A DNA stretch of 64,000 nt. It comes from Lachnospiraceae bacterium (GTDB lineage: Bacteria; Bacillota; Clostridia; Lachnospirales; Lachnospiraceae). Position numbers and translations under genes: made by a program. This document shows, piece by piece, positions 1 through 64,000 of the stretch (its first letter is position 1; each line of letters opens with the position of its first letter). Where the stretch lies: NCBI GenBank assembly GCA_022845955.1, contig AP025576.1:4712001-4776000 (forward strand), written 5' to 3'. The notes beneath the pieces are model-generated. The model worked only from the letters and a program-made list of their open reading frames with translations. It was not told the origin of the DNA and ran no database searches.

Positions 1-470
1 TAAACAGAAAAATCAGGATCCCAGGAAGGGGGATATACTTCACCCTTGATACATTCCTCCAGTGTCTGAGTTTCATACAGCTGGCGGTCATTTAAATAGA
101 CGGCGCCGGTATGCCTTACGACAGGGGCAAAATACCAGTCCCCTCCCACAAACGTAGTATAAGGGTTGTAACTTCCAAACACGCCGTTATCAATGCGGCA
201 GACCCAGACATTCCCCTGGTAAGGTTCCCAGGAATCAACCGGTTCCGCACCGGTAATAACGGCTCCCAGCGGCTGTTCGCTGCGGTAAGTAATTCTGGCA
301 TCCTCCGTTCCTGCGTTCAGGGGATCCACATACTCCCGGTATATGCCCGGGGCAACCAGGACCTCATCCCCTGGTCCGGCAGCTTTCGCCGCTTCATTGA
401 TGTGCTTAAAAGGCATTTCCTTACTGCCGTTGCCCTCTCTGGCTGCGGCGGCATTCACATAAAAAATCAT
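1..470 (-). CDS. Right-handed beta-helix / DUF1565-like protein (5' part only)
   Basis: The reading frame starts at an ATG at 470 behind a GGAGAAAGGAG ribosome site and stays open to the window edge, giving about 156 N-terminal residues. The start is MIFYVNAAAAREGNGSKEMP, followed by a stretch with HINEAAKAAGPGDEVLVAPG. This is the usual opening of secreted or cytosolic parallel beta-helix proteins of the DUF1565/pectate-lyase-like class, where the first coils read as 'parameters in columns, then a list of events'. No signal peptide is visible, so it may act in the cytoplasm. It is divergent from the AraC gene at 676 and may be its target. The catalytic part lies outside the window, so lyase, hydrolase or epimerase activity cannot be chosen. 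Confidence 0.75.
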   Translation of the reverse strand, partial: MIFYVNAAAAREGNGSKEMPFKHINEAAKAAGPGDEVLVAPGIYREYVDPLNAGTEDARITYRSEQPLGAVITGAEPVDSWEPYQGNVWVCRIDNGVFGSYNPYTTFVGGDWYFAPVVRHTGAVYLNDRQLYETQTLEECIKGEVYPPSWDPDFSV

Positions 471-492
471 ATATGTTCTCCTTTCTCCGGGC

Positions 493-521
493 GTTATCAC
501 TGTTCACTCCGTGACAGTAAC
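493..521. repeat. Imperfect palindrome in the divergent promoter region
   Basis: GTTATCACTGTTCAC, then TCC, then GTGACAGTAAC forms an imperfect inverted repeat around a TTCACTCCGT core. The same core is in the large perfect palindrome at 24348-24400, so these may be two copies of one dispersed palindromic element. It lies directly upstream of the 470 start, so a regulatory role is also possible. Confidence 0.4.
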
Positions 522-675
522 ATGCATAAATCCCTTTAAAAACGCCCGTCTCTTCTTGCTTAACCTATAAAGTCATTATATAATCATTATATTATCCTGA
601 AAATGTCGCATCCAGAGGGAATTGACGTTTTTTTGTATCCAAATCAGACTTTCTTCTGGAGGCAGGAGGCGCCTT

Positions 676-1770
676 ATGAAAAAAGACAGACAATCCATTG
701 ATACCGCCGGGAAACTGTCACAGGAGGGATTTTTAAAAAAGCTGGGGATTCCCAAGACATTTCTAACCTTCCACAATTTAGGCAGCAGCACCTCGGAATT
801 CGTTGCGATCGGGATGCCCTATATGCTCATCTATGAAGCCGCCGACAGAAAACACGGTGAACTGCATTCCCTGGAATTTACGGAAAGCAACAAGAATTAT
901 TTCTTTTCTTCCGCAAGCAGGCTGGATCTGGCAGGGAAACGTTCTCTGCACTCCCATGATTTTTATGAACTGACCATTGTGCTGGCGGGGGAGCTTCATT
1001 TACAGATCGAAAATGAAATCGTAACCTATCATGCCGGGGAATGCTGTCTGTGCAATAAGAATATTCGCCACAAGGAGCTGCATGACAGCGAATTTGAAAT
1101 CATTCTGTTCCTGTTCCAGGAGGAATATATTAAATCCGTCCTGGAACAGGATCTGCTGTATGATGAGGAAGGCAGAAGCTGCACCAGCCACACCTTTTTC
1201 CACCATCTCTTTGCGGAAAACCAGAAGCTTTCCTTTTACAGTGCGAAGGAATATATTGATTTCAGAAGAAAAACCCGCTTTGATCCGGATGATTTCTACC
1301 GGCTGATCAATGCCCTTGTGCTGGAACTGAGCGAAAGCCGTTCCGGAAGAAATTATATGGTGCGGGGTTATTTCTGCCGTTTTATCGCCATGCTGGGCGA
1401 CGAGGAAAATTATCATATCCAGGCTCATCAGACCAGAATTTCCAAAGAAGAACGGCTTTTCTACCAGGTATCCCAGCTGCTGCAGAACCGAAAGGGCCGG
1501 ATCAGCCGCAGCGAGCTGGAAGCGGAACTAAATTATAACAGCGATTACATCAACCGGGTGGTCAAGAAGCATACCGGGCAGACCCTGTCCGATTACAGCC
1601 GTTCCTTTCTGCTGAAAGAAGCCGCGGATCTTTTGACAAATACGGACAAACGGGTGGGGGAAATCTGCGAAGAACTGGGTTATACTAACAGGAGCCATTT
1701 TAACAGGCTGTTCATTGAACGGTTCGGCATGACCCCCACCGAGTACCGGGAAACGGAACCGGAGGAGTAG
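676..1770 (+). CDS. AraC family transcriptional regulator with cupin sensor domain
   Basis: A 364-residue one-component regulator. Residues about 65-160 look like the AraC N-terminal cupin (SLHSHDFYELTIVLAGELHL, with the HDFYEL signature). Residues about 262-360 are the double helix-turn-helix, ending in GYTNRSHFNRLFIERFGMTP, the canonical second HTH. The start at 676 was chosen over an upstream in-frame ATG at 622 because AGGAGG lies six bases before it. It is convergent with the sugar ABC operon at 1777-5074 and divergent from the beta-helix gene, so it probably senses a sugar and controls one or both. The ligand is unknown. Confidence 0.9.
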   Translation: MKKDRQSIDTAGKLSQEGFLKKLGIPKTFLTFHNLGSSTSEFVAIGMPYMLIYEAADRKHGELHSLEFTESNKNYFFSSASRLDLAGKRSLHSHDFYELTIVLAGELHLQIENEIVTYHAGECCLCNKNIRHKELHDSEFEIILFLFQEEYIKSVLEQDLLYDEEGRSCTSHTFFHHLFAENQKLSFYSAKEYIDFRRKTRFDPDDFYRLINALVLELSESRSGRNYMVRGYFCRFIAMLGDEENYHIQAHQTRISKEERLFYQVSQLLQNRKGRISRSELEAELNYNSDYINRVVKKHTGQTLSDYSRSFLLKEAADLLTNTDKRVGEICEELGYTNRSHFNRLFIERFGMTPTEYRETEPEE

Positions 1771-1776
1771 GCGCAC

Positions 1777-2640
1777 CTATCCTTTCACAGCTCCCGCCAT
1801 CATCCCTTTTACCAGCTTGTCCTGGAAGATAATAAACAGTACGATCATAGGCAGTACCGACAGCACCAATACGGAAAGTATGATCGGAATATCCAGGGAA
1901 TGCTCCCCTTTGAACTGTCCAAGCGCCAGGGGAAGCGTTTTGTTGGATGCGGTCTGCAGCAGCGTATTGGCAAAAGCAAATTCATTCCACATGGATACCC
2001 CGTTGTAAATGGCCAGTGTGGACAGCCCTGATTTGGAAAGGGGCAGGATAATGGAGAAAAAATTCCGGAACTTATTGCAGCCGTCTATTTCGGCGGATTC
2101 CTCAATCTCCTTCGGAATCGTGGTCATGAAAGCGGTCAGGATAAATACCGACATCGGAAGCGCAAAGGTAACATACGGCCCGATCAGTGCCTGAAGGCTG
2201 TCATACAGTCCCATATTTGTGGTCATTTTAAAAATAGGAATCAGCGTCACATGCATGGGGACCGACATCATAGCCACGATACCGGCATAGGTGATACCTC
2301 TGAGCCGGAATTTCATCCGGGAAAGCGGGTAAGCCGCAAACGCAGAAATCATCAGCATGAGCACCAGGGAAACGGCAACGACAAACACGCTGCGGAAAAA
2401 ATAGCCGAAGAAGCCATGTGTCATAACCTCCGCATAATTCTGGAAATACCAGGGATCCGGAAGATGGAATACCCCCTGGGAAAGCATATCAAACTGTTTG
2501 CGGAAGGAATTCATAACCATGAAAACAAACGGCACCAGCGTAACCACCAGCCATATGCATGCAAAGAAAATGGCAATTCCCCAGGCAATGCGGGATTTGC
2601 GTTTTTCTTTCCTGTAGTCAACCTCTTTTTGCTTGTCCAT
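1777..2640 (-). CDS. Carbohydrate ABC transporter permease, MalG type (CUT1)
   Basis: A 287-residue inner-membrane permease with about six hydrophobic segments. The cytoplasmic EAA loop is clear (EESAEIDGCNKFRNFFSIIL, then PLSKSG), the site that docks the ATPase. The C-terminus KLVKGMMAGAVKG is the typical ending of CUT1 MalG-like permeases. It lies one base downstream of the MalF-type gene, so the two are co-transcribed and probably translationally coupled. No ATPase gene is present nearby, so the transporter presumably uses a shared MsmX/UgpC-type ATPase encoded elsewhere. The sugar carried cannot be read from the sequence. Confidence 0.95.
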   Translation of the reverse strand: MDKQKEVDYRKEKRKSRIAWGIAIFFACIWLVVTLVPFVFMVMNSFRKQFDMLSQGVFHLPDPWYFQNYAEVMTHGFFGYFFRSVFVVAVSLVLMLMISAFAAYPLSRMKFRLRGITYAGIVAMMSVPMHVTLIPIFKMTTNMGLYDSLQALIGPYVTFALPMSVFILTAFMTTIPKEIEESAEIDGCNKFRNFFSIILPLSKSGLSTLAIYNGVSMWNEFAFANTLLQTASNKTLPLALGQFKGEHSLDIPIILSVLVLSVLPMIVLFIIFQDKLVKGMMAGAVKG

Positions 2641-2641
2641 C

Positions 2642-3556
2642 TCAATAGTCCTCCTTTACCACAAAGATCTTCTGGAACAGCAGGGCAATGGCCGTAATCA
2701 GAAGGAACATTCCCGCTGCCACGCAGGAACCATAGCCCATGTTGAACTGCTGGAAGGACAGCTTATACATATAGGTTGCCATCAGCTCGGTTCCCCCCGC
2801 CGGACCGCCGCCGGTCATATTCCATATCATATCGAAATATTTTAAGGAACCGATCAGCGACATGGTGCATGCGGTCTTAAAGATAGGCCCCAGCAGGGGA
2901 ATCGCTATTGTCCGCAGATACTGGCCTCTCGTGGCGCCGTCAATCACTGCCGCCTCATAAATCGATGTATCGATATTTCCGTATCCTGCAATAAAATAAA
3001 CCATATAAAACGGAGTAAACTGCCATGCCATAACCCCTATTACGGAGAACAGGGCATGGGGGTTCTTCCCCAGCAAATCCACGGTCACCTTGCTTCCTTT
3101 AAATAAGGAAGCAAGGGAAGAAAAGATCCCGCCGTTTGTCGCCAGCGCATAGGTAAACAAAAAAGCGATTGCCACGGAGCTCATCAGATAAGGAAGAAAC
3201 CATATGGTTTTAAAAACATTAAACCGTTTGCCCCCTGCATCCAGAAATGTGGCAAGAAGCATTCCCAAAGGGATCTGAAGGAGAATGGAAAAAACCATGA
3301 CTACAACATTATGGCCGAATGCGGACCAGAAGGATTTATCCAGAACCAGTGTTTTCCAGTTCTGTAATCCTATGTAGATTCTGTCGGCCGATATACCGTT
3401 CCAGCTGTAAGCGCTGATGACAAAGGTATCAATAACCGGATAAATCATATATATAACTATTAAAAGCAAGGCAGGAAGGAGAAATACCACAGCTGCTACT
3501 GCCGTGCTTTTTTCTCTCGTTTTAGCCAGGCCAACCGCCTTCTTACTATGATTCAC
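2642..3556 (-). CDS. Carbohydrate ABC transporter permease, MalF type (CUT1)
   Basis: A 304-residue permease, partner of the downstream MalG-type protein. The EAA loop reads IYEAAVIDGATRGQYLRTIA. I chose the GTG at 3556 (VNHSKKAVG) because an AAGGAG lies a few bases upstream; longer in-frame starts exist at 3580 and 3625 but have poorer ribosome sites and would add a tail unusual for the family. A 72-base gap separates it from the binding-protein gene upstream, so the operon order is binding protein, MalF, MalG. Confidence 0.92.
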   Translation of the reverse strand: MNHSKKAVGLAKTREKSTAVAAVVFLLPALLLIVIYMIYPVIDTFVISAYSWNGISADRIYIGLQNWKTLVLDKSFWSAFGHNVVVMVFSILLQIPLGMLLATFLDAGGKRFNVFKTIWFLPYLMSSVAIAFLFTYALATNGGIFSSLASLFKGSKVTVDLLGKNPHALFSVIGVMAWQFTPFYMVYFIAGYGNIDTSIYEAAVIDGATRGQYLRTIAIPLLGPIFKTACTMSLIGSLKYFDMIWNMTGGGPAGGTELMATYMYKLSFQQFNMGYGSCVAAGMFLLITAIALLFQKIFVVKEDY

Positions 3557-3628
3557 ATTCTCTCCTTTCCGGCAGGCCATCCTCAGAGTGCCGATAACGT
3601 TTGGGATAGTATGCCTCTCGTCCAAAGC

Positions 3629-5074
3629 TTATTCCGCCAGGGATGCTTTCATGGCGGCATCCTGTTCCTGCCCGATTTCCTCCGGTGTTTTCTGAAGTCC
3701 GAACAGTTCCGTCATACAATCCTTATGAACCTCCGTCACCGATGCAGGCAGATATTGATCATACCACAGCTGCACATTGGAGGCATTGAAGAAGATGTCC
3801 GCCACCACTTTCATATTTGCATCATCGATGGTATTTTCGAACCCCTTGATGGAAGGAATCGTCCCATTATCAAGCTGCCTCTGGTTATACGTGTCATCAT
3901 TAAAATACTGCGTTGCCAGCACATAACAGGCATCCAGCTTGGTCTGGTCAACGGAGCCGTCCGCATTCCAGCAGTTAAAGGAGAAGCCGTTTCCAATAGC
4001 CGTACCGATTTCCACATTCTGGGGAACTCCTTCTGCCGCGGCTTCAGAATCCTCCGGGAAGCGGAAAACGCCGATATTTTCATCGTACCATTCCTGATTA
4101 TCCGCCCGGATCCCGGACACCTGCCAGGAACCATGCAGCATCATCGCACAGGTATTATCATACAGCAGCGCCTTATCCTGCCCGTCGTCCGTGGAAAGGG
4201 AATTCACCCCATCCGGGAAATATCCCTTCTTAACCCAATCCTGGATTTTATCCCCGGCCCAGATAAACGCATCGGAGGTAAAAGAGCCTTCCTGCGTGTA
4301 AGCTGCGTCGAATTCTTCATTTCCGGAATGGCGCGCTACCAGGTACATATAATACATGGAGCCTGTCCACTTGGAACCATTGGCCAGTGCGAACGGGACA
4401 TAGCCCGCTTCTGTCAGTTTATCGCACACGGTTTCCAGTTCATCGATGGTTTCCGGTACCTCCACACCGACCTCTGCAAATATATTCTTGTTATAGAAAA
4501 TGTCGCATCCGGACAAACCGCCGAACGGAATCGCAAGCACCTTGTCGTCGTAAGTGGACTGTGCGATTGCCGCATCAATAAAATCCGGATGGTCATAGGT
4601 ATTGAACATCTGCGTAACATCATTCACAAAGCCGGATTTATAGTATTCAGCCATAGGGCCGCCGCCCCAATGGATATACATATCAGGCGCCTGTTTGGAA
4701 CTCATCGCAACCACCAGCTGCTGCTTATAATTATCATTCTGCTGATGCACCTGATTCACGGTAATATTGGGATAGTCCGCCATAAACCGCTGTACTGCGC
4801 CTTCCATTGTTGTTTTTCCCGGATCTTCCGTAGAAATATCCCATAAGGTAATCGTGAGCGGTTCCGAAGTCAGTTCCGGTACATTTTTTCCGTCTGTCTG
4901 CTTTCCGGCTGTTCCCGTTTCCGCTGCTGCACTGTCTGCGGGCACCTCGGAAGCCGCCGCACCGGTATCCGCCGCTGCTGCCGGGGTCTGCTGGCCGCCC
5001 GCGGATCCGCATCCCGCCAGCAGGGTTCCCGCCATTGTTACTGCAAGAATCATTGATAAAACGTTTCTCTTCAT
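3629..5074 (-). CDS. Sugar ABC transporter substrate-binding lipoprotein (family 1)
   Basis: A 481-residue lipoprotein. The signal peptide ends in the lipobox LAGC with Cys22 as the lipidation site, followed by a low-complexity Ala/Ser/Thr linker to about residue 65. The mature part carries the family 1 binding-protein hallmarks, such as PLTITLWDISTEDPGKTTME near the N-terminus and MYIHWGGGP further on. It should capture a sugar or oligosaccharide outside the membrane and hand it to the two permeases downstream. It is the first gene of the operon, and its promoter region holds the G8 tract described separately. Confidence 0.95.
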   Translation of the reverse strand: MKRNVLSMILAVTMAGTLLAGCGSAGGQQTPAAAADTGAAASEVPADSAAAETGTAGKQTDGKNVPELTSEPLTITLWDISTEDPGKTTMEGAVQRFMADYPNITVNQVHQQNDNYKQQLVVAMSSKQAPDMYIHWGGGPMAEYYKSGFVNDVTQMFNTYDHPDFIDAAIAQSTYDDKVLAIPFGGLSGCDIFYNKNIFAEVGVEVPETIDELETVCDKLTEAGYVPFALANGSKWTGSMYYMYLVARHSGNEEFDAAYTQEGSFTSDAFIWAGDKIQDWVKKGYFPDGVNSLSTDDGQDKALLYDNTCAMMLHGSWQVSGIRADNQEWYDENIGVFRFPEDSEAAAEGVPQNVEIGTAIGNGFSFNCWNADGSVDQTKLDACYVLATQYFNDDTYNQRQLDNGTIPSIKGFENTIDDANMKVVADIFFNASNVQLWYDQYLPASVTEVHKDCMTELFGLQKTPEEIGQEQDAAMKASLAE

Positions 5075-5195
5075 ACTTTAGTGCCCTCCTTGTAAAAGTG
5101 TTAAAAGAATCCTGCATCCGGCTCCCAACCGGTATCCGGGCGCGCAGATCGCAAAACGCACAAATGTTTTTCTTTTCGGCGTTTTTAATAAAGCA

Positions 5196-5217
5196 ATTAT
5201 ACCCCCCCCGTAAAATT
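5196..5217 (-). promoter_or_regulatory. Putative promoter with G8 spacer tract upstream of sugar ABC operon
   Basis: On the minus strand a perfect TATAAT (5196-5201) is preceded immediately by eight G residues (5202-5209). TTGAAA sits 14 bases upstream of the -10 hexamer. Fourteen is short for a sigma-A spacer; slippage of the G tract would change it. The hexamers are seen; that they form the operon promoter is inference. Confidence 0.5.
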
Positions 5218-5272
5218 TCAAGCATTTTTAACAATTTTTACCATAATCCATACGTAAACATAAAAATATACA

Positions 5273-5305
5273 ACAAAAAAAACATCCCGCCGGGAAACGG
5301 GATGT
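5273..5305 (-). terminator. Intrinsic terminator after the YeiH-type gene
   Basis: A perfect 8-bp stem (ACATCCCG at 5282-5289 with CGGGATGT at 5298-5305) is followed, on the minus strand, by a run of T. It ends the transcript of the gene at 5471-6541 before the next operon starts. Confidence 0.8.
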
Positions 5306-5470
5306 CAGGAGGAGCTTTTCATGACACGGCAAAAGAAGGGCCGTCATTAAAAAGCGCCCGGTTATACTTTTGACGGGCTATGCGTCGGCGGACAGACCCT
5401 GGTACAAAGACAATTCCTAAACCGCACTTGTCAAAGCGGCGGATGCCGCCTGATACCGTGCCAATTACTT

Positions 5471-6541
5471 TTACCAAAGCCCGAGTAACCGCTGCAGGGT
5501 CAGGCTCACAAAAGTGATGGCCGCCCAGCAGGTAATTCCCAATGCAATTGGCTTACCTCCGGTTTTGACCAGCTTCACCACATTCGTATTCATCCCTATC
5601 GCCGCCATAGCCATAACTATAAAGAACTTGCTCAGCTGCTTCAATAAGCCGAATACCCCATTGGCGGCCTCCAGCGCCGCTCCGGAAAAGACAGAAGTGA
5701 TAACCGTCGTTATAACGGATGCCCCTACAAAATACAGGATGAACATGGGAAATATGGATTTCAGGCTCACTGCCGTGCCCTCAACCCGGTTTTCCTTCTT
5801 TTCCCTGCGCATCCTCACAAAAGCGAGCACCAGTGTAATCGGTATGATAGCCAGCGTCCTTGTGAGCTTCACAATCGTTGCATATTCCAGCACTGCGCCG
5901 TTCGTGCCATGCAGGGTATCCCAGGTAGATGCCGTTGCGGTTACCGAAGACGTATCATTGACCGCAGTGCCGGCAAAAAGGCCGAAGCCGGTATTTGTCA
6001 GCCCCAGCAGGCCGCCCATTGTGGGAAAAAGCAATGCCGCTATTATATTAAACAGGAAAATGACCGAAATGGCCTGGGCGATTTCTTCATCGTCCGCATC
6101 GATTACCGGTGCGGTGGCCGCAATTGCCGATCCGCCGCAGATGCTGGAACCAACCCCAATCAGGGCAGCAGTCTTTCCCGGAATCTTTAGAAGCTTATAC
6201 ATGAGGAAGGCGACTGCCAGAGATGTGCTGATAGTGGAAAGAATGATAGGCAGCGAAGTCATTCCCACTTTTCCAATCGTTGCCAGATTCAGGCCGAAGC
6301 CCAGAAGAATGACCGCATACTGAAGAATCTTTTTAGATGTAAACGCAATCCCCTCACGGTAAGCCGTTTTGTCTTTCATGGCTACAGCCAGCACCATTCC
6401 CGTGAGGATCGCAATCACCGGTGCGCCTACCACCTCCAGTACACCTGCCAGCCTGACGAGCAGCCAGCATAACAATGCAACCAGGAAGCATAATCCGATA
6501 CCTTTTCCTTTTTTTCTGATAAATTCCATGATCCACCTCAT
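5471..6541 (-). CDS. YeiH family putative sulfate exporter / membrane protein
   Basis: A 356-residue polytopic membrane protein with about ten hydrophobic segments. The motif [19 protein letters not shown] and the later [12 protein letters not shown] are characteristic of the YeiH/Cons_hypoth698 family, often annotated as putative sulfate exporters although direct transport evidence for the family is thin. An in-frame second ATG follows four codons later ([10 protein letters not shown]) and could be the true start, since AGGTGG precedes it closely. It is a single-gene unit with its own terminator. A link to sulfate released by the sulfatases 20 kb away would be speculation. Confidence 0.88.
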
Positions 6542-6676
6542 TTGTTTTTTTCTCCCAGATTATACAATCAGAGATGGATAAAGTAAATTTATATATTTTT
6601 ATATAATGATAATTATTTCTTATCATCGTGCGAATCTGTTTCCATTTCTGCCGCTGTCGGGCGGACAATCGCCTTA

Positions 6677-7756
6677 TTATTCACGTAATCCGGCTTTATT
6701 ACCATACCCCAAAATCCGGAAACCGCTCTCCATAATCCGGCATACCTGTGCAAAATGGCCGGGCAGCTCATCGGTATTATCGTTTTTTCCCGTCAGATAA
6801 TCCACAACAATATCTTTGATTTCTTCTGTCACTGCAGCTCCTCTCCCGATCTCTCCGGCGGCTTCTGTCATAGCCTCATCGTTATACTCCCGGCCGAGCA
6901 TATGCAGTACAAGACCCGCTTTGTCAAAACCGCCGCCGAATGCCACGGAATCCGGCTCCTGAATACCCAGCAGGGCATTCGGAACGGTCGGCACGGTGCC
7001 GAAAAAGGTGATCATATGGCGAAGCAGATTATCATAGTCCTCTTTTGTAAGCCGGCTCTTCCAATCCGGCAGTTCCTTCACGAACATTTCAAAACCACGG
7101 ATGCCGAGAACACCGGCCGGGGGATTCAGGAAAAGCTCACCTTTCGCGGCGAGCGCCTCCCTGGCAATCTCATATTTATTCTTCGCGGAGTTCATCCGGA
7201 CGATACAGACCGTATTCGGTTTTGACAGCCCCGGATAGGAACAGTCCCAGGCAGGCCGCAGCTCGTCGTATGGCAGCTCCTGCACGCTTTCACAGCCGCA
7301 GTCATGCACATAAATACACTGCCTGTCATCGTCATATCCGACCATAAGAACATAGTGGAAAGGTATGTGTCCGCCATGGTACAGCTTCTTGTAATAAGGC
7401 AGATAATACATATCCAGTGCGCCCAGCACACAGGGAAAGCCGGAATCAATCTGGGACTTTGCCTTGCTTAACGCCTTTTCAAATGTCCTGTATTCATAAT
7501 GCCTGTATTCAAATCCGACGATAGGCGCCAGAAACTCATACATTTTCTTCGTGCGGCCATCCCCCAGTGCCACCATGCGTTTTTGTTCGGCTTTTTCTGT
7601 TTTCAGATAACAGAACGATCCGAATCCGGAAAGGACGAAGAAGAAACTGGGCGGAAGTCTTTCTCCGGTATCGCGGATATACAGATCCTCTATCCCGTTC
7701 CACATGCATTCATAATCATCCTGATGATGGGGTATTTCTATTCTTTTCTGCGTCAT
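6677..7756 (-). CDS. BtrH N-terminal domain-containing protein
   Basis: A 359-residue cytosolic protein. Residues about 8-190 resemble the BtrH_N domain, a papain-like/C39-related fold known from butirosin biosynthesis, where BtrH transfers an acyl chain from carrier protein to the aminoglycoside. The candidate catalytic Cys is in DDYECMWNGIEDL and the His in HIPFHYVLMVGYDD, followed by IYVHDCG. The C-terminal 160 residues are mainly helical and resemble the accompanying DUF4872-type region. The start at 7756 has GGGAGG just upstream; an open extension to 8008 overlaps the reductase and is a shadow. No acyl carrier protein or NRPS/PKS gene is nearby, so its substrate is unknown. Confidence 0.72.
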   Translation of the reverse strand: MTQKRIEIPHHQDDYECMWNGIEDLYIRDTGERLPPSFFFVLSGFGSFCYLKTEKAEQKRMVALGDGRTKKMYEFLAPIVGFEYRHYEYRTFEKALSKAKSQIDSGFPCVLGALDMYYLPYYKKLYHGGHIPFHYVLMVGYDDDRQCIYVHDCGCESVQELPYDELRPAWDCSYPGLSKPNTVCIVRMNSAKNKYEIAREALAAKGELFLNPPAGVLGIRGFEMFVKELPDWKSRLTKEDYDNLLRHMITFFGTVPTVPNALLGIQEPDSVAFGGGFDKAGLVLHMLGREYNDEAMTEAAGEIGRGAAVTEEIKDIVVDYLTGKNDNTDELPGHFAQVCRIMESGFRILGYGNKAGLRE

Positions 7757-7841
7757 GGTATCCTCCCTGCTTTTCCTTATTATGCGATTTGCAGCAATTC
7801 GCTTCTGCAAGGAAACCATACACCCTGACACAATGGGAGAG

Positions 7842-8819
7842 TCAAGTATGACTTTCGGCGACGGCCCCCACAACAGCATGCGGCACATAAGCTTCTTCCA
7901 GAAAGGCGATCTCCTCCTGCGTAAGTGCCACTTCCAGGCTGCCTGCGGCATCATCAAGATATTCCGCTTTTGTGGCGCCGATAACAGGAGCTGCAACGCC
8001 TTTTGCATACTGCCATGCCAGTGCGATCTGTGTCATGGTGGCTCCCTTTTTCTCTGCGGTCCGTGACACACGTTTCACGATTTCCATATCGCTTTCTTGT
8101 GTCTTGTCATACTTCCCTTTTGCGGTCACATCCGTTTTGCTCCGCAGGGTATCCGCAGACCAGGTGGGCCGTGACAGTCTCCCTGCCGCAAGCGGGCTGT
8201 AGGGTGTCCTAGCCACATCCTGTTCCCTGCAGATCGGGATCAGCTCCCGTTCGTCCTCACGGTACAGCAGATTATAGTGGTTCTGCATGGAAACAAATTG
8301 GGTCCAGCCATTCTTTTCTGCTGCATGCTGCATGTTCATAAACTGGTATCCGTACATGGCGGAGGCGCCGATGGCACGGACCTTGCCTGACTGAACCATT
8401 TTATGCAGCGCCTCCATGGTTTCTTCTATCGGTGTGCCGTAATCAAAGCGATGGATGATCAGCAGATCTATATAATCTGTCCCCAGCCTTTTCAGGGATC
8501 CCTCCACCTCTGCCGGTATCGCATCCTTTGAAAGCTTCCCTTCATTAAAATATACTTTTGTGGCAATAACCACCTTATCCCTCGCTATGTTATTCCGGAT
8601 CGCCTTTCCCAGATACTCTTCGCTCGTCCCAGCCGAATAGCAATTTGCCGTATCAAAAAAGGTGATGCCAAGATCCAGCGCATGCCTGACAATGGCTTCG
8701 CTCTCCAGCGGATTCAGCGTCCATGCGTGCATTTTGCTTGCCGGATCTCCAAAGCTCATACAGCCTACACACAGCCGTGATACCTCTATGTCCGATTTCC
8801 CCAGTTTTATATATTCCAT
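7842..8819 (-). CDS. Aldo/keto reductase
   Basis: A 325-residue NADPH-dependent oxidoreductase of the TIM-barrel aldo/keto reductase superfamily. The catalytic tetrad can be placed at Asp56, Tyr61, Lys88 and His123 (motifs ITFFDTANCY, VIATKVY and LLIIHRFDYG). It is probably co-transcribed with the flavodoxin upstream and the BtrH_N gene downstream. A flavodoxin-reductase pair next to a divergent LysR gene is common in clostridia. The substrate is not evident. Confidence 0.95.
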   Translation of the reverse strand: MEYIKLGKSDIEVSRLCVGCMSFGDPASKMHAWTLNPLESEAIVRHALDLGITFFDTANCYSAGTSEEYLGKAIRNNIARDKVVIATKVYFNEGKLSKDAIPAEVEGSLKRLGTDYIDLLIIHRFDYGTPIEETMEALHKMVQSGKVRAIGASAMYGYQFMNMQHAAEKNGWTQFVSMQNHYNLLYREDERELIPICREQDVARTPYSPLAAGRLSRPTWSADTLRSKTDVTAKGKYDKTQESDMEIVKRVSRTAEKKGATMTQIALAWQYAKGVAAPVIGATKAEYLDDAAGSLEVALTQEEIAFLEEAYVPHAVVGAVAESHT

Positions 8820-8907
8820 GTTTGCTTTTTCCTTTCTTCTCTGCCTGTCCGATTTTCCATATGTTCATATCCTCTGTTCCGGCAATTGCTGCCGGATTCC
8901 CGGCACG

Positions 8908-9408
8908 TCAAACCCATTCCGCTATATCTTTCTCAGCCGCGGACACACTGCTTCCGCGGATTGCCAGCCCGGCTTCCACCGCAGCCTGAGGGCACAGCCT
9001 CCTAATATCCGCAACGCTGCTGCCCAAACCGCTTCCCTCATGGGTACAGAAGGGTTTGATCGTTTTCCCGGTAAAATCAAAATGCTCCAGGAATGTAAAA
9101 ACCGCCATCGGCATGGTTCCCCAATAATTGGGATACCCCAGATAAATAACATCGTACGGTTCCAAGCTCTCAGGATACGCCGTAAGCTCCGGACGGGCAT
9201 CCCGTCTCTGATCCGCCTGCGCCTGGGCAACGCATTCATTATAGTCTTTGGAATACGGCTGCCGCGGCTCAATCTTGAAGCTGTCCGCTCCTGTTAACTT
9301 TTGAATGATACCTGCCGCCGCTTCCGTGTTTCCTGTTTCAAGCATCTTTAATTCCCCATTCACGTAATTTTCATCACCTCTTGAAAAAAATGCAAGTAAT
9401 CCGGCCAT
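8908..9408 (-). CDS. Flavodoxin family protein
   Basis: A 166-residue FMN-binding flavodoxin-like protein. The phosphate-binding loop near the start is divergent (LAFFSRGDEN), but YDVIYLGYPNYWGTMPMAVF and TIKPFCTHEGSGLG are diagnostic of the flavodoxin_4 group. AGGAGG precedes the ATG. It is the first gene of the leftward unit with the reductase and lies divergent from the LysR gene at 9574, whose palindromic operator lies between them. Confidence 0.92.
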   Translation of the reverse strand: MAGLLAFFSRGDENYVNGELKMLETGNTEAAAGIIQKLTGADSFKIEPRQPYSKDYNECVAQAQADQRRDARPELTAYPESLEPYDVIYLGYPNYWGTMPMAVFTFLEHFDFTGKTIKPFCTHEGSGLGSSVADIRRLCPQAAVEAGLAIRGSSVSAAEKDIAEWV

Positions 9409-9532
9409 CCTTTTTCCTCCTTCTGCTTTCCCGCTAAAGCTGATCCCCCGCGGATATGCATATCTTACCAGTAACCAGGTTTTATCTGTATTATAGCTTA
9501 CCCTTTCTTGCTTTTGAATCTCCTATATGTTA

Positions 9533-9563
9533 CCATGGTATAAACCTGAAGTTTATACCATGG
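9533..9563. promoter_or_regulatory. 13-bp perfect inverted repeat, likely LysR operator
   Basis: CCATGGTATAAAC (9533-9545) and GTTTATACCATGG (9551-9563) are perfect inverted copies around a 5-base spacer. The right arm runs into the GGAGG ribosome site of the LysR gene at 9574, so binding or hairpin formation could block its expression. It lies between the divergent flavodoxin and LysR genes. Confidence 0.65.
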
Positions 9564-9573
9564 AGGACATTCT

Positions 9574-10461
9574 ATGTACAATCCCATACTGGATACGTTT
9601 CTGGCGGCCGCCGACTGCGGCAGCTTTACCAAAGCCGCCGAACGTCTGTATATCTCCCCCACCGCGGTCATGAAGCAGATCAATGCGCTGGAGAAGCATC
9701 TGGATATCAAGCTGATGGAACGCACGCCCTCCGGCATCCGTCTGACGGCGGCAGGGGCTGTCATTTATAAAGACGCCAAATTCATGATAGACTATTCCCA
9801 AAAATCCCTGGCAAGCGCCAGGGCAGCCCTGCATACGGAGGACACCACTTTCTGTATCGGTACCTCCCTGTTAAACCCGGCAAGGCCCTTTATGGATTTA
9901 TGGTATCGTGTCAATGCCAGTTTCCCGGACTACAAGCTGCACCTCGTATCCTTCCAGGACAATCACGAGGGGATCCTCTCCGAGATCGAACAGCTTGGGG
10001 AAAAATTTGATTTTCTGATCGGGGTATGCGACTCCAAAGCATGGCTTTCCCGCTGCCGTTTCCTTGCCCTTGGCAGATATAAAAAAATGATTGCCGTATC
10101 GGACAAGCATCGTCTGGCGGGAAAGGCATGTATCGATATCGAAGATTTATATGGGGAAACGCTGATGATGGTGGAACGGGGGGATTCGGGGGTGAATGAT
10201 TTCCTGCGCAATGACCTGGAAAGGCATCATCCGCAGATTCAGATAGAGGATACGCCCCGGTTCTATGACCTGTCGGTTTTCAACCGCTGTGCGGAAACCG
10301 GGAACGTCCTGCTCACCATTGAATGCTGGCAGGACGTTCATCCGGGTCTGGTAACCATCCCCGTAAACTGGGATTACAGTATCCCTTACGGACTGCTCTA
10401 CAGCCTGGACGCGCCGGATGATGTCCTCCGCTTTGCCGAAACGGTTACAGGTATTCTATAA
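9574..10461 (+). CDS. LysR family transcriptional regulator
   Basis: A 295-residue regulator. Residues 1-60 are the winged HTH (CGSFTKAAERLYISPTAVMK, then QINALEKHLDIKL), and the rest is the LysR effector-binding domain. GGAGG sits seven bases before the ATG. Its position divergent from the flavodoxin/reductase unit suggests that it controls that unit and itself. The inducer is unknown. Confidence 0.93.
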   Translation: MYNPILDTFLAAADCGSFTKAAERLYISPTAVMKQINALEKHLDIKLMERTPSGIRLTAAGAVIYKDAKFMIDYSQKSLASARAALHTEDTTFCIGTSLLNPARPFMDLWYRVNASFPDYKLHLVSFQDNHEGILSEIEQLGEKFDFLIGVCDSKAWLSRCRFLALGRYKKMIAVSDKHRLAGKACIDIEDLYGETLMMVERGDSGVNDFLRNDLERHHPQIQIEDTPRFYDLSVFNRCAETGNVLLTIECWQDVHPGLVTIPVNWDYSIPYGLLYSLDAPDDVLRFAETVTGIL

Positions 10462-10496
10462 AACCGCCGCCTAAAGATATGTCAGGATTGTTTCCT

Positions 10497-10517
10497 AAAA
10501 AGGCTTTGCGCAAGCCT
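10497..10517 (-). terminator. Bidirectional terminator-like hairpin
   Basis: AGGCTT (10501-10506) pairs with AAGCCT (10512-10517), with a T run on the minus strand. It lies between the convergent LysR gene and the WbsX-like gene and just touches the end of the latter. Confidence 0.5.
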
Positions 10518-10518
10518 C

Positions 10519-11646
10519 TTATTCCTCTTTTTTCTCCGTCTGCGGGCCGAATACCCGTCCGGCCGCCTCCAGATAGCCATAGCCGTACAAATCATCCGGC
10601 TCCAGATAACTCGTTTCCGTCCATTCATTCCAGCTGTTGACGGTTATCAGAGGTGCCTGTTCCGGGTGGCTGTCCACATAAGCCTTTGCCATCCGGAATG
10701 CTTTTTCCACCGCCTCCGGGGTATTGTTCTTCATCACGCCGGGGCGGAAATCCAGAAACCGGGGATTGTTATCCCAGCCCACGGAAACATGAGGATAATA
10801 TGGAATCTGGTAATTGGCTTCAATCCGTTTCCACTCCGCCTCCGCATCCTTCAGGATCGCTTCATAATCCCTGTCTATTTCCGCGAAATGTACAAACTGG
10901 TAATGGGTCATCCCTTTGAATCCCAGTTTTCTGCATACCTCCATCCCCGTCGTCTGGGAATGGCTGTCCACGCCGGAATAATTCATCGCCTTTTCACTCC
11001 ACATGGTCAGCATATAATAAACGCCCGCCAGGCCGGCCCTCCTGGCTTCTTCCTCAAACCAGCCCAGGGCTTGCGCGGTCTTATCATAACCGCCAAGCCC
11101 GGTTACCAGATTGGTTAAATCATATATCATGAACACCGGCTTCCCATCAATACAATAATAATTAGGCTGTTTAAAATAGGTTCCGATGAGCCGGCGGCAA
11201 ATCCGTTCAAATTCCGCCCGGTCCACGGCTCCCCGCCATATAACATTGTCCTGCCCGCGCGACAGCCGGATATCCCATAGGGAATTGGCGTCATGATTGG
11301 CCCACATCAGAAAGAACTTCATCTTATTCCTGTTTTTCGCCTTCAGGAAGCCGTCATTCAGGCAGTTTTCCAGAAACGGCCGCCCATCATACCAATACCA
11401 GTCATAGATAAACGTATTGATGCCATGATCCACAGCCGCTTCGATTTCCATTTCCATCACATAGGGATCCGCCTCGTTCACATACCCCCACAGGGGTTTT
11501 CTCGGCCAGCTGTGCCCCTCATATTTCCGGACACTGTTTTTTACAGACTGCCATTCTCCCATTCCCTCCGGCCAGAACATCCTGGTTCTCGGTTCATCCG
11601 GCGTATAAGCCGGCCAGACATAGGCCGCCACATCATATTTAGCCAT
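10519..11646 (-). CDS. WbsX / GH99-like glycan-active protein
   Basis: A 375-residue protein of the Glyco_tran_WbsX family, related to GH99 endo-alpha-mannosidases. Family features are the opening VAAYVWPAYTPDEPRTRMFW, the central INTFIYDWYWYDGRPFLE, and the closing ITVNSWNEWTETSYLEPDD. Members are found in polysaccharide gene clusters and in glycan-degrading loci. No signal peptide is present. The start at 11646 follows GGAGAAGGAAAG. Here it stands beside a catabolic locus rather than beside glycosyltransferases, which favours a hydrolytic role, but this is inference. Confidence 0.85.
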   Translation of the reverse strand: MAKYDVAAYVWPAYTPDEPRTRMFWPEGMGEWQSVKNSVRKYEGHSWPRKPLWGYVNEADPYVMEMEIEAAVDHGINTFIYDWYWYDGRPFLENCLNDGFLKAKNRNKMKFFLMWANHDANSLWDIRLSRGQDNVIWRGAVDRAEFERICRRLIGTYFKQPNYYCIDGKPVFMIYDLTNLVTGLGGYDKTAQALGWFEEEARRAGLAGVYYMLTMWSEKAMNYSGVDSHSQTTGMEVCRKLGFKGMTHYQFVHFAEIDRDYEAILKDAEAEWKRIEANYQIPYYPHVSVGWDNNPRFLDFRPGVMKNNTPEAVEKAFRMAKAYVDSHPEQAPLITVNSWNEWTETSYLEPDDLYGYGYLEAAGRVFGPQTEKKEE

Positions 11647-11719
11647 CGCTTTCCTTCTCCTTTTCCTTACAATTCCGATCTTTTTTATTATAGCAGAAAG
11701 AAGCCGCCCCATATATACC

Positions 11720-11762
11720 AAAAAAGAAGTGCCGACACAGAATTCTACTGCGTCAGCACTTC
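11720..11762 (-). terminator. Terminator of the 12-24 kb catabolic operon
   Basis: GAAGTGCCGACACAG (11726-11740) pairs with CTGCGTCAGCACTTC (11748-11762) with two wobble positions, followed on the minus strand by a run of six T. It overlaps the last codons of the aldolase gene, which marks that gene as the last of the unit. Confidence 0.85.
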
Positions 11763-12425
11763 GTCTATCCGTTTTTCTCCGTTGATTTCCGTCCAGTCCT
11801 TCCGGAAATCCGAAACCGCTTTATCTATCAGGGCGTTATCCACCATGGCATCCAGCACCGCCGGAGGCAGTGTCACCGCCTGTGCCCCTGCAAGGACGGC
11901 CTCCAGTACCTGTCCGCAGTTTTTGAAGCTGGCGGCAAGTACCTTTGTTTCGATTCCATGGATGCGGTACATAGATACGATGTCCGTTACCACCTGTCTG
12001 CTGTCCAGGGAAAGGTTCTGCATGCGGTTATAATAGACAGCCGCATAGTCCGCGCCCGCCATTCCGGCAAGAAAGGCCTGTTCCCTGGTATAGATAGCCG
12101 TAGCCGTGACGGCGAACCCCTTTCTTTTCAGTTCCCGGATGGCCTTGATGCCCTCCCGGTCCACAGGTACCTTGATATAGGTATTTTTCCCGTATACCGC
12201 TGCGACAGCCTCTGCTTCCGCCAGCACCGCCTGTACCGTTTCGCCGGTGGCCTGCACATGGAGGGGCAGGCCGCAGGCCGCTTCCCGTACCAGCTCCATC
12301 TGCTGTGCAAATTTTCTTTTTTCCTTTGCCAGGATGGAAGGGTTCGTGGTAATTCCCGTGAGGGGATACCCTTTTGTGCATCTCCTGATCTCTTCCACAT
12401 TCGCCGTATCCAATAACAGTTCCAT
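11745..12425 (-). CDS. fsa: Fructose-6-phosphate aldolase-like transaldolase
   Basis: A 226-residue TIM-barrel aldolase of the small transaldolase/FSA type, close to the length of E. coli FsaA (220). The Schiff-base lysine is Lys85 (NTYIKVPVDREG), at the same position as in FsaA, and Asp6 and Asn28 (ITTNPSI) match catalytic or structural positions. FsaA splits fructose 6-phosphate into dihydroxyacetone and glyceraldehyde 3-phosphate. In this operon it more likely cleaves the phosphorylated ketose made by the isomerase and kinase encoded upstream. It is the last gene before a strong terminator. The gene symbol reflects family, not proven substrate. Confidence 0.88.
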   Translation of the reverse strand: MELLLDTANVEEIRRCTKGYPLTGITTNPSILAKEKRKFAQQMELVREAACGLPLHVQATGETVQAVLAEAEAVAAVYGKNTYIKVPVDREGIKAIRELKRKGFAVTATAIYTREQAFLAGMAGADYAAVYYNRMQNLSLDSRQVVTDIVSMYRIHGIETKVLAASFKNCGQVLEAVLAGAQAVTLPPAVLDAMVDNALIDKAVSDFRKDWTEINGEKRIDEVLTQ

Positions 12426-12495
12426 TTCCGTATTTTACCGTCCTTTCCGCCGCCGTCCGCAGCCCCGCAGGGATGCCGCGGCTTTCGCAGCATGA

Positions 12496-13380
12496 TCACC
12501 CTTTTATAGCCCCTATCATAACACCTTTTACAAAATATTTCTGCACAAAAGGATAAATACACAGAACCGGAAGGGTGGAAACGATGATCGCACTGTACTT
12601 AATCGTCTGCGCCAGATAGATTTTTTTCTGCAGCGCTTCGGGATTCAGGTTCTGTGTCTGGCTCACATTGCCCACCGTATTCGTCACCAGGATATTGCGC
12701 AGGAAGGTCTGGAGAGGCAGCAGATCCTTGTCATTGATATAAATCAGCGCATTAAAGAAATCATTCCAGTGGCCTACCATATAGTACAGGGCAATGACGG
12801 CGATTACCGGCTTGGACAGGGGAAGAACCACTCTGGCCAGATACTGGATGGGATTGGCTCCGTCCAGGATGGCGGCTTCCTCCAGGCTCTCCGGGATGCT
12901 GTTTACGAAATAGCTGCGCATAATGATCATATTATAGACGGACAGGCAGCCCGGAATCATCATAGCCCAGACCGTATCCACCATGTGCAGCCCTTTGACT
13001 ACCAGATAGCTTGGGATCAGGCCGCCGCTGAAATACATGGTTATCATACAGATGACCATCAGGATGTTTTTGGGCATAAACTTTCTGCGGGAAAGGGGAT
13101 AGGCCATGCAGACCGTCATAAACAGATTGATTACCGTACCCGCCGCCGTATAAAATATGGTGTTGCGGTATCCGATCCAGATTTCCTTGTATTTCAGTAT
13201 TTCTTTATAGGAATCCAGGGAAAAACCCTTCGGCAGGAAAATCACATTTCCCCTCCATACCTCCGACGGATTGCTGAAGGATGCGATGACCACAAACCAC
13301 AGGGGCCAGGCAAACAGCAGGAACAGCACTATCATTATGAAAAGATTGGTGACATCAAAGGCATTGTTTTTCTTATCCAT
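12496..13380 (-). CDS. Carbohydrate ABC transporter permease, LplC/YtcP type
   Basis: A 294-residue permease with six membrane segments and the EAA loop LEEAAILDGANPIQYLARVV. The ending FVKGVMIGAIKG is typical for the LplC/YtcP subgroup, which carries large or complex oligosaccharides in Firmicutes. GGAGGAGG precedes the start. It follows the LplB-type gene by 13 bases in the same unit. Confidence 0.95.
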   Translation of the reverse strand: MDKKNNAFDVTNLFIMIVLFLLFAWPLWFVVIASFSNPSEVWRGNVIFLPKGFSLDSYKEILKYKEIWIGYRNTIFYTAAGTVINLFMTVCMAYPLSRRKFMPKNILMVICMITMYFSGGLIPSYLVVKGLHMVDTVWAMMIPGCLSVYNMIIMRSYFVNSIPESLEEAAILDGANPIQYLARVVLPLSKPVIAVIALYYMVGHWNDFFNALIYINDKDLLPLQTFLRNILVTNTVGNVSQTQNLNPEALQKKIYLAQTIKYSAIIVSTLPVLCIYPFVQKYFVKGVMIGAIKG

Positions 13381-13393
13381 CCCTATCCTCCTC

Positions 13394-14374
13394 CTACCAC
13401 AGGCTTTCGTTCATTGTCCGTTTGGCAATCTGGTTTGACATAAGCAGTAAAAACATGTTGATCAAGGAATTAAAAAGTCCCACCGCCGTGGAATAACCAT
13501 AATCGTTATCCACCAGGCCCACACGGTACACATAGGTGGAAAGCACGTCGGAGGCGCTCATGTTCAGCTGGTTCTGGAGCAGGAATACCTTTTCGAAGCC
13601 CACGCTCATCAGAGATCCGATCTGCAGGATCAAAAGCATTATGATCGTGGGTTTGATCGAAGGCAGATCCACATGGAGAATCCGCTGGAGCTTGGTGGCT
13701 CCATCCACAATAGCCGCCTCATGAAGCTGGTAATCCACGCCGGACAGCGCCGCGATATAGATGATGGAGGCCCATCCCATCCCCTGCCATACACTGCTCC
13801 AGACATAGATGGATTTGAAGTATTTCGCTTCCCCCATAAAGTTAACCGCTTCCATCCCCAGCAGCTGGAGAATACGGTTGATGACGCCGGTATTGGGATC
13901 CAGGAAAATGATGATCATACCGCTCATCACCACCGTGGATATGAAATAAGGGGCATAGGACAGCATTTGTATGGTTTTCTTGAAACGTTTCTGCCGCAGG
14001 TAGTTCAGCAGCAGGGCAAAAATGATAGGGATTGGGAAGCCCACCACCAGACTGTAAACGTTGATCAGAATGGTGTTTTTTAACAGCATGGTGAATTTAT
14101 AGCTTCTGAAAAAGCGCTGGAAATTATAAAACCCAACCCAGGGGCTTCCCCAGATTCCTTTTTTGACGTTGTATTCCTTAAAGGCCAGCTGGATTCCTCC
14201 CATGGGGATATAGCAGAACAGGATAAGGTATGCCAATGGGATCAGCACCATCAGGTACAACGTCCAGTTTCCTTTAACATCTTTGCGCAGGCGTTCGCCG
14301 AAGCTTTTTTGGGGAATTACGGCCGGCTGCCTGCTGTTTTCCGCCGCCTCCCTGTGATTCTTTCCTCTCCGCAT
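13394..14374 (-). CDS. Carbohydrate ABC transporter permease, LplB type
   Basis: A 326-residue permease with a basic N-terminal tail, six membrane segments and the EAA loop LHEAAIVDGATKLQRILHVD. The start at 14374 (MRRGKNHREA) has GGGAG six bases upstream and was preferred to an in-frame ATG at 14428, which would place the ribosome site inside the intercistronic hairpin. It pairs with the LplC-type permease downstream and the binding protein upstream. Confidence 0.92.
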   Translation of the reverse strand: MRRGKNHREAAENSRQPAVIPQKSFGERLRKDVKGNWTLYLMVLIPLAYLILFCYIPMGGIQLAFKEYNVKKGIWGSPWVGFYNFQRFFRSYKFTMLLKNTILINVYSLVVGFPIPIIFALLLNYLRQKRFKKTIQMLSYAPYFISTVVMSGMIIIFLDPNTGVINRILQLLGMEAVNFMGEAKYFKSIYVWSSVWQGMGWASIIYIAALSGVDYQLHEAAIVDGATKLQRILHVDLPSIKPTIIMLLILQIGSLMSVGFEKVFLLQNQLNMSASDVLSTYVYRVGLVDNDYGYSTAVGLFNSLINMFLLLMSNQIAKRTMNESLW

Positions 14375-14408
14375 GTTATCTCCCGTCCTCACTCTGTCAT
14401 TCATCCGT

Positions 14409-14449
14409 GGCTGCCGCACCGGCCGCACAACCCCTCCGGTGCGGCAGCC
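14409..14449 (-). promoter_or_regulatory. 14-bp perfect intercistronic hairpin after the binding-protein gene
   Basis: GGCTGCCGCACCGG (14409-14422) and CCGGTGCGGCAGCC (14436-14449) form a perfect, GC-rich stem with a 13-base loop. No T run follows in either direction, so it is not a normal intrinsic terminator. It most likely protects the 3' end of the binding-protein message or sets the ratio of binding protein to permease. Confidence 0.65.
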
Positions 14450-14480
14450 CGTACTCCTGTATCCGGAAACCGCCGCTTAT

Positions 14481-16106
14481 TTATTTCTCCATTTTCTGGT
14501 ATGCGCCGTTGTAGATGTCGGCGTATTCCTTACCGCCCATGGCATCCAGCTGGCTTATGTATTCGTCCCAGGTCGCTTCCAGATCTTTTTTGCCGGTAGT
14601 AACCTCGGCCAGATATTCCATAACATAGTCGGAGATATCCGTATTAATTTCCACGATCCGTTTGGATTCCTCCTCCGTCAGCTTCAGGGAAGGGAAGGGA
14701 TCGGCGCAGAGGCTGGAAATCCTGTTTTCTTCCGAGCTTCCTGACACGTTGCTTTCATCCCGGTACTGATCGTTGTAATAGGTCTGGGGCCATACCATGG
14801 GATTATATGCGGAGCCTTGTAATGTGGTGTTATCCCGCACCGTGGATTCATCCTCGCCATATTCGGTTCCTACGATATAATCCCATTTCCCGTCGTCTCT
14901 CCACTGCCAGGTCTTTCCTTCCACCCCCATAACGGAGAGGATGCCCCCTTCTTCACTGTAAAACTGATCCGCCCACGCTGCAGCGATTTCGGGATTTTCA
15001 CATTTATCCGTGATTACCATAGCGCCTTCCGACACACCCGCATCGGAGCTGACGCTTGTTTTTCCCCACGGGGTCATAACCATATAGTCATAGCCCTGGC
15101 TTAACTCGGAACCTACAGTCTCACTTGGCGACCAGCTGTAAAAATAGCCATACACATCGGACGGGCCTTCTGCATACTGCTGGTCAATAGTCTTGGAAAA
15201 ACAGTCTTTATCCAGCAGGCCTTCTTCATAGAACTTCGCCAGATAGGACAGGAACTCTTTATACGTCTCGGTTCTGGGCACATATACGATTTCCTCGTTC
15301 TGAACCGCACAGAAGGTATTGAAGTCCATGGGCAGCATGTACTGGAACAGATAAATCGGGGGAACGGAATTGTTGGCTTCAAAAGGGATTTCATCCGCTT
15401 TCCCGTTTCCATTGGGATCCTGTTCCTTGAATGCCTTCAGGACCTGATAAAGCTCTTCCATATTTGTAGGCTCTTCCATTCCTACCGCTTCCAGCCAGCG
15501 CATATTCTGCCACAAGAGGATGGTTGCGGGCACTCTGCGGCTGAGAGTGGGAAGGGAATAGATATTCCCGTCGGAGGATGTAATATACTGCCATGCATCT
15601 CTTTCATCCAGAAGCTTCTTGAGGTTGGGCATATACTGGTCAATCAGGTCATTAAGAGGCAGCAAGACACCCTGGAAGCCATATTTTTCGATTTCATTAT
15701 GTTTGATAAAGGATTTAAAAAGTACATCCGGATAATCTCCTGAGGAAAGCAGCAGCCCTCTCTTGTCATCCAGATCCGCGGGAAGGCAGGAAGTCACTTC
15801 CCATTTGACATTGGTATTCTCTTCCGCCACCTGGAACGCCAGCACATCGGGAAGCTCCGCTCCCGTATAGCCTGCGGACACCGCAAACATACTCATGGTC
15901 ACCGGCTCCGCAAGAGGGAAGGTTATCCCTAAGGCTTCTGCAGCCGTTTCTGCCGCGCTGTCCGCCTCTTTTGTTCCTTCCGTCTGCTGTGGGGTTGAGC
16001 CGGTATCTGTCTGGGTTTCCGCCGTTTTGCCGGAACACCCGATAAGTGATCCCGTTAACGCCAGCGCCAGCGCTGCCGCAAGAATCTTGTTGTATCCCTT
16101 TCTCAT
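14481..16106 (-). CDS. ABC transporter substrate-binding lipoprotein, LplA type
   Basis: A 541-residue lipoprotein with a signal peptide ending in LIGC (Cys24) and a Thr/Glu-rich linker. The mature part resembles the long LplA/YtcQ binding proteins, including the calcium-loop-like DPNGNGKADEIPFE about halfway. Extra-long binding proteins of this class usually accept oligosaccharides. The start at 16106 follows AAGGAGG; an open extension to 16241 runs into the neighbouring gene and is not used. It stands upstream of the two permeases with a hairpin in between. Confidence 0.94.
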   Translation of the reverse strand: MRKGYNKILAAALALALTGSLIGCSGKTAETQTDTGSTPQQTEGTKEADSAAETAAEALGITFPLAEPVTMSMFAVSAGYTGAELPDVLAFQVAEENTNVKWEVTSCLPADLDDKRGLLLSSGDYPDVLFKSFIKHNEIEKYGFQGVLLPLNDLIDQYMPNLKKLLDERDAWQYITSSDGNIYSLPTLSRRVPATILLWQNMRWLEAVGMEEPTNMEELYQVLKAFKEQDPNGNGKADEIPFEANNSVPPIYLFQYMLPMDFNTFCAVQNEEIVYVPRTETYKEFLSYLAKFYEEGLLDKDCFSKTIDQQYAEGPSDVYGYFYSWSPSETVGSELSQGYDYMVMTPWGKTSVSSDAGVSEGAMVITDKCENPEIAAAWADQFYSEEGGILSVMGVEGKTWQWRDDGKWDYIVGTEYGEDESTVRDNTTLQGSAYNPMVWPQTYYNDQYRDESNVSGSSEENRISSLCADPFPSLKLTEEESKRIVEINTDISDYVMEYLAEVTTGKKDLEATWDEYISQLDAMGGKEYADIYNGAYQKMEK

Positions 16107-16126
16107 ATTGAACCCTCCTTTATATT

Positions 16127-18139
16127 TTAACCGCGGATATCGGAAATCTCCGTCCGGTTCCGCATTTTCGGGAACGTAAATAAATATACGGCATCCGGCA
16201 GGGCTTCGGTCCGGAAGGAATTCCCCCCGCCGGTCAGGCATGACTGCCGGTATTCATTCTCTGTGTCCGTCCGGTAAAGCTGTGCACACAGGCTGCCGTC
16301 TTTCCCGCCGCAGCCCTTTTCTCCGGTGATTCCCTCCACCGTGATGTGCAGCGGGATTTCCTTTCCGGTCAGGTTTACCAGCAGTAAAGCTCCCTGCCCG
16401 TCATTTGCGGCCGCCATACAGTATATCCCTTCCGTCATGCCCTCCACCTTTACCCGGGTGCCCAATCGGTACAGCGCATTGAAACAGACAAATGCATAAT
16501 ATGCTTTAAAAACAGTCTTTCCGACCGGATCGAACAGGCCGCAATAGCTGCTGCCCGCCCATGCGTCATAATACATACAGGCATCAATGGGCGTATCCTG
16601 GAGCGCGCACATCATTGCCGCAATCCTGGCTGCATCCTCCGGCGTCCCGCGAAGGGCGGTTCCGGCATTCCATTCATTAAAAATCAATTCTGTCCCCTCC
16701 AGCCCGTAATCGTCCAGCTGTTCCCTGGCATATCCCGCATACCTCACGTTATCTTCGATATCCGCATAGCTATGGAAGGAGAAGAAATCCAAGGGACAGG
16801 AATGCGCAGGGGAGGTAATATGGTCCAGGAACCGGTGGAAGAATTCCACAAAATATCCGACCCTTGACGAGGAATGGGCGACCTGGGAATAATCCGCCGC
16901 GCTTAAGGCATAAAAACCGCAGCTGGAATAGCCTCCGATTTTTATCTCGGGAAATACCTGTTTCAAATGTTTTGACGCCGTTTCATAGAGGGCAAAATAC
17001 TGCTCCATGCTCCCCTTCCACATGGGATTCTCGGCAGCGTCCGGCATGTTGTCCGGCTCATTCCAAATTTCCCAGTAGCGGATGTTCATATGGTATCCGT
17101 TTCCCCAGCCCTTATTGTAATGCCGTATGATGCCTTCACAGATCCTTGCCCATTTTTGGTTGTCCCGGGGAGGATATATGTGATAGGCTTTGATATGCTG
17201 CAGATTCTCAATGGAACAGCCGAGCCGGTAAAAGGGTTCCATTCCATATGCTGTGATTTCCTCCATAAGCCTGTCGGTAAATGCAAAATCATAGCTGCCG
17301 ATATCCTCCGGATCCGCATCAAAATCGGGAAAGATATTCGCAATATCCACATAGTGGGCGCCGCCCCAGTCACCGCCTGTGTCATGCAGCCTGGAAAAAG
17401 GGATACCCGCTTCCGCCATTTTTTGGAATAAGCCTGAATTTCCATAGTCCTGCGGAACAAAAGGGACATTATTGACTCCGTGCATCGGTTTTATCCTGCC
17501 GCAGGCTTTTGAAAAATCTATAGTGTATTCCGCTTCCCGCTCCCTTTTTCTTTTCAGCTGTTCCCCTACGGCACCTCCCGGATGATTTTGTGCGAACTGC
17601 TCTTCCCTGAAGCCGGTTTTCTCCATCACCGCTGCCTGCAGTGCATCAAATAAAGCGCACATGACAACAAAGCTGGTGGTTCCCTGGCTGTTGAAACGAT
17701 CCGTTTCCCTGCCTATCCGTACCGGCAGAACCACATCCGCCTCCCGGGCCAGCCCGGAATCCGTATTCTCCGTTACCGTTATGATTGCGACCTTCTTCCT
17801 TTTCGCCGCCGTAAGCATCGGCAGCAATTCCTCTGTTTTTCCTCCGCGGGAGGCCAGGACCAGAACATCTCCCTCCTCCAGGAAACCCATCCCTCCGTGA
17901 TTGCCTTCCGACGGCGTGAGGAAACGCGCCGGACGGTCAATACAGCACATAAGATGTGCCAGATGCCGGCAGGCTATGCCCGTATGGCCGCAGCCGCCGG
18001 CCGCGATCCGTTTTGCCCCGGCCAGAAGGCAGACCGCCCGATCCAGTGCTTCATAATCCATGTAGGATTCTATGTTTCCTATCTCCCCGGCTTCCATACG
18101 CCATGCCTTCTGAACCGTTTCTTTCCGTGCTTTTTCCAT
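16127..18139 (-). CDS. SIS domain - GH39-like glycosidase fusion protein
   Basis: One uninterrupted 670-residue frame holds two domains that are normally separate. Residues about 25-192 form a SIS sugar-phosphate domain of the KdsD/GutQ type, with AAGGCGHTG at 46-54, SRGGKTEEL at 98-106 and FAQNHPGGAVGEQL at 182-195. Residues about 205-655 form a GH39-like glycosidase that begins at once with IDFSKACGRIKPMHGVNNVP. Its acid/base is likely Glu361 (WEIWNEPDN) and its nucleophile Glu489 (LIFNEWNAG). There is no signal peptide, so it should act on imported, possibly phosphorylated, glycosides. It lies 20 bases upstream of the binding-protein gene. A simple two-gene read-through was considered, but there is no stop or restart site at the joint. 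Confidence 0.85.
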   Translation of the reverse strand: MEKARKETVQKAWRMEAGEIGNIESYMDYEALDRAVCLLAGAKRIAAGGCGHTGIACRHLAHLMCCIDRPARFLTPSEGNHGGMGFLEEGDVLVLASRGGKTEELLPMLTAAKRKKVAIITVTENTDSGLAREADVVLPVRIGRETDRFNSQGTTSFVVMCALFDALQAAVMEKTGFREEQFAQNHPGGAVGEQLKRKREREAEYTIDFSKACGRIKPMHGVNNVPFVPQDYGNSGLFQKMAEAGIPFSRLHDTGGDWGGAHYVDIANIFPDFDADPEDIGSYDFAFTDRLMEEITAYGMEPFYRLGCSIENLQHIKAYHIYPPRDNQKWARICEGIIRHYNKGWGNGYHMNIRYWEIWNEPDNMPDAAENPMWKGSMEQYFALYETASKHLKQVFPEIKIGGYSSCGFYALSAADYSQVAHSSSRVGYFVEFFHRFLDHITSPAHSCPLDFFSFHSYADIEDNVRYAGYAREQLDDYGLEGTELIFNEWNAGTALRGTPEDAARIAAMMCALQDTPIDACMYYDAWAGSSYCGLFDPVGKTVFKAYYAFVCFNALYRLGTRVKVEGMTEGIYCMAAANDGQGALLLVNLTGKEIPLHITVEGITGEKGCGGKDGSLCAQLYRTDTENEYRQSCLTGGGNSFRTEALPDAVYLFTFPKMRNRTEISDIRG

Positions 18140-18169
18140 CCTCCGGGACCATACCCTTTCCTTTATTTA

Positions 18170-18892
18170 CTACCTGTCTGAACGGTTACGCTCTCTGTCC
18201 TGCGCCGCTCTTCGCACCGCACCTATCATTTCATCAATCAGACCTTCCCTGTCCTCTGCCCTGGCGATGCTGCTGGAAGCCCCTGTCGCCTGCGCCCCGT
18301 GGTATATAAGCGGATACACATCCTCTGCGCTTGTAATCCCCGCCCCCTGCAGCACGAGAATATGAGGATTGATGCTATGCACCGCGTCGATAGAAGCGCT
18401 GACATAATCCATGGAACGTTTTCCCGCCTGCCCGGATCCTATCAGCGCTTCCGGTTCCGCCACAATGATATCCGGTTCCAGACAGGCAATTGCGCGGGCC
18501 TGCGCGATGGTATCGGCACACACGATTACGGCAAGGCCGATCCCGTGCGCCCGCCGGATGGTTTTTTCCAGCGTACCCAGACTCAGCGGCTTCTCACAGT
18601 GGTTCAGCATGACGCCCGCGGCACCGGCGGCTTTCACCGCTTCCGGCAGGATATCCGCAAGCCCTCTTCCCGGTTCCAGCAAATCCATATGGGGCGCATA
18701 GACAAACAGCCTTTTCACCGCTTCCGCCACCCGGCGTATTTCCGTGTAGGGTGTGGTAAAGATGATATCCACACCGTATTTTTCGGAAGCCCTGTCCGCT
18801 GCCAGGGCCAATTCTAAAATATCATCTCCGTAGAGATACGATTTCGGCCCGATTTCAAAAAAGGGCGGAACCGGCACATTCTTCCGTTTCAT
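18170..18892 (-). CDS. Triose-phosphate isomerase-like sugar-phosphate isomerase
   Basis: A 240-residue TIM-barrel protein of the triosephosphate isomerase superfamily. The catalytic triad is conserved: Lys17 in EIGPKSYL (in place of the usual NWK), His98 in MLNHCEK and Glu146 in IVAEPEALIGSG. The divergent N-terminus indicates that it is not the housekeeping TpiA; related family members isomerise erythrulose phosphates in tetritol catabolism. It may convert a product of the aldolase encoded downstream. ATG at 18892 has AGGAG five bases before it; a GTG at 18907 that overlaps the upstream stop is the alternative. Confidence 0.8.
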   Translation of the reverse strand: MKRKNVPVPPFFEIGPKSYLYGDDILELALAADRASEKYGVDIIFTTPYTEIRRVAEAVKRLFVYAPHMDLLEPGRGLADILPEAVKAAGAAGVMLNHCEKPLSLGTLEKTIRRAHGIGLAVIVCADTIAQARAIACLEPDIIVAEPEALIGSGQAGKRSMDYVSASIDAVHSINPHILVLQGAGITSAEDVYPLIYHGAQATGASSSIARAEDREGLIDEMIGAVRRAAQDRERNRSDR

Positions 18893-18903
18893 CCTGGCTC
18901 CTC

Positions 18904-19404
18904 TCACTCTCCCATAACCATCACCTGCACCACCCGCTTACGCGCACGGACCTGATCCCAGTCGATGAAATAGGTATAGCCGAATTCCCCCAGATCCATT
19001 TTCCCTTCTTCGATTGCGATGCATTCCGAACGCCCGAAAAAACAGGAACGTAAATGGGCATCCGTATTCAGGCTGGTCCAGGGACCGGGTTCTCCCACAC
19101 TGTCCCCGAACTCCACATGCTTCGGTCCGGGGTGGAGATACTGGTTTTCCACCCGGCAGGTAGGTACCAGCCGCTCCATGATATTGCACAGATCCTGCTG
19201 GAGATATTCCAGGCCGAAATAGGTCCTGTCATGAGAGCATTCCTGCACCATGACGGAGCAGGTGGTGTGGTGGGAATAAACAGTCACCATACCGTTGCGG
19301 ACGCCGGACTTTTTCACAATCTCATTTACCTGTTCCGTAATATTATGGAAGGTCGGGTGCTGTCCTTCCGACTGTACTTCTATTTTTTCCCTGCAAAAAA
19401 TCAT
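18904..19404 (-). CDS. YjbQ family (UPF0047) protein
   Basis: A 166-residue protein of the YjbQ family, with the signature HHTTCSVMVQECSHD and further conserved GPWTSLNTDAHLRS and KMDLGEFGYTYFIDWD. Some members show weak thiamin-phosphate-synthase activity, but the physiological role is unsettled, and genes of this family recur inside sugar-catabolic operons. AGGAGG is 11 bases from the ATG at 19404 and only two from a TTG at 19413, so the ATG is preferred. Its stop overlaps the alternative GTG start of the TIM-like gene, which points to translational coupling. Confidence 0.88.
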   Translation of the reverse strand: MIFCREKIEVQSEGQHPTFHNITEQVNEIVKKSGVRNGMVTVYSHHTTCSVMVQECSHDRTYFGLEYLQQDLCNIMERLVPTCRVENQYLHPGPKHVEFGDSVGEPGPWTSLNTDAHLRSCFFGRSECIAIEEGKMDLGEFGYTYFIDWDQVRARKRVVQVMVMGE

Positions 19405-19461
19405 CGCTGCCAAAACCTCCTTTCCGTAACCGTCCAGACCTATCTGAACGATTACATCCGG

Positions 19462-20925
19462 CTATCTGCCGAACAGCCGGTTTGCTTCTTCAATCAGCAA
19501 GGCCGCCAGCAAATCGCCTCCCTCCGGCCCCACATAGGTGGATGCCGGCTCGCTGCTGTAGGATCCCCCCGCTATCGCCGCACGGGTTGGCAGATAATCC
19601 GCATAACCGTTGCACAGCTGGATATGAAAGACATTCCGCGCTCTGCAGCCGGCCCGGATACGAAGCCCGTATTCCGTAAAAAGTTCAAAGGGATGGGTGA
19701 CAAACACGGAATCCTGCAGGCGGAGGATATGCAGCTCCGCCGGAAAGGTACGGCTTTTCTGCTGCAGGGCATAGCGTTCGGCTATTCCGACAGGACCATA
19801 CAGCTTTAACTGATCGGTAATGCCCATGCGTTTTCCTTCCGTAAAACGGCCCCGGAAGTCCCGGATGATTTGTTCCGCTTCCCGGTATTCTTCCTCTCCC
19901 ACGGTCCGCAGTGGCAGCTCCTTATGTACTATGCGGTGCTCCAACACAGGCCGGCTCCCTTTTCTTCCCAGGGCTGTGCGGTATCCCCGCACAACGGCTT
20001 CGGCAATCCGTTCCCCGATGGCTTCGCAGGTTCCGGTCATGTCGAGGTTCCGGAAAACTTCCTCCTCCTGGGCGCTCCAGCGCAGCAGCTCCTCATGATT
20101 ATCCTTGCTGATACGCACCAGATCCAAAGGGTTCTGGTCACCCGCCGCCCCGCACAGAGGCAGGATATGGATATTCCCCAGCCTTTCCCGGATATGGTTT
20201 CTGGCATAATGCCAATAATCCGCGGATATAAAAGAATGCAGCTCCATCACCTGGGCCGGGCAGGGGACAGCGACGGCTGCGCCGGTGAGCGTCCCGGCTT
20301 CATCCCAGGTATAAAGCATCGTGACCGTCGGATCCGTGCTTCCTTCGAACCGCAGGAAGTCCGTCCGTGAACAGTCCCCATACATCCTCGCACTTTCGTG
20401 ATCGCCGTTTCCAAATACCGGCCGGCGGTTAAAGCCTACCACGGCATAATCCTCCGCCGTGCCGGCGCTTCCTTCCCTGCGGTTTTCCCATGCGTCCATA
20501 ATCAGGCATTCGATCCGGTCCGACAGGTATTGTCTGCCTTCTTCGCCGCAAAGGATGTTCTCCGGGGCCTCCGGCGTTTCCAGCCTGTCACTTCCCATAT
20601 ACCTTGCCAGCGTTTCATTCCCCACAACACTGAACCGGCTGGAGGTATGGGTATGGGTCGCACACAGGCTGACCTTATCCGGGGCCGGCCCCTTTCTCTT
20701 TGCCAGCCTGCGCCGTATTTCCGCCGTGAGGAAGTCGGGCACAGCCACCGTATCCATGGATACGAACACGGCCTGCTGATCGCCGTTATCCATAACCAGC
20801 GCGGATGCGGTGATGGGATCATGTACAAATTTGCTCACCCTCACGTACATCTGCCCCGCCAGATATACCGGCCTGTCCGGCGTAATATCCGCAGATGCCC
20901 AGCCTATCCGTAATGTATTCTCCAT
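19462..20925 (-). CDS. Neutral/alkaline ceramidase-like hydrolase
   Basis: A 487-residue protein resembling the N-terminal catalytic domain of neutral/alkaline non-lysosomal ceramidases. The opening LRIGWASADITPDRPVYLAG and the zinc-binding motif CATHTHTSS are typical. True ceramidases are secreted and about 650 residues with a C-terminal Ig-like domain; this one lacks a signal peptide and that domain. Proteins of this shortened class are frequent in sugar operons of Firmicutes and Bacteroidetes, and their substrates are unknown. It lies between the kinase and YjbQ genes, so an amidase or esterase step on an imported glycoside is plausible but unproven. Confidence 0.83.
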   Translation of the reverse strand: MENTLRIGWASADITPDRPVYLAGQMYVRVSKFVHDPITASALVMDNGDQQAVFVSMDTVAVPDFLTAEIRRRLAKRKGPAPDKVSLCATHTHTSSRFSVVGNETLARYMGSDRLETPEAPENILCGEEGRQYLSDRIECLIMDAWENRREGSAGTAEDYAVVGFNRRPVFGNGDHESARMYGDCSRTDFLRFEGSTDPTVTMLYTWDEAGTLTGAAVAVPCPAQVMELHSFISADYWHYARNHIRERLGNIHILPLCGAAGDQNPLDLVRISKDNHEELLRWSAQEEEVFRNLDMTGTCEAIGERIAEAVVRGYRTALGRKGSRPVLEHRIVHKELPLRTVGEEEYREAEQIIRDFRGRFTEGKRMGITDQLKLYGPVGIAERYALQQKSRTFPAELHILRLQDSVFVTHPFELFTEYGLRIRAGCRARNVFHIQLCNGYADYLPTRAAIAGGSYSSEPASTYVGPEGGDLLAALLIEEANRLFGR

Positions 20926-20998
20926 AACAGTTCCTTTCCGCCACGTTTTCTTACGGTCCGCATTCCCTATGCAGACCTGCCCGAACGGCTAATCCCCG

Positions 20999-22516
20999 TC
21001 AGTTCCCGTATTTGCCAAAAACCGGCTCCAGTGCATGATACAAATCAATATAGGCGGCGAACGAACGGTCATAGACGGCCCTGTTCTCCTGTGCGGGTAC
21101 AAAAACCCGTCCAACCCCGGCCACCCTTTTTACGGCGCTGTCAATATCGGGAAAAATGCCGGCCCCCACACCCGCCAGGATTGCCGCTCCCAGGCAGGCA
21201 CATTCCTTTACCGGTATGGTTTCCACCTTTTTTCCGGTGACGTCCGCCTTGATCCGGCACCAGATATCGCTTTTGGCACCGCCCCCCATGGAATAGATGC
21301 CGGAAACCGTCTCCCCGATCCCTTCGATCTGTTCCACATTCCGCCGCAGCATATAAGCCACCGCTTCCAGGATCGCCCTTGAAAAATGCTTCCTCTCATG
21401 CCCCAGGGTCATGCCGTAAAATACCCCTCTTGCCATCGCATTATATTCCGGGTTGCTCGCCCCGCTCAGATGCGGCAGCATTACCAGCCCTTCGCTTCCC
21501 GCAGGGGCCAGCTCCGCTTCCCGGTCAATCAGCCGGTATATGTCAGTCCCTTCCAGGGCTTCCCTGTGCAGGAAACAGCCCGCATACCATTTGAGCACCA
21601 TACCCGCCGTCTGGGACCAGAGAAGGATGGTATACCGGCCCTTTACCGCATGGTTCTGGCAGGTGACGGGCCGTTCCTCACAATACGGGACAAACCCTTC
21701 CACCGCCGCGCTCACCGCCAGGCAGGATCCGGTAGTTTCCGTCACTTCCCCCGGGAATATCTTCCCGGCCCCGATGCTTCCGCAGGTCTGGTCCAACGCG
21801 CCGGTCACCACCAAGGTACCTCCGGAAAGGCCGGTCTGCCCGGAGGCTGCGGCGCTCACCGGCCCCACCGGCCGGCCGCAGCCCATCCTCTCCGGAAGCT
21901 GTTCCTCCGTAATTCCCAGATAACGGAGCATATCCCCCCACCAGCAATCCCGGTTGATGTCATACAAAAGGGAGGAGGCCCATAAATTTTCCTCACAGAC
22001 GTTTCTTCCGGTCAGCCGGTAAATCAGATAATCTTCTAACAGCAGATAATGCTTTGTCCGCTTAAAAGTATCGGGCCTTTCTTCTTTCAGCCATAAAATC
22101 TTGGTGGCGGGCCAGGTCGCCGTCACATCCGCCTGCCCGCTTTTCTCGTAGACAAGCCTTTTCCCGAAATAGGCGCGTATCCTGCCGGCTTCCTTTTCCG
22201 AACGGTTATCCAGCCAGCAGATGGCGTTCATCACCGGTCTGCCGGATTCATCCAGGCAAATCAGTGTCTCTCCCTGGCTGCTGACAGAAAGGGCCAGAAT
22301 CCGTTCCGGCGGTATTCCGCTTTCCGCCAGGAGCCTTTGCAGCAGCCTGCACAGAAGCGCCCAGTAATCCTCCGCCTTGTATTCCACCCATCCGGCTTTT
22401 TGTGTCAGGAGAACGTATTCTTCTTTTACCATATGTACCGCGGCGCCTCTATCCGTATAAAGCCCCAGTTTAAACGAAGTCGTGCCGGCATCTATGCCAA
22501 GTAAATATCCCGTCAT
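20999..22516 (-). CDS. FGGY family carbohydrate kinase
   Basis: A 505-residue sugar kinase of the FGGY family (xylulokinase, fuculokinase, gluconokinase and relatives). The N-terminal phosphate loop is LLGIDAGTTSFKLGLY; the C-terminal ATPase half contains TGALDQTCGSIGAGK and YSMGGGAKSDIWCRI. It should phosphorylate the ketose formed by the isomerase encoded upstream. Substrate cannot be assigned inside the family. Confidence 0.93.
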   Translation of the reverse strand: MTGYLLGIDAGTTSFKLGLYTDRGAAVHMVKEEYVLLTQKAGWVEYKAEDYWALLCRLLQRLLAESGIPPERILALSVSSQGETLICLDESGRPVMNAICWLDNRSEKEAGRIRAYFGKRLVYEKSGQADVTATWPATKILWLKEERPDTFKRTKHYLLLEDYLIYRLTGRNVCEENLWASSLLYDINRDCWWGDMLRYLGITEEQLPERMGCGRPVGPVSAAASGQTGLSGGTLVVTGALDQTCGSIGAGKIFPGEVTETTGSCLAVSAAVEGFVPYCEERPVTCQNHAVKGRYTILLWSQTAGMVLKWYAGCFLHREALEGTDIYRLIDREAELAPAGSEGLVMLPHLSGASNPEYNAMARGVFYGMTLGHERKHFSRAILEAVAYMLRRNVEQIEGIGETVSGIYSMGGGAKSDIWCRIKADVTGKKVETIPVKECACLGAAILAGVGAGIFPDIDSAVKRVAGVGRVFVPAQENRAVYDRSFAAYIDLYHALEPVFGKYGN

Positions 22517-22609
22517 TTTCTTTCTCCCTGCATGTAATGCTATCCCTGTCCCCGCCGTACCGACCCCTTTTGCGGGCAGTGTACAAATCAGGCCGCAGAC
22601 CCGGCCGCT

Positions 22610-23977
22610 TTATAATACGTCCAGATCGGCCAGTCTGCACATCGTCCGGATCAGTTCCGCATGGTTTCCGTAGCTGACAATCGTATGCTGTCCCCCCACC
22701 TTTTGCGCAAATTCCTCAACCGTACAGGAATCCGGGTATATCGCCAGGCTCGGAAGCTGGGGAGCCGGTGCATCCCAGCCGCACTCTTCCCAGACAGGAG
22801 GCTTTTTGGCATCGCCTGTGTAGAAATGCATGGCATACCGCCCCTTCCGGTACAGCAGCCTGGAACATGTGACATATCCCGGCTTTACCCTGGAAACATT
22901 CAGCAGCGAGGAATCCAACAGGCCAAACGCCGCAGGGAGCATGGTGACCGGCCCGTCGGCCGCCGGTTCCGGGATAAAATCAGGAACGCCGGCCAGCAGA
23001 CAGTCTTTGAAGAATTCATAATATTCCAGATAGGGGACCGTCTGATCCGTGGCAAAATGCATCAGAAGCTGTGTGGCCGAACCGAGAATGTCATTTTCCG
23101 GTATTACCTGCACGCCGTATATCCGATTCAGCAGCATGAAAACCATGGCGGGAGGAAAACCCAGCAGCTTTTTCATGCCGTCCACATCCAGCAGCGTCAC
23201 CGCATCGTATCCTCTCTCCTCCACCTTCCTGCCAATCGCCAGCGCATAGCGCACACCCCGTTCCACCGTTTCCTCCGCTCCTGCATCCCGGTTCAGGATG
23301 CACCAGTTCCGGTCAATATACGTTTTCCAGGTTTCGATATCCGCACGGGATACCTTCTCTGCATTCTGCACCATTTCCAGCATTTCGAAGGGTTCCGTCT
23401 CGATGCCGAGGACATGCCGGAGGGAGGTTCCTTCACACTGGGTTCCGTAAAGCAGCATATCACGGTAACCCATCGTGCCGATTTTCGCCTGACGCAGCCT
23501 CTGCAGCGCATATGCGGCCCGGATAAAGGAATCGATCCTCTCCTCCGGGTGTCCCTGATCCATTGTGCTGTATACATAGGAAAACCGGTATCCCATCTCC
23601 TCAAATACAGGACGCAGGGCGGTCGTCCCCGCCTGATCCGCCGTCGTGACGATATGTCCGTTTTCCATCCATCCGCACAGCCCCCACAGAAGCATAGGAA
23701 TATGACGGAAAGGATCCGTTACCTGTATCACCGCGTGGGAAGGGATCCAGCCGGCCACACAGATTACCAGACAGCAGAAACCGCCGCCTTCCAGCTTCCG
23801 AATGGCTTCCTGTGCCGTGCCGTATCCCGGATCATCCAGCACGATCCCCGCATCCACTGCTTCCACGCCCAGCTTACCCAACAGCTTCCACGCCTGATCA
23901 TGCTTGGCCTTCAGCCGTTCATATGGTGTGTTTACTTCCCCGAAACAAACGAATCCCGCTTTTCTGACACTCCTCAT
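22610..23977 (-). CDS. L-fucose/L-arabinose isomerase family protein
   Basis: A 455-residue protein of the L-fucose isomerase-like family. It opens with KAGFVCFGEVNTPYERLKAK and has a Rossmann-like first half (VAGWIPSHAVIQVTDPFRHI) and a C-terminal metal-binding half with VIPENDILGSATQLLMHF. Such proteins interconvert aldoses and ketoses. It is the first gene of the leftward catabolic unit, divergent from the LacI gene, with several TTTGCRCA words in the promoter region. The exact sugar is unknown; distance from true FucI argues against plain fucose. Confidence 0.85.
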   Translation of the reverse strand: MRSVRKAGFVCFGEVNTPYERLKAKHDQAWKLLGKLGVEAVDAGIVLDDPGYGTAQEAIRKLEGGGFCCLVICVAGWIPSHAVIQVTDPFRHIPMLLWGLCGWMENGHIVTTADQAGTTALRPVFEEMGYRFSYVYSTMDQGHPEERIDSFIRAAYALQRLRQAKIGTMGYRDMLLYGTQCEGTSLRHVLGIETEPFEMLEMVQNAEKVSRADIETWKTYIDRNWCILNRDAGAEETVERGVRYALAIGRKVEERGYDAVTLLDVDGMKKLLGFPPAMVFMLLNRIYGVQVIPENDILGSATQLLMHFATDQTVPYLEYYEFFKDCLLAGVPDFIPEPAADGPVTMLPAAFGLLDSSLLNVSRVKPGYVTCSRLLYRKGRYAMHFYTGDAKKPPVWEECGWDAPAPQLPSLAIYPDSCTVEEFAQKVGGQHTIVSYGNHAELIRTMCRLADLDVL

Positions 23978-24067
23978 CCTTACTCCTGTCCGCGTACCCG
24001 GCGCGCACCGGCACTTCGAAGCCTCCCCGCAGCGCCGGAAGCTTCCTGCCCGCCATCCGCTTTTTCC

Positions 24068-24201
24068 TTGTGCAATTTTTGTGCAAAAATCATTCCCAAC
24101 AGCCTTTTTTCATTCAATTTGTTTTATATTTCCCTTGATTCCCTTTGACTATATACTTTATTTGCACATATGTCAATATTTTTTGCGCATATTTTTGCAC
24201 A
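24068..24201. promoter_or_regulatory. Cluster of TTTGCRCA-like operator words
   Basis: The words TTGTGCAA (24068), TTTTTGTGCAAAAA (24076-24089), TTTGCACA (24161), TTTGCGCA (24182) and TTTGCACA (24194) occur within 134 bases of AT-rich sequence just upstream of the isomerase start. Together with the TGCAAATTTGCA palindrome near the LacI gene they suggest several binding sites for that repressor. That LacI binds them is inference. Confidence 0.5.
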
Positions 24202-24328
24202 TTATTTTTTATTTATTGCAGACTTTTGATATTTTATTTGCATTGAATTGCATCCTCTTGCCTGCTATAAAGAGGACCCGGAAAAGAACCAGGAAAAACG
24301 CAAGGCAAACCCTTATGCTCCATTCAGG

Positions 24329-24408
24329 CAGGCCGTTCCGGCCTGTGTTACGGTTCACTCCGTACCGCGCAGTAAATACACAGTACGGAGTGAACCGTAA
24401 ACGGCCTG
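24329..24408. repeat. Nested palindromic element with 18-bp perfect arms
   Basis: TTACGGTTCACTCCGTAC (24348-24365) is the exact inverse of GTACGGAGTGAACCGTAA (24383-24400). Outside it CAGGCCGT (24329-24336) pairs with ACGGCCTG (24401-24408), and a small hairpin AGGCCG-TTC-CGGCCT sits on the left shoulder. It lies between divergent genes, far from either start. No T run makes it a clear terminator. It shares its core with 493-521 and may be a REP-like element. Confidence 0.7.
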
Positions 24409-24480
24409 TTTCACCCATATATTTTTTTTGCATAAATAATAGTGACATTTTCTTCACAATGGGCTATTATAAGATTATAT

Positions 24481-24496
24481 AATGCAAATTTGCATT
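24481..24496. promoter_or_regulatory. 16-bp perfect palindrome upstream of LacI gene
   Basis: AATGCAAATTTGCATT is a perfect palindrome about 90 bases before the LacI start, in a position expected for an autoregulatory operator. Confidence 0.5.
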
Positions 24497-24586
24497 GAGA
24501 AACGAACAGAAACTACTTTGGCTTCCCTATTTTTAACCTGCCGGCTGCCGATGCAGCCAGAAATGCCATGGAACAGGAGGCAAACA

Positions 24587-25573
24587 ATGATTACCTTAAA
24601 GGACATTGCCGCAATCGCCAATGTAAGTACTTCAACTGCTTCACGGGCTTTAAACGACGATCCGCGAATCAGCCCGGAGCAAAGGCTCCGCATCCGGCGG
24701 ATTGCAGAGGAGCAGAATTATAAAAAGCACAAGCTCCGGAAACCGGATGATATGTGGAAGGATGCCGGTATCATTGTCCCGGAAATCAATTCCGGTTATT
24801 ATTCCAATCTTGTCCACATCGCATCCGATCAGTTTGCCAGGCAGCATTATTCTGTCCTGCTCCGTTTAAGCGGTTTCGACAGGGACACTCTGATCCGGCA
24901 TATATTCGGTTTCGGAAAAGCGGACATCCGCTGTGTCCTCATCGTGGCTGATGACGCGGAGCAGATCACGGAGGAAGTGTATCAGGCCCTGCGGCAGACC
25001 CGTATCCCCGCTATGTTTATCACCACCCAGTATAACCCGCACATGGACTATGATTCCATCTATGTGGATGAAACCCGGGGGATACGGGCGGGGGTGGAGT
25101 ATCTTACCGGAAAAGGCTATACCAGGATCGGTTTTATCGGGGAAGAAATGACCCGCGGCAGGCTGAAGGCCTTCCGCAGGGTCATGCAGGAAATCGGGAA
25201 TCCCGTTATCGAAGACTTTATTAAGACCGGCACTTTCCGTGCGGAAGAGGGCGGATACCACTGTATGAAGCAGCTGCTGAACAGGCCGGAACGCCCGGAT
25301 GCTATTTTTGCCGGTTATGATCAGATGGCTGTCGGCGCGCTTAAGGCGATTGACGAGGCCGGCCTGCAGGTCCCGGACGATATAGGGATTATGGGCTTTG
25401 ACAACATTATCATGTCAGCTTATATCCACAAGGGCCTGACCACCATCGAAAACCCTCTGGAGGATATGATATCCATCGCAGTGCGCGTCCTGATGAACCG
25501 CATGCAGAACGGGGATGCCGTTCCCCAGCAGATAGCGCTCAAACCCGAATTGGTGATACGGGAAACCACCTGA
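24587..25573 (+). CDS. LacI family transcriptional regulator
   Basis: A 328-residue repressor. Residues 1-50 hold the LacI HTH and hinge (ITLKDIAAIANVSTSTASRA), and the rest is the periplasmic-binding-like sensor domain with typical DAIFAGYDQMAVGALKAI and IGIMGFDN. The start at 24587 has AGGAGG six bases upstream; an open extension to 24482 runs across the palindrome and is not used. It is divergent from the isomerase-to-aldolase operon and is the obvious candidate to control it. Confidence 0.95.
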   Translation: MITLKDIAAIANVSTSTASRALNDDPRISPEQRLRIRRIAEEQNYKKHKLRKPDDMWKDAGIIVPEINSGYYSNLVHIASDQFARQHYSVLLRLSGFDRDTLIRHIFGFGKADIRCVLIVADDAEQITEEVYQALRQTRIPAMFITTQYNPHMDYDSIYVDETRGIRAGVEYLTGKGYTRIGFIGEEMTRGRLKAFRRVMQEIGNPVIEDFIKTGTFRAEEGGYHCMKQLLNRPERPDAIFAGYDQMAVGALKAIDEAGLQVPDDIGIMGFDNIIMSAYIHKGLTTIENPLEDMISIAVRVLMNRMQNGDAVPQQIALKPELVIRETT

Positions 25574-25603
25574 CCGGCGCATGGCATCTGTGCCTTTTTT
25601 CGT

Positions 25604-25660
25604 AAAAAGACCCGCTGTCAAAACCGCATTCCTCTTACGGTTCCGACAGCGGGTTTCTTC
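25604..25660. terminator. Bidirectional terminator between convergent genes
   Basis: ACCCGCTGTC (25610-25619) pairs with GACAGCGGGT (25645-25654). A short T run follows on the plus strand and a five-T run on the minus strand, so it can end both the LacI transcript and the sulfatase operon. Confidence 0.75.
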
Positions 25661-25667
25661 CGCCGGC

Positions 25668-26660
25668 TCATTGGATATATTTCTTCATGACAGCGGACCA
25701 TCGGTCCGCGATCCGGTAAATTCCGTCAATACCGGGATGGATGAGATCCTGGGAGATGCAGGCCGGATCGTCCAGCAGCTTTGTTCCATCCGTAAATATC
25801 AGCTTTCCTTCCGCGCAGTTCTTCACAATTTCCCGGAATACCTCCGCTCTTTCCTGAAACGCACCGCTGCCGTTAAAGCGGAAGATGCTGGTGGCGAAAA
25901 CCGGACGCTCCTCCCGGGACAGCACCTTAACAAAAGCCTCTACCCTCTCTTCAAACTGTTTCACGGTAAAATCCCCATACAGCATGTTGATTCCCATTTC
26001 CACGGAAGCGAAGTCCCAGTCCTTCCGGCTTACGATATATTCCGCCATCTCTCTTTCCAGGAAAGCGCTTCCGGCATATCCCAGATTCAGATAATCGCAG
26101 CCCAGCTTCTGCGCGATCCGGAACGGATAAGAGCAGGGGGGCGCCAGCGCCAGACTGCCATGGGTAATGGATGAGCCATACGCCAGATAGGTTCTGTCCG
26201 GCAGATCCTCCGGTCCGGGCGGCTCCACCTCCCCTTCCACGCCGAGGAAAAAACAGCGTCCGTAAGGAAGTACCACACGTACCACCTCCGGGTTAAAGGG
26301 GAGGCCGCAGTCCCTGGTTATCCTGTGCAGGATTCCGGGTTCCTCCGGCCCGGGAATGGATAGTACGGTTTCCTGTGTACCGATTGTTTTGCTGGAGTTC
26401 TGCCATCCGCCCTGAAAAGATCCGTAATAGATATATGCGGTCATGGCCTCGCTGCCCGGCTCCGCCTTCAGGTGCAGAACCGCCTCTCCCGATTTGATTT
26501 TAAAACGCAGCTCCACTCCGGTACCGTTAAAACTCACCTGATCCCTGGCGCTTTCATTTAACTGCAGCCGGATCCAATCGGGAACGCGCTGCATGGCATA
26601 TCCCTGCTCCTGTTTTACCAGACTGTCCACGTTATGAAAATCAATTCCCTGAAATACCAT
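25668..26660 (-). CDS. SGNH/GDSL hydrolase family protein
   Basis: A 330-residue protein with an N-terminal beta-rich, carbohydrate-esterase-like domain (to about 150) and a C-terminal SGNH hydrolase domain. Block I is YLAYGSSITHGS (nucleophile Ser), block II LNLGYAGSAF, block III VEMGINML and block V DLIHPGIDG (Asp-x-x-His). It probably removes acetyl or other acyl groups from a glycan. Its start overlaps the end of the upstream sulfatase gene by 20 bases, so the two are translationally coupled. No signal peptide, so it acts in the cytoplasm. Confidence 0.88.
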   Translation of the reverse strand: MVFQGIDFHNVDSLVKQEQGYAMQRVPDWIRLQLNESARDQVSFNGTGVELRFKIKSGEAVLHLKAEPGSEAMTAYIYYGSFQGGWQNSSKTIGTQETVLSIPGPEEPGILHRITRDCGLPFNPEVVRVVLPYGRCFFLGVEGEVEPPGPEDLPDRTYLAYGSSITHGSLALAPPCSYPFRIAQKLGCDYLNLGYAGSAFLEREMAEYIVSRKDWDFASVEMGINMLYGDFTVKQFEERVEAFVKVLSREERPVFATSIFRFNGSGAFQERAEVFREIVKNCAEGKLIFTDGTKLLDDPACISQDLIHPGIDGIYRIADRWSAVMKKYIQ

Positions 26661-28083
26661 ATGGAAAATCCTCCTGTTTCCCGTTACCGGTCAGACCGGA
26701 CCGTATAACCGCCGGGAACAAGGCGTTGACATCCCTCTGCCAGCCATGCAGGAGAAGCAGCAGCTGTTCTCTTATTTCCGGCTGTTCCTCCGACAGATCA
26801 TGGGTTTCACTGAAATCGCTCTGCAGGTTGTAAAGCCGTGTGCTGCCATCCTCCAGGAATTCAATCAGCTTATAGTTGCCGAACACTACGGAAGATCCCG
26901 GCGTGCCTCCCTGGTTTCCGTAATGGGGATAGTGCCAGAAAAGCGGCCGGGGCGGGAGTGCCTTTCCCTTCAGCAGCGGCACAAGGCTGACGCCGTCCCT
27001 GTGATGCTCCGGCTGCAGGGGAAGCCCTGCAAGTTCCAGGAAAGTCGGGAAAAAGTCTGTGGTCGTCACCGGCACATCGCATCTCGTCCCCGGAAGGATC
27101 GTACCCGGATACCGGATGATCAGCGGAACCCGGACTCCGCCCTCGTACATCCAGCCCTTGCCTTCCACGGCCGGCAGATTGCAGGTGGGGGAGCCTTCAC
27201 TGGTGGAAAGGCCGCCGTTGTCCGAAGTAAATACCACTACCGTGTTGTCCGCTTCCCCGCTTTCTTCAACCGCCTGCAGCAGTCTGCCGATATTTTCATC
27301 CAGATTCCAGATCATGCCCGCATAAGAAGGATCGGACTGGACAACACGCCGTTCCACACGTCTGCCTTTTTTATCCTCCGTATGCATATATTCCCCTTCC
27401 ACGATAGCAGTCACCTTGTCAAGTCCCTGCTCCTTCGCTTTTTTTTCGAACCTTTCCCTGTCCTTATCCTTAACCTGGATCGGCTCATGCACCGCATAAT
27501 GGCAAAGGTTTAAAAAGTAGGGCCTTCCGTCCTTTTCCTTAATCAGGCGGATAGCCTCATCCGTGATCCGGTCGGTCAGGTATTCCCCGTCCGGCCCCTC
27601 CGGCAGGGTATGGATTCCATAGGGGGCAAAATAGCCCTCGTGGGGATGTCCCCAGGAACAGCCCCCTATATTCTTTTCAAAGCCGAATTTTTCCGGGTAG
27701 TACTCTTCACCTCCCAAGTGCCATTTTCCCACATGCCAGGCGGCATAGCCGGCGTCTGCGAGCGCCTGCGCTATGGTATATTCCCCGGCGGGCAGATGTT
27801 TGATATAAGGGGCATCGATGACCTTGCCCCGCAGCGGATGCGTGAAACCTCCCATGTCAATCCAGTCTGTCACTCCCAGCCTTGCCGGATATTTCCCGGT
27901 CAGGAAGCTGGCCCGGGAAGGGGAGCATACCGGACAGGACGCATATGCGTTTGCGAAGTTCATCCCCTCTCTGCATAGTCTGTCAATATTCGGTGTTTCA
28001 TAAAAGGTACTTCCTGTACAGGCCAGATCCTTCCACCCCATGTCATCCAGAAAAATAAAAATAAAATTAGGCCGTTTTGCCAT
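26641..28083 (-). CDS. Cysteine-type sulfatase
   Basis: A 480-residue alkaline-phosphatase-fold sulfatase. The formylglycine motif is C53-S-P-S-R57 within PVCSPSRASFLTG, and the metal-binding pair is Asp13-Asp14 (FIFLDDMGW). The Cys form can be matured by FGE or anSME; neither gene is in the window. The start at 28083 follows AGGAGG by about seven bases. No signal peptide is present, unusual for glycan sulfatases but consistent with desulfation after import. It is flanked by a second sulfatase and the SGNH esterase. Confidence 0.95.
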   Translation of the reverse strand: MAKRPNFIFIFLDDMGWKDLACTGSTFYETPNIDRLCREGMNFANAYASCPVCSPSRASFLTGKYPARLGVTDWIDMGGFTHPLRGKVIDAPYIKHLPAGEYTIAQALADAGYAAWHVGKWHLGGEEYYPEKFGFEKNIGGCSWGHPHEGYFAPYGIHTLPEGPDGEYLTDRITDEAIRLIKEKDGRPYFLNLCHYAVHEPIQVKDKDRERFEKKAKEQGLDKVTAIVEGEYMHTEDKKGRRVERRVVQSDPSYAGMIWNLDENIGRLLQAVEESGEADNTVVVFTSDNGGLSTSEGSPTCNLPAVEGKGWMYEGGVRVPLIIRYPGTILPGTRCDVPVTTTDFFPTFLELAGLPLQPEHHRDGVSLVPLLKGKALPPRPLFWHYPHYGNQGGTPGSSVVFGNYKLIEFLEDGSTRLYNLQSDFSETHDLSEEQPEIREQLLLLLHGWQRDVNALFPAVIRSGLTGNGKQEDFPYGISGN

Positions 28084-28134
28084 ACCTGCCCCTCCTTTCT
28101 TTCCTGTACCTGCTTTCAAACAACTTGCTTTTTC

Positions 28135-29601
28135 CTATTTTCCCTGCGGGGCATAGATCTCTTTCCTGTCTCCCCATGTTCCCGCAAGGCAGAGCTGACC
28201 GGAACCGGTAACTCCTTCTTTTGCCCCATCGATCTCCTTATCGGTATACGTCTGAAACCAGCGTTCCATTTGATGCCTCATTGCTGTCACCTGCTGCCCG
28301 GCACTTTCTTTGTCTATCAGGTTGATTTCCTCGCCGGGATCCTTCTTCATATCATATAACTCGTTTTTTCCATAGGGATAACGATGGATGTATTTCCATT
28401 CCCGGGTCCGTATCATCCTCACCGGGCCGTATTCATCATATACCACCACTGCGTTATCCCCTCTGTCCGTATCCGTTCCTTTCAGCAGATCCGCAAAACT
28501 CCTGCCCGGAAGAGCCCTGCCTCCGGGAGCGGAAACACCGCCCAGCTCCAGAAGCGTGGGGAATACGTCATAGGCGCTCACCATTTCGCCGCATACCTGC
28601 CCCGGCGGGATATGGCCGGGCCAGGAGGCGAGAAACGGAACCTTCACCGCCGTATCATACATGTTCATGGGAAAGGTGCCGTTTCCTTTCCCCCATATTC
28701 CATGGTGGCCCATGCTCATACCGTTATCCGCAGTATAGATTACCAGCGTGTTTTTGTCCAGCCCCAATGCAGCCAGCCGGTCAAGCAGGCGGCCTATCTG
28801 TTCATCCATTGCGCTTATTGCCGCAAAATAACCGGTCAGGTTTTCCCTTCTTTTTGACGTCCCATATACCGGGCCGGTGGTCATGTCCGGGTGATCCGGG
28901 ATATCCGGGATATCCGCAAACGTACAATCCCGGTAATATGCTGTCCATTTGGCGGGATGATGCTCCGCTCCCCAGGGAGAGTGGGGTGCCGTATAATGGA
29001 CCGACAGATAAAACGGCTGTTCCTCCCCTGCCATCTCCTCCAGATATTCCAGCGCTTTGTCCGTGATCAGTTCCGTCACATAACTGCCATGCCTGACGGT
29101 GATCGTTCCTTGTTCTACAATATCGGGATGATAATAGAAACAGCCTCCCAACGCAATAGTATACCACCGGGAGAACCCCTCCCGGCACCGCACACTGTCT
29201 CCCAGATGCCACTTCCCCGCAAGGGCGCACTGATAGCCCTGCCCGGAAAGCAGCGCCGGATAGGTCAGCTGGCCTTCCAGGTAATCCGTCGGTTTCCACT
29301 CCCAGGAATAGCCTCCCTGATAAGGGTTTTCCTTTCCCTGTGCGGCGAACTTCTCCGCGTCCACATTACCGCTTCGGATCCAGTCATGCACGCCGTGGGC
29401 GGAGGGAATGGTGCCCGTGAGCAGCGACGCCCTGGCCGGGGAGCACACCGGGGACACACAGAAAAAATCCGTAAACCGCATACCGGCTTCCGCTATCCGG
29501 TCCAGATTCGGCGTATACAATTCCTTTGCTCCCGCGCAATGCATTGCCCAAGCGCCCTGGTCGTCCGCCAGAATAAATACCATATTGGGTCTGTCCTTCA
29601 T
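28135..29601 (-). CDS. Cysteine-type sulfatase
   Basis: A 488-residue sulfatase, distinct from its neighbour. The formylglycine motif is C53-S-P-A-R57 in PVCSPARASLLTG, and the metal ligands are in ILADDQGAWAM. The start at 29601 (MKDRPNMVFI) has AGGAGG nine bases upstream; the open 24-codon extension is not supported. No signal peptide. Two different sulfatases in one unit suggest a substrate with two kinds of sulfate ester. Confidence 0.94.
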   Translation of the reverse strand: MKDRPNMVFILADDQGAWAMHCAGAKELYTPNLDRIAEAGMRFTDFFCVSPVCSPARASLLTGTIPSAHGVHDWIRSGNVDAEKFAAQGKENPYQGGYSWEWKPTDYLEGQLTYPALLSGQGYQCALAGKWHLGDSVRCREGFSRWYTIALGGCFYYHPDIVEQGTITVRHGSYVTELITDKALEYLEEMAGEEQPFYLSVHYTAPHSPWGAEHHPAKWTAYYRDCTFADIPDIPDHPDMTTGPVYGTSKRRENLTGYFAAISAMDEQIGRLLDRLAALGLDKNTLVIYTADNGMSMGHHGIWGKGNGTFPMNMYDTAVKVPFLASWPGHIPPGQVCGEMVSAYDVFPTLLELGGVSAPGGRALPGRSFADLLKGTDTDRGDNAVVVYDEYGPVRMIRTREWKYIHRYPYGKNELYDMKKDPGEEINLIDKESAGQQVTAMRHQMERWFQTYTDKEIDGAKEGVTGSGQLCLAGTWGDRKEIYAPQGK

Positions 29602-29630
29602 ACGTATCCGCCTCCTGCCGCAGTCCGGGA

Positions 29631-29653
29631 AGGCGGGAATATAACTCCCGCCT
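29631..29653 (-). promoter_or_regulatory. Intercistronic hairpin after the binding-protein gene
   Basis: AGGCGGGA (29631-29638) pairs perfectly with TCCCGCCT (29646-29653). It stands between the binding-protein stop and the first sulfatase start and has no T run, like the hairpin at 14409-14449, so it probably stabilises or trims the upstream message. Confidence 0.5.
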
Positions 29654-29691
29654 CCGCCGTATTCCTCCTGCAATTTCTGCCTGATTGCCGT

Positions 29692-31290
29692 TTATTTAGC
29701 TGCATGATATACTTCATTGACAGATTCCAGAATCTTTTCCCCGCCCTGTGTACGCCATGCTTCACTCAGTTTTTTCGCTCCTTCATCGATATCGATCTTG
29801 CCCTGCAGCATATCTGTAAAATACTGGGTAAATACATCACCTGCCACGGAAGCATTTTCTATCTCCACCGGTGTTTTCTGTTTAATCAGGTTTTCCACCT
29901 GGCATTCGGTTGCAAGCTTCACGGTTTCCAGTGCCTGTTCCCGGTTGGGATCGGTTGCGGGGATATATCCGCTTTCCAACGGCCAGTAGAAGGATCCCCA
30001 GGCCAGCGCATGTGCCCATCCGTCCGCCGCAAAGGCATCTTTGGCCCTCTCTTCTTCATTGAATACAATTTCATCGCCGTTCATCGTATAATGGATGCCT
30101 TCAATCCCAAGACGCAGAAGGTTGTTTCCTTCCTCAGAGACCATAAAATTCACAAATTCCACCGCCTTGTCGGGGTTCTTGCAGGCTGCGGTCACACAGG
30201 TCATCATGCCGCCCTTTCCCTGTTTATTCAGGCCGCTTGCCCCGTCCGGCCCTTTGGGGGGCAGTCCGTAGCTGATGGTGGCATCGGGGAACAGTTCCTT
30301 TACGCTTGATTCATGACGGGTAACATGACGGAACAGAGGCACCAGTACGGAACCGGTTTTTCCCTGATAGAATTTCTCTTCTTTCTTCGTGCCGTCATTG
30401 AGCATAAGCTCGGGATCAATCAGGCCGCTGTCCCACAGATCCTTGATGTATTTCATGGCCGGGACAAAGGAAGGATCCTCAAACCATGCGATTACATTAT
30501 CATTTTCATCCAGCGAATAGTCCGCGTATTTCAGGCCATAGGCAAAGAATACCCAGTCAAACGGCCCTACCGCATCCGGTCCCGTTACTTTGGAGGACGT
30601 ATAGCCGAAAGTATCGTTCTTTCCGTTTCCATCCGGATCGTCATTCGTAAAAGCCGTAAGTACGGTTTTCATGTCATCCAGTGTTTCCGGATAGGCAAGC
30701 CCCAGATTGTCAAGCCAGTCCTGCCTCATGATAATCAGCGCATTTGCCGCATTATACTGGGTAATGAAGGGCAGGCCGTAAAATTTTCCGTCGATGGCAG
30801 ACCAGGCATACTCGTCGGTCCATTTTTTCACATCGGGATTGGCATCAAAATAATCATTCAGCGGGATAACCATCCCGTCATCGATCCACTGCTGGGTGGC
30901 TGAGGTTCCATAAGCTCCTGTCACCACGTCCGGGAAATCCCCGGATGCCATAGCCACATTTACTTTTTCCACATTGCCCTCAGGCACGATCTCTACCGTC
31001 AGGTCTATATTCAGCCTGTTATTGATCTCTTCAATAATCCTGTCGTCGTCCTTGATTACCGCCGCCGCGGCATCGCCTGTGGTCAGCCATCGGATGGGCA
31101 CCCTTTCGCCCGTATCCTTCGCTTCGGTCTGCTTTTGTTCCTCCGCCTTATCCCCGGAAGCCTGCGCGGTGCCCGCCGGTTCGGAGGCGGCCGGCGTAGC
31201 GGCCGTCTCATTGCCGCCGCTTCCGCAGGCTGTCATTGACACCACCAGGGAGACAGCCAGGAACAGTCCCATAATTCGTTTCGCTTTCAT
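29692..31290 (-). CDS. ABC transporter substrate-binding lipoprotein, LplA type
   Basis: A 532-residue lipoprotein. Signal peptide with lipobox MTAC (Cys22), Glu/Ala/Gln-rich linker to about residue 65, then a long LplA-type binding domain with DDPDGNGKNDTFGYTSS near the middle, the same calcium-loop-like element as in the other long binding protein at 14481. It should deliver a sulfated oligosaccharide to the permeases encoded just upstream. Confidence 0.94.
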   Translation of the reverse strand: MKAKRIMGLFLAVSLVVSMTACGSGGNETAATPAASEPAGTAQASGDKAEEQKQTEAKDTGERVPIRWLTTGDAAAAVIKDDDRIIEEINNRLNIDLTVEIVPEGNVEKVNVAMASGDFPDVVTGAYGTSATQQWIDDGMVIPLNDYFDANPDVKKWTDEYAWSAIDGKFYGLPFITQYNAANALIIMRQDWLDNLGLAYPETLDDMKTVLTAFTNDDPDGNGKNDTFGYTSSKVTGPDAVGPFDWVFFAYGLKYADYSLDENDNVIAWFEDPSFVPAMKYIKDLWDSGLIDPELMLNDGTKKEEKFYQGKTGSVLVPLFRHVTRHESSVKELFPDATISYGLPPKGPDGASGLNKQGKGGMMTCVTAACKNPDKAVEFVNFMVSEEGNNLLRLGIEGIHYTMNGDEIVFNEEERAKDAFAADGWAHALAWGSFYWPLESGYIPATDPNREQALETVKLATECQVENLIKQKTPVEIENASVAGDVFTQYFTDMLQGKIDIDEGAKKLSEAWRTQGGEKILESVNEVYHAAK

Positions 31291-31369
31291 AAATAAATAC
31301 CTCTCTTTCCTATTGTTTACGGTACTCTTCCGGTAGCTTCCAAAAAAGTTCCGTTGTTACACATAGTTG

Positions 31370-32278
31370 TCAGCCCTTCACGGCCCCCATCATTACCCCT
31401 TTGGTAAAATATTTCTGGAAAAACGGATAAGCACACATAATGGGGATAACCGCCAGCATGACCGCCGCCATTTTCATCGGCTGTCCCAGCAAAAACAGGC
31501 TTTCCCCGCTTCCCGAATACGCCGCATCGTTTTCAAACAGCATGGAGCGCAGGAACAGCTGCAGAGGCCATTTAGCCCTGCTGTTTATATACATGATGGC
31601 GGAGAAGAAGTCATTCCAGTGATCCACCGCATAAAACAGGGCGACCGTCGTAATTGCCGGCTTGGATATGGGAAGCATGATCCGGAACAGGACCCCGATA
31701 TCCGTACAGCCGTCCAGGAGCGCCGCTTCTTCCAGCTCCGCCGGAAGATCCGAAAAGAAATTGCGCAGGATAATCAGATTATAGGTATTGATTGCGGTAG
31801 GCCAGATCATCGACCACAGGCTGTTCATCAGGTGCAGATCCTTCACCACGATATAGGTGGGTATAATGCCGCCTGAAAACATCATGGTAAATACCGCCAG
31901 AAACATGAGCACACGATGCCCCCGCAGATCCTTTTTGGATAATACGTACGCTGCCATAATGGTGATCAGCATATTGATGAGCGTCCCGGCCACTGTAATA
32001 AAAATACTGTTCGCATACGATATCCACAGGTCAATGTTTTTCAGCATATAGGAATACCCTTCAAAGGACCATTCTCCCGGCCAGATATGGATATTGGTGG
32101 ACAGGTAGCTTTTCAGGGAAGACATGGAAACCACCAGGCAGTCCCAGAAGGGATAAAAGGTAACCAGGGCCAGAAGCAAAAGGATACTGATATTGATTCC
32201 ATCAAAAATCCGGCTTCCCAAAGACCGTTTGATATGACTTCCCGTGTTTGTGTTTTTCTTTATCTGAGCCGGTTTCAT
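31370..32278 (-). CDS. Carbohydrate ABC transporter permease, LplC/YtcP type
   Basis: A 302-residue permease with six membrane segments, the EAA loop LEEAALLDGCTDIGVLFRIM, and the ending YFTKGVMMGAVKG. Its ATG shares one base with the stop of the upstream permease (TGATG), a sign of translational coupling; a TTG one codon earlier is less likely. Confidence 0.95.
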   Translation of the reverse strand: MKPAQIKKNTNTGSHIKRSLGSRIFDGINISILLLLALVTFYPFWDCLVVSMSSLKSYLSTNIHIWPGEWSFEGYSYMLKNIDLWISYANSIFITVAGTLINMLITIMAAYVLSKKDLRGHRVLMFLAVFTMMFSGGIIPTYIVVKDLHLMNSLWSMIWPTAINTYNLIILRNFFSDLPAELEEAALLDGCTDIGVLFRIMLPISKPAITTVALFYAVDHWNDFFSAIMYINSRAKWPLQLFLRSMLFENDAAYSGSGESLFLLGQPMKMAAVMLAVIPIMCAYPFFQKYFTKGVMMGAVKG

Positions 32279-33234
32279 CAATAGATCCCCTCCTCTCCCG
32301 CCATACGTGCCGCCTTGTTGGCAATGACAACCAGTACAAAATTAATAACCGATTTAAACAGGCCCACCGCCGCCGCCAGCTCGAATTTGCCTTCCTGAAG
32401 GCCCATCCGGTAAACGTAGGTGTCAATAATATCCGCCACCCCATATACACCGGGGTGATACAGGACAAATATCTGTTCAAAACCCGCCTGCATCAGACCT
32501 CCGATACGTGTAATCAGGATCACTATGATGGTGGACCGGATACAGGGAAGGGTAATATGCAGCAGCTGCTGCCAGCGGTTGGCACCGTCCACCGTAGCCG
32601 CCTCGTACAGCTGGGGATCAATCCCCGTCATGGCCGCCAGATAAATAATGGTGTTCCAGCCAAAGGTTTTCCATATCATGGAAACCACCATCGTCGGAAC
32701 GAAAAACCTCTCATCCGTCAAAAAGCCGATAGGCGCAAATCCCAGCTTCTGCAGGATGCCGTTCACAATCCCGGAATCCATGGAAAGGAGATTGGTGAGA
32801 ATACCGCCCAGCACCACCCATGATATGAAATTGGGGATATAGATCGCGGTCTGGACCGTTTTTTTCAGCTTCTGTCCCCGCAGCTCATTTAACATCAACG
32901 CTACGATAATAGGGACCGGGAATCCAAAAATCAGACGGATTATGCTGATCCGCAGTGTGTTCCAGAAAACGGAGTAAAATTTATCCATTCCGAATAACTG
33001 CCTGAATACATCAAATCCTGTCCAGGGGCTTTTCATAATCCCCACCATCGGATTAAAATCCTTAAATGCGATACTCGCCCCATACATGGGTATATAACAG
33101 AAAATAATGTAATAGGTTAATGCCGGGACAAGCATCAGATACAGGTATTTATGTTTCCATATATACTTGGGAAGCGAAGCCCCCTGCTTTCCCGCATCCC
33201 GCCCCTTTTTCCTTACAGGTAATTTTTCTTCCAC
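32278..33234 (-). CDS. Carbohydrate ABC transporter permease, LplB type
   Basis: A 318-residue permease with a basic N-terminal tail (MEEKLPVRKKGRDAGKQ), six membrane segments and the EAA loop LYEAATVDGANRWQQLLHIT. It is the first gene of the sulfatase operon, about 400 bases from the divergent YesN-type regulator. No ATPase gene accompanies it. Confidence 0.95.
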   Translation of the reverse strand: MEEKLPVRKKGRDAGKQGASLPKYIWKHKYLYLMLVPALTYYIIFCYIPMYGASIAFKDFNPMVGIMKSPWTGFDVFRQLFGMDKFYSVFWNTLRISIIRLIFGFPVPIIVALMLNELRGQKLKKTVQTAIYIPNFISWVVLGGILTNLLSMDSGIVNGILQKLGFAPIGFLTDERFFVPTMVVSMIWKTFGWNTIIYLAAMTGIDPQLYEAATVDGANRWQQLLHITLPCIRSTIIVILITRIGGLMQAGFEQIFVLYHPGVYGVADIIDTYVYRMGLQEGKFELAAAVGLFKSVINFVLVVIANKAARMAGEEGIY

Positions 33235-33349
33235 CCTGCCCTCCTATCTCCCAAGCCTTCGGGATATCTTCTTCCGTCAGTTTTGTGCATAATGCATTTC
33301 ACATAGCATCATTCAGCTTTTTCGTTATGCACATCTCCCAACTGCTTTC

Positions 33350-33355
33350 ATTATA
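33350..33355 (-). promoter_or_regulatory. Candidate -10 element of the sulfatase operon
   Basis: TATAAT on the minus strand, about 115 bases before the permease start. No convincing -35 hexamer is found at the usual distance, as expected if the YesN-type activator is needed. Confidence 0.35.
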
Positions 33356-33444
33356 GAATCAGGAAACGGTTAAAAAAATACAAAAAATAAACATTATTTC
33401 ATACAAGGAATCCAATCCATCCTTTTTTTACGGTAAATCCGCCG

Positions 33445-33499
33445 TTAATGGCAAAAAATCAACCTGATTATGCGGATATAGTTTATTTTTTGCCATTAA
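33445..33499. promoter_or_regulatory. 15-bp perfect inverted repeat, candidate YesN-type regulator site
   Basis: TTAATGGCAAAAAAT (33445-33459) is the exact inverse of ATTTTTTGCCATTAA (33485-33499), separated by 25 bases so that the arm centres are 40 bases apart. It lies in the roughly 400-base region between the sulfatase operon and the divergent regulator gene. The rest of that region is AT-rich and holds only the promoters. Confidence 0.6.
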
Positions 33500-33578
33500 T
33501 TATCACAAATATATACACGAAAGCTTACTATGTATTGTTTTTTGTTGTGCATATACACCAATTCGGCGGCTTTGCAAT

Positions 33579-33606
33579 TTGACAAAATTTGCATGACAGA
33601 TATAAT
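33579..33606 (+). promoter_or_regulatory. Sigma-A promoter of the YesN-type regulator
   Basis: TTGACA (33579-33584), 16-base spacer and TATAAT (33601-33606), 30 bases before the ATG at 33637. Both hexamers match consensus. Confidence 0.75.
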
Positions 33607-33636
33607 GAAGTTATCTTTAGGCAAGGAGAATACAAG

Positions 33637-35886
33637 ATGGGCTTTTTAAAAAACAAACCGGAAAACAAGCATAAATGGAAGAACATCCTCAAGTCCAGGC
33701 AGTTCCGTTCTTCGATGCAGCTCCTCCTTATCTGCATTACGTCGCTTTTTGTCTTTATTGGTTTTACCCTGTCCCTTGAAAAGCTTCTGGGCTTCCGGGA
33801 ATCTCTGGAAACGGAGGCCAGCCGTGCCGCCTATTCCTTCCAGGAGGTAATCAGCAGCACGAAAAACAGTGCTGTCTTTTTGGGCACCATGCCTTCTGTG
33901 GAGCTTATTTTGAACCATGAAAACCCTACAGTAGATCAGCTTTCCCGGATGATAAACGATCTGGAGCCTTTTTCCTCCCTGTATCATTACGAAACCATCG
34001 CCCTCTATTATGAGAAACCCCAGCGTATTTATGATTCCAACAACGGCATATACCATTACAGCGATTATTTCGCACCGGATTTTGTGGAGCTGCTTCACAA
34101 CATGAATACGGATGATATGTGGCTGTTCCATAAAGCCAGCACCAGTTATTACGGGGTCTCCAGGAACATGGATATGCTCACCTATATCCGCAAGCTTCCC
34201 CTGTACGAAACTCACAGGAAGGGGTATATTTCCTTTTCCCTCTCCCTGGAAACCCTTCAGAAACAGATCGCCGAAACGCTTTCCGGCTCTCCTTATCCCG
34301 CTGTCGTATCCTTTGAGGGCCATCTGATCTGGTGTTCCGCCCCTGATGCTATGACGGGATGGGATTATACAAAAGCAACGGAAGAAAACACCGCCTCCCT
34401 CCTGCCCGGCAGAAGGGAATACTCGTCTGTCACCAATTCCGATGTGCAGTGCAGTTTTTATGTGACAAATTCCCAGATAACACGGATGATCCTTTCCGAC
34501 CTGCTGCCGCTTTTTCTGGTGTATCTGGGCGTCCTGGCAGCCGCCTTTCTGCTGTCCGTTTTTTATACCCTGCTCATGCTCAGGCCGGTGGATGAGCTGA
34601 TGACCAAAATAGGTCTTACCCCCTATACCAAAACCGCCAGTCCGTCTCCCGATGAATATTCCCAGTTAAGCTCCGCATTGGACAGCATTTCCGGCCAGCT
34701 ATCCAATATCAACCTCATCATGCAGGAAAACAAACAGCTCATCCGGGAACAGCTGCTGCGCGGCATCCTCTATGACTATGTAGACCTGAAACAAATCACC
34801 GAGGAATACGGGGCAAATGAGATCATTTTTCCATATGACAACTACGTCCTGATCCTGATTTCACTGCCCGGGCTGGAAAAAATCGAAACCTATGCCGGTC
34901 AGGAGCAGATCAAGCTTGTCCTCCGCAATACCGCCGTGAATGCGTTTTCCATCCTGGGGAACTGTTACAGCCTTTATACGGAAAACCGGGTCATTGCCGT
35001 CATTCTGAATACGGATCACCGGACGGATCTTCAGACAGAGCTTCTGAACATATGTACCCTGATAAAAAACAACCTGAAAAGCAGCGTTTCCCTCTATCCG
35101 CTGTTTTCAATCGTTCTCTGCTCCCGTTCCGATCCCCGCCTTTACCAGGCCTGGCACCTCGCCCAGCGGAACTTTATTTTCACCTCGGATGATGCGGATG
35201 ATTTTGTTTCCTTCAGCAGCCAGGAGGAATACACGTCCGCAATCGACCTGGAGCTGCTCACCAGCTTTACCCAATGCATCATCAACAAAGATTCCGTCCT
35301 GCTGAAAACGTTGGGGAATACCTTCTGCGAACGCTATCTGCCGGAGAAAACAGATCTGGAGGAAGCCAAACGGCTGACAAGAATCGCTCTGTGCACCATT
35401 GTTAAAAATCTTCTGGAATTGAATATAGATGTGAAAGAGAACCTTCTGACCGAATGCACCGGAAAGCTTACCAACGCCCAGTCTGTTCATGAATGCGACG
35501 GTATTTTCTTTGGATGCATGTCCAATCTCATTGATGACGAGGGCAAAATCTCCGATGAATCACACACCTATATCAGAAAGGCCGTCCATTATCTGGAAAC
35601 CCATTATTCCGAGCCGCTGACCATTCCCCAGGTCGCTGATTATGTGGGGGTAAGCGCCATCTATCTGAACCGGGTGTTCAAGCTTTCCACCGGTAAAACC
35701 CTGTCCGAATATCTCAACTATTATCGGACCACCCAATCCCTGCCCATGCTGGAAGCCGGTGCAAAAACCATACATGCCATCAGCGAGGCCATCGGATATA
35801 ACGATGTCAGGAGCTATATCCGCTTCTTTAAAAAGTTCTATGATATGACGCCGAATGAATACCGGAAAAAGTACTGCAATAGGTAA
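33637..35886 (+). CDS. YesN-type membrane sensor with AraC DNA-binding domain
   Basis: A 749-residue regulator. A membrane segment at about 26-45 and a second at about 282-313 enclose an extracellular sensor domain; the cytoplasmic part ends in an AraC double HTH at about 645-748 (VADYVGVSAIYLNRVFKLST, then IGYNDVRSYIRFFKKFYDMT). The start at 33637 follows AAGGAG by eight bases; an earlier in-frame ATG lacks a site. It is divergent from the sulfatase operon and should activate it when an extracellular glycan or the loaded binding protein is sensed. Such one-protein sensors usually accompany LplABC-type importers. Confidence 0.93.
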   Translation: MGFLKNKPENKHKWKNILKSRQFRSSMQLLLICITSLFVFIGFTLSLEKLLGFRESLETEASRAAYSFQEVISSTKNSAVFLGTMPSVELILNHENPTVDQLSRMINDLEPFSSLYHYETIALYYEKPQRIYDSNNGIYHYSDYFAPDFVELLHNMNTDDMWLFHKASTSYYGVSRNMDMLTYIRKLPLYETHRKGYISFSLSLETLQKQIAETLSGSPYPAVVSFEGHLIWCSAPDAMTGWDYTKATEENTASLLPGRREYSSVTNSDVQCSFYVTNSQITRMILSDLLPLFLVYLGVLAAAFLLSVFYTLLMLRPVDELMTKIGLTPYTKTASPSPDEYSQLSSALDSISGQLSNINLIMQENKQLIREQLLRGILYDYVDLKQITEEYGANEIIFPYDNYVLILISLPGLEKIETYAGQEQIKLVLRNTAVNAFSILGNCYSLYTENRVIAVILNTDHRTDLQTELLNICTLIKNNLKSSVSLYPLFSIVLCSRSDPRLYQAWHLAQRNFIFTSDDADDFVSFSSQEEYTSAIDLELLTSFTQCIINKDSVLLKTLGNTFCERYLPEKTDLEEAKRLTRIALCTIVKNLLELNIDVKENLLTECTGKLTNAQSVHECDGIFFGCMSNLIDDEGKISDESHTYIRKAVHYLETHYSEPLTIPQVADYVGVSAIYLNRVFKLSTGKTLSEYLNYYRTTQSLPMLEAGAKTIHAISEAIGYNDVRSYIRFFKKFYDMTPNEYRKKYCNR

Positions 35887-35966
35887 CCGCCTGCCGTTTC
35901 TGCCTGTCCCCGGAAGGCCCGGCCGGTTCTACCTTGCTCATATTAAATTTATATTATAAGGCAATG

Positions 35967-36022
35967 CCCCAAAAAACGCAACGGCCTGTACCTCTTTCTT
36001 CTGAAAACGAGGTACAGGCCGT
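35967..36022 (-). terminator. Strong terminator hairpin after the LysR gene
   Basis: A 14-bp perfect stem (35981-35994 with 36009-36022; core GGCCTGTACCTC) is followed on the minus strand by GTTGC and six T. It ends the LysR transcript and could also stop read-through from the YesN-type gene. Confidence 0.8.
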
Positions 36023-36048
36023 CGGCGGCTTCCGCTCCGTCTGCCATT

Positions 36049-36933
36049 TCAAGATAATGTCATGCAAAGATCCATAAACAGCTGCATCAGCGGACTGATC
36101 CATTTGTTTTTATGATGTGCGCAGACGGCCGTAATGGATCTTCCGCAAATGGAGACGGGAATCCGGGCCAGCTCCCCGTTTTCCAACTCTTCCTGCACGG
36201 TAAAAGCGGGCAGAAAGGAAATTCCCACATCGTTTTTCACAAGGTTTTTGATGGTGGGAATACTCCACAGCTCAATGGTATGATCAAGCGTAATGCATTT
36301 ATCCCTAAGATACTGTTCGAAAATCTGCCGGAAAATACAGTTTGGCTCGTTAATGACAAACGGGACGGGAATGGTTCTGTCCGGTGTTATAAAATCCGGG
36401 TATAATCCTTTGGTTGCCGCAGATGCAACCAATATCAGCGGATAACTGCCCATAGGGTGCACGGTAAGGCTGGAGCCAAAACCTCCCACATCTTCATAAA
36501 ACACCCCCAGATCCAGGGTTCCGTTTAAAAGCTCATTTCGAATATCATAACAATTCATGGAACGCAGCAGCAGGCGCGCCTTTGGCGCCTGCCGGTGAAA
36601 GTCTTTCAAAACGGCAGGAAACCGGTAGCACAGAAGCGTTTCTGCTATGCCAACCCGTAAATCCCCCCGGCAGTCCGCCAGATTATCTTCGAAAAAACGC
36701 AGTTTGTCTACCGAATGCAATATCTCATCCACATAAGGCACCAAATTCTCCCCGGCCTTTGTCAAAACCATCCGGCGGCCGATTTTTTCAAAAAGGCGGA
36801 CGGACAGTTCCTGTTCCAGCTGGCCAATCTGAAAGGTAATGGCTGACTGGGTATAACCCAGTTTTTCAGCAGCTTTGCTGAATCCCCCTTCGTCAACGAT
36901 TGTCCGGAAGGTATGCAGATATTTCAAATCCAT
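36049..36933 (-). CDS. LysR family transcriptional regulator
   Basis: A 294-residue LysR protein. The N-terminal HTH reads EGGFSKAAEKLGYTQSAITF and the C-terminal domain is a typical inducer-binding fold (LRVGIAETLLCYRFPAVLKD). It is divergent from the MFS gene at 37076 with an inverted repeat between them, so it probably controls that transporter. Confidence 0.93.
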   Translation of the reverse strand: MDLKYLHTFRTIVDEGGFSKAAEKLGYTQSAITFQIGQLEQELSVRLFEKIGRRMVLTKAGENLVPYVDEILHSVDKLRFFEDNLADCRGDLRVGIAETLLCYRFPAVLKDFHRQAPKARLLLRSMNCYDIRNELLNGTLDLGVFYEDVGGFGSSLTVHPMGSYPLILVASAATKGLYPDFITPDRTIPVPFVINEPNCIFRQIFEQYLRDKCITLDHTIELWSIPTIKNLVKNDVGISFLPAFTVQEELENGELARIPVSICGRSITAVCAHHKNKWISPLMQLFMDLCMTLS

Positions 36934-36965
36934 AATGGGATTTCCCTTTCTTAATACTTCAATAG

Positions 36966-36995
36966 AATTGAAATGTATCTTAAATTATTTCAATT
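36966..36995. promoter_or_regulatory. Inverted repeat between LysR and MFS genes
   Basis: AATTGAAAT (36966-36974) and ATTTCAATT (36987-36995) are exact inverted copies with centres 21 bases apart, directly upstream of the MFS -35 element. This is a likely LysR binding site. Confidence 0.55.
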
Positions 36996-37023
36996 TTACA
37001 TAAGTTTTATATGGATGTATTAT
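36995..37023 (+). promoter_or_regulatory. Promoter of the MFS gene
   Basis: TTTACA (36995-37000), 17-base spacer and TATTAT (37018-37023), placed immediately after the inverted repeat. Confidence 0.5.
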
Positions 37024-37075
37024 AATCCACAGAAGAAAATCCGGCAACCCAAAAAACAAAAAAGGATGGTTACTT

Positions 37076-38344
37076 ATGAAACAGGAAATCAAAAAAAAGC
37101 AGCAATTGTTCCAGATAGTCGTGATTGTTGCCGCGGCATGTCTTGTACACGGCGTAATGCAGGGTGTACATGATAACTATGGGATTATGATGACCGGCCT
37201 CCTGCCGGTAACAGGTATCGGCTATGCGGAAATCAGCTTCTGCATTGGGGCCGGGGCTTTAGTCTATGGATTTGCCCAGCCTCTCCTGGGAATGCTGGCG
37301 CTCAAAAAGTCAAACGTATTTGTCATTTTTCTGGGAATCCTTTTTACCATCACCGGTCTGGCGGCCACACCTTTTTGCCGGAATTTTTTCCCGCTTTTCC
37401 TTTTTTTCGGGCTGATCCTGCCTTTTGGGACCACCGGCCTCTGCTTCGGCATCGTAATGGGAGCTATCACGCCGGTACTCGGGGAACGGCGGGCGGCGGT
37501 TGTTTCCGGCATTGTACAGGCCAGTGCCGGGATCGGCGATGCCCTGATGTCTCCCGGGCTGGAGGCGCTTATCTCCAATTTTGGCATTCATCTGACCATG
37601 ACGGTAACCGCTGTCCCATTCCTTATCATGATACCGGTTGTCCTGTGGCTTGGAAATACGAATAAAACCCATACTATCCTTCCAGACAATGAAGCGATCC
37701 GCAAAGAATCCCTTTCCGTCATTATTAAAAATGCACTGCGGGACAGAGACTACCGCCTGCTTGTGCTTGGCTTTTCCACCTGCGGCTTTCACATGTCTAT
37801 TATTGAAAGCCATCTTTTCTCCCAATATCTGTCCTATGGGATACCGGGGCGAATGGCTTCCCTCTCGCTGACTGTATATGGGATCGCCACCATGACAGGC
37901 GCTGTGGCCGTAGGATTTCTCGGCACAAAATTCCGCCTGAAACAGGTTCTGGGAGGTGTCTATACTGTACGGATTTTGGTTTCACTTGGTTTCCTTCTCC
38001 TGCCAAAAACAATTCCCTTCGCGTTTATCCAGGCAACGCTTCTCGGCTTGAGCGGAGATGCCACAGTGCCTCCCACATCCGGCATTATCAGCCGTAAATT
38101 CGGCTCGGGGAAAATGGCTGTCCTGTATGGATTTACTTTGATCGGACACCAAATCGGCGCCTTTGTCAGTTCTTTTCTCGGAGGCCTGCTCGTTAAAATG
38201 GGCCTTGGCTATACACCGTTATGGGCAATTGACATGCTATTGGCCGCCTTTGCAGCGGTTGTTAGTTTTTCCATACGAAATGATACCATTCCGGCAGCGG
38301 TTCGGCAGGGCAAACGCATTCACTGCACAAACCGTCAAACATGA
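37076..38344 (+). CDS. Major facilitator superfamily transporter
   Basis: A 422-residue protein with about twelve hydrophobic segments and the MFS pattern of two six-helix halves with a basic central loop (around 200-225). The short motif between helices 2 and 3 (AQPLLGMLALKKSNVFVIFL) fits the family. Monocarboxylate-type or drug-efflux-type function cannot be told apart. AAAGGA precedes the start. Controlled, probably, by the divergent LysR protein. Confidence 0.9.
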   Translation: MKQEIKKKQQLFQIVVIVAAACLVHGVMQGVHDNYGIMMTGLLPVTGIGYAEISFCIGAGALVYGFAQPLLGMLALKKSNVFVIFLGILFTITGLAATPFCRNFFPLFLFFGLILPFGTTGLCFGIVMGAITPVLGERRAAVVSGIVQASAGIGDALMSPGLEALISNFGIHLTMTVTAVPFLIMIPVVLWLGNTNKTHTILPDNEAIRKESLSVIIKNALRDRDYRLLVLGFSTCGFHMSIIESHLFSQYLSYGIPGRMASLSLTVYGIATMTGAVAVGFLGTKFRLKQVLGGVYTVRILVSLGFLLLPKTIPFAFIQATLLGLSGDATVPPTSGIISRKFGSGKMAVLYGFTLIGHQIGAFVSSFLGGLLVKMGLGYTPLWAIDMLLAAFAAVVSFSIRNDTIPAAVRQGKRIHCTNRQT

Positions 38345-38459
38345 AACACATTGGGGCACTTTATCCGGTCGTATGGGCATCATCCCCTGTACACGGATCC
38401 CCCATATCCTCTCATGCCCCTTACAAAGACTGCGCCCGGAAATACTTTGCCTGGTTCCC

Positions 38460-39008
38460 TCAGGAAAGCCTGCGGAGCACAAACCGCTGCTCCTGTTCTT
38501 CCTTTTTACGGATTTTGTACCCCTCCTTTAGCAGGGCTATTCCGGGCAAATCGCCTCCCACGCCGCATACCTTTGCATCCACATGCAGATGGTTATGCCC
38601 CGAATCCGACAGTTCATGGATATGTTCCGCTTTGTCCAGGGCCTCCTGGCTGTAGGTATGGACACTGAAATTCATACCGTCCCATACAGCTTCTTTTGAG
38701 TCTGCATCAGGCACATCCGGGCGGGGCTTTCTTATAAAATCCCGGTTTCCGTCCTCTATCCGTATCCCGCTTCCCTGCTTTTCCCTGATTTCCACAAACC
38801 GTACATCACAGTGATTGCCGTTTTCCTGGGGGCGCATATATCTGTGCTCCATCTCCGATACCCTTCTCTCATAAAGTCCCAGGCGGATTCCCCCTTTTCT
38901 GTCACAGTAGCTTTCCTCCGGCCCCCTGCCGTACCACCTTATCCCGTCATAGCATCCCGGAAGCTCCAGGCGCATCCCGAACCGGTAAAGATCCGTCTTG
39001 GGTGTCGT
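38460..39008 (-). pseudogene. C-terminal remnant of a GH2 beta-galactosidase (LacZ family)
   Basis: The frame encodes only the last 170-180 residues of a LacZ-like enzyme: LYRFGMRLELPGCYDGIRWY, then GRGPEESYCDRKGG and YMRPQENGNHCDVR, all diagnostic of the beta-galactosidase small-chain domain (domain 5). Full-length enzymes have about 1000 residues, and the catalytic barrel is absent. Upstream the frame meets a TGA at 39009-39011 and the sequence changes to an unrelated remnant. No ribosome site fits an internal start. A dead fragment. Confidence 0.8.
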
Positions 39009-39174
39009 TCAGGGTCTCCTCAGTCATACGCTATGCTGCCAATCTACAGCTCTCTCCTTCGATGATAATACGGAACTCAACAAGCTGTTCCACGCTTGTA
39101 TTATAATACAGCGTTCTTAATTTCTGCTCGATATCGCCGTTCAGGGAAACTATTAATAAAGTATTGTAAGATAT
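39001..39174 (-). pseudogene. Fragment of a GntR/FadR-type regulator (FCD domain)
   Basis: In this frame the minus strand reads GDIEQKLRTLYYNTSVEQLV, then EFRIIIEGESCRLAA, then a TAG at 39031-39033 and RMTEETLND. The stretch EFR...EGESCRLAA is the conserved beginning of the FCD effector domain of FadR-type GntR regulators. The HTH and the rest of the domain are missing and a stop interrupts it, so it is a decayed remnant. It joins the beta-galactosidase remnant directly, which marks an old deletion or recombination point near 39000. Confidence 0.5.
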
Positions 39175-39815
39175 TCAATGAAGAAAACCCATTGAAACTG
39201 ACATTTTTTCTTGCATAACTATGTTGAACGTTAATTATAAGCCTGTTTATCGCCCGCAATTTATATGTATAAATTTAATTTTTACAGTTTACGTGCTATT
39301 AAAAATACATGTAAAGTCAAAACTATGCATTTGACAGCCAAAGCTAATATAATCACTCAAGATATGCTAGAATTTAGATAATTTCAAATTATATCTGGAA
39401 GGAGACCAAAACAATATGTACATTATAGCAATCTGCAGTAATGATGATTCCTGCTTCTTTCAATTGGATAAGCTTATATCATCTTATCAAACACACTGCA
39501 AAGCAAAAACAGGGAAAAAAAACTGGTTGATAAAATAAGCATTACCTCCTTTTAGTTGATACAATCAATATATTAAAAAATATTATATGAATCAATAATG
39601 TATGTCTCTTTTGCCCGTCTGTTATCCTCTATTGTCAACTTATTAATTTACATATCAAATTACTATCATCATTATGAAAATTGTATAGTAATATAATTTA
39701 CATAAAGCCACCAATTAAACAATGTAAATCACTGTTTTTACATAAGTTGTGTAAAATAGATATAAAAACTGGTACAATTTATGTAATCATAAAGTGAAAT
39801 CAGAAAGGGGTAATT
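39175..39815. other. AT-rich intergenic stretch with repeated TTTACAT/ATGTAAA words
   Basis: About 640 bases of low-GC sequence, distinct from the flanking GC-rich sugar loci. It contains a truncated response-regulator start (39416-39538). Between 39697 and 39786 there are TTTACAT (39697, 39737), ATGTAAA (39722), GTGTAAAA (39749-39756 region) and ATGTAA (39781). These inverted words just before the ABC transporter suggest a regulator-controlled promoter. No other gene was found. Confidence 0.5.
39416..39538 (+). pseudogene. Truncated N-terminus of a LytTR-type response regulator
   Basis: An ATG behind GGAAGGAGA opens a 40-codon frame that starts MYIIAICSNDDSCFFQLDKL. The pattern IAIC-x-(D/N)-D at the N-terminus is the first strand and acidic pocket of AgrA/LytTR response regulators, which begin MYxIAICDDD. 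The frame ends after 40 residues, before the phosphorylation site. Most likely it is the stump of the regulator that once controlled the adjacent ABC transporter. A genuine short peptide cannot be excluded. Confidence 0.45.
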
Positions 39816-40523
39816 ATGTGTATATTAAAAATTAATAACATTAAAAAGTATTATGGTACGGAACCTAATCTGGTTAAAGCAGTCGATGATATTTCATTAA
39901 CTGTAAATAATAAGGAATTTATAACTATTTGCGGGATCTCCGGCAGTGGGAAGTCCACCCTGCTCCACTTAATAGGAGGGCTTGATACCCCCGATTCCGG
40001 GAGCATCCGTCTCTATAATAAAGAATTTCCCCTACTAAGCAAGGAGGAGCGCACGGTCTTCCGAAGGGAAAAGATAGGAGTCATTTTCCAATACTACAAT
40101 TTAATTCCCATGCTTACTGTACGGGAGAACATAATGCTTCCTGTAGAACTTGATAATAAGGAAGTGGATAAAGATTATTTTGATGAAATTATCAATATGC
40201 TGTCTATAAAAGAGAAGCTGAAAGCCCTTCCTTCTCAGCTTTCGGGAGGCCAGCAACAACGGGTTGCTATAGCACGTGCATTGATAGCAAAACCGGCAAT
40301 CCTCCTTGCTGATGAACCTACCGGGAACCTGGACAGCAAGAGCAGTGCCGATGTTATTGATTTGTTACTAAAAAGCCGTGAAATCTTTGGCCAGACCATA
40401 ATTATGATTACACACAATGTACAGATCGCCCGTATTGCCGACCGTACTCTTTATATTGAGGACGGAAAAATTATTGGAGAGGAGAGAAACCGGAATGATA
40501 TCCTTCAGAAGAATTACGAATAA
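39816..40523 (+). CDS. ABC transporter ATP-binding protein, MacB/BceA type
   Basis: A 235-residue ATPase with Walker [10 protein letters not shown], signature LSGGQQQR, Walker [13 protein letters not shown] and switch His in MITHN. Together with the FtsX-type permease it forms a two-gene exporter of the BceAB/MacB class, which protects cells from peptide antibiotics or bacteriocins. Its 3' end overlaps the permease gene by 29 bases. Codon use is richer in A/T than in the surrounding sugar loci, consistent with acquisition by transfer. Confidence 0.95.
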
Positions 40524-42891
40524 TTGTATCCGCAATATTTCTATGTCTGTCATGAAATATGAGTGGAAGCGGAATCTGGTTCTGATACTTGCCATAATAT
40601 CAACTTCTGCCCTTCTCTCTGCCATGACACTAAATACCTTTTTTTATAACAATTTCCTTGAGCGCTCCATCAAGTCAAAATATCAGGCCGGCATTACTTC
40701 AATTAATGACGTAAAATTTCAGATACTGGAGAACAGCGGCGACGTGGAATTAATAGGGAAAATTTACCTTCTCCCTACAATTCATAATGAATCTTATTCC
40801 TTGGACATTTCTTATATAGATGAAAATGCTTTATCCTTAAATAATGTGAAGCTCCTTTCCGGTCATTTGCCCGAACTAACCGATGAAATAGCGGTTTCCA
40901 GTTCATTACTTGAAAGGCTGAACCTTCCTGATTCTGTGGAGCAGGCAATAACTTTGGATTTAGGCACCGGTCCCTGTCAGTATCAATTAACGGGAATAGT
41001 AGACACTCCTATTCAAGATAGAAAAGAAACCGTTATTGTATCCAGGGAATTTGTTAACCGGACGGTGTCTTCCGATTTATATTACTCTGCCTATCTTCGC
41101 TTTACCAACTCTGAACAAAAATCGGAAACAGAACTTAAAGAATTTATAAGCGATTTTATGGCGGAACACGGAATCGAACAGCAAAAATACTTCTTCAGTT
41201 CTTCTTATTTTATTTCTACTTCTCAGACTTTGTCTGAAAAGCTGGCTTCTGTATTAACTGCGGGTTGCATAATCCTTATTGCCTGTGCATTATTGATCTA
41301 CAGCTTGTTTTATACCACCATAGTTTCAAAAATACATGAATATGGAAGTTTTTTGCTGGCAGGCGCAAGCGAAAAACAATTATATAAAATAATACGTATG
41401 GAAGGCCGTATTCTTTCCATATTATCTATTCCCCCCGGGCTTTTGCTTGGCTCTGTCATCGCATACCTTATGATGCCTGCAGGATGGGATTTTTCAACTG
41501 TTCTTTTATGTAACTTACTGATAGCGCTGGTTCTCTTGCTCGTCATCAAATTATGCATACGCAAGCCAGCCAGGATTGCTGTCTCCCTTCCTATAATTGA
41601 GACAATAAAACTAACCAGCATGGATTCTGGTAAAGCAGGAGATTTTCATAACCGGAAAAAAAGTTACCGGATGTCTCCTTTTTCTTTAGCTTGTTTAAAT
41701 TTCAGCAGGAACAGGAAAAAAACACTGCTTACGCTGCTTGCCTTATGCTTTACGGGCATACTGCTTATTTCTTCTGCCACGCTCCTCGCTTCCTTTAATA
41801 TAGAAAAAGCCGCCCGTCTTGCTTTTCCTGACAGTGAAATAACCCTTATTTTAAATCAGGACAGCCAGGAGCTTAACTCCGTCCCAGAGGCTTCTATACA
41901 GGTAAACAATCCATTTGATGACACTTTAGTAGATTCCTTAACCTCTATACCTGGAGTTACAAATGTTCGTACCCGGCAAGGCGTTTTCACTCAGGTTGCA
42001 TGGCCGGATCAGGATCCGGTTGATTATCTTATGCACTGTACAGGCTTGGATGAACGGCAGGGACAAAAACTGCAGCCTTATTTAACAGAGGGCACCATTG
42101 ATTATCAGACATTGGTAAAAGAAAGAGGAATTATCATTAACAATCCGAACTCCAACTTGGAAAAATGGGAATCCTACCATCCACAGATAGGCGATAAAAT
42201 CCGCTTTTCAAAAACAGACGGTACAATTCTTACCCTTACAGTCCTGGGAATTACTGCTGCCGCCCATCAAGGTGTCGCAATAGATTTTATTTATATGCCA
42301 GTTGAATTTTTAGCCGAAATCAATCCGGAAGTCAGCAATTTTAATACTTATATTTATATCAAAACTGATGGTAACGATTTAGCTGGAATTGAAGAGAATG
42401 TCTACCGGCTTACTGCAGGTATCCCAATGGAATTCTGGTCTTATAAGGATTCTTTGCATATACAGGAAACAGGTATTTCTTCCCTGAAAAAAGTGGTTTA
42501 TTTTATCACCGCATTAATTGGCCTGTTTGGCCTTATTAACCTGATAAACACTCTGATTACAAGTTATATAAGCAGGAAAAGGGATATATCCCTGCTGCAG
42601 GCGGTAGGGTTAACTGATAAACAATTTATGAAGATGAATGTTATGGAATGTTTCATTTATTTCCTGACTATTATTCTTATTACTTTGACAGTTGGTACCG
42701 GAACCAGTCTTGTATTATATAATATAGTAAACAATATGGATGAAAATCCACTTTTTGTCTACCAGTTCCCGCTTCTGCCTGTATTGTTGTATTTCTTTTT
42801 GATTTTGATTATACAATTCATTTACATTGTTTGTATTAATCGAATCAATAACGCAAGGACAATAGGTGAAAAAATCCAACTTCCTGAATAA
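40495..42891 (+). CDS. FtsX-type ABC transporter permease, BceB/MacB-like
   Basis: A 798-residue permease. A first membrane segment near 25-45 is followed by an extracytoplasmic domain, a group of segments around 265-365, a further segment near 415, a large second extracytoplasmic domain, and three C-terminal segments ending near 790. Two FtsX domains are present (KLASVLTAGCIILIACALLI, and VVYFITALIGLFGLINLINT). The start at 40495 ([10 protein letters not shown]) follows GGAG; the open extension to 40417 lies inside the ATPase gene. No intact sensor kinase or regulator gene is adjacent. Confidence 0.92.
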   Translation: MISFRRITNNCIRNISMSVMKYEWKRNLVLILAIISTSALLSAMTLNTFFYNNFLERSIKSKYQAGITSINDVKFQILENSGDVELIGKIYLLPTIHNESYSLDISYIDENALSLNNVKLLSGHLPELTDEIAVSSSLLERLNLPDSVEQAITLDLGTGPCQYQLTGIVDTPIQDRKETVIVSREFVNRTVSSDLYYSAYLRFTNSEQKSETELKEFISDFMAEHGIEQQKYFFSSSYFISTSQTLSEKLASVLTAGCIILIACALLIYSLFYTTIVSKIHEYGSFLLAGASEKQLYKIIRMEGRILSILSIPPGLLLGSVIAYLMMPAGWDFSTVLLCNLLIALVLLLVIKLCIRKPARIAVSLPIIETIKLTSMDSGKAGDFHNRKKSYRMSPFSLACLNFSRNRKKTLLTLLALCFTGILLISSATLLASFNIEKAARLAFPDSEITLILNQDSQELNSVPEASIQVNNPFDDTLVDSLTSIPGVTNVRTRQGVFTQVAWPDQDPVDYLMHCTGLDERQGQKLQPYLTEGTIDYQTLVKERGIIINNPNSNLEKWESYHPQIGDKIRFSKTDGTILTLTVLGITAAAHQGVAIDFIYMPVEFLAEINPEVSNFNTYIYIKTDGNDLAGIEENVYRLTAGIPMEFWSYKDSLHIQETGISSLKKVVYFITALIGLFGLINLINTLITSYISRKRDISLLQAVGLTDKQFMKMNVMECFIYFLTIILITLTVGTGTSLVLYNIVNNMDENPLFVYQFPLLPVLLYFFLILIIQFIYIVCINRINNARTIGEKIQLPE

Positions 42892-43139
42892 TAAAAACAT
42901 ATCGAAAGAAAGTATGTACCTATACATACGGCTATCCAACTTGCCTATATGCTTTTTCTCTTGCCTTGAAGTTCTGCTGTGTTACCAAAGAAAAAGAATG
43001 CGCAGGCTGTATAAAGTGGACTTATCCTAAAGTGTATTACCATACAGGTTGGATATGCTATTGTAAACTCCCTGCAACACCGCAAAAAACAGGACTTGCA
43101 CTTTTAAGAAACAAGCGCCGCCAGGCGCACTGAAGAGGA
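42892..43139. other. Intergenic stretch without recognised gene
   Basis: About 250 bases between the permease stop and the bidirectional terminator. No frame with a ribosome site, repeat or RNA gene was recognised. Confidence 0.5.
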
Positions 43140-43182
43140 AAAACGTTGCCGCCCTATTAACAGGACGTTCGCAACGTTTTTT
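43140..43182. terminator. Bidirectional terminator-like hairpin
   Basis: AAAACGTTGC (43140-43149) and GCAACGTTTT (43171-43180) are exact inverted copies with T runs on the outer side in both directions, between the convergent ABC permease and ABC-F genes. The loop is long (21 bases). Confidence 0.55.
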
Positions 43183-43270
43183 AGTCTCTGACTGTATAAG
43201 GAGGGATCATAAACAGATTTATCTGTCAGGGGGAGAATTTTTTCCTTGATGTAAGTATAACCGTATTTTT

Positions 43271-45247
43271 TCAGCATCTGCCGCTCTCTTCCCACTCTAC
43301 CATCAGCGCTTCCAACTGTTCATCCGCCGCTGCGCACAGTTCCTCCAGCTCCATCAGCTTCTCATAATCCGACTGAATCGAAGGATCCTTACACTGTGCC
43401 TGATATGACGCAAGCTCTTCTTCCTTCTGTGCAATGAGCATTTCCAACCGCTCCAGGCGGCGTTTTCTCTTCGCTTCTTCTTTCCCCGGATTATAACCCT
43501 TCCGGCTGTTTTCCTTTTTGAGCGAAGACTCGCCGTCCACTGCATCCGTCTCCGGGCATCTGCCCTTTGCCGGTATGTCTGCATTTTTACCAACGGACTG
43601 TATTTTCCCCTCCGCCTGCTGCCCCTGCCGCTCTTTTTCGTCCGCCTGCAATTTTTCCCAATACTGCTCATAGCCGTAAGGATAATAATTAACGGTTCCG
43701 TCCTCAAATACCAGCAGGGAATCCGCAATTTCCTTCACAAAATATCTGTCGTGGGAAACAAAGAGCACGCTGCCGGGATACGCCTTCAGCATAGACTCCA
43801 GTGACTCCTTTCCCACGATATCCATATGGTTGGTCGGTTCGTCGAGTATCAGGTAATTGGGAAGCCGCATAAAGATTTTTGCCAGGGCAAGCCTTACCTT
43901 CTCCCCGCCGGAGAGCATGTTTATTTTCTTAAACACTTCCTCCTGCCCGAAAAGGAATGCTCCCAGCCAGGAACGGACCTCCAGACGCTTCCGATCCGGG
44001 AACTCCTCCCAGAAATCATCCAGAACCGTGTTATCGCTGGTATACTGTGCCATCTGCTGCTCAAAATACCCGATATCCGTACGTTCACCGAAGGTGAAGC
44101 TGCCGCCAAGCGGTTCCAGCTGACCTGTAAGCGTACGCAGCAGCGTGGATTTTCCGCTGCCGTTATCCCCTATAATTCCTATTTTCTGCCCCTTTTTCTG
44201 TTCAAAGCTCACTTCCGCCAAAGGCCTGTCATAGCCAATCCGCAGCCGTTCCGTCCTCAGTACGTCCGTAACGCTTTCCCTTGCCGGCTGAAAATCCGCA
44301 TGAAAGCTTTTCAAATCATATCTGTCAGGCGCATCGATTTTTACCATATGTTCAATCTGTTTGAGCTTGGAACGGGTCATCGCCACCTTGGTGGGCTTAT
44401 TTTTAAATCTGTCCACCAACTTCTGCAGCCGTTCTATCTCCTTTTGCTGCAGCTCGTAATCCTTCTTCTGTTTTTCCCAGTTCAGCCGTTTGCGTTCTAC
44501 AAATGCGGAGTAATTGCCGGGATATCTCACTGCCGTCTTATATTCAATTTCATAGACCACATCCACCACCCGGTCAAGGAACATCCTGTCATGGGACACA
44601 ATGACCACCGCCCTGTCATAATCTTTCAGATATCCTTCCAGCCAGCTGATAGTGGCCATATCCAGATGGTTGGTCGGCTCATCCAGAAGCAGGATATCCG
44701 GCTTGCTTAACAACATCCTGGCAAAAGCGATTTTCGTCTGCTGGCCGCCTGAAAATTCGGACAGCTTCTTCTGCTTATCCTCCGGTAAAAATCCCAGCTT
44801 CTTTATTACTATTTCATATTCCTTTTCAAAACTATAGCCGCCCAGGTAAGCAAACCGCTCTTCCAGTCTGACGTAACGGGAAACAGCAGTTTCCTCATTC
44901 TCCTTTCCCATGATCTCCACAAGACGTTCCATCTCTGCCTTCATCTGAAGCAGGTCGGAAAAAGCCTTACGCACCTCCTGCTCCATCGTCAGGCTGTCGT
45001 CCTCAAATGCATTCTGTTTTAAATACCCAATTACAGGCTTCCCCGCCCTTGCGATATAGATATCCTCATCACTGTCCCTCTTGGACAGCTCCACCTCTCC
45101 TGCAATAAGCTTTAATAATGTGGTCTTTCCGCACCCGTTCCGCCCTACTACTGCAATCTTTTCTTTACTGCGTATTTCAAAATTAATACGCTCAAGCACC
45201 GTTTCCGCTGCAAATCTTACCGCTCCGTTGCAAATCTGATATAACAT
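43271..45247 (-). CDS. ABC-F family ATPase
   Basis: A 658-residue soluble protein with two ABC domains and no membrane part. First domain: Walker A VVGRNGCGKTT, signature FSGGQQTK. Second domain: IIGDNGSGKST, LSGGEKVRLALAKI and YLILDEPTNHMD. The linker (about 240-310) is the P-site tRNA interaction motif region, and the C-terminus has a charged coiled coil (RRLERLEMLIAQKEEELA). ABC-F proteins act on the ribosome; some confer resistance to antibiotics of the 50S subunit. A leader with a tiny ORF and a terminator before this gene is typical of the inducible resistance type. The start at 45247 is preferred over 45283. Confidence 0.93.
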   Translation of the reverse strand: MLYQICNGAVRFAAETVLERINFEIRSKEKIAVVGRNGCGKTTLLKLIAGEVELSKRDSDEDIYIARAGKPVIGYLKQNAFEDDSLTMEQEVRKAFSDLLQMKAEMERLVEIMGKENEETAVSRYVRLEERFAYLGGYSFEKEYEIVIKKLGFLPEDKQKKLSEFSGGQQTKIAFARMLLSKPDILLLDEPTNHLDMATISWLEGYLKDYDRAVVIVSHDRMFLDRVVDVVYEIEYKTAVRYPGNYSAFVERKRLNWEKQKKDYELQQKEIERLQKLVDRFKNKPTKVAMTRSKLKQIEHMVKIDAPDRYDLKSFHADFQPARESVTDVLRTERLRIGYDRPLAEVSFEQKKGQKIGIIGDNGSGKSTLLRTLTGQLEPLGGSFTFGERTDIGYFEQQMAQYTSDNTVLDDFWEEFPDRKRLEVRSWLGAFLFGQEEVFKKINMLSGGEKVRLALAKIFMRLPNYLILDEPTNHMDIVGKESLESMLKAYPGSVLFVSHDRYFVKEIADSLLVFEDGTVNYYPYGYEQYWEKLQADEKERQGQQAEGKIQSVGKNADIPAKGRCPETDAVDGESSLKKENSRKGYNPGKEEAKRKRRLERLEMLIAQKEEELASYQAQCKDPSIQSDYEKLMELEELCAAADEQLEALMVEWEESGRC

Positions 45248-45280
45248 GATGGTTATCCTCTCTTTTTTTCGATAGTAAAA

Positions 45281-45320
45281 CAAAAAAAGACACTGTCTGC
45301 TTCCAAACAGTGCCAGTGCC
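45281..45320 (-). terminator. Leader terminator (attenuator) before the ABC-F gene
   Basis: CACTGT (45291-45296) pairs with ACAGTG (45307-45312), followed on the minus strand by TC and seven T. The tandem AGTGCC copies at 45309-45320 allow an alternative pairing. The hairpin ends about 35 bases before the ABC-F start, where it can only act on the leader transcript of that gene. Confidence 0.65.
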
Positions 45321-45507
45321 CAAACAAAAAAACAATAAAATGCGGCCCCTATTCCGCTTCAGAAACCTATAGCTTCCTCCGCCTGCCGCTTCCATCCATA
45401 TTCTGTCCTGCTGCCTGTTTGTAAATACAACAAAAATAAATCCGTTCTGCAATGCGGCATTTCTTCCGCACCGGACGAATTCCTGTCATTTTTTAAGTTG
45501 TAGTCTA

Positions 45508-45525
45508 CTACCAGCAGCGCTTCAT
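45508..45525 (-). CDS. Leader peptide MKRCW upstream of the ABC-F gene
   Basis: ATG AAG CGC TGC TGG TAG, with GGAGGAG five bases before it, about 60 bases into the leader transcript. Very short leader ORFs in front of a terminator are the hallmark of ribosome-mediated attenuation of ABC-F resistance genes. Stalled ribosomes here would prevent the terminator at 45281-45320. The ORF, site and hairpin are seen; regulation is inferred. Confidence 0.55.
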   Translation of the reverse strand: MKRCW

Positions 45526-45586
45526 GGGTCTCCTCCGGACAATCATCTTTTTTACCAGCGGTATACTTCCCGCCGTATTTATTTTT

Positions 45587-45615
45587 ACTATAGCAGGTGC
45601 GGCGGACAGCGTCAA
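45587..45615 (-). promoter_or_regulatory. Sigma-A promoter of the ABC-F gene
   Basis: TTGACG (45610-45615), 17-base spacer, TATAGT (45587-45592) on the minus strand. It would give a leader of about 330 bases that carries the MKRCW ORF and the attenuator. Confidence 0.7.
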
Positions 45616-45672
45616 TGCACAAATGCGGAAATTTTGAAAACTGGTATAAGATAGCGTTTGCTTTCATCTATC

Positions 45673-45821
45673 TTATCTACGCCTTCTCAGGTCACTCATA
45701 TGTTCTGTCAATACCATATCCGCCTGGTTTATATAGTCAATCATCTCCTGATATAATTTAGCATCGGTACGTCCTCCGCGAATAGAACCCCTAAAATAGA
45801 TTTTTTACTTTACGTTTTCAT
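45673..45821 (-). pseudogene. Remnant of a nucleoside 2-deoxyribosyltransferase-like gene
   Basis: The minus strand encodes KIYFRGSIRGGRTDAKLYQE, followed by MIDYINQADMVLTEHMSDL and an early stop. The pattern GSIRGGR...YxxxI...VLTEH is the N-terminal third of nucleoside deoxyribosyltransferase-like proteins (about 140 residues when complete). The ATG at 45821 behind AGGAGAGGG runs into a TAA after three codons, so a frameshift precedes the conserved part. Both ends are therefore broken. Confidence 0.55.
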
Positions 45822-46130
45822 TCTGACCCTCTCCTACTTTTGAGCTAATTATTTAATAATAACCGCGCAGTGCCTTAGTCTTTAGGAAAAGACATCCGTC
45901 GCCACTGCGGACCCTGCTTCTGTATTTTCTATGGACCTCTTTCAGGGACCTATATTCCTAAGTTCATGCCGGCCAGAGGCGGGGGCATAAAGAGACGTTT
46001 AAAATTAACACAAATAACCCCCATTTTGAATATTCAAGTATTACTTGATATATTTTTAACATTTCAAGTAACACTTGCTTCTTTTATTATACAAAATTAG
46101 GTATTATGTAAATAAACAGGAGGATAAGAA
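45822..46130. other. Intergenic region upstream of the Xre gene
   Basis: The left part has no recognisable gene. The right part (from about 46000) is AT-rich and carries the paired operators and the promoter of the Xre-type gene. Confidence 0.5.
46035..46077 (+). promoter_or_regulatory. Two 13-bp palindromic operators
   Basis: CAAGTATTACTTG (46035-46047) and CAAGTAACACTTG (46065-46077) share the palindrome CAAGTnnnACTTG and have centres exactly 30 bases apart, about three helical turns. They lie just upstream of the Xre-type gene at 46131, which probably represses itself through them. Confidence 0.7.
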
Positions 46131-46880
46131 ATGTTTGATTTGATGAAAGCAGGAAAACAAATTAAGCGGTACAGAATTAGTGCTGATATGACACAAATGG
46201 AATTAGCTGAAAAAATGGGAGTAAGTTTTCAAGCAGTCAGTAGTTGGGAAAGGAGCGAAACAATGCCGGATATATCAAGACTTGTTGAGCTGGGAGAACT
46301 TTTCCAAATATCGGTGGATGAATTGTTAGACTATCAGGATGAAGTAAAATCATTGGAAAAGCTGATGAATCCCCAGGAAGGAGAAATTAAAGTTCAGGAA
46401 CTGGTAGATCTGGAAGGTATCATTAAGCCATCTGACGTTAAGAAATACAAAATTAAATTTGAGAAAGCCGATGATATTCTTTACATACTTCCTTTTTTAG
46501 GTAAAGAGAAAGCTACGGAAATTGTAGAAAACCATGGAGAACTTTTAACGGATGCAAGCGATTTAATAGCGATAGCACCATTTGTAAACAGGCAGATTAT
46601 GGATAAACAGGTTTGTGAAAAGTCAGACAAATTTACTGATGTGCATGAATTACTATGTATCGTTCCTTTCATTGGAAGAAATGCAGCGAATCAAGTGGCA
46701 CTGCAATTTACTAAAACAAAATTGTCTATAGATCAGATATCAAATCTGGCACCTTTTGTTGACAGGGAAATTGTTGATAAGCTCATTCTTTCAAGTGAAA
46801 TACGCGTGAGCAGTTTACAAGATATTTATCCTATACTTCCTTTTATCAGTAAAGAAATATTACAGGATGTTTTAGTATAA
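46131..46880 (+). CDS. Xre-type HTH regulator with five 29-residue repeats
   Basis: A 249-residue protein. Residues 6-66 are an HTH_3 DNA-binding domain (MTQMELAEKMGVSFQAVSSW). From residue 115 to the end lie five consecutive repeats of exactly 29 residues, the last cut to 19. Each begins with (D/E/Q)-hydrophobic-x-x-hydrophobic-x-P-F (ILPFLGKE, IAPFVNRQ, IVPFIGRN, LAPFVDRE, ILPFISKE), suggesting a stack of two-helix units. GGAGG precedes the ATG. What the repeats bind is unknown. The upstream paired palindromes suggest self-regulation. Confidence 0.88.
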   Translation: MFDLMKAGKQIKRYRISADMTQMELAEKMGVSFQAVSSWERSETMPDISRLVELGELFQISVDELLDYQDEVKSLEKLMNPQEGEIKVQELVDLEGIIKPSDVKKYKIKFEKADDILYILPFLGKEKATEIVENHGELLTDASDLIAIAPFVNRQIMDKQVCEKSDKFTDVHELLCIVPFIGRNAANQVALQFTKTKLSIDQISNLAPFVDREIVDKLILSSEIRVSSLQDIYPILPFISKEILQDVLV

Positions 46881-46940
46881 ATTATTAATAGAATAAACGT
46901 AAAATGTCATAAGGCCGCATAGGTACTGCGTTTTCAGACG

Positions 46941-47057
46941 TTAAGACTCATTATGTTCAGCAAAAAAACGTATCTCAAGAGCCTTGTGATATAGCATTTT
47001 TACAGCGTCTACTGCATGCCAGTCCGGATAATAACCAAGAGGGGGGGGGAACTCACT
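46941..47057 (-). pseudogene. Possible C-terminal gene fragment, not identified
   Basis: An open frame of 38 codons on the minus strand contains LGYYPDWHAVDAVKMLYHKA, then LEIRFFAEHNES and a stop. It has no start codon with a ribosome site and begins in a run of nine C (G9 on the plus strand). The amino acid composition looks like real protein, but no family was recognised. It may be the tail of a deleted gene. Confidence 0.25.
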
Positions 47058-47075
47058 CTAAGCTTCCCCCTCTTG
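47036..47075. repeat. Inverted repeat containing a G9 tract
   Basis: CAAGAGGGGG (47036-47045) and CCCCCTCTTG (47066-47075) are exact inverted copies; the left arm is part of a run of nine G (47041-47049). It lies between the convergent Xre-type and peptidase genes. No T run follows, so it is a poor terminator. Confidence 0.5.
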
Positions 47076-47170
47076 ATTACCTGACAAACATAGGCAACCA
47101 GCATGGTCAATGGCAGTCACAGCACCATTCAATAGCAAGACTACGTTTTTTAATTGCCCAGGCTACCGCT

Positions 47171-47839
47171 CTATTTGTTGTTTGCTAATAAATTCTCCCG
47201 TAAAAGAGGGGATATTTCTCCTTTGTTTATCCAATAAATTTTACCTGTAAATGATGTGCTATCCCCTGTTACAAAAATAGCACTTTCATCTTCGGTAGCA
47301 CAAATGGGTAACTCCGCAGAAATTTTCAATAAAGTTGATAACACTTCTTGATTATCCGGTTTGAAATGCGGCTTAATTGTAATATCAGCCAAACCCAGTC
47401 CGTTATAAGGAACCGGAGATTCCTTAGTATCAAGCGAATGCTTAGCCATATTGATTGCGCCCGCACTAACACCAAGCACCGCAGCTTTTGTGTTGTAAAT
47501 TCCGTGTTCCAGTTCCTTTTCTCGTATAAGTTTTAATTGTAAACCGGGATGACCGCCCATAAGAAATATACATGAAGCTTCATTTATTAGTTGAATGGCC
47601 TTTGAAGCTTTCATTCGATTATCAATTACATAATGATGTATAAAAGATATCGTATATTCCTCAAACATACTATACATCCCGTTTGAATCCTTATCATTTC
47701 TTTCGTAATCATCTGGCCAAGCACTGACAAAAACAAGGCTTTCCCGCTGTATCAATTCCTCTCTTAGCCGGCTGCCTATAATATATGGGAAACGGTAGTT
47801 CGGAAAGCCACTAAAAAAGGCCAAAAAATTATGACTCAT
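47171..47839 (-). CDS. Peptidase S51 family protein (dipeptidase E-like)
   Basis: A 222-residue protein of the PepE/cyanophycinase-like class I glutamine-amidotransferase fold. The nucleophile elbow is GVSAGAIN (Ser), preceded by FLMGGHPGLQL and followed by TIKPHFKPDN and ATEDESAIFV, which are typical family positions. The start at 47839 (MSHNFLAFF) has GGAG seven bases upstream; the open extension to 47902 is not used. The physiological substrate is likely an N-terminal Asp or Glu dipeptide, by family only. Confidence 0.85.
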   Translation of the reverse strand: MSHNFLAFFSGFPNYRFPYIIGSRLREELIQRESLVFVSAWPDDYERNDKDSNGMYSMFEEYTISFIHHYVIDNRMKASKAIQLINEASCIFLMGGHPGLQLKLIREKELEHGIYNTKAAVLGVSAGAINMAKHSLDTKESPVPYNGLGLADITIKPHFKPDNQEVLSTLLKISAELPICATEDESAIFVTGDSTSFTGKIYWINKGEISPLLRENLLANNK

Positions 47840-48017
47840 ACTATTTCTCCTCCATCTAATATAAATAATCTCCGTTACAACTTCCGATTTTTTAGTCCTC
47901 ATTTCAGCATATTTCGTTTTATATTACCAATTTATTCCGTATACTTATACGGATAGCCTTTATCCTTTCTCACTTCTGAAATTATTTTGTTAATTAACAT
48001 GAAATATGATAAGATAA

Positions 48018-48455
48018 GTAAAAGTTGTTAGAAATAGTTCTAATCTTTATGCCATCATGCACGTCAGTAAGTATAATTTTTATTCATTGCCCGGTGGTGG
48101 GATAGAAGAAGGTGAAGACAGAATAACGGCATTAAAAAGGGAATTATTAGAAGAAACCGGCTGCCATTGTAACACTATAAAAGAAATAGGGTGTATCTAT
48201 GAAAACAGATTCCATTGTGATTTTTCACAATATTCCTATTACTATTTTGTAACCACAGATGAGCCTACTCAATCAAACCGCCTTACCCAAGCTGAAATCG
48301 AAGATGGTACCCTGGTGCTTTGGGAACCCTGGGATAAAGTGAAGGAACTTATTATTCTTCCTCAACATACTACTAACCAACGTAAGTTCATACAAATGAG
48401 AGATACTATCGCTTTGAATGAATACCTGAGTAAATATGGTTTACTAAAAGAATAG
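48018..48455 (+). CDS. NUDIX hydrolase, start codon uncertain or lost
   Basis: The Nudix box is complete: GGGIEEGEDRITALKRELLE, then ETG, fitting GX5EX7REUXEEXGU. The first ATG in frame is at 48057, only 11 residues before the box, and has no ribosome site. In-frame sequence before it (VVRNSSNLYAIMHVSKYNFY) matches the first strands of the Nudix fold and runs back to a TAA at 48015-48017, without a standard start. The gene has therefore probably lost its start and may be inactive. If translation begins at 48057 the product has 132 residues and a truncated fold. Confidence 0.7.
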   Translation, partial: VKVVRNSSNLYAIMHVSKYNFYSLPGGGIEEGEDRITALKRELLEETGCHCNTIKEIGCIYENRFHCDFSQYSYYYFVTTDEPTQSNRLTQAEIEDGTLVLWEPWDKVKELIILPQHTTNQRKFIQMRDTIALNEYLSKYGLLKE

Positions 48456-48590
48456 AACATATCCAGCAGTTCCCTGCATAAAAAAGACCTTGTCCTTTAC
48501 CTGCAGAACTATTTATCCATCCTTTTATTTACGTTATATGTCAATACACTATATGCACAGCTAAAATCCCTACTCCATTAAACGTCTAAA

Positions 48591-48653
48591 AGCAGGATAT
48601 CCGGCTTGCTTAACAACATCCTGGCAAAAGCGATTTCCGTCTGCCGGCCGCCT
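48591..48653 (-). pseudogene. 63-base copy of ABC-F coding sequence
   Basis: The sequence from 48591 to 48653 matches 44688-44750, inside the ABC-F gene, at 61 of 63 positions. The source segment encodes the first signature region (GGQQTKIAFARMLLSKPDI). The fragment is isolated, has no gene around it, and ends at the stop codon of the acetyltransferase gene, so it is the scar of a second ABC-F copy or of a recombination event. Confidence 0.8.
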
Positions 48654-49260
48654 ATTCAGGAATCGGTTCAAATTCTTTCAAGTCATCATCCGTAATGTTT
48701 CGTATCACCTTACAAGGGCTGCCTGCGGCAAAGCACATGGGAGGAACATCTCTTGTAACAACGCTTCCCGCCCCGATTACCGAACCCTTACCGACAGTCA
48801 CACCGGCGCAGATAACAACATTGCTTCCAATCCAGACGTTATCTTCAATTACTACTTTTTTACAGTACATTTCTCCACGGCTGCGCGCCATATAGTGCAT
48901 AGGATGATTGGTGGTACTCATTGTAACATTCGGCGCAATCAGAACGTTTTCCCCTATGATGATTTCGTAATCATCAACCAATGTAAGGTTGGAATTAATA
49001 TAAGTGCCGCTCCCGATTGAAACCGTTTTTCCCATTGCGAGTGTAAGCGGCGGTTCGATCCATACACCGTCCCCGCAAAAAGCAAGCAGTTTCTTTAAAA
49101 TTTCTTTTCTTTTTTCCGGTTCGGCCGCTCTCGTTTGAATAAAATCCTGGCAAAGCCCTCTGGCATATATTTGCTGATTCATATTTTCGCCGGTATCAAC
49201 CCATAATAAGCCTTCTGCCCTTCGTTCAGCCATTGATAAGGTAATAACATCCTTCTTCAT
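48652..49260 (-). CDS. Maltose/galactoside O-acetyltransferase-like protein
   Basis: A 202-residue acetyl-CoA-dependent sugar O-acetyltransferase of the Maa/NodL/LacA group. After an N-terminal Mac domain (MAERRAEGLLWVDTGENMNQ) come left-handed beta-helix hexapeptide repeats. The catalytic His is in STTNHPMHY. The start at 49260 follows GGAGG by eight bases. The stop codon coincides with the end of the ABC-F fragment, so the original C-terminus may have been trimmed or replaced by a rearrangement. Confidence 0.9.
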   Translation of the reverse strand: MKKDVITLSMAERRAEGLLWVDTGENMNQQIYARGLCQDFIQTRAAEPEKRKEILKKLLAFCGDGVWIEPPLTLAMGKTVSIGSGTYINSNLTLVDDYEIIIGENVLIAPNVTMSTTNHPMHYMARSRGEMYCKKVVIEDNVWIGSNVVICAGVTVGKGSVIGAGSVVTRDVPPMCFAAGSPCKVIRNITDDDLKEFEPIPE

Positions 49261-49299
49261 CCGTTCTTCCTCCCCTGCCTGAAAAAGCAGTTCCCGCAT

Positions 49300-49608
49300 T
49301 CAGGCCTTTTCGCTTTCCTTCCCACTGAAACCAGCCTAAGTATATTGTAATATCCGTGCGATATTTTAGCCCTCTTTTTCACGCATTACCATAGGTATCC
49401 GGTTTTGCTTTCTATTCTTATGAAAACAATTATACATTGGAATCCTCACAAGGGCAATCTCTATCTGCGCAGACTGTACAAATACAAAAATATGGCGAAA
49501 AATAACAGCCATTCAAACCTGTCCGAACGGTAGCACAACTATTCTTTTTTATGATATAATAGATTTTATGTTACAACACATCTATTTATTTTTACAAAGG
49601 GGGAGAAT
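49300..49608. other. Intergenic region with a -10 element
   Basis: Just over 300 bases with no gene. TATAAT at 49555-49560 lies about 50 bases before the MORN lipoprotein start, but no good -35 is visible. Confidence 0.4.
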
Positions 49609-50880
49609 ATGAAAAAAAGATTTATTTTTGCGGCAGTATGCGGCGCTCTGTTACTCAGCGGCTGTTCAAAGGAAGTGGAAAACGAACCTTTGGAAATAAC
49701 TCTGGCATATGGAAAATATGCAGTGGAATATACGGGCACCCTGGAAGATGGTGTTCCGGAGGGAGCTGCCGTTATTACAGGAGAAGCTCCTGACGGTTCC
49801 CAATGGAGCGCCGAGGGAACTTTTTCATCCGGAAAGGTAACAGATGCCAGAGTGGTATCTTTTCCCATGGAATTGCAGGCAGCAGGGCAGAAATATACGG
49901 GAACCTTTGAAGGAGAAGTTAACGGGAATAATTTCTCCGGAACCTTTACCGGTACGGACGGCTTTATGTATCACGGTGATATTTCCGACAATTGTGCATC
50001 CGGAAAAGGAAAAGTAGAGGGACTTGCCTATACCTTACAGGAGAGAGACCGGCAGATAGAAGGTATTTATTCCGGCGAACTAAATAATTCTGCAATAACA
50101 GGCAGCGGTCAATTCACATCAAATGACGGTGGTTTTATATATGAAGGCGGTTTCGAGGATGGTATGCTGAAAGGCGCCGGTAAATTAAAGGATAACGCCT
50201 ATCTGGTATCCTTTACCGACTTAGACAGAGTAGGAACATATGAGGGGGACACGATAGACGGACTGGCAGAGGGGCAGGGGGCTTTTACTGCCATCAGCAG
50301 TGAAAATCTGCAGTATACATATCAGGGGGGCTGGAAACAGGGACTCTTTCATGGTTATGGATCCAGGACATTCGAAGATGAAAGCATCATGGAATCAAAC
50401 GGGAATTATACAGAAGGTGCCTATGATCCAAATGCACAGGAGTTTTTTACCTCTTTAGGAACATTAGGTGCTTTCCCCTATACTGTCACAGAGTTAGCAG
50501 AAAATTTTCTGTCTCAAAATGATTCGCTTTTTTTCGAACATAATATAGATGATTATAGTTCCTTCCTTGATGAAGAATTCAGCTATAAAAAATTCGAAAA
50601 AAATCCCGGTAAATTCGGAGATAAAATTATTCCGTTAAAAAGCCTGAACGTAACACAGATTTTTGAAAGTGATTTTGGTGAATATCTGCCGGTTGTTACT
50701 ACAATAATTGCAAGTGACTCTTCCAATCTCTATTGGATTTATTATATCGGAAGCTGTGATAACGTATACGCAGGCAGTACGATTGAAGCATATTTGCTTC
50801 CCATGGGATATGGAAGCTATACCACAGTGATTGGAACAAGCAGAGCGGCTATGGCGGCAGCAGCAGCAGCGATCAAATAA
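49609..50880 (+). CDS. Lipoprotein with MORN-like repeats
   Basis: A 423-residue surface lipoprotein with lipobox LSGC (Cys19). Residues about 35-270 contain repeated MORN-type units such as YTGTFEGEVNGNNFSGTF, YEGGFEDGMLKGAGKL, YEGDTIDGLAEGQGAF and YQGGWKQGLFHGYGS. The C-terminal 130 residues (after EFFTSLGTLG) form a separate domain of unknown kind ending in an Ala-rich tail. AAAGGGGGAG precedes the start. MORN repeats often bind membranes or proteins. Function unknown. Confidence 0.85.
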   Translation: MKKRFIFAAVCGALLLSGCSKEVENEPLEITLAYGKYAVEYTGTLEDGVPEGAAVITGEAPDGSQWSAEGTFSSGKVTDARVVSFPMELQAAGQKYTGTFEGEVNGNNFSGTFTGTDGFMYHGDISDNCASGKGKVEGLAYTLQERDRQIEGIYSGELNNSAITGSGQFTSNDGGFIYEGGFEDGMLKGAGKLKDNAYLVSFTDLDRVGTYEGDTIDGLAEGQGAFTAISSENLQYTYQGGWKQGLFHGYGSRTFEDESIMESNGNYTEGAYDPNAQEFFTSLGTLGAFPYTVTELAENFLSQNDSLFFEHNIDDYSSFLDEEFSYKKFEKNPGKFGDKIIPLKSLNVTQIFESDFGEYLPVVTTIIASDSSNLYWIYYIGSCDNVYAGSTIEAYLLPMGYGSYTTVIGTSRAAMAAAAAAIK

Positions 50881-50908
50881 TAATAGGGATAAACCGTTCC
50901 CCTTTCAC

Positions 50909-53056
50909 CTATTTTTCTTCCTTCAGCATGGCAAGCACCTGCCCAAGCTCCCGTACCGGCGGCATACATTGATGGCCGTCGCAAAGGTAGTATAGTTCCC
51001 CCTTCTCAGGTATCGGATACTCTTTGGTATAAGGCGCCAGCCTTTCCAGCGCCTGTTCATTTTCCTCTGTTTTTACGATGACACACAGGCCGGGTACGGT
51101 TTCCGCCAGATATCCCAGCTGTGCCAGCAGTTTTTTCCGCTCCTTCCTATCGGAGGCAGCAGAAAGCGAACAGGAAAGTTCTTTCGTGGGATACAGCTCC
51201 TCCATCATAGCTAAGAGGGCATAGCTATGCCCGGAAGGATAGCCGGCCATAGAACCGGCCAGAAAATGCAGCTGTTTCTCCAGCGCCTCCTGCCATTTTT
51301 TCTCACCGGTTATCTGCGCCAGCTGCTGCAGTACCCGGGCCGCTGCGGAATTCCCCGACGGCATCGCACCGTCGTAAGTCTCCTTTGTGCGCAATATAAG
51401 CTGTTCCCCTTCTTTGCCGTACAGATAGAAGCCCCCGTGCTCCCGGTCCCAAAACTGTGCAAGCATAACCTCCATGCACCCGGCCGCACGCTCTAAATAA
51501 TCGGTCTGAAAGGTCACGCGGTAAAGCTGTGTCAATGCGAGGGCATAGCCGGCATAATCCTCAAGCTTTCCCTCCCCTGCCGCATCACCGTCCCGGTAAC
51601 GTACCAGCAGGTGTCCGTCTTTCATAAGGGATTGCCTGATAAAGTTTTCGGCCCGGATCGCCTGCGCAATATATCTGTCATCACCGAGCACAGCCCCTGC
51701 CTTTGCACAGGCACAGATCATCCAGCCATTCCAGGAAACAAGGATTTTATCATCCTTAGGGAGCGGTGTCCGCCTGATGCGGTATTCATACAGCTGTTCG
51801 CAGCTCCCCTTTTCCCGGCTGCCGGTGCTGTCGCTACTGCCGCTGCAGTTTCTGCCGCCCATGTTGTCTCTGCCGCCGTTGTCCCATTCCTCACTAACTG
51901 CTTCATAATTTTCATTATCCAGCAGGTTCGGAATGCTTTTTCCCTCAAAATTGCCTTTCCCGGTAATCCCATACCCTGCACAAAACGCTTCCCCTGCACG
52001 CTCTCCCAGAACCGTCTTTATTTCTTCCCGGGTAAATACATAATATTTTCCTTCCACGCCGTCACTGTCCGCATCCTGGCCGCAGTAAAAACCGCCCTGC
52101 CTATCGGTAAGCTCCCGTTCCACATAGGCAAGGATTTTTTCCGCCACACATCCATACAGTTTCCGGCCGGTCATGCTGTATGCCTCCAGATAAGCCAGAA
52201 TGAGCAGGGCATTATCATACAGCATTTTCTCAAAATGTGGTACCAGCCATAACTCATCTGTGGAATATCTGGAAAAGCCGCCTCCAATGTGGTCAAAGAT
52301 CCCGCCCCTGTACATCTGCACCAGGGTGGTTTCCGCCATTTCTATCGCTTCCCTGCAGCCCTCTCTCCTCCCGTACGCCATCAGGAACAGCAGGTTATGA
52401 GGGGTGGGAAACTTCGGGGCGCCGCCGAACCCGCCGTATTTGTTATCGAAGCTGCCCGCAAACTGCCGGTACGCCAGATGTACAAGAGCCATCCCCGGCT
52501 CAGCTGCCGCTTCGGTATGGGACTGCTCTTTTACAAACGCTTCTATCTGTTCCGCACTGTCCAGAAGTTTATTTTTTTCCGCCTTCCACTGCATGGCCGC
52601 CGCTGTCAGCAATTCTTTCAGCCCCGCACTGCCATAACGCGCCGTGGGAGGAAAATAGGTTCCCGCAAAAAAGGGCCTGCACGCAGGTGTCATTATAATT
52701 GTCAGCGGCCATCCTCCCTGTCCGGTCATGGCCTGACAGACCGCCATATATACCGAATCCACATCCGGCCGTTCTTCCCGATCCACCTTTATACACACAA
52801 ATTCCCGGTTTAAAATCTCCGCTATCACATCGTTTTCAAAAGATTCCCGCTCCATCACATGGCACCAATGGCAACAAGATTTCTATAACCAACGTCAGGA
52901 ATACCCAATAGATAAAAAAACAGGCTTATCTTCTTCTTTTGCTTTCATAAACGCCTGTTCACACCAGGGCCACCAGTCGACCGGATTATAAGCGTGTTGA
53001 AGAAGATAAGGACTTTTTTCATGGATTAATCTATTGGGTATCTTGCCAGTTGTCAT
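50909..53056 (-). pseudogene. YyaL/DUF255 thioredoxin-domain protein, split by an in-frame insertion
   Basis: The intact family protein has about 680 residues: an N-terminal thioredoxin-like DUF255 domain and a C-terminal six-hairpin glycosidase-like domain. Here the gene begins at 53056 behind GGAGG ([20 protein letters not shown]) and reads FLSIGYS normally up to residue 53. The usual next residues TCHWCHVMERES are replaced by eight codons that include TGA (52895-52897) and TAG (52883-52885), after which CHWCHVMERES continues in the same frame. The rest (50909-52858) is open for 650 codons. A restart at the GTG or ATG near 52858 would lose the CxxC motif. So it is a pseudogene or a gene needing an unusual decoding event. 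Confidence 0.75.
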
Positions 53057-53105
53057 AGGGCATCACCTCCTATCTTACCTAAAGATATAACCTTATTATA
53101 CCCAA

Positions 53106-53137
53106 ACAAAAAGTGACTATGTAAGCCGCATAGCCAC
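53106..53137 (-). terminator. Intrinsic terminator after the Ntn-hydrolase gene
   Basis: GTGACTATG (53113-53121) pairs with CATAGCCAC (53129-53137) with one wobble, followed on the minus strand by five T. Confidence 0.7.
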
Positions 53138-53206
53138 TTCTTTATTTCGGTCTTTCGCAATCGTCAGGCATGCCTTACAATTACTTCTTCTTCCTTTCCG
53201 TCGTTG

Positions 53207-54031
53207 TCACTTATATAAACGAAGAAGATCCTTCACTACTATTTCTCCATTTGTAAATTGTATTTTATTATTGCCTAAAAAGCCATCCAACGATTCGATT
53301 GTTTTGTCCATAATAGAAATTTTCCATCTTTTGCTTCTATCTTTCTTAAAACTGATATAAATTTCATTTGTCAATGGTTCATATACTATGGAACACAGCG
53401 TATTCTCCTGCCCGGTTTTCCTTAAAACTTCAAAGGCTTCCTTTATTCCAAAGTTATGAATCTTACTACTAATATATTCATAGGCACAAATATATCTGTC
53501 AGCACCTATACCATGTACGTTCTTATAATCTGCTTCCCTGAAATCCCCATTGGGAAAATTAGTCATTATAATAAAATTATTTTGGCAGGGACTTATTATA
53601 TTGGTATCATTTCCTTCTTCCAGAATACATGCATCACCGGTTTTATCAGCGATCATCGTATGCAGCCCTAAATGGGGGAACAATGGATTTACAGGATAAG
53701 AGATCACTCTTTGATTAAGATATTCAAAAAATTCAGACGTTCTTCCCGTTTTTTTCAACGCCTCATCAAAAATAGCAAAAGCAAACCAATCATTTTCATC
53801 ACAACTTGATTTAAAATCCGGACTATATTCCACTGCCTGGTTACAGATAAAAAGCCCCTCGCTGTTACAGCCGGCGATATCCCTGTATCTGTTATTCATT
53901 AAGCCTGAAAAGTAAAATATGTTCCTATCATGATTACCAATTACCCTTAGTTTTAAATCAATTTCCTCCGCATCGAAATTCATGCCGTAAACAGTTCTAT
54001 CCTGGCCGTATACTGCAAAACTTGTACACAT
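53207..54031 (-). CDS. Linear amide C-N hydrolase, choloylglycine hydrolase-like (Ntn-hydrolase)
   Basis: A 274-residue protein beginning MCTSFAVYGQD; removal of Met exposes Cys2 as the N-terminal nucleophile of the Ntn-hydrolase fold. The conserved YGMNFDAEE (Asp for amide positioning) and later IMTNFPNG fit the linear-amide hydrolase group that includes bile-salt hydrolase and penicillin V acylase. It is shorter than classical bile-salt hydrolases (about 315-330), so bile-salt activity is not implied. GGAGG precedes the start. A single-gene unit. Confidence 0.82.
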   Translation of the reverse strand: MCTSFAVYGQDRTVYGMNFDAEEIDLKLRVIGNHDRNIFYFSGLMNNRYRDIAGCNSEGLFICNQAVEYSPDFKSSCDENDWFAFAIFDEALKKTGRTSEFFEYLNQRVISYPVNPLFPHLGLHTMIADKTGDACILEEGNDTNIISPCQNNFIIMTNFPNGDFREADYKNVHGIGADRYICAYEYISSKIHNFGIKEAFEVLRKTGQENTLCSIVYEPLTNEIYISFKKDRSKRWKISIMDKTIESLDGFLGNNKIQFTNGEIVVKDLLRLYK

Positions 54032-54206
54032 TTTGACGCCTCCTTTTCCTATATAATTCTGTCGTATACCAGCTTAGAGTATTTCAAAATCATTCAGCTA
54101 TTATTCATTCGCTTCCCTCTTTCTTATACTTCCATCTATAGCATACCACCAGGCATCCCCATGTTCCTACCTACAACATTTTTCAGAATCAAACTTGTTC
54201 CGGTTT

Positions 54207-55649
54207 TCATTTCCGCCTGCTCAAGAGACATATTGTTTCAATCCCCGTCGTCCACGGAAACTGATCTACCGCAACCACCTTCTCCACCACATACCCGTTA
54301 CCGAGCAGTACCTCCAAATCCCTAACCAGGCTGGTAGGCTTACAGGATATATACACCATCCTGTCCACCCCGTACGTAATAATCTTCTGAAGCGCCCTGG
54401 GATGAATGCCGTCCCTGGGTGGGTCGAGTATGATAAAGTCCGGCTTTTCCGCAATGTCGTCCAGAACCTTCAGCACGTCACCCGCAATAAACTCACAGTT
54501 GGAAAGCCCGTTCAGCCCGGCGTTCTTCTCCGCCGCTTCCACCGCTTCCTCCACGATCTCCACGCCTATCACCTTTCCTGCCACAGGCGCCATCAGCTGG
54601 GCGATGGTTCCGGTACCGCTGTACAGGTCATAGACCACACAGTCCTCTTTATCCAGCCTGCCGATATACTCCCGGGCCGTCTGGTACAGCACCTGTGCCC
54701 CATAGCTGTTCGTCTGGAAAAAAGAGAATACGGAAACCTTGAACTTCAGTCCCAGCAGCTCCTCATAAAAAAAGTCCTGCCCATACAGGATAGTAGTCCT
54801 GTCACTTTTCACCACATCCGCAACGGAATCATTTTCTATGTGGAGGATCCCCGCAATTTTCCCCTGCAGCGGAAGCGCCAGAAGCATGTCCCGGAAAGGG
54901 AGAAGATCCCTTTCCTCCTGTGTGGTTGTCACAAGAGCTATCAGGATTTCCCCCGTATGGGAAGCCTTCCTCACCAGCAAATGCCGCAGATACCCCACAT
55001 GGGTAAGGCGGTGGAAATAAGAAGCCTTTTGAGCCGTAAAAAAATCCAGCGTCCCCCGCAGTATCTGCCGGTAATCCCCATCCACGATGCGGCATTCCTT
55101 TACAGACACAATATCATAAAAACTCCCCCTCTTATGCATTCCCAAAGCCAGGGGGCCGTCTTTCACTTCATCGCCGAAGGAAAATTCCATTTTGTTCCGG
55201 TATCCCTGCTGTACGGGACTGGCTTTAATGGGTTCGAATTCCCAGGGCTGATCCTGGCCGCAAAGCACGCTGTCCAGCAGTTCTTTCACTTGTTTTTCCT
55301 TGAGACTGAGCTGTTTTTCATAAGGAAGGGACAGGTATGTACAGCCCCCGCAGGTTCCGAAGTGGGGGCAGGATGCCTGTACTTCATCAGGTGAAGGGGC
55401 AAGCACCTGCAGAACACGGCCTTCGCCTTTTCCTTTCCTGACCTTCGTTATCATAAGGGAAATCCGCTGTCCGGGCAGCCCGTTTTTAATTGTACAGTAT
55501 TCTTCCTGTTCCTCTGCCTGTATGCCTGCATCCGCTTCTTTGACCGGTATCCCCGGCTCCGCGCTTACAGGCGGAAGCAGCTTCACAATTCCTTTATTCG
55601 GAAACTTTACATCTATCACAATTCCTTCTCTGATCTGTCCTTTTTTCAT
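54207..55649 (-). CDS. rlmD: 23S rRNA (uracil-5-)-methyltransferase RlmD family
   Basis: A 480-residue RNA m5U methyltransferase. An N-terminal TRAM domain (with an Ala/Glu-rich insertion at about 25-50) is followed by the iron-sulfur cluster motif CPHFGTCGGC, the SAM motif YDLYSGTGTIAQL, and the catalytic Cys in VYISCKPTSLVRDL. These are family features of the RumA/RlmD type, which modifies U1939 (or U747) of 23S rRNA. The exact target is assigned by family. Confidence 0.92.
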   Translation of the reverse strand: MKKGQIREGIVIDVKFPNKGIVKLLPPVSAEPGIPVKEADAGIQAEEQEEYCTIKNGLPGQRISLMITKVRKGKGEGRVLQVLAPSPDEVQASCPHFGTCGGCTYLSLPYEKQLSLKEKQVKELLDSVLCGQDQPWEFEPIKASPVQQGYRNKMEFSFGDEVKDGPLALGMHKRGSFYDIVSVKECRIVDGDYRQILRGTLDFFTAQKASYFHRLTHVGYLRHLLVRKASHTGEILIALVTTTQEERDLLPFRDMLLALPLQGKIAGILHIENDSVADVVKSDRTTILYGQDFFYEELLGLKFKVSVFSFFQTNSYGAQVLYQTAREYIGRLDKEDCVVYDLYSGTGTIAQLMAPVAGKVIGVEIVEEAVEAAEKNAGLNGLSNCEFIAGDVLKVLDDIAEKPDFIILDPPRDGIHPRALQKIITYGVDRMVYISCKPTSLVRDLEVLLGNGYVVEKVVAVDQFPWTTGIETICLLSRRK

Positions 55650-55674
55650 ATCGCCCTCTCATCTGTGAAACCGG

Positions 55675-55701
55675 AAAAAACGGGATGCCTCAGCATCCCG
55701 T
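55675..55701 (-). terminator. Intrinsic terminator after the acidic-tailed membrane protein
   Basis: ACGGGATGC (55680-55688) and GCATCCCGT (55693-55701) form a perfect stem with a four-base loop, followed on the minus strand by six T. Confidence 0.85.
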
Positions 55702-55717
55702 CTCCTGTTGATACTTT

Positions 55718-56038
55718 TTATTCTTCACTTGTTTCATCATCGGATGACTCATCATCATCGGATGCCTTGGCTGTATCTTCTGTTGTATCGGCGCCTTCTT
55801 CCTCTTCATCTTCAAAGAATTCATCGTCGAAATCATCATCGAAATCGTCATCAAAATCTTCCAGATAGTCAGGCGTAAGATAACGGTACACCGCATAAGC
55901 AATTCCTGCTACTGCTGCAATTGCACCGATTATTGCAAGAATCCAGAGTACTGTATTTCCGTTGTCTTTCTTTTCTTCTTTTTTGCCAAGGAGTTCGTTT
56001 ACTTTCATCATTTCCAATACCTCATCCAGCTTTCCCAT
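55718..56038 (-). CDS. Small single-pass membrane protein with acidic tail
   Basis: A 106-residue protein: a cytoplasmic N-terminal helix (MGKLDEVLEMMKVNELLGKK), one membrane segment at about 29-51 (VLWILAIIGAIAAVAGIAYA), and an extreme acidic tail with DFDDDFDDDFDDEFFEDEEE, repeating DFDD. It resembles DUF4366-like small proteins common in Lachnospiraceae, of unknown function. Start at 56038 follows AAGGA; an in-frame ATG three codons earlier is possible. It has its own terminator. Confidence 0.75.
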   Translation of the reverse strand: MGKLDEVLEMMKVNELLGKKEEKKDNGNTVLWILAIIGAIAAVAGIAYAVYRYLTPDYLEDFDDDFDDDFDDEFFEDEEEEGADTTEDTAKASDDDESSDDETSEE

Positions 56039-56172
56039 GCAAACCATCCTTTCTTCCCTGCTACTAGTATGCTTAAATACTGTACTTATCATACCACTTT
56101 TTACAAAGCTTTACTATAAATTTTTCATGAAATTACTATGAATTTACAATTCAGGAAATAACCTCCAGCCGT

Positions 56173-58509
56173 TTATATTTTTTTTAATTTTGCAAAAGCC
56201 GCGTACATGATCTTCTGTCCGGCACTATCAAAATCAACGGTAACCTGATAATCCCTGGGACCGTCCACGATACGCAGGACGGCGCCTTCCCCGTATTTTA
56301 TATGGCGGACTCTGTCTCCGACGCCGTATTCCAGACTCGCCTGTTTGGCACCGGTTCCTTTATTCAAGCCGTCCACACCGGACAGGCTTCCCAGTCCCTG
56401 GGCGATGAATGGCTTATTTTCCGGTGCCGTTCTCTTTGGCTTCACCACGGCTTTCGGCCTCCAGTCTCCTGACTGGGTTCCTCCGCCATAGTTCCCCCCG
56501 TAAGGGGCGGACTGGAATCTTGCCTTGCTTTCAGGCGTTTCCCTGAAGTCCTCAAAATCCACTTTCTTTTTGAATACGGGCGGCTTATTGTCCAGCAGTC
56601 CATCCGGTACTTCCCGCACGAAACGGCTCACCGGATTATACTGGGTCTCTCCGCGCAGCATGCGCTGCCTTGCACAGGTTATGGTAAGATCCTCTTTTGC
56701 CCGGGTTATTCCCACATAAGCAAGCCTTCTCTCCTCTTCCACCGCGGAAGGGTCATCGGAGGTAATGGTCATATAGCTGGGAAACACGCCATCCTCCATA
56801 CCTGCCAGGTATACGTGGGGGAATTCCAGCCCTTTTGCTGAATGTATGGTCATGAGCAGCACCCGGTTATCTTCCGCATCTACGCCGTCAATATCGGCAA
56901 CCAGAGCAACCTCTTCCAGAAATTCACTGAGCGTCGGTTCCTCGTGGCTGCTTTCATACGCCACGACCTTACTCACCAGTTCATCAATATTCCGGATCCG
57001 GTCCTCGGCATCCTCATCATCAGATTCCTCCAGTTCCTTCACATATCCGGTCGTCTCCATCACATCATTTATCAGTTCTTCCAGACTGTAATATTCCAGC
57101 TTGCTTCGAAAGGTCTGAATCATAGTCACAAAAGGCTTAAGCTTTACGGCACTTTTTCCGATGCTCATTATCTGGTCGGCTTCCCGAAGGGCATCATAAA
57201 AACTGATTCCCCTGGCATCGGCATACTCCTGTACCCGGAGGATGGTGGTAGCACCGATTCCCCTTCTGGGCACATTTATGATGCGTCTTACCGCCAGATC
57301 ATCCCTGCCGTTATCAATGGTTTTCAGATAAGCCAGTATATCCTTGATTTCGCGGCGGGCATAAAAATTCACACCTCCCACCACATCATAAGGTATGCCT
57401 TCCATAATAAAGCGTTCCTCCAGAATACGGGACTGGGCGTTGGTACGGTATAAAACCGCGCAGTCCCTGTATTCGGCTTTGCCGTATTTTTTCTTCTTCC
57501 CGATCTCGTCTGCAATGAATTCGGACTCTTCATAGGCCGTATCAAACTGGCGGAAATGGATCAGTTCTCCTTCTCCCTTTTCGGTCCACAGGGCTTTTTC
57601 CTTACGCTCTACGTTATTGCGGATTACGGTATTGGCGGCATCCAGGATATTCTGGGTGGAACGGTAGTTCTGCTCCAGCTTGATGACCTGCGCTTCCGGA
57701 AATACTTTTTCAAAATCCAGGATGTTGCTGATGTTGGCTCCCCGGAATTTATAAATAGACTGATCGTCGTCCCCGACCACACAAAGATTCCTGTATTTGC
57801 CTGCCAGCAGGCGCACCAGCTCAAACTGGGCGGTGTTGGTATCCTGGTACTCGTCCACCATAATGAACCGGAACCGTTCCTGGTAATAATCCAGCACATC
57901 CGGACAGCTGCGGAACAGCTCCACAGTCATTCCGATCAGATCGTCAAAATCTAGCGCGTTATTCTTGCGCAGAACCGCCTGATACTCCTTATAGACGGAA
58001 GCCACCTTCTGCCTGCCGTAATCCCCCATGGCCTTCAGTTCAAACTCCGCGGGGGAAATCAAATCGTTTTTGGCCGAAGAAACCGCAGAAAGCAAGGCGC
58101 GTTCCTTATATTGCTTGGTATCAATTTCCAGACGTTTACACACATCCTTCATAATATTTTTGGAATCATCGGAATCATAAATAGTAAAATTATTACCGAA
58201 TCCCAGCCTTTCTATGTACCTGCGCAGAATCCGCACACAGGTGGAGTGAAAGGTGGACACCCATATGCTCTCCGAACCGAAGCCGACGATATCATCCACT
58301 CTTTCCCGCATTTCTCCCGCCGCCTTATTGGTAAAGGTTATGGCCAGGATATTCCAGGGGTTTACACTTTTCTGTTCTATCAGGTAAGCGATCCGGTGGG
58401 TCAGCACACGGGTCTTGCCGCTTCCCGCGCCGGCAAGGATCAGCACAGGGCCATCCGTATGGAACACAGCTTCCTGCTGCCTGTCATTCAAGGTATCATA
58501 AATGCTCAT
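56173..58509 (-). CDS. pcrA: ATP-dependent DNA helicase PcrA/UvrD
   Basis: A 778-residue superfamily 1A helicase. Walker A ILAGAGSGKTRVLTHRIAYL, motif Ia LAITFTNKAAGEMR, motif II VDEYQDTN, motif III DDDQSIYKFRG, and motif VI YVGITRAKEDL are all present. The C-terminal Tudor-like domain ends in VGDRVRHIKYGEGAVLRI. PcrA removes RecA and transcription complexes from DNA and acts in nucleotide excision repair. Length and motif order are as usual for Firmicutes. Confidence 0.97.
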   Translation of the reverse strand: MSIYDTLNDRQQEAVFHTDGPVLILAGAGSGKTRVLTHRIAYLIEQKSVNPWNILAITFTNKAAGEMRERVDDIVGFGSESIWVSTFHSTCVRILRRYIERLGFGNNFTIYDSDDSKNIMKDVCKRLEIDTKQYKERALLSAVSSAKNDLISPAEFELKAMGDYGRQKVASVYKEYQAVLRKNNALDFDDLIGMTVELFRSCPDVLDYYQERFRFIMVDEYQDTNTAQFELVRLLAGKYRNLCVVGDDDQSIYKFRGANISNILDFEKVFPEAQVIKLEQNYRSTQNILDAANTVIRNNVERKEKALWTEKGEGELIHFRQFDTAYEESEFIADEIGKKKKYGKAEYRDCAVLYRTNAQSRILEERFIMEGIPYDVVGGVNFYARREIKDILAYLKTIDNGRDDLAVRRIINVPRRGIGATTILRVQEYADARGISFYDALREADQIMSIGKSAVKLKPFVTMIQTFRSKLEYYSLEELINDVMETTGYVKELEESDDEDAEDRIRNIDELVSKVVAYESSHEEPTLSEFLEEVALVADIDGVDAEDNRVLLMTIHSAKGLEFPHVYLAGMEDGVFPSYMTITSDDPSAVEEERRLAYVGITRAKEDLTITCARQRMLRGETQYNPVSRFVREVPDGLLDNKPPVFKKKVDFEDFRETPESKARFQSAPYGGNYGGGTQSGDWRPKAVVKPKRTAPENKPFIAQGLGSLSGVDGLNKGTGAKQASLEYGVGDRVRHIKYGEGAVLRIVDGPRDYQVTVDFDSAGQKIMYAAFAKLKKI

Positions 58510-58630
58510 TTTCCTTCTCCAATCTCAGTACTTCCGTAAACTCATGTCCTTTATTATATAGGAACATGCATTCGATGTCGATAGAAAAAAAGAAAAAGTG
58601 TCAGGGCAGGCTGAACGGTAACGTACGAAA

Positions 58631-59236
58631 TCAGTAGACCAGGGCGAGAGCTCCGAAATTGGTGGCAGCTACCGTCACGGTTCTGGGATCCACGTCCAGA
58701 TCAGAGAGGACTTCTATATTTCCGTCTGCAATACTGATTACCTGGAAATTATTCCAGGCCTGGAACTGGTCGGGCACGCCGATGGTGAGTACCACAGGGG
58801 CCTGGGTGCGGTTTACGACAGTGGTTTTTCCTGCTGTGGTCCGGGTGAGCTGGATATCAAGCAAGGCCAAAAGGCTCCTGCCGTTCAGAGCCGCCGTAGT
58901 GAGAACGGCCTGTTTGGCCTGGGGGCCGGTTTTTCCTTCCGTAACGCTAAAATATACGGAGGCGCCTCCTTTTATCTGTGCATCTGTGAGGCCTGCCGCG
59001 GTTTTTACCATACCCTCGGGGGAAAGGACGATGAGTCCCTTTACGGTATCCGCATAAAAATAGGTGGGTATGGTGGAATTCAGCTTGGTGCCTGTGCTCA
59101 TCTGCACAACATTGGGCTTTGTGGGAGCCGGTGCATTCCCGCTGGCAGAATCGGAGGCACCTGCCGTTATGGGAATAATGACGGTCAGCAGCACGGCGGC
59201 TGCCAGGTATGTTATCCATTTCCTTGTTTTATTCAT
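58631..59236 (-). CDS. Exported protein of unknown function
   Basis: A 201-residue protein with a Sec signal peptide (WITYLAAAVLLTVIIPITAG, cleavage likely near ITAGA-S). The mature protein is rich in Thr, Val and Ala, with alternating short beta-type stretches (ADTVKGLIVLSPEGMVKTAA), probably an immunoglobulin-like or similar fold. No family was recognised. The start at 59236 follows GGAGG by ten bases; an extension to 59269 lacks a site. It sits between pcrA and the ligase-like gene on the same strand. Confidence 0.78.
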   Translation of the reverse strand: MNKTRKWITYLAAAVLLTVIIPITAGASDSASGNAPAPTKPNVVQMSTGTKLNSTIPTYFYADTVKGLIVLSPEGMVKTAAGLTDAQIKGGASVYFSVTEGKTGPQAKQAVLTTAALNGRSLLALLDIQLTRTTAGKTTVVNRTQAPVVLTIGVPDQFQAWNNFQVISIADGNIEVLSDLDVDPRTVTVAATNFGALALVY

Positions 59237-59357
59237 AATATCTCTTCCTCCTTTTTGGCATGGGTTCACACAAGGTTACTTTATTTTAATTTTACCTGAT
59301 CCGCTGTCTATATACAAGCCTCCGCCGAATAGGGGGTGAAGATAAAAAAGATTGGCT

Positions 59358-60938
59358 TCACCCGGAATAGCTGCGGGAAAGGCTTTGGGAAAGCCCCAGC
59401 GCCAGGAACAGGAGAGGCGTGCTGGTTATCTGCTGGAAGCTGACCATGTTATGCACCGTATAGGTAAGAAGGACGGCAGCGCCCACAAGAGCAGGAAGGC
59501 TGCTTTTTCGGAAAAGGCGCAGGAGAATCGTGATCAGAAACCCCACATAGGCCAGCAGTCCTGCTGCCCCGGTATTCATGAGGATCGTCATCCATTCATT
59601 ATGGCAGTTAGTCAATACCGCATCCCGGTAGGTTACCGCCAGAAGCGGGCGGCTTCCCTGTTCCGTGTACAAAAAAGCGTTCAGACAGTCCGGCCCCACA
59701 CCGAACAGTTTGCGCATCAGAGGCTCCCGGCTCCAGATATCCAGACATTCCCCCCAGATTCCGCCTCTGCCGTTGCCCCATTGTGCATCCGGTATGAAAA
59801 AGGCGGGCAGACGTTCCTTCAGGACGGCCGGCCCCCAAATCCCCGCCGCCAGAAGCAAGGCCGCCCCTGCCACCAGCAAAAGCAGGAATACGGCAAATCC
59901 CTTTTTCATCCCTGCAAGCTGCCTGCGGCATAGTTCCGGATCCCCTTTGCTTCTCCGGTATTTCCAGAATGCCCTGCCGCCTGCCGCTGCCAGAAATACC
60001 GGCGCTGCCGTTTTGACCGAAAGGATTGCCAGACTTTTGCTTTCATACAGGATTCGCTGGGGAAAGCAGTCCCGGAGCAGCCCGCCGGCCAGCCAGGCCC
60101 CCGCTGCCGTTACCAGAACATCCCAGAAGGCGTCCATCCCTTCAGCGTCCCGGCAGGATAGCCGGAATAAAATACAAAGAACGGTCCCGGATACCAGAAG
60201 GCCGCTGTCGCTTCCCTGTAGTGCCGTACAGAGAAAGGCCGCTGTGGTAAACAGGCCTGCCGCAGCAGCCTTCCCGGCCTGTCCGCGATCCGTATCCCTT
60301 CTGCTTCCCCAAAACAGAACGGTTCCCGCAGGCAGCATAACGGAAAGATAACCGCACAGCCAGTTCACGTTCCCAATTGTGGAGAGGGTTCCTTCCGTCC
60401 GTCCCGGTAAAGCGGCCGGCCATATGCCGAACCGGTTCAGTACCGCAACCGCGCAGATAAACCCGCCCACTGCCAGGATAACAGCCACAGCCTCTTTTTC
60501 CGCCTTCCACACATAGGCATAATAAAAATACAGGAGCAGAAAGCTAAGCTGGGAAAAAAGTCCCATATACCAGCCCTCCGCTCCGAACAGCCCATCCTTT
60601 TTATAGGGGGAAAGAAAAAAGGATAGAAGGTTGCATAAGCCGTACCCGGACAGAAAAATCTCCGGGAGCAGGAAAGCTATCCCTTTCCGCACCGCCTCTT
60701 CCTGCCGCCTTCCCCTCTGTTTTATCCGGCTTATCCCTTTCCCCGCACATACGGAAAACAAGACCGGCAGGACAAAAAAGCCTGTATTCCGGTAAAGCAT
60801 GAATTTCCCCGTACTGAGTCCGTAATATCCATTCCGCATATATAAAGGCACCATGCAGGCCACCATGAATAAATAAATGGCAGCTACAGCATGGAGTCCT
60901 GCTTTTTCCTGTCCTTTATCCGCTGTACGTATCCCCAT
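59358..60938 (-). CDS. O-antigen ligase/Wzy-like membrane protein
   Basis: A 526-residue membrane protein with about twelve hydrophobic segments. The large extracytoplasmic loop before residue 440 contains LFGVGPDCLNAF and TNCHNEWMTILMNTGAAGLL, which match the ligase/polymerase signature (H-N-E-x-L). Such proteins join or polymerise glycans at the outer face of the membrane. No other polysaccharide genes are nearby. A short frame at 60884-61162 overlaps its start and is not accepted as a gene. Confidence 0.82.
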   Translation of the reverse strand: MGIRTADKGQEKAGLHAVAAIYLFMVACMVPLYMRNGYYGLSTGKFMLYRNTGFFVLPVLFSVCAGKGISRIKQRGRRQEEAVRKGIAFLLPEIFLSGYGLCNLLSFFLSPYKKDGLFGAEGWYMGLFSQLSFLLLYFYYAYVWKAEKEAVAVILAVGGFICAVAVLNRFGIWPAALPGRTEGTLSTIGNVNWLCGYLSVMLPAGTVLFWGSRRDTDRGQAGKAAAAGLFTTAAFLCTALQGSDSGLLVSGTVLCILFRLSCRDAEGMDAFWDVLVTAAGAWLAGGLLRDCFPQRILYESKSLAILSVKTAAPVFLAAAGGRAFWKYRRSKGDPELCRRQLAGMKKGFAVFLLLLVAGAALLLAAGIWGPAVLKERLPAFFIPDAQWGNGRGGIWGECLDIWSREPLMRKLFGVGPDCLNAFLYTEQGSRPLLAVTYRDAVLTNCHNEWMTILMNTGAAGLLAYVGFLITILLRLFRKSSLPALVGAAVLLTYTVHNMVSFQQITSTPLLFLALGLSQSLSRSYSG

Positions 60939-61449
60939 GCAATCCCTTTTTTCTCCGTCAGGTTAAAACTGCGCAGCCGCCCGGTAAGGCTCTGCTGCCT
61001 GGTCAGCCTTTCTTCCTGCTGATTTGGTTTTAATGCTCTCCAGATCCTCCTCACTTTCCGCATTGAATATCCGTATCCTATCATCAACCGGTCCGTTTCC
61101 TGTGAGTTTCTTTTGCGCCTCAAGCGTATGGATTTCCAATTACACGCTCCCTTCCAATACAAAAAGAAGGCGCAGCATCACCATCTACGTTTATTATACC
61201 CTCCCTATGTGTATCTCTCAATCTTTTTTTCTGTTGATTGACGCTTCCGGCGGACTGCCGGACGGAATGCCCTGCGGCATGAAAATAGAATAAAATAAGA
61301 ACCGGTGAAAAATGGAGGATAAAACAGGTTGAGCAGACAGCATGTACGGATCTGCGGGCCATCACGATTTACCAGGGAACATTTCGTAAAAACGGCACAT
61401 TCCGGGCCGTCTTTTCATAGAATATATCATCAAGCCTATGGAGGGATTT
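60939..61449. other. Intergenic region without a convincing gene
   Basis: About 500 bases between divergent genes. The minus strand has an open frame of 92 codons (60884-61162), but it has only a TTG start, lacks a ribosome site and overlaps the ligase-like gene. No repeats or RNA genes were recognised. Confidence 0.5.
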
Positions 61450-62469
61450 ATGAAAAAAAGAATTCTCGCATTTACATTAGTGCTTGCCATGGCCCTTTTC
61501 TGCTTTGCGGGCTGCGGCAAAAAACAGGAAGCCGTAAAGGATACCCCGGATAAAACAATGATCGACGTAACATTGAATGAGGTTGCTCATTCGATTTTTT
61601 ATGCGCCGATGTACGTAGCTATCGAAGAAGGGTATTTTGCGGAGGAAGGCATTAATCTTACGCTGGTTACCGGCTTCGGAGCCGATAAAACCATGACCGC
61701 CGTACTTACCGACGAAGCCGATATCGGCTTTATGGGCTCTGAAGCTTCCATTTATACCTATTTGGGCGGCACGGAGGATTATGTTGTAAACTTCGCACAG
61801 CTGACCCAGAGAGCCGGGAATTTCTTAGTGGCCAGGGAACCTATCGGTAATTTCTCCTGGGATATGCTCAAGAACTGTACGGTTCTTGGAGGAAGGGCCG
61901 GCGGGATGCCCGAGATGGTCTTCGAGTATATTTTGAGAAAGAACGGCATCGATCCGAAAGCGGATCTGAGCATCGACCAGAGTATAGACTTCGGTTCCAC
62001 CGCAGCGGCCTTTTCCGGCGGGCAGGGAGATTTCACCGTTGAATTCGAACCCCATGCCACCGCCCTGGAGCAAAAAGGAGACGGTTATGTAGTTGCCTCT
62101 CTCGGCGAGGATTCCGGTTATGTCCCCTACACCGCTTTTTCTGCAAAGAAAAGCTATCTTGAGGCGCATCCTGATGTAATTCAGGCTTTCACCAACGCCC
62201 TTCAGAAAGGTATGGACTATGTGCAGTCCCATACCCCTGAAGAAATCGCCGCCGTTATTCAGCCCCAGTTCGAAGAAACGGAAAAAGAAACCCTTACCAC
62301 TATCGTCACCAGGTATTATGATCAGGCATCCTGGAAGGATAATCTTGTATTTGACGAAGACGCCTTCACCCTTCTCCAGAATATTCTGGAAGAATCCGGC
62401 GAACTGGCCCAGCGGGTTCCTTATGCAGATCTGGTTAATACGGATTACGCAAAGAACGCAGCCAAATAG
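61450..62469 (+). CDS. ABC transporter substrate-binding lipoprotein, NMT1/SsuA type
   Basis: A 339-residue lipoprotein with lipobox FAGC (Cys22). The mature part begins IDVTLNEVAHSIFYAPMYVA followed by IEEGYFAEEGINLTLV, the standard opening of NMT1/THI5-like proteins that bind sulfonates, nitrate or pyrimidine precursors. No permease or ATPase gene is present, and a strong terminator follows, so it is an orphan component. Start at 61450 follows GGAGGG. Confidence 0.9.
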   Translation: MKKRILAFTLVLAMALFCFAGCGKKQEAVKDTPDKTMIDVTLNEVAHSIFYAPMYVAIEEGYFAEEGINLTLVTGFGADKTMTAVLTDEADIGFMGSEASIYTYLGGTEDYVVNFAQLTQRAGNFLVAREPIGNFSWDMLKNCTVLGGRAGGMPEMVFEYILRKNGIDPKADLSIDQSIDFGSTAAAFSGGQGDFTVEFEPHATALEQKGDGYVVASLGEDSGYVPYTAFSAKKSYLEAHPDVIQAFTNALQKGMDYVQSHTPEEIAAVIQPQFEETEKETLTTIVTRYYDQASWKDNLVFDEDAFTLLQNILEESGELAQRVPYADLVNTDYAKNAAK

Positions 62470-62500
62470 CACGGGATGATCCTCTCCCCCGGCACACTCC

Positions 62501-62543
62501 AAAAAGAAGGTCCCGCTCTCCCCGGCGGAACCTTCTTTTTTCG
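62501..62543 (+). terminator. Intrinsic terminator after the NMT1-type gene
   Basis: AAGAAGGT-C-CCGC pairs with GCGG-A-ACCTTCTT, followed by six T on the plus strand; the single mismatch is in the middle of a 13-bp stem. Confidence 0.9.
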
Positions 62544-62569
62544 TAAAAGCTGGTTTCCTTTTTCCTTTC

Positions 62570-62847
62570 CTACAGCGTATCGTCCCACAGCACCTCCGCC
62601 ATATTACACCGCAGGATTTTTCTGTCTCCCGGATAATAAGCCAGCCACACTGCCGCAGACACAGCCTTTGAATATGCCCGCCGGAACCGCCGGCATCTTT
62701 GCCAGATACTCCGAAAACAGGCTTTTGCCGACGCTGATACAGAAAGCCACAAAAGGGATAGGCTTGCTATAAAAGAGCATCAAGTTTACTGAACGCCTTA
62801 AGCTTCTCTGCACACGTCTCCATATCTAACCTTTTTGCATCTGGCAT
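62570..62847 (-). pseudogene. Frameshifted small gene divergent from the Xre repressor
   Basis: An ATG at 62847 with GGGAGGTGA upstream opens MPDAKRLDMETCAEKLKAFS but stops after 26 codons at 62767. The other minus frames continue with FYSKPIPFVAFCISVGKSLF and then YYPGDRKILRCNMAEVLWDD, ending at 62570. Protein-like sequence in successive frames suggests a gene of about 92 codons with two frameshifts, the first in a run of T near 62772. The family was not recognised. Confidence 0.45.
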
Positions 62848-62866
62848 CTATTCACCTCCCTTTTAT

Positions 62867-62960
62867 AGAAATCATTTCTTATTTATATATAATTCAAGCA
62901 ACTATTTCTATTATGTCAATATATTTTTTCTCTTTCTATTGACTTATTTAGAAATGATTG
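62867..62960. promoter_or_regulatory. Two AGAAATnATTTCT-like operators
   Basis: A perfect AGAAATCATTTCT (62867-62879) lies directly in front of the frameshifted gene's ribosome site, and AGAAATGATTGCT (starting at 62950) lies close to the Xre gene start. These flank the divergent promoter region and are probable sites for the Xre repressor. Confidence 0.55.
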
Positions 62961-62990
62961 CTACTCTTCTAATTAAGGAGGTGATATAAT

Positions 62991-63398
62991 TTGACGCTTA
63001 ATGATAAAATTAAAAAAATAAGAAAACATATGAATCTTTCTCAGACAGAATTTGCAAATAAACTAGGAATGAGCCAACGTAACATAAGTTACCTTGAAGC
63101 AGAAGGTTCTACTATAACAGAACAGAATATTAAATTGATATGTAGTGTATTAAATATTGATGAAGATTGGTTCAGGAACGGTGAAGATACAAATGAAATA
63201 GTTTTTGCCGATGAATTTGAAGAAGATGAGTATACAAAATATGCAGCAGAACTAGGTATGGGAGAGAATGAATCATTCAAAAGAGCTGTTATTGAATATG
63301 GAAAACTGGATCCTGTTTCCAGAAAAGTTATAGATAATTTTTTCACGAATATTTTTGATAAAAAAAGGAGCAGCAATGATAACTCTTTCTGTTCATAG
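62991..63398 (+). CDS. Xre family HTH repressor with TTG start
   Basis: A 135-residue phage-type repressor. Residues 1-60 are the HTH_3 domain (MNLSQTEFANKLGMSQRNIS), followed by an acidic linker (DEFEEDEY) and a short helical C-terminus. The start is TTG at 62991, placed eight bases after an exceptionally complete AAGGAGGTGAT. It is probably an element-borne regulator. A very short frame (63376-63432) overlaps its 3' end. Confidence 0.88.
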   Translation: MTLNDKIKKIRKHMNLSQTEFANKLGMSQRNISYLEAEGSTITEQNIKLICSVLNIDEDWFRNGEDTNEIVFADEFEEDEYTKYAAELGMGENESFKRAVIEYGKLDPVSRKVIDNFFTNIFDKKRSSNDNSFCS

Positions 63399-63432
63399 TT
63401 TCAAGGCAGTTTCGAATAAATGTTTGTTTTAA
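63376..63432 (+). CDS. Short overlapping ORF after the Xre gene
   Basis: ATG at 63376 behind AAAAGGAGCAGC opens an 18-codon frame (MITLSVHSFKAVSNKCLF). The strong site and the overlap with the repressor stop are typical for a second gene of a repressor pair, such as an ImmA/IrrE-type peptidase, but only a stump remains. It may be a remnant or nothing. Confidence 0.25.
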   Translation: MITLSVHSFKAVSNKCLF

Positions 63433-63683
63433 GTAATTTACCAACATTCGGTAATTTGTCTACAACATAATTATAGTATATTTTTAACAATATTGTTTGG
63501 CAAAATACGGTCATAACATTTTTTATGAACTTTTTAAACTAAATAATGTATTGTTTATATATATTTCATAACATATTGGTAGTTTATGTTTTTTTTGTCC
63601 CTGAACGGCTTGACTTTTTCCTTAAGATGAAATTGAATTTCCAAAACTTTGTTACTTTTGGCAATAAGAAAGGATGTGATAAT
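63433..63683. other. AT-rich intergenic region
   Basis: About 250 bases of AT-rich sequence with several runs of T and A. No gene, repeat or clear promoter was identified. Confidence 0.4.
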
Positions 63684-64000
63684 ATGCCATTACCCAAAGA
63701 ACACTTTTATACCTCAGATGATTATTGGAATCTTCCAGATGGCCAAAGAGCTGAACTAATTGACGGCCAGCTCTATGATATGGCTCCTCCAAGCAGGATA
63801 CACCAGAAGCTGATCTCACAGTTTACACTTATCTTGGGAGAATTTATCAAAAATAACCATGGTTCCTGCGAAGTCTATCCTGCTCCATTTGCCGTCAACC
63901 TGGATGCGAATGATCAGAATTGGGTGGAACCAGATATATCTGTCATCTGTGATAAAGATAAACTGACAGATAGAGGTTGCACCGGTGCACCAGACTTTAT
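63684..64000 (+). CDS. Uma2 family endonuclease-like protein (5' part)
   Basis: The first 105 residues of a Uma2/DUF820 protein. LPDGQRAELIDGQLYDMAPP, HQKLISQFTLILGEFI and the catalytic-type VEPDISVICD are family signatures; the last holds the acidic residue of the PD-(D/E)XK core. AAAGGATG precedes the start. The C-terminus lies beyond the window. Uma2 proteins are presumed restriction-type nucleases of unknown role. Confidence 0.85.
   Translation, partial: MPLPKEHFYTSDDYWNLPDGQRAELIDGQLYDMAPPSRIHQKLISQFTLILGEFIKNNHGSCEVYPAPFAVNLDANDQNWVEPDISVICDKDKLTDRGCTGAPDF

Follow-up and report, generated by a model that had tools for sequence, protein, structure and literature searches.

Arabinose-5-phosphate isomerases of the KdsD/GutQ family carry a C-terminal CBS pair in addition to their SIS domain, and SIS domains also act as sensors in regulators of the MurR/RpiR type. 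The solved structure closest to the SIS domain described here is that of a Listeria monocytogenes protein titled merely a putative sugar-phosphate isomerase (3fxa), a chain of about 200 residues that comprises the SIS domain alone. On the glycosidase side, the GH39 β-xylosidases XynB1 (2bs9) and 1px8/1uhv are among the closest known systems, and the listings give the solved relatives in GH39 as xylosidases. The solved structure closest to the GH39 half (positions 16130–17533), that of the Croceicoccus marinus 'glucosidase' 5z3k, aligns Gln and Tyr with the catalytic residues Glu361 and Glu489, and is therefore a poor guide to the chemistry.

In the 64,000-nucleotide stretch of DNA analysed here (the window), which comes from a gut bacterium related to Eisenbergiella, a SIS domain and a GH39-like domain are encoded by one gene. 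Both are domains of known kinds, and their pairing seems to be new: a literature search, mostly without subscription journals, found no description of a fusion of SIS with a glycoside hydrolase, in agreement with the earlier note on this DNA, nor of the cassette of SIS, triose-phosphate-isomerase-like (TIM), YjbQ, FGGY kinase and sugar isomerase (ISO) genes to which it belongs. We propose that the protein is probably a bifunctional cytoplasmic enzyme that arose, as its sequence and surroundings suggest, by fusion of two genes of one glycoside-catabolism operon, and that its halves act at non-consecutive steps. Fused genes point to a shared function, and here a GH39-type glycosidase is linked to a cassette found repeatedly among clostridial genomes. 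The fusion would thereby mark out a little-known sugar pathway and offer a concrete route to the sugar of the cassette, as well as to the function of UPF0047/YjbQ proteins.

Domain structure and catalytic residues

The fusion frame is open throughout on the minus strand, and frame 1 of the plus strand contains several stops over the same positions (Table 1). The two halves match the Pfam families SIS (PF01380; 60.3 bits against a cut-off of 25, residues 39–167) and Glyco_hydro_39 (PF01229; 59.8 bits against a cut-off of 26, residues 276–462), the latter over profile positions 67–230 of 472 only; the fold of solved GH39 structures was matched over the whole GH39 domain. The AlphaFold2 model of the fusion has a mean pLDDT of 91.2 and a pTM of 0.74, which does not establish a firm packing of the domains. 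The joint measures about 5–8 residues, given that stand-alone SIS proteins mostly end at the equivalent of residues 197–200 and stand-alone GH39 proteins start with a Met near the equivalent of residue 203. No signal peptide was seen by eye on the fusion, which opens directly with the SIS domain.

Table 1. Coordinates of the fusion gene, its parts and the neighbouring genes in the window.
Feature	Position	Strand	Basis
SIS-GH39 fusion gene, 670 aa	16127..18139	-	Open frame; Pfam SIS and GH39 above cut-off; AlphaFold2; same fusion in E. tayi
SIS domain, residues ~1-198	17546..18139	-	Conserved E104, E145, H186, H81; H52 at KdsD position 59; 3fxa fold match
Short joint, residues ~199-203	17531..17545	-	No start codon between HPGG and Met219
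GH39-like domain, residues ~204-657	16169..17530	-	Glu361 and Glu489
Divergent LacI-family regulator	24482..25573	+	Pfam LacI 51.5 bits; 88% identical in E. tayi
ISO, FucI / sulfoquinovose-isomerase-like sugar isomerase	22610..23977	-	Pfam Fucose_iso_C and NCBIfam SlpQosIsomSftI, both below cut-off
FGGY-family sugar kinase, XylB-like, under XylB cut-off	20999..22516	-	Pfam, NCBIfam
CerN, distant relative of neutral/alkaline ceramidase N-terminal domain	19462..20925	-	PF04734 20.2 bits, below cut-off 32.1
YjbQ / UPF0047 protein	18904..19413	-	Pfam, NCBIfam
TIM, triose-phosphate-isomerase-like, PRK04302 subfamily	18170..18907	-	NCBIfam 179.9 bits, cut-off 132
Probable ABC-importer solute-binding lipoprotein	14481..16106	-	Sequence; lipoprotein-like start
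ABC permease 1	13394..14428	-	BPD_transp_1 53.4 bits, cut-off 26.4; 91% identical in E. tayi
ABC permease 2	12496..13380	-	BPD_transp_1 44.6 bits, cut-off 26.4; 94% identical in E. tayi
FSA (fructose-6-phosphate-aldolase) family aldolase	11745..12425	-	Pfam TAL_FSA; NCBIfam PRK12656 223 bits, cut-off 214
WbsX / GH99-like protein, final gene of run	10519..11721	-	PF14307 166.6 bits

The motifs NEP and NEW of the GH39 half begin at residues 360 and 488, so that the catalytic pair has the numbers given in the earlier note, and alignment with the GH39 β-xylosidase XynB1 (2bs9) places Glu361 opposite Glu160 and Glu489 opposite Glu278. One of the two lies in the NEP motif and the other where the seventh strand ends, in keeping with GH39 membership; we take Glu361 to be the acid/base and Glu489 the nucleophile. 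Both are invariant in 89/89 rows (2 fusions and 87 GH39 sequences), these being the first 89 rows of an alignment, A2, from which cut and duplicate ORFs, sequences below 35% identity and two long ORFs (L041, L053) had been dropped. Of the 20 SIS rows of A2, 10 are misplaced (20–24% identity to the fusion), and for this reason A2 was not used for folding.

The SIS half superimposes on 3fxa with a TM score of 0.92 by target over 191 columns, at 40% identity, and has His52-Thr53 where 3fxa has Thr-Ser. With KdsD and GutQ it shares the fold as well as the equivalents of Glu111, Glu152, His193 and His88, the HPGG motif starting at residue 186. The first three of these (E104, E145 and H186 in the fusion) are kept in 21/21 rows of a SIS alignment, A4, built with 19 stand-alone SIS proteins after sequences below about 38% identity, cut or duplicate sequences, L108 and L111 had been left out. 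KdsD position 59, presumably a catalytic Lys in the native enzyme and Ala in the solved structure 2xhz, corresponds to His52, and since His replaces this Lys the SIS reaction may differ from that of KdsD. The fusion scored below the NCBIfam cut-offs both for KpsF/GutQ (TIGR00393, 113.4 against 203.7 bits) and for two equivalogs (93.9 against 505 and 96.8 against 481); no CBS pair was matched by Pfam, GH39 following the SIS domain instead, and the gene lies in a catabolic operon, unlike KdsD/GutQ. The description of this half as 'KdsD/GutQ-type' is thus apt only as a resemblance, and membership in that family was rejected on the cut-offs.

The Pfam matches, the catalytic residues and the confident AlphaFold2 model agree in predicting two complete domains with both likely catalytic sets on one chain.

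Genomic context

The genes surrounding the fusion form a run on the minus strand (Table 1). No Pfam or NCBIfam family was matched by the presumed solute-binding lipoprotein, whose role is deduced from its lipoprotein-like start and from the two adjoining permease genes. Its likely start is at 16106, behind AAAGGAGG, as against 16241 for the start of the long frame, which overlaps the fusion (16106–16241). Among the operon genes scanned against Pfam and NCBIfam no PTS family was found; the two BPD_transp_1 permeases are present instead. The nearest named relative seen for the genome that contains the window is Eisenbergiella tayi DSM 26961, of the same genus, in which the gene order is kept from a GDSL esterase to the FSA gene. 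The WbsX / GH99-like gene is not a conserved member of the operon, no counterpart having been matched in E. tayi over a stretch that extends 3.5 kb beyond FSA.

Occurrence of the fusion and of its separate parts

The same fusion occurs in E. tayi, where each half is about 82% identical to that of the window copy. A scan of the genus found it in 2/13 genomes, these two. Among the matches listed from 397 genomes of the family, with at most three candidates scored per genome, and among 398 genomes of the phylum, with E up to 1e-35, it was seen only in the window's own genome. In a collection of 84,980 species genomes, one of the best 80 of at least 526 confirmed relatives is fused to SIS, and this one is E. 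tayi. Comparison of the two copies gave dN 0.103 and dS 0.716 for the SIS half (dN/dS about 0.14) and dN 0.101 and dS 0.878 for the GH39 half (about 0.12), values that indicate purifying selection on both halves. The earlier note's reading of a single 670-codon frame joining two complete domains is confirmed by the open frame, by the Pfam scores and by this second copy, and the fusion looks real but young, having been seen in one genus only among the genomes searched.

Outside Eisenbergiella, SIS and GH39 were seen only as separate genes in the genomes searched. The refuting case named in the earlier note, homologues that are always two genes, therefore holds there as far as searched and fails inside the genus, where two species have the unbroken fusion. 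In two clostridial genomes the two are separate ORFs of one gene cluster: L086 has TIM, SIS, YjbQ, FGGY, ISO, FSA, GH39 and CerN in this order on a single strand, and in L083 the same families are clustered with GH39 divergent. The cassette was found at 2/79 non-Eisenbergiella GH39 loci, against about 0.03 expected by chance (a rough estimate that assumes genomes of 2.5 Mb).

Relatives of ISO occur in 30/391 genomes of the class. We examined 28 of the 29 loci other than the window's (all but that of G963); several contigs end inside the stretch, so that the counts are lower bounds. FGGY is near ISO at no fewer than 20 of these 28 loci, CerN at 18 or more, TIM and YjbQ each at 12 or more, SIS at 11 or more and FSA at 5 or more, and SIS, TIM and YjbQ occur together at 10 or more. 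The cassette of other Clostridia thus consists of the same families, to which FSA and CerN are often added, and its SIS proteins are 43–56% identical to that of the fusion; it differs in that SIS is a separate gene (10 of the 11 near ISO are ORFs of 197–232 aa, and the one in L161 is cut by the contig end) and in that GH39 is separate, in L083 and L086, or missing, at 28/28 class loci, several with contig ends inside the stretch. GH39 only rarely adjoins the cassette. The 8 closest ISO relatives in the class search (56–62%, L143–L150) are without SIS, TIM and YjbQ in the stretches examined, which argues against a single fixed pathway for all ISO genes. Beside one of them (L144, 61% identical, 10582–13200) lie a Gfo/Idh/MocA oxidoreductase and a class-III aminotransferase.

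A scan of 392 genomes of the order matched ISO only in the window's own, yet two genomes of the family carry it: in G337 (L172, beyond the class search) ISO (58%) and SIS are about 8 kb apart, and in G222 (L173) a GH39 gene lies about 10 bases from ISO, without SIS. In a tree, the GH39 proteins of L083/L086, of L173 and of the fusion fall on different branches, so the link between GH39 and the cassette may have arisen more than once. The SIS half groups with 10 other GCGHSG-type SIS proteins, with a weak support of 0.397.

Origin of the fusion

At the joint the E. tayi gene has 22 codons more than the window copy. Its linker contains ACAGGGAGGAACAGGA followed by an ATG at codon 225, and in the alignment this Met coincides with the one that begins stand-alone GH39 proteins such as that of L020. 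In the window copy the 22 codons are absent and no ATG, GTG or TTG occurs from codon 186 (HPGG) to the ATG at 219, so its GH39 half can hardly be produced alone. As a control, AGGAG or GGAGG was sought 4–11 bases upstream of all internal in-frame ATG codons of both operons, and was found at 5/114 in E. tayi, codon 225 included, and at 1/122 in the window; of the four besides codon 225, two (codon 21 of the solute-binding protein and codon 11 of permease 1) look like the true starts of their genes.

Because the E. tayi linker keeps a ribosome-binding site and an ATG at the start of stand-alone GH39 genes, and the window copy has neither, these data suggest that the SIS gene was read through into the GH39 gene and the product trimmed afterwards in the window species, the direction of change in the linker being drawn from two species only. 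An intermediate stage would have resembled E. tayi, with the ribosome-binding site and ATG inside the frame, and the window species would later have lost linker and start codon. That E. tayi instead gained the codons by insertion is less likely, given how precisely the start site is positioned. The two species seem to represent one gene fusion at different stages, the former start site being preserved within the frame in one and gone in the other.

Such a read-through of co-regulated genes might also be neutral, tolerated without any functional coupling of the halves. This reading, which overlaps our preferred one in that a bifunctional enzyme needs no coupling, would fit the fact that the fusion was seen in two related species only, the start site retained in E. 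tayi and a pTM that establishes no firm domain packing. We consider it possible but rather doubtful, since the GH39 half of the window copy can hardly be made by itself and the frame is still open while synonymous sites have diverged by 0.7–0.9.

Proposed function

In the bifunctional enzyme that we favour, the substrates of the GH39 half should be glycosides taken up by the cell, because the frame begins with SIS and shows no signal peptide. The ABC system would import a glycoside, and the GH39-like half would hydrolyse it with retention, through Glu361 and Glu489, to free a monosaccharide; import by an ABC system means that this product should be without phosphate. The FucI-like isomerase would then convert the monosaccharide to a ketose and the FGGY kinase would phosphorylate it, after which the SIS half would shift the carbonyl of the sugar phosphate (ketose phosphate to aldose phosphate or similar), the FSA-type aldolase would cleave the product and the TIM-like isomerase would handle a three- or four-carbon phosphate. 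Since ketose formation and phosphorylation have to precede the SIS step, the halves would serve non-consecutive steps. Fusion would fix the ratio of the halves and may force the glycosidase into the oligomeric state of the SIS domain. Against this reading count the rarity of GH39 near the cassette, the GH39 gene of L173 that adjoins ISO without SIS, the different branches of the GH39 proteins, the close ISO relatives that lack SIS, TIM and YjbQ in the stretches examined, and His52 in the SIS half.

Alternatively, in line with the gating that the earlier note also proposed, the SIS half could be a sensor that binds a phosphosugar from further down the pathway and in response inhibits or stimulates the glycosidase, the pathway thereby gating its own entry step. 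Regulators of the MurR/RpiR type do occur among the sequence matches, the fused pair stands at the two ends of the presumed pathway, where feedback would make sense, and His52 departs from the presumed Lys of KdsD; but the three residues equivalent to Glu111, Glu152 and His193 are kept throughout, and the nearest stand-alone SIS genes sit among enzymes, without a partner domain, which makes a sensor distinctly unlikely. Hardly more probable is the wider proposal of a sugar pathway new to the literature (FucI-like isomerase, FGGY kinase, SIS isomerase, FSA-type aldolase, TIM-like isomerase), in which the orphan protein YjbQ/UPF0047 has a defined catabolic role and the glycosidase is physically coupled to the phosphosugar isomerase of a much later step, which also controls it.

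The earlier note had suggested that the released sugar is channelled. In a direct form of this, the GH39 half would cleave a phospho-glycoside and hand the sugar phosphate to the SIS half. The reactions would then follow one another immediately, which would account for the joining, but the permeases in place of a PTS family among the operon genes scanned, the FGGY kinase and the listing of solved GH39 relatives as xylosidases all speak against it; it was abandoned as the main reading because the isomerase and kinase steps fall between the two reactions, and we hold it to be very improbable. A sequencing or assembly artefact joining two genes has a negligible chance, as a genome in a single contig of 7.29 Mb and a separate E. 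tayi assembly show the same fusion.

The sugar and neighbouring genes

The pairing of FSA with SIS has a chemical precedent in FsaA and KdsD: these two link glycolaldehyde plus glyceraldehyde 3-phosphate, Ara5P and Ru5P in a synthetic pathway that runs in the reverse sense (PMC9947464). A route through D-arabinose 5-phosphate is only a guess, because ribulose 5-phosphate could be fed straight into the pentose phosphate pathway. Neither a tally of 96 neighbouring proteins (DeoR regulators, 10/96, and single or few glycosidases) nor a scan of 10 proteins beside GH39 relatives (an α-L-fucosidase by L010 and a GH127 by L011) pointed to a single substrate. A hint of D-apiose comes from genes with DUF5060 and Apiosidase-like (PF13204) domains that adjoin the YjbQ gene of the cassette in L165 (3379–4962), L167 (12530–14113) and L170 (7806–9185); the three belong to one genus, so that the hint counts as one observation.

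Two GH39 relatives are unusually long. One from Kiritimatiellae (L053, 5865–9464) has 731 residues ahead of the GH39 domain, with no Pfam match at E 0.001, and one from Lentisphaerae (L041, 7986–10793) is a frame of 936 codons, twice the usual length.
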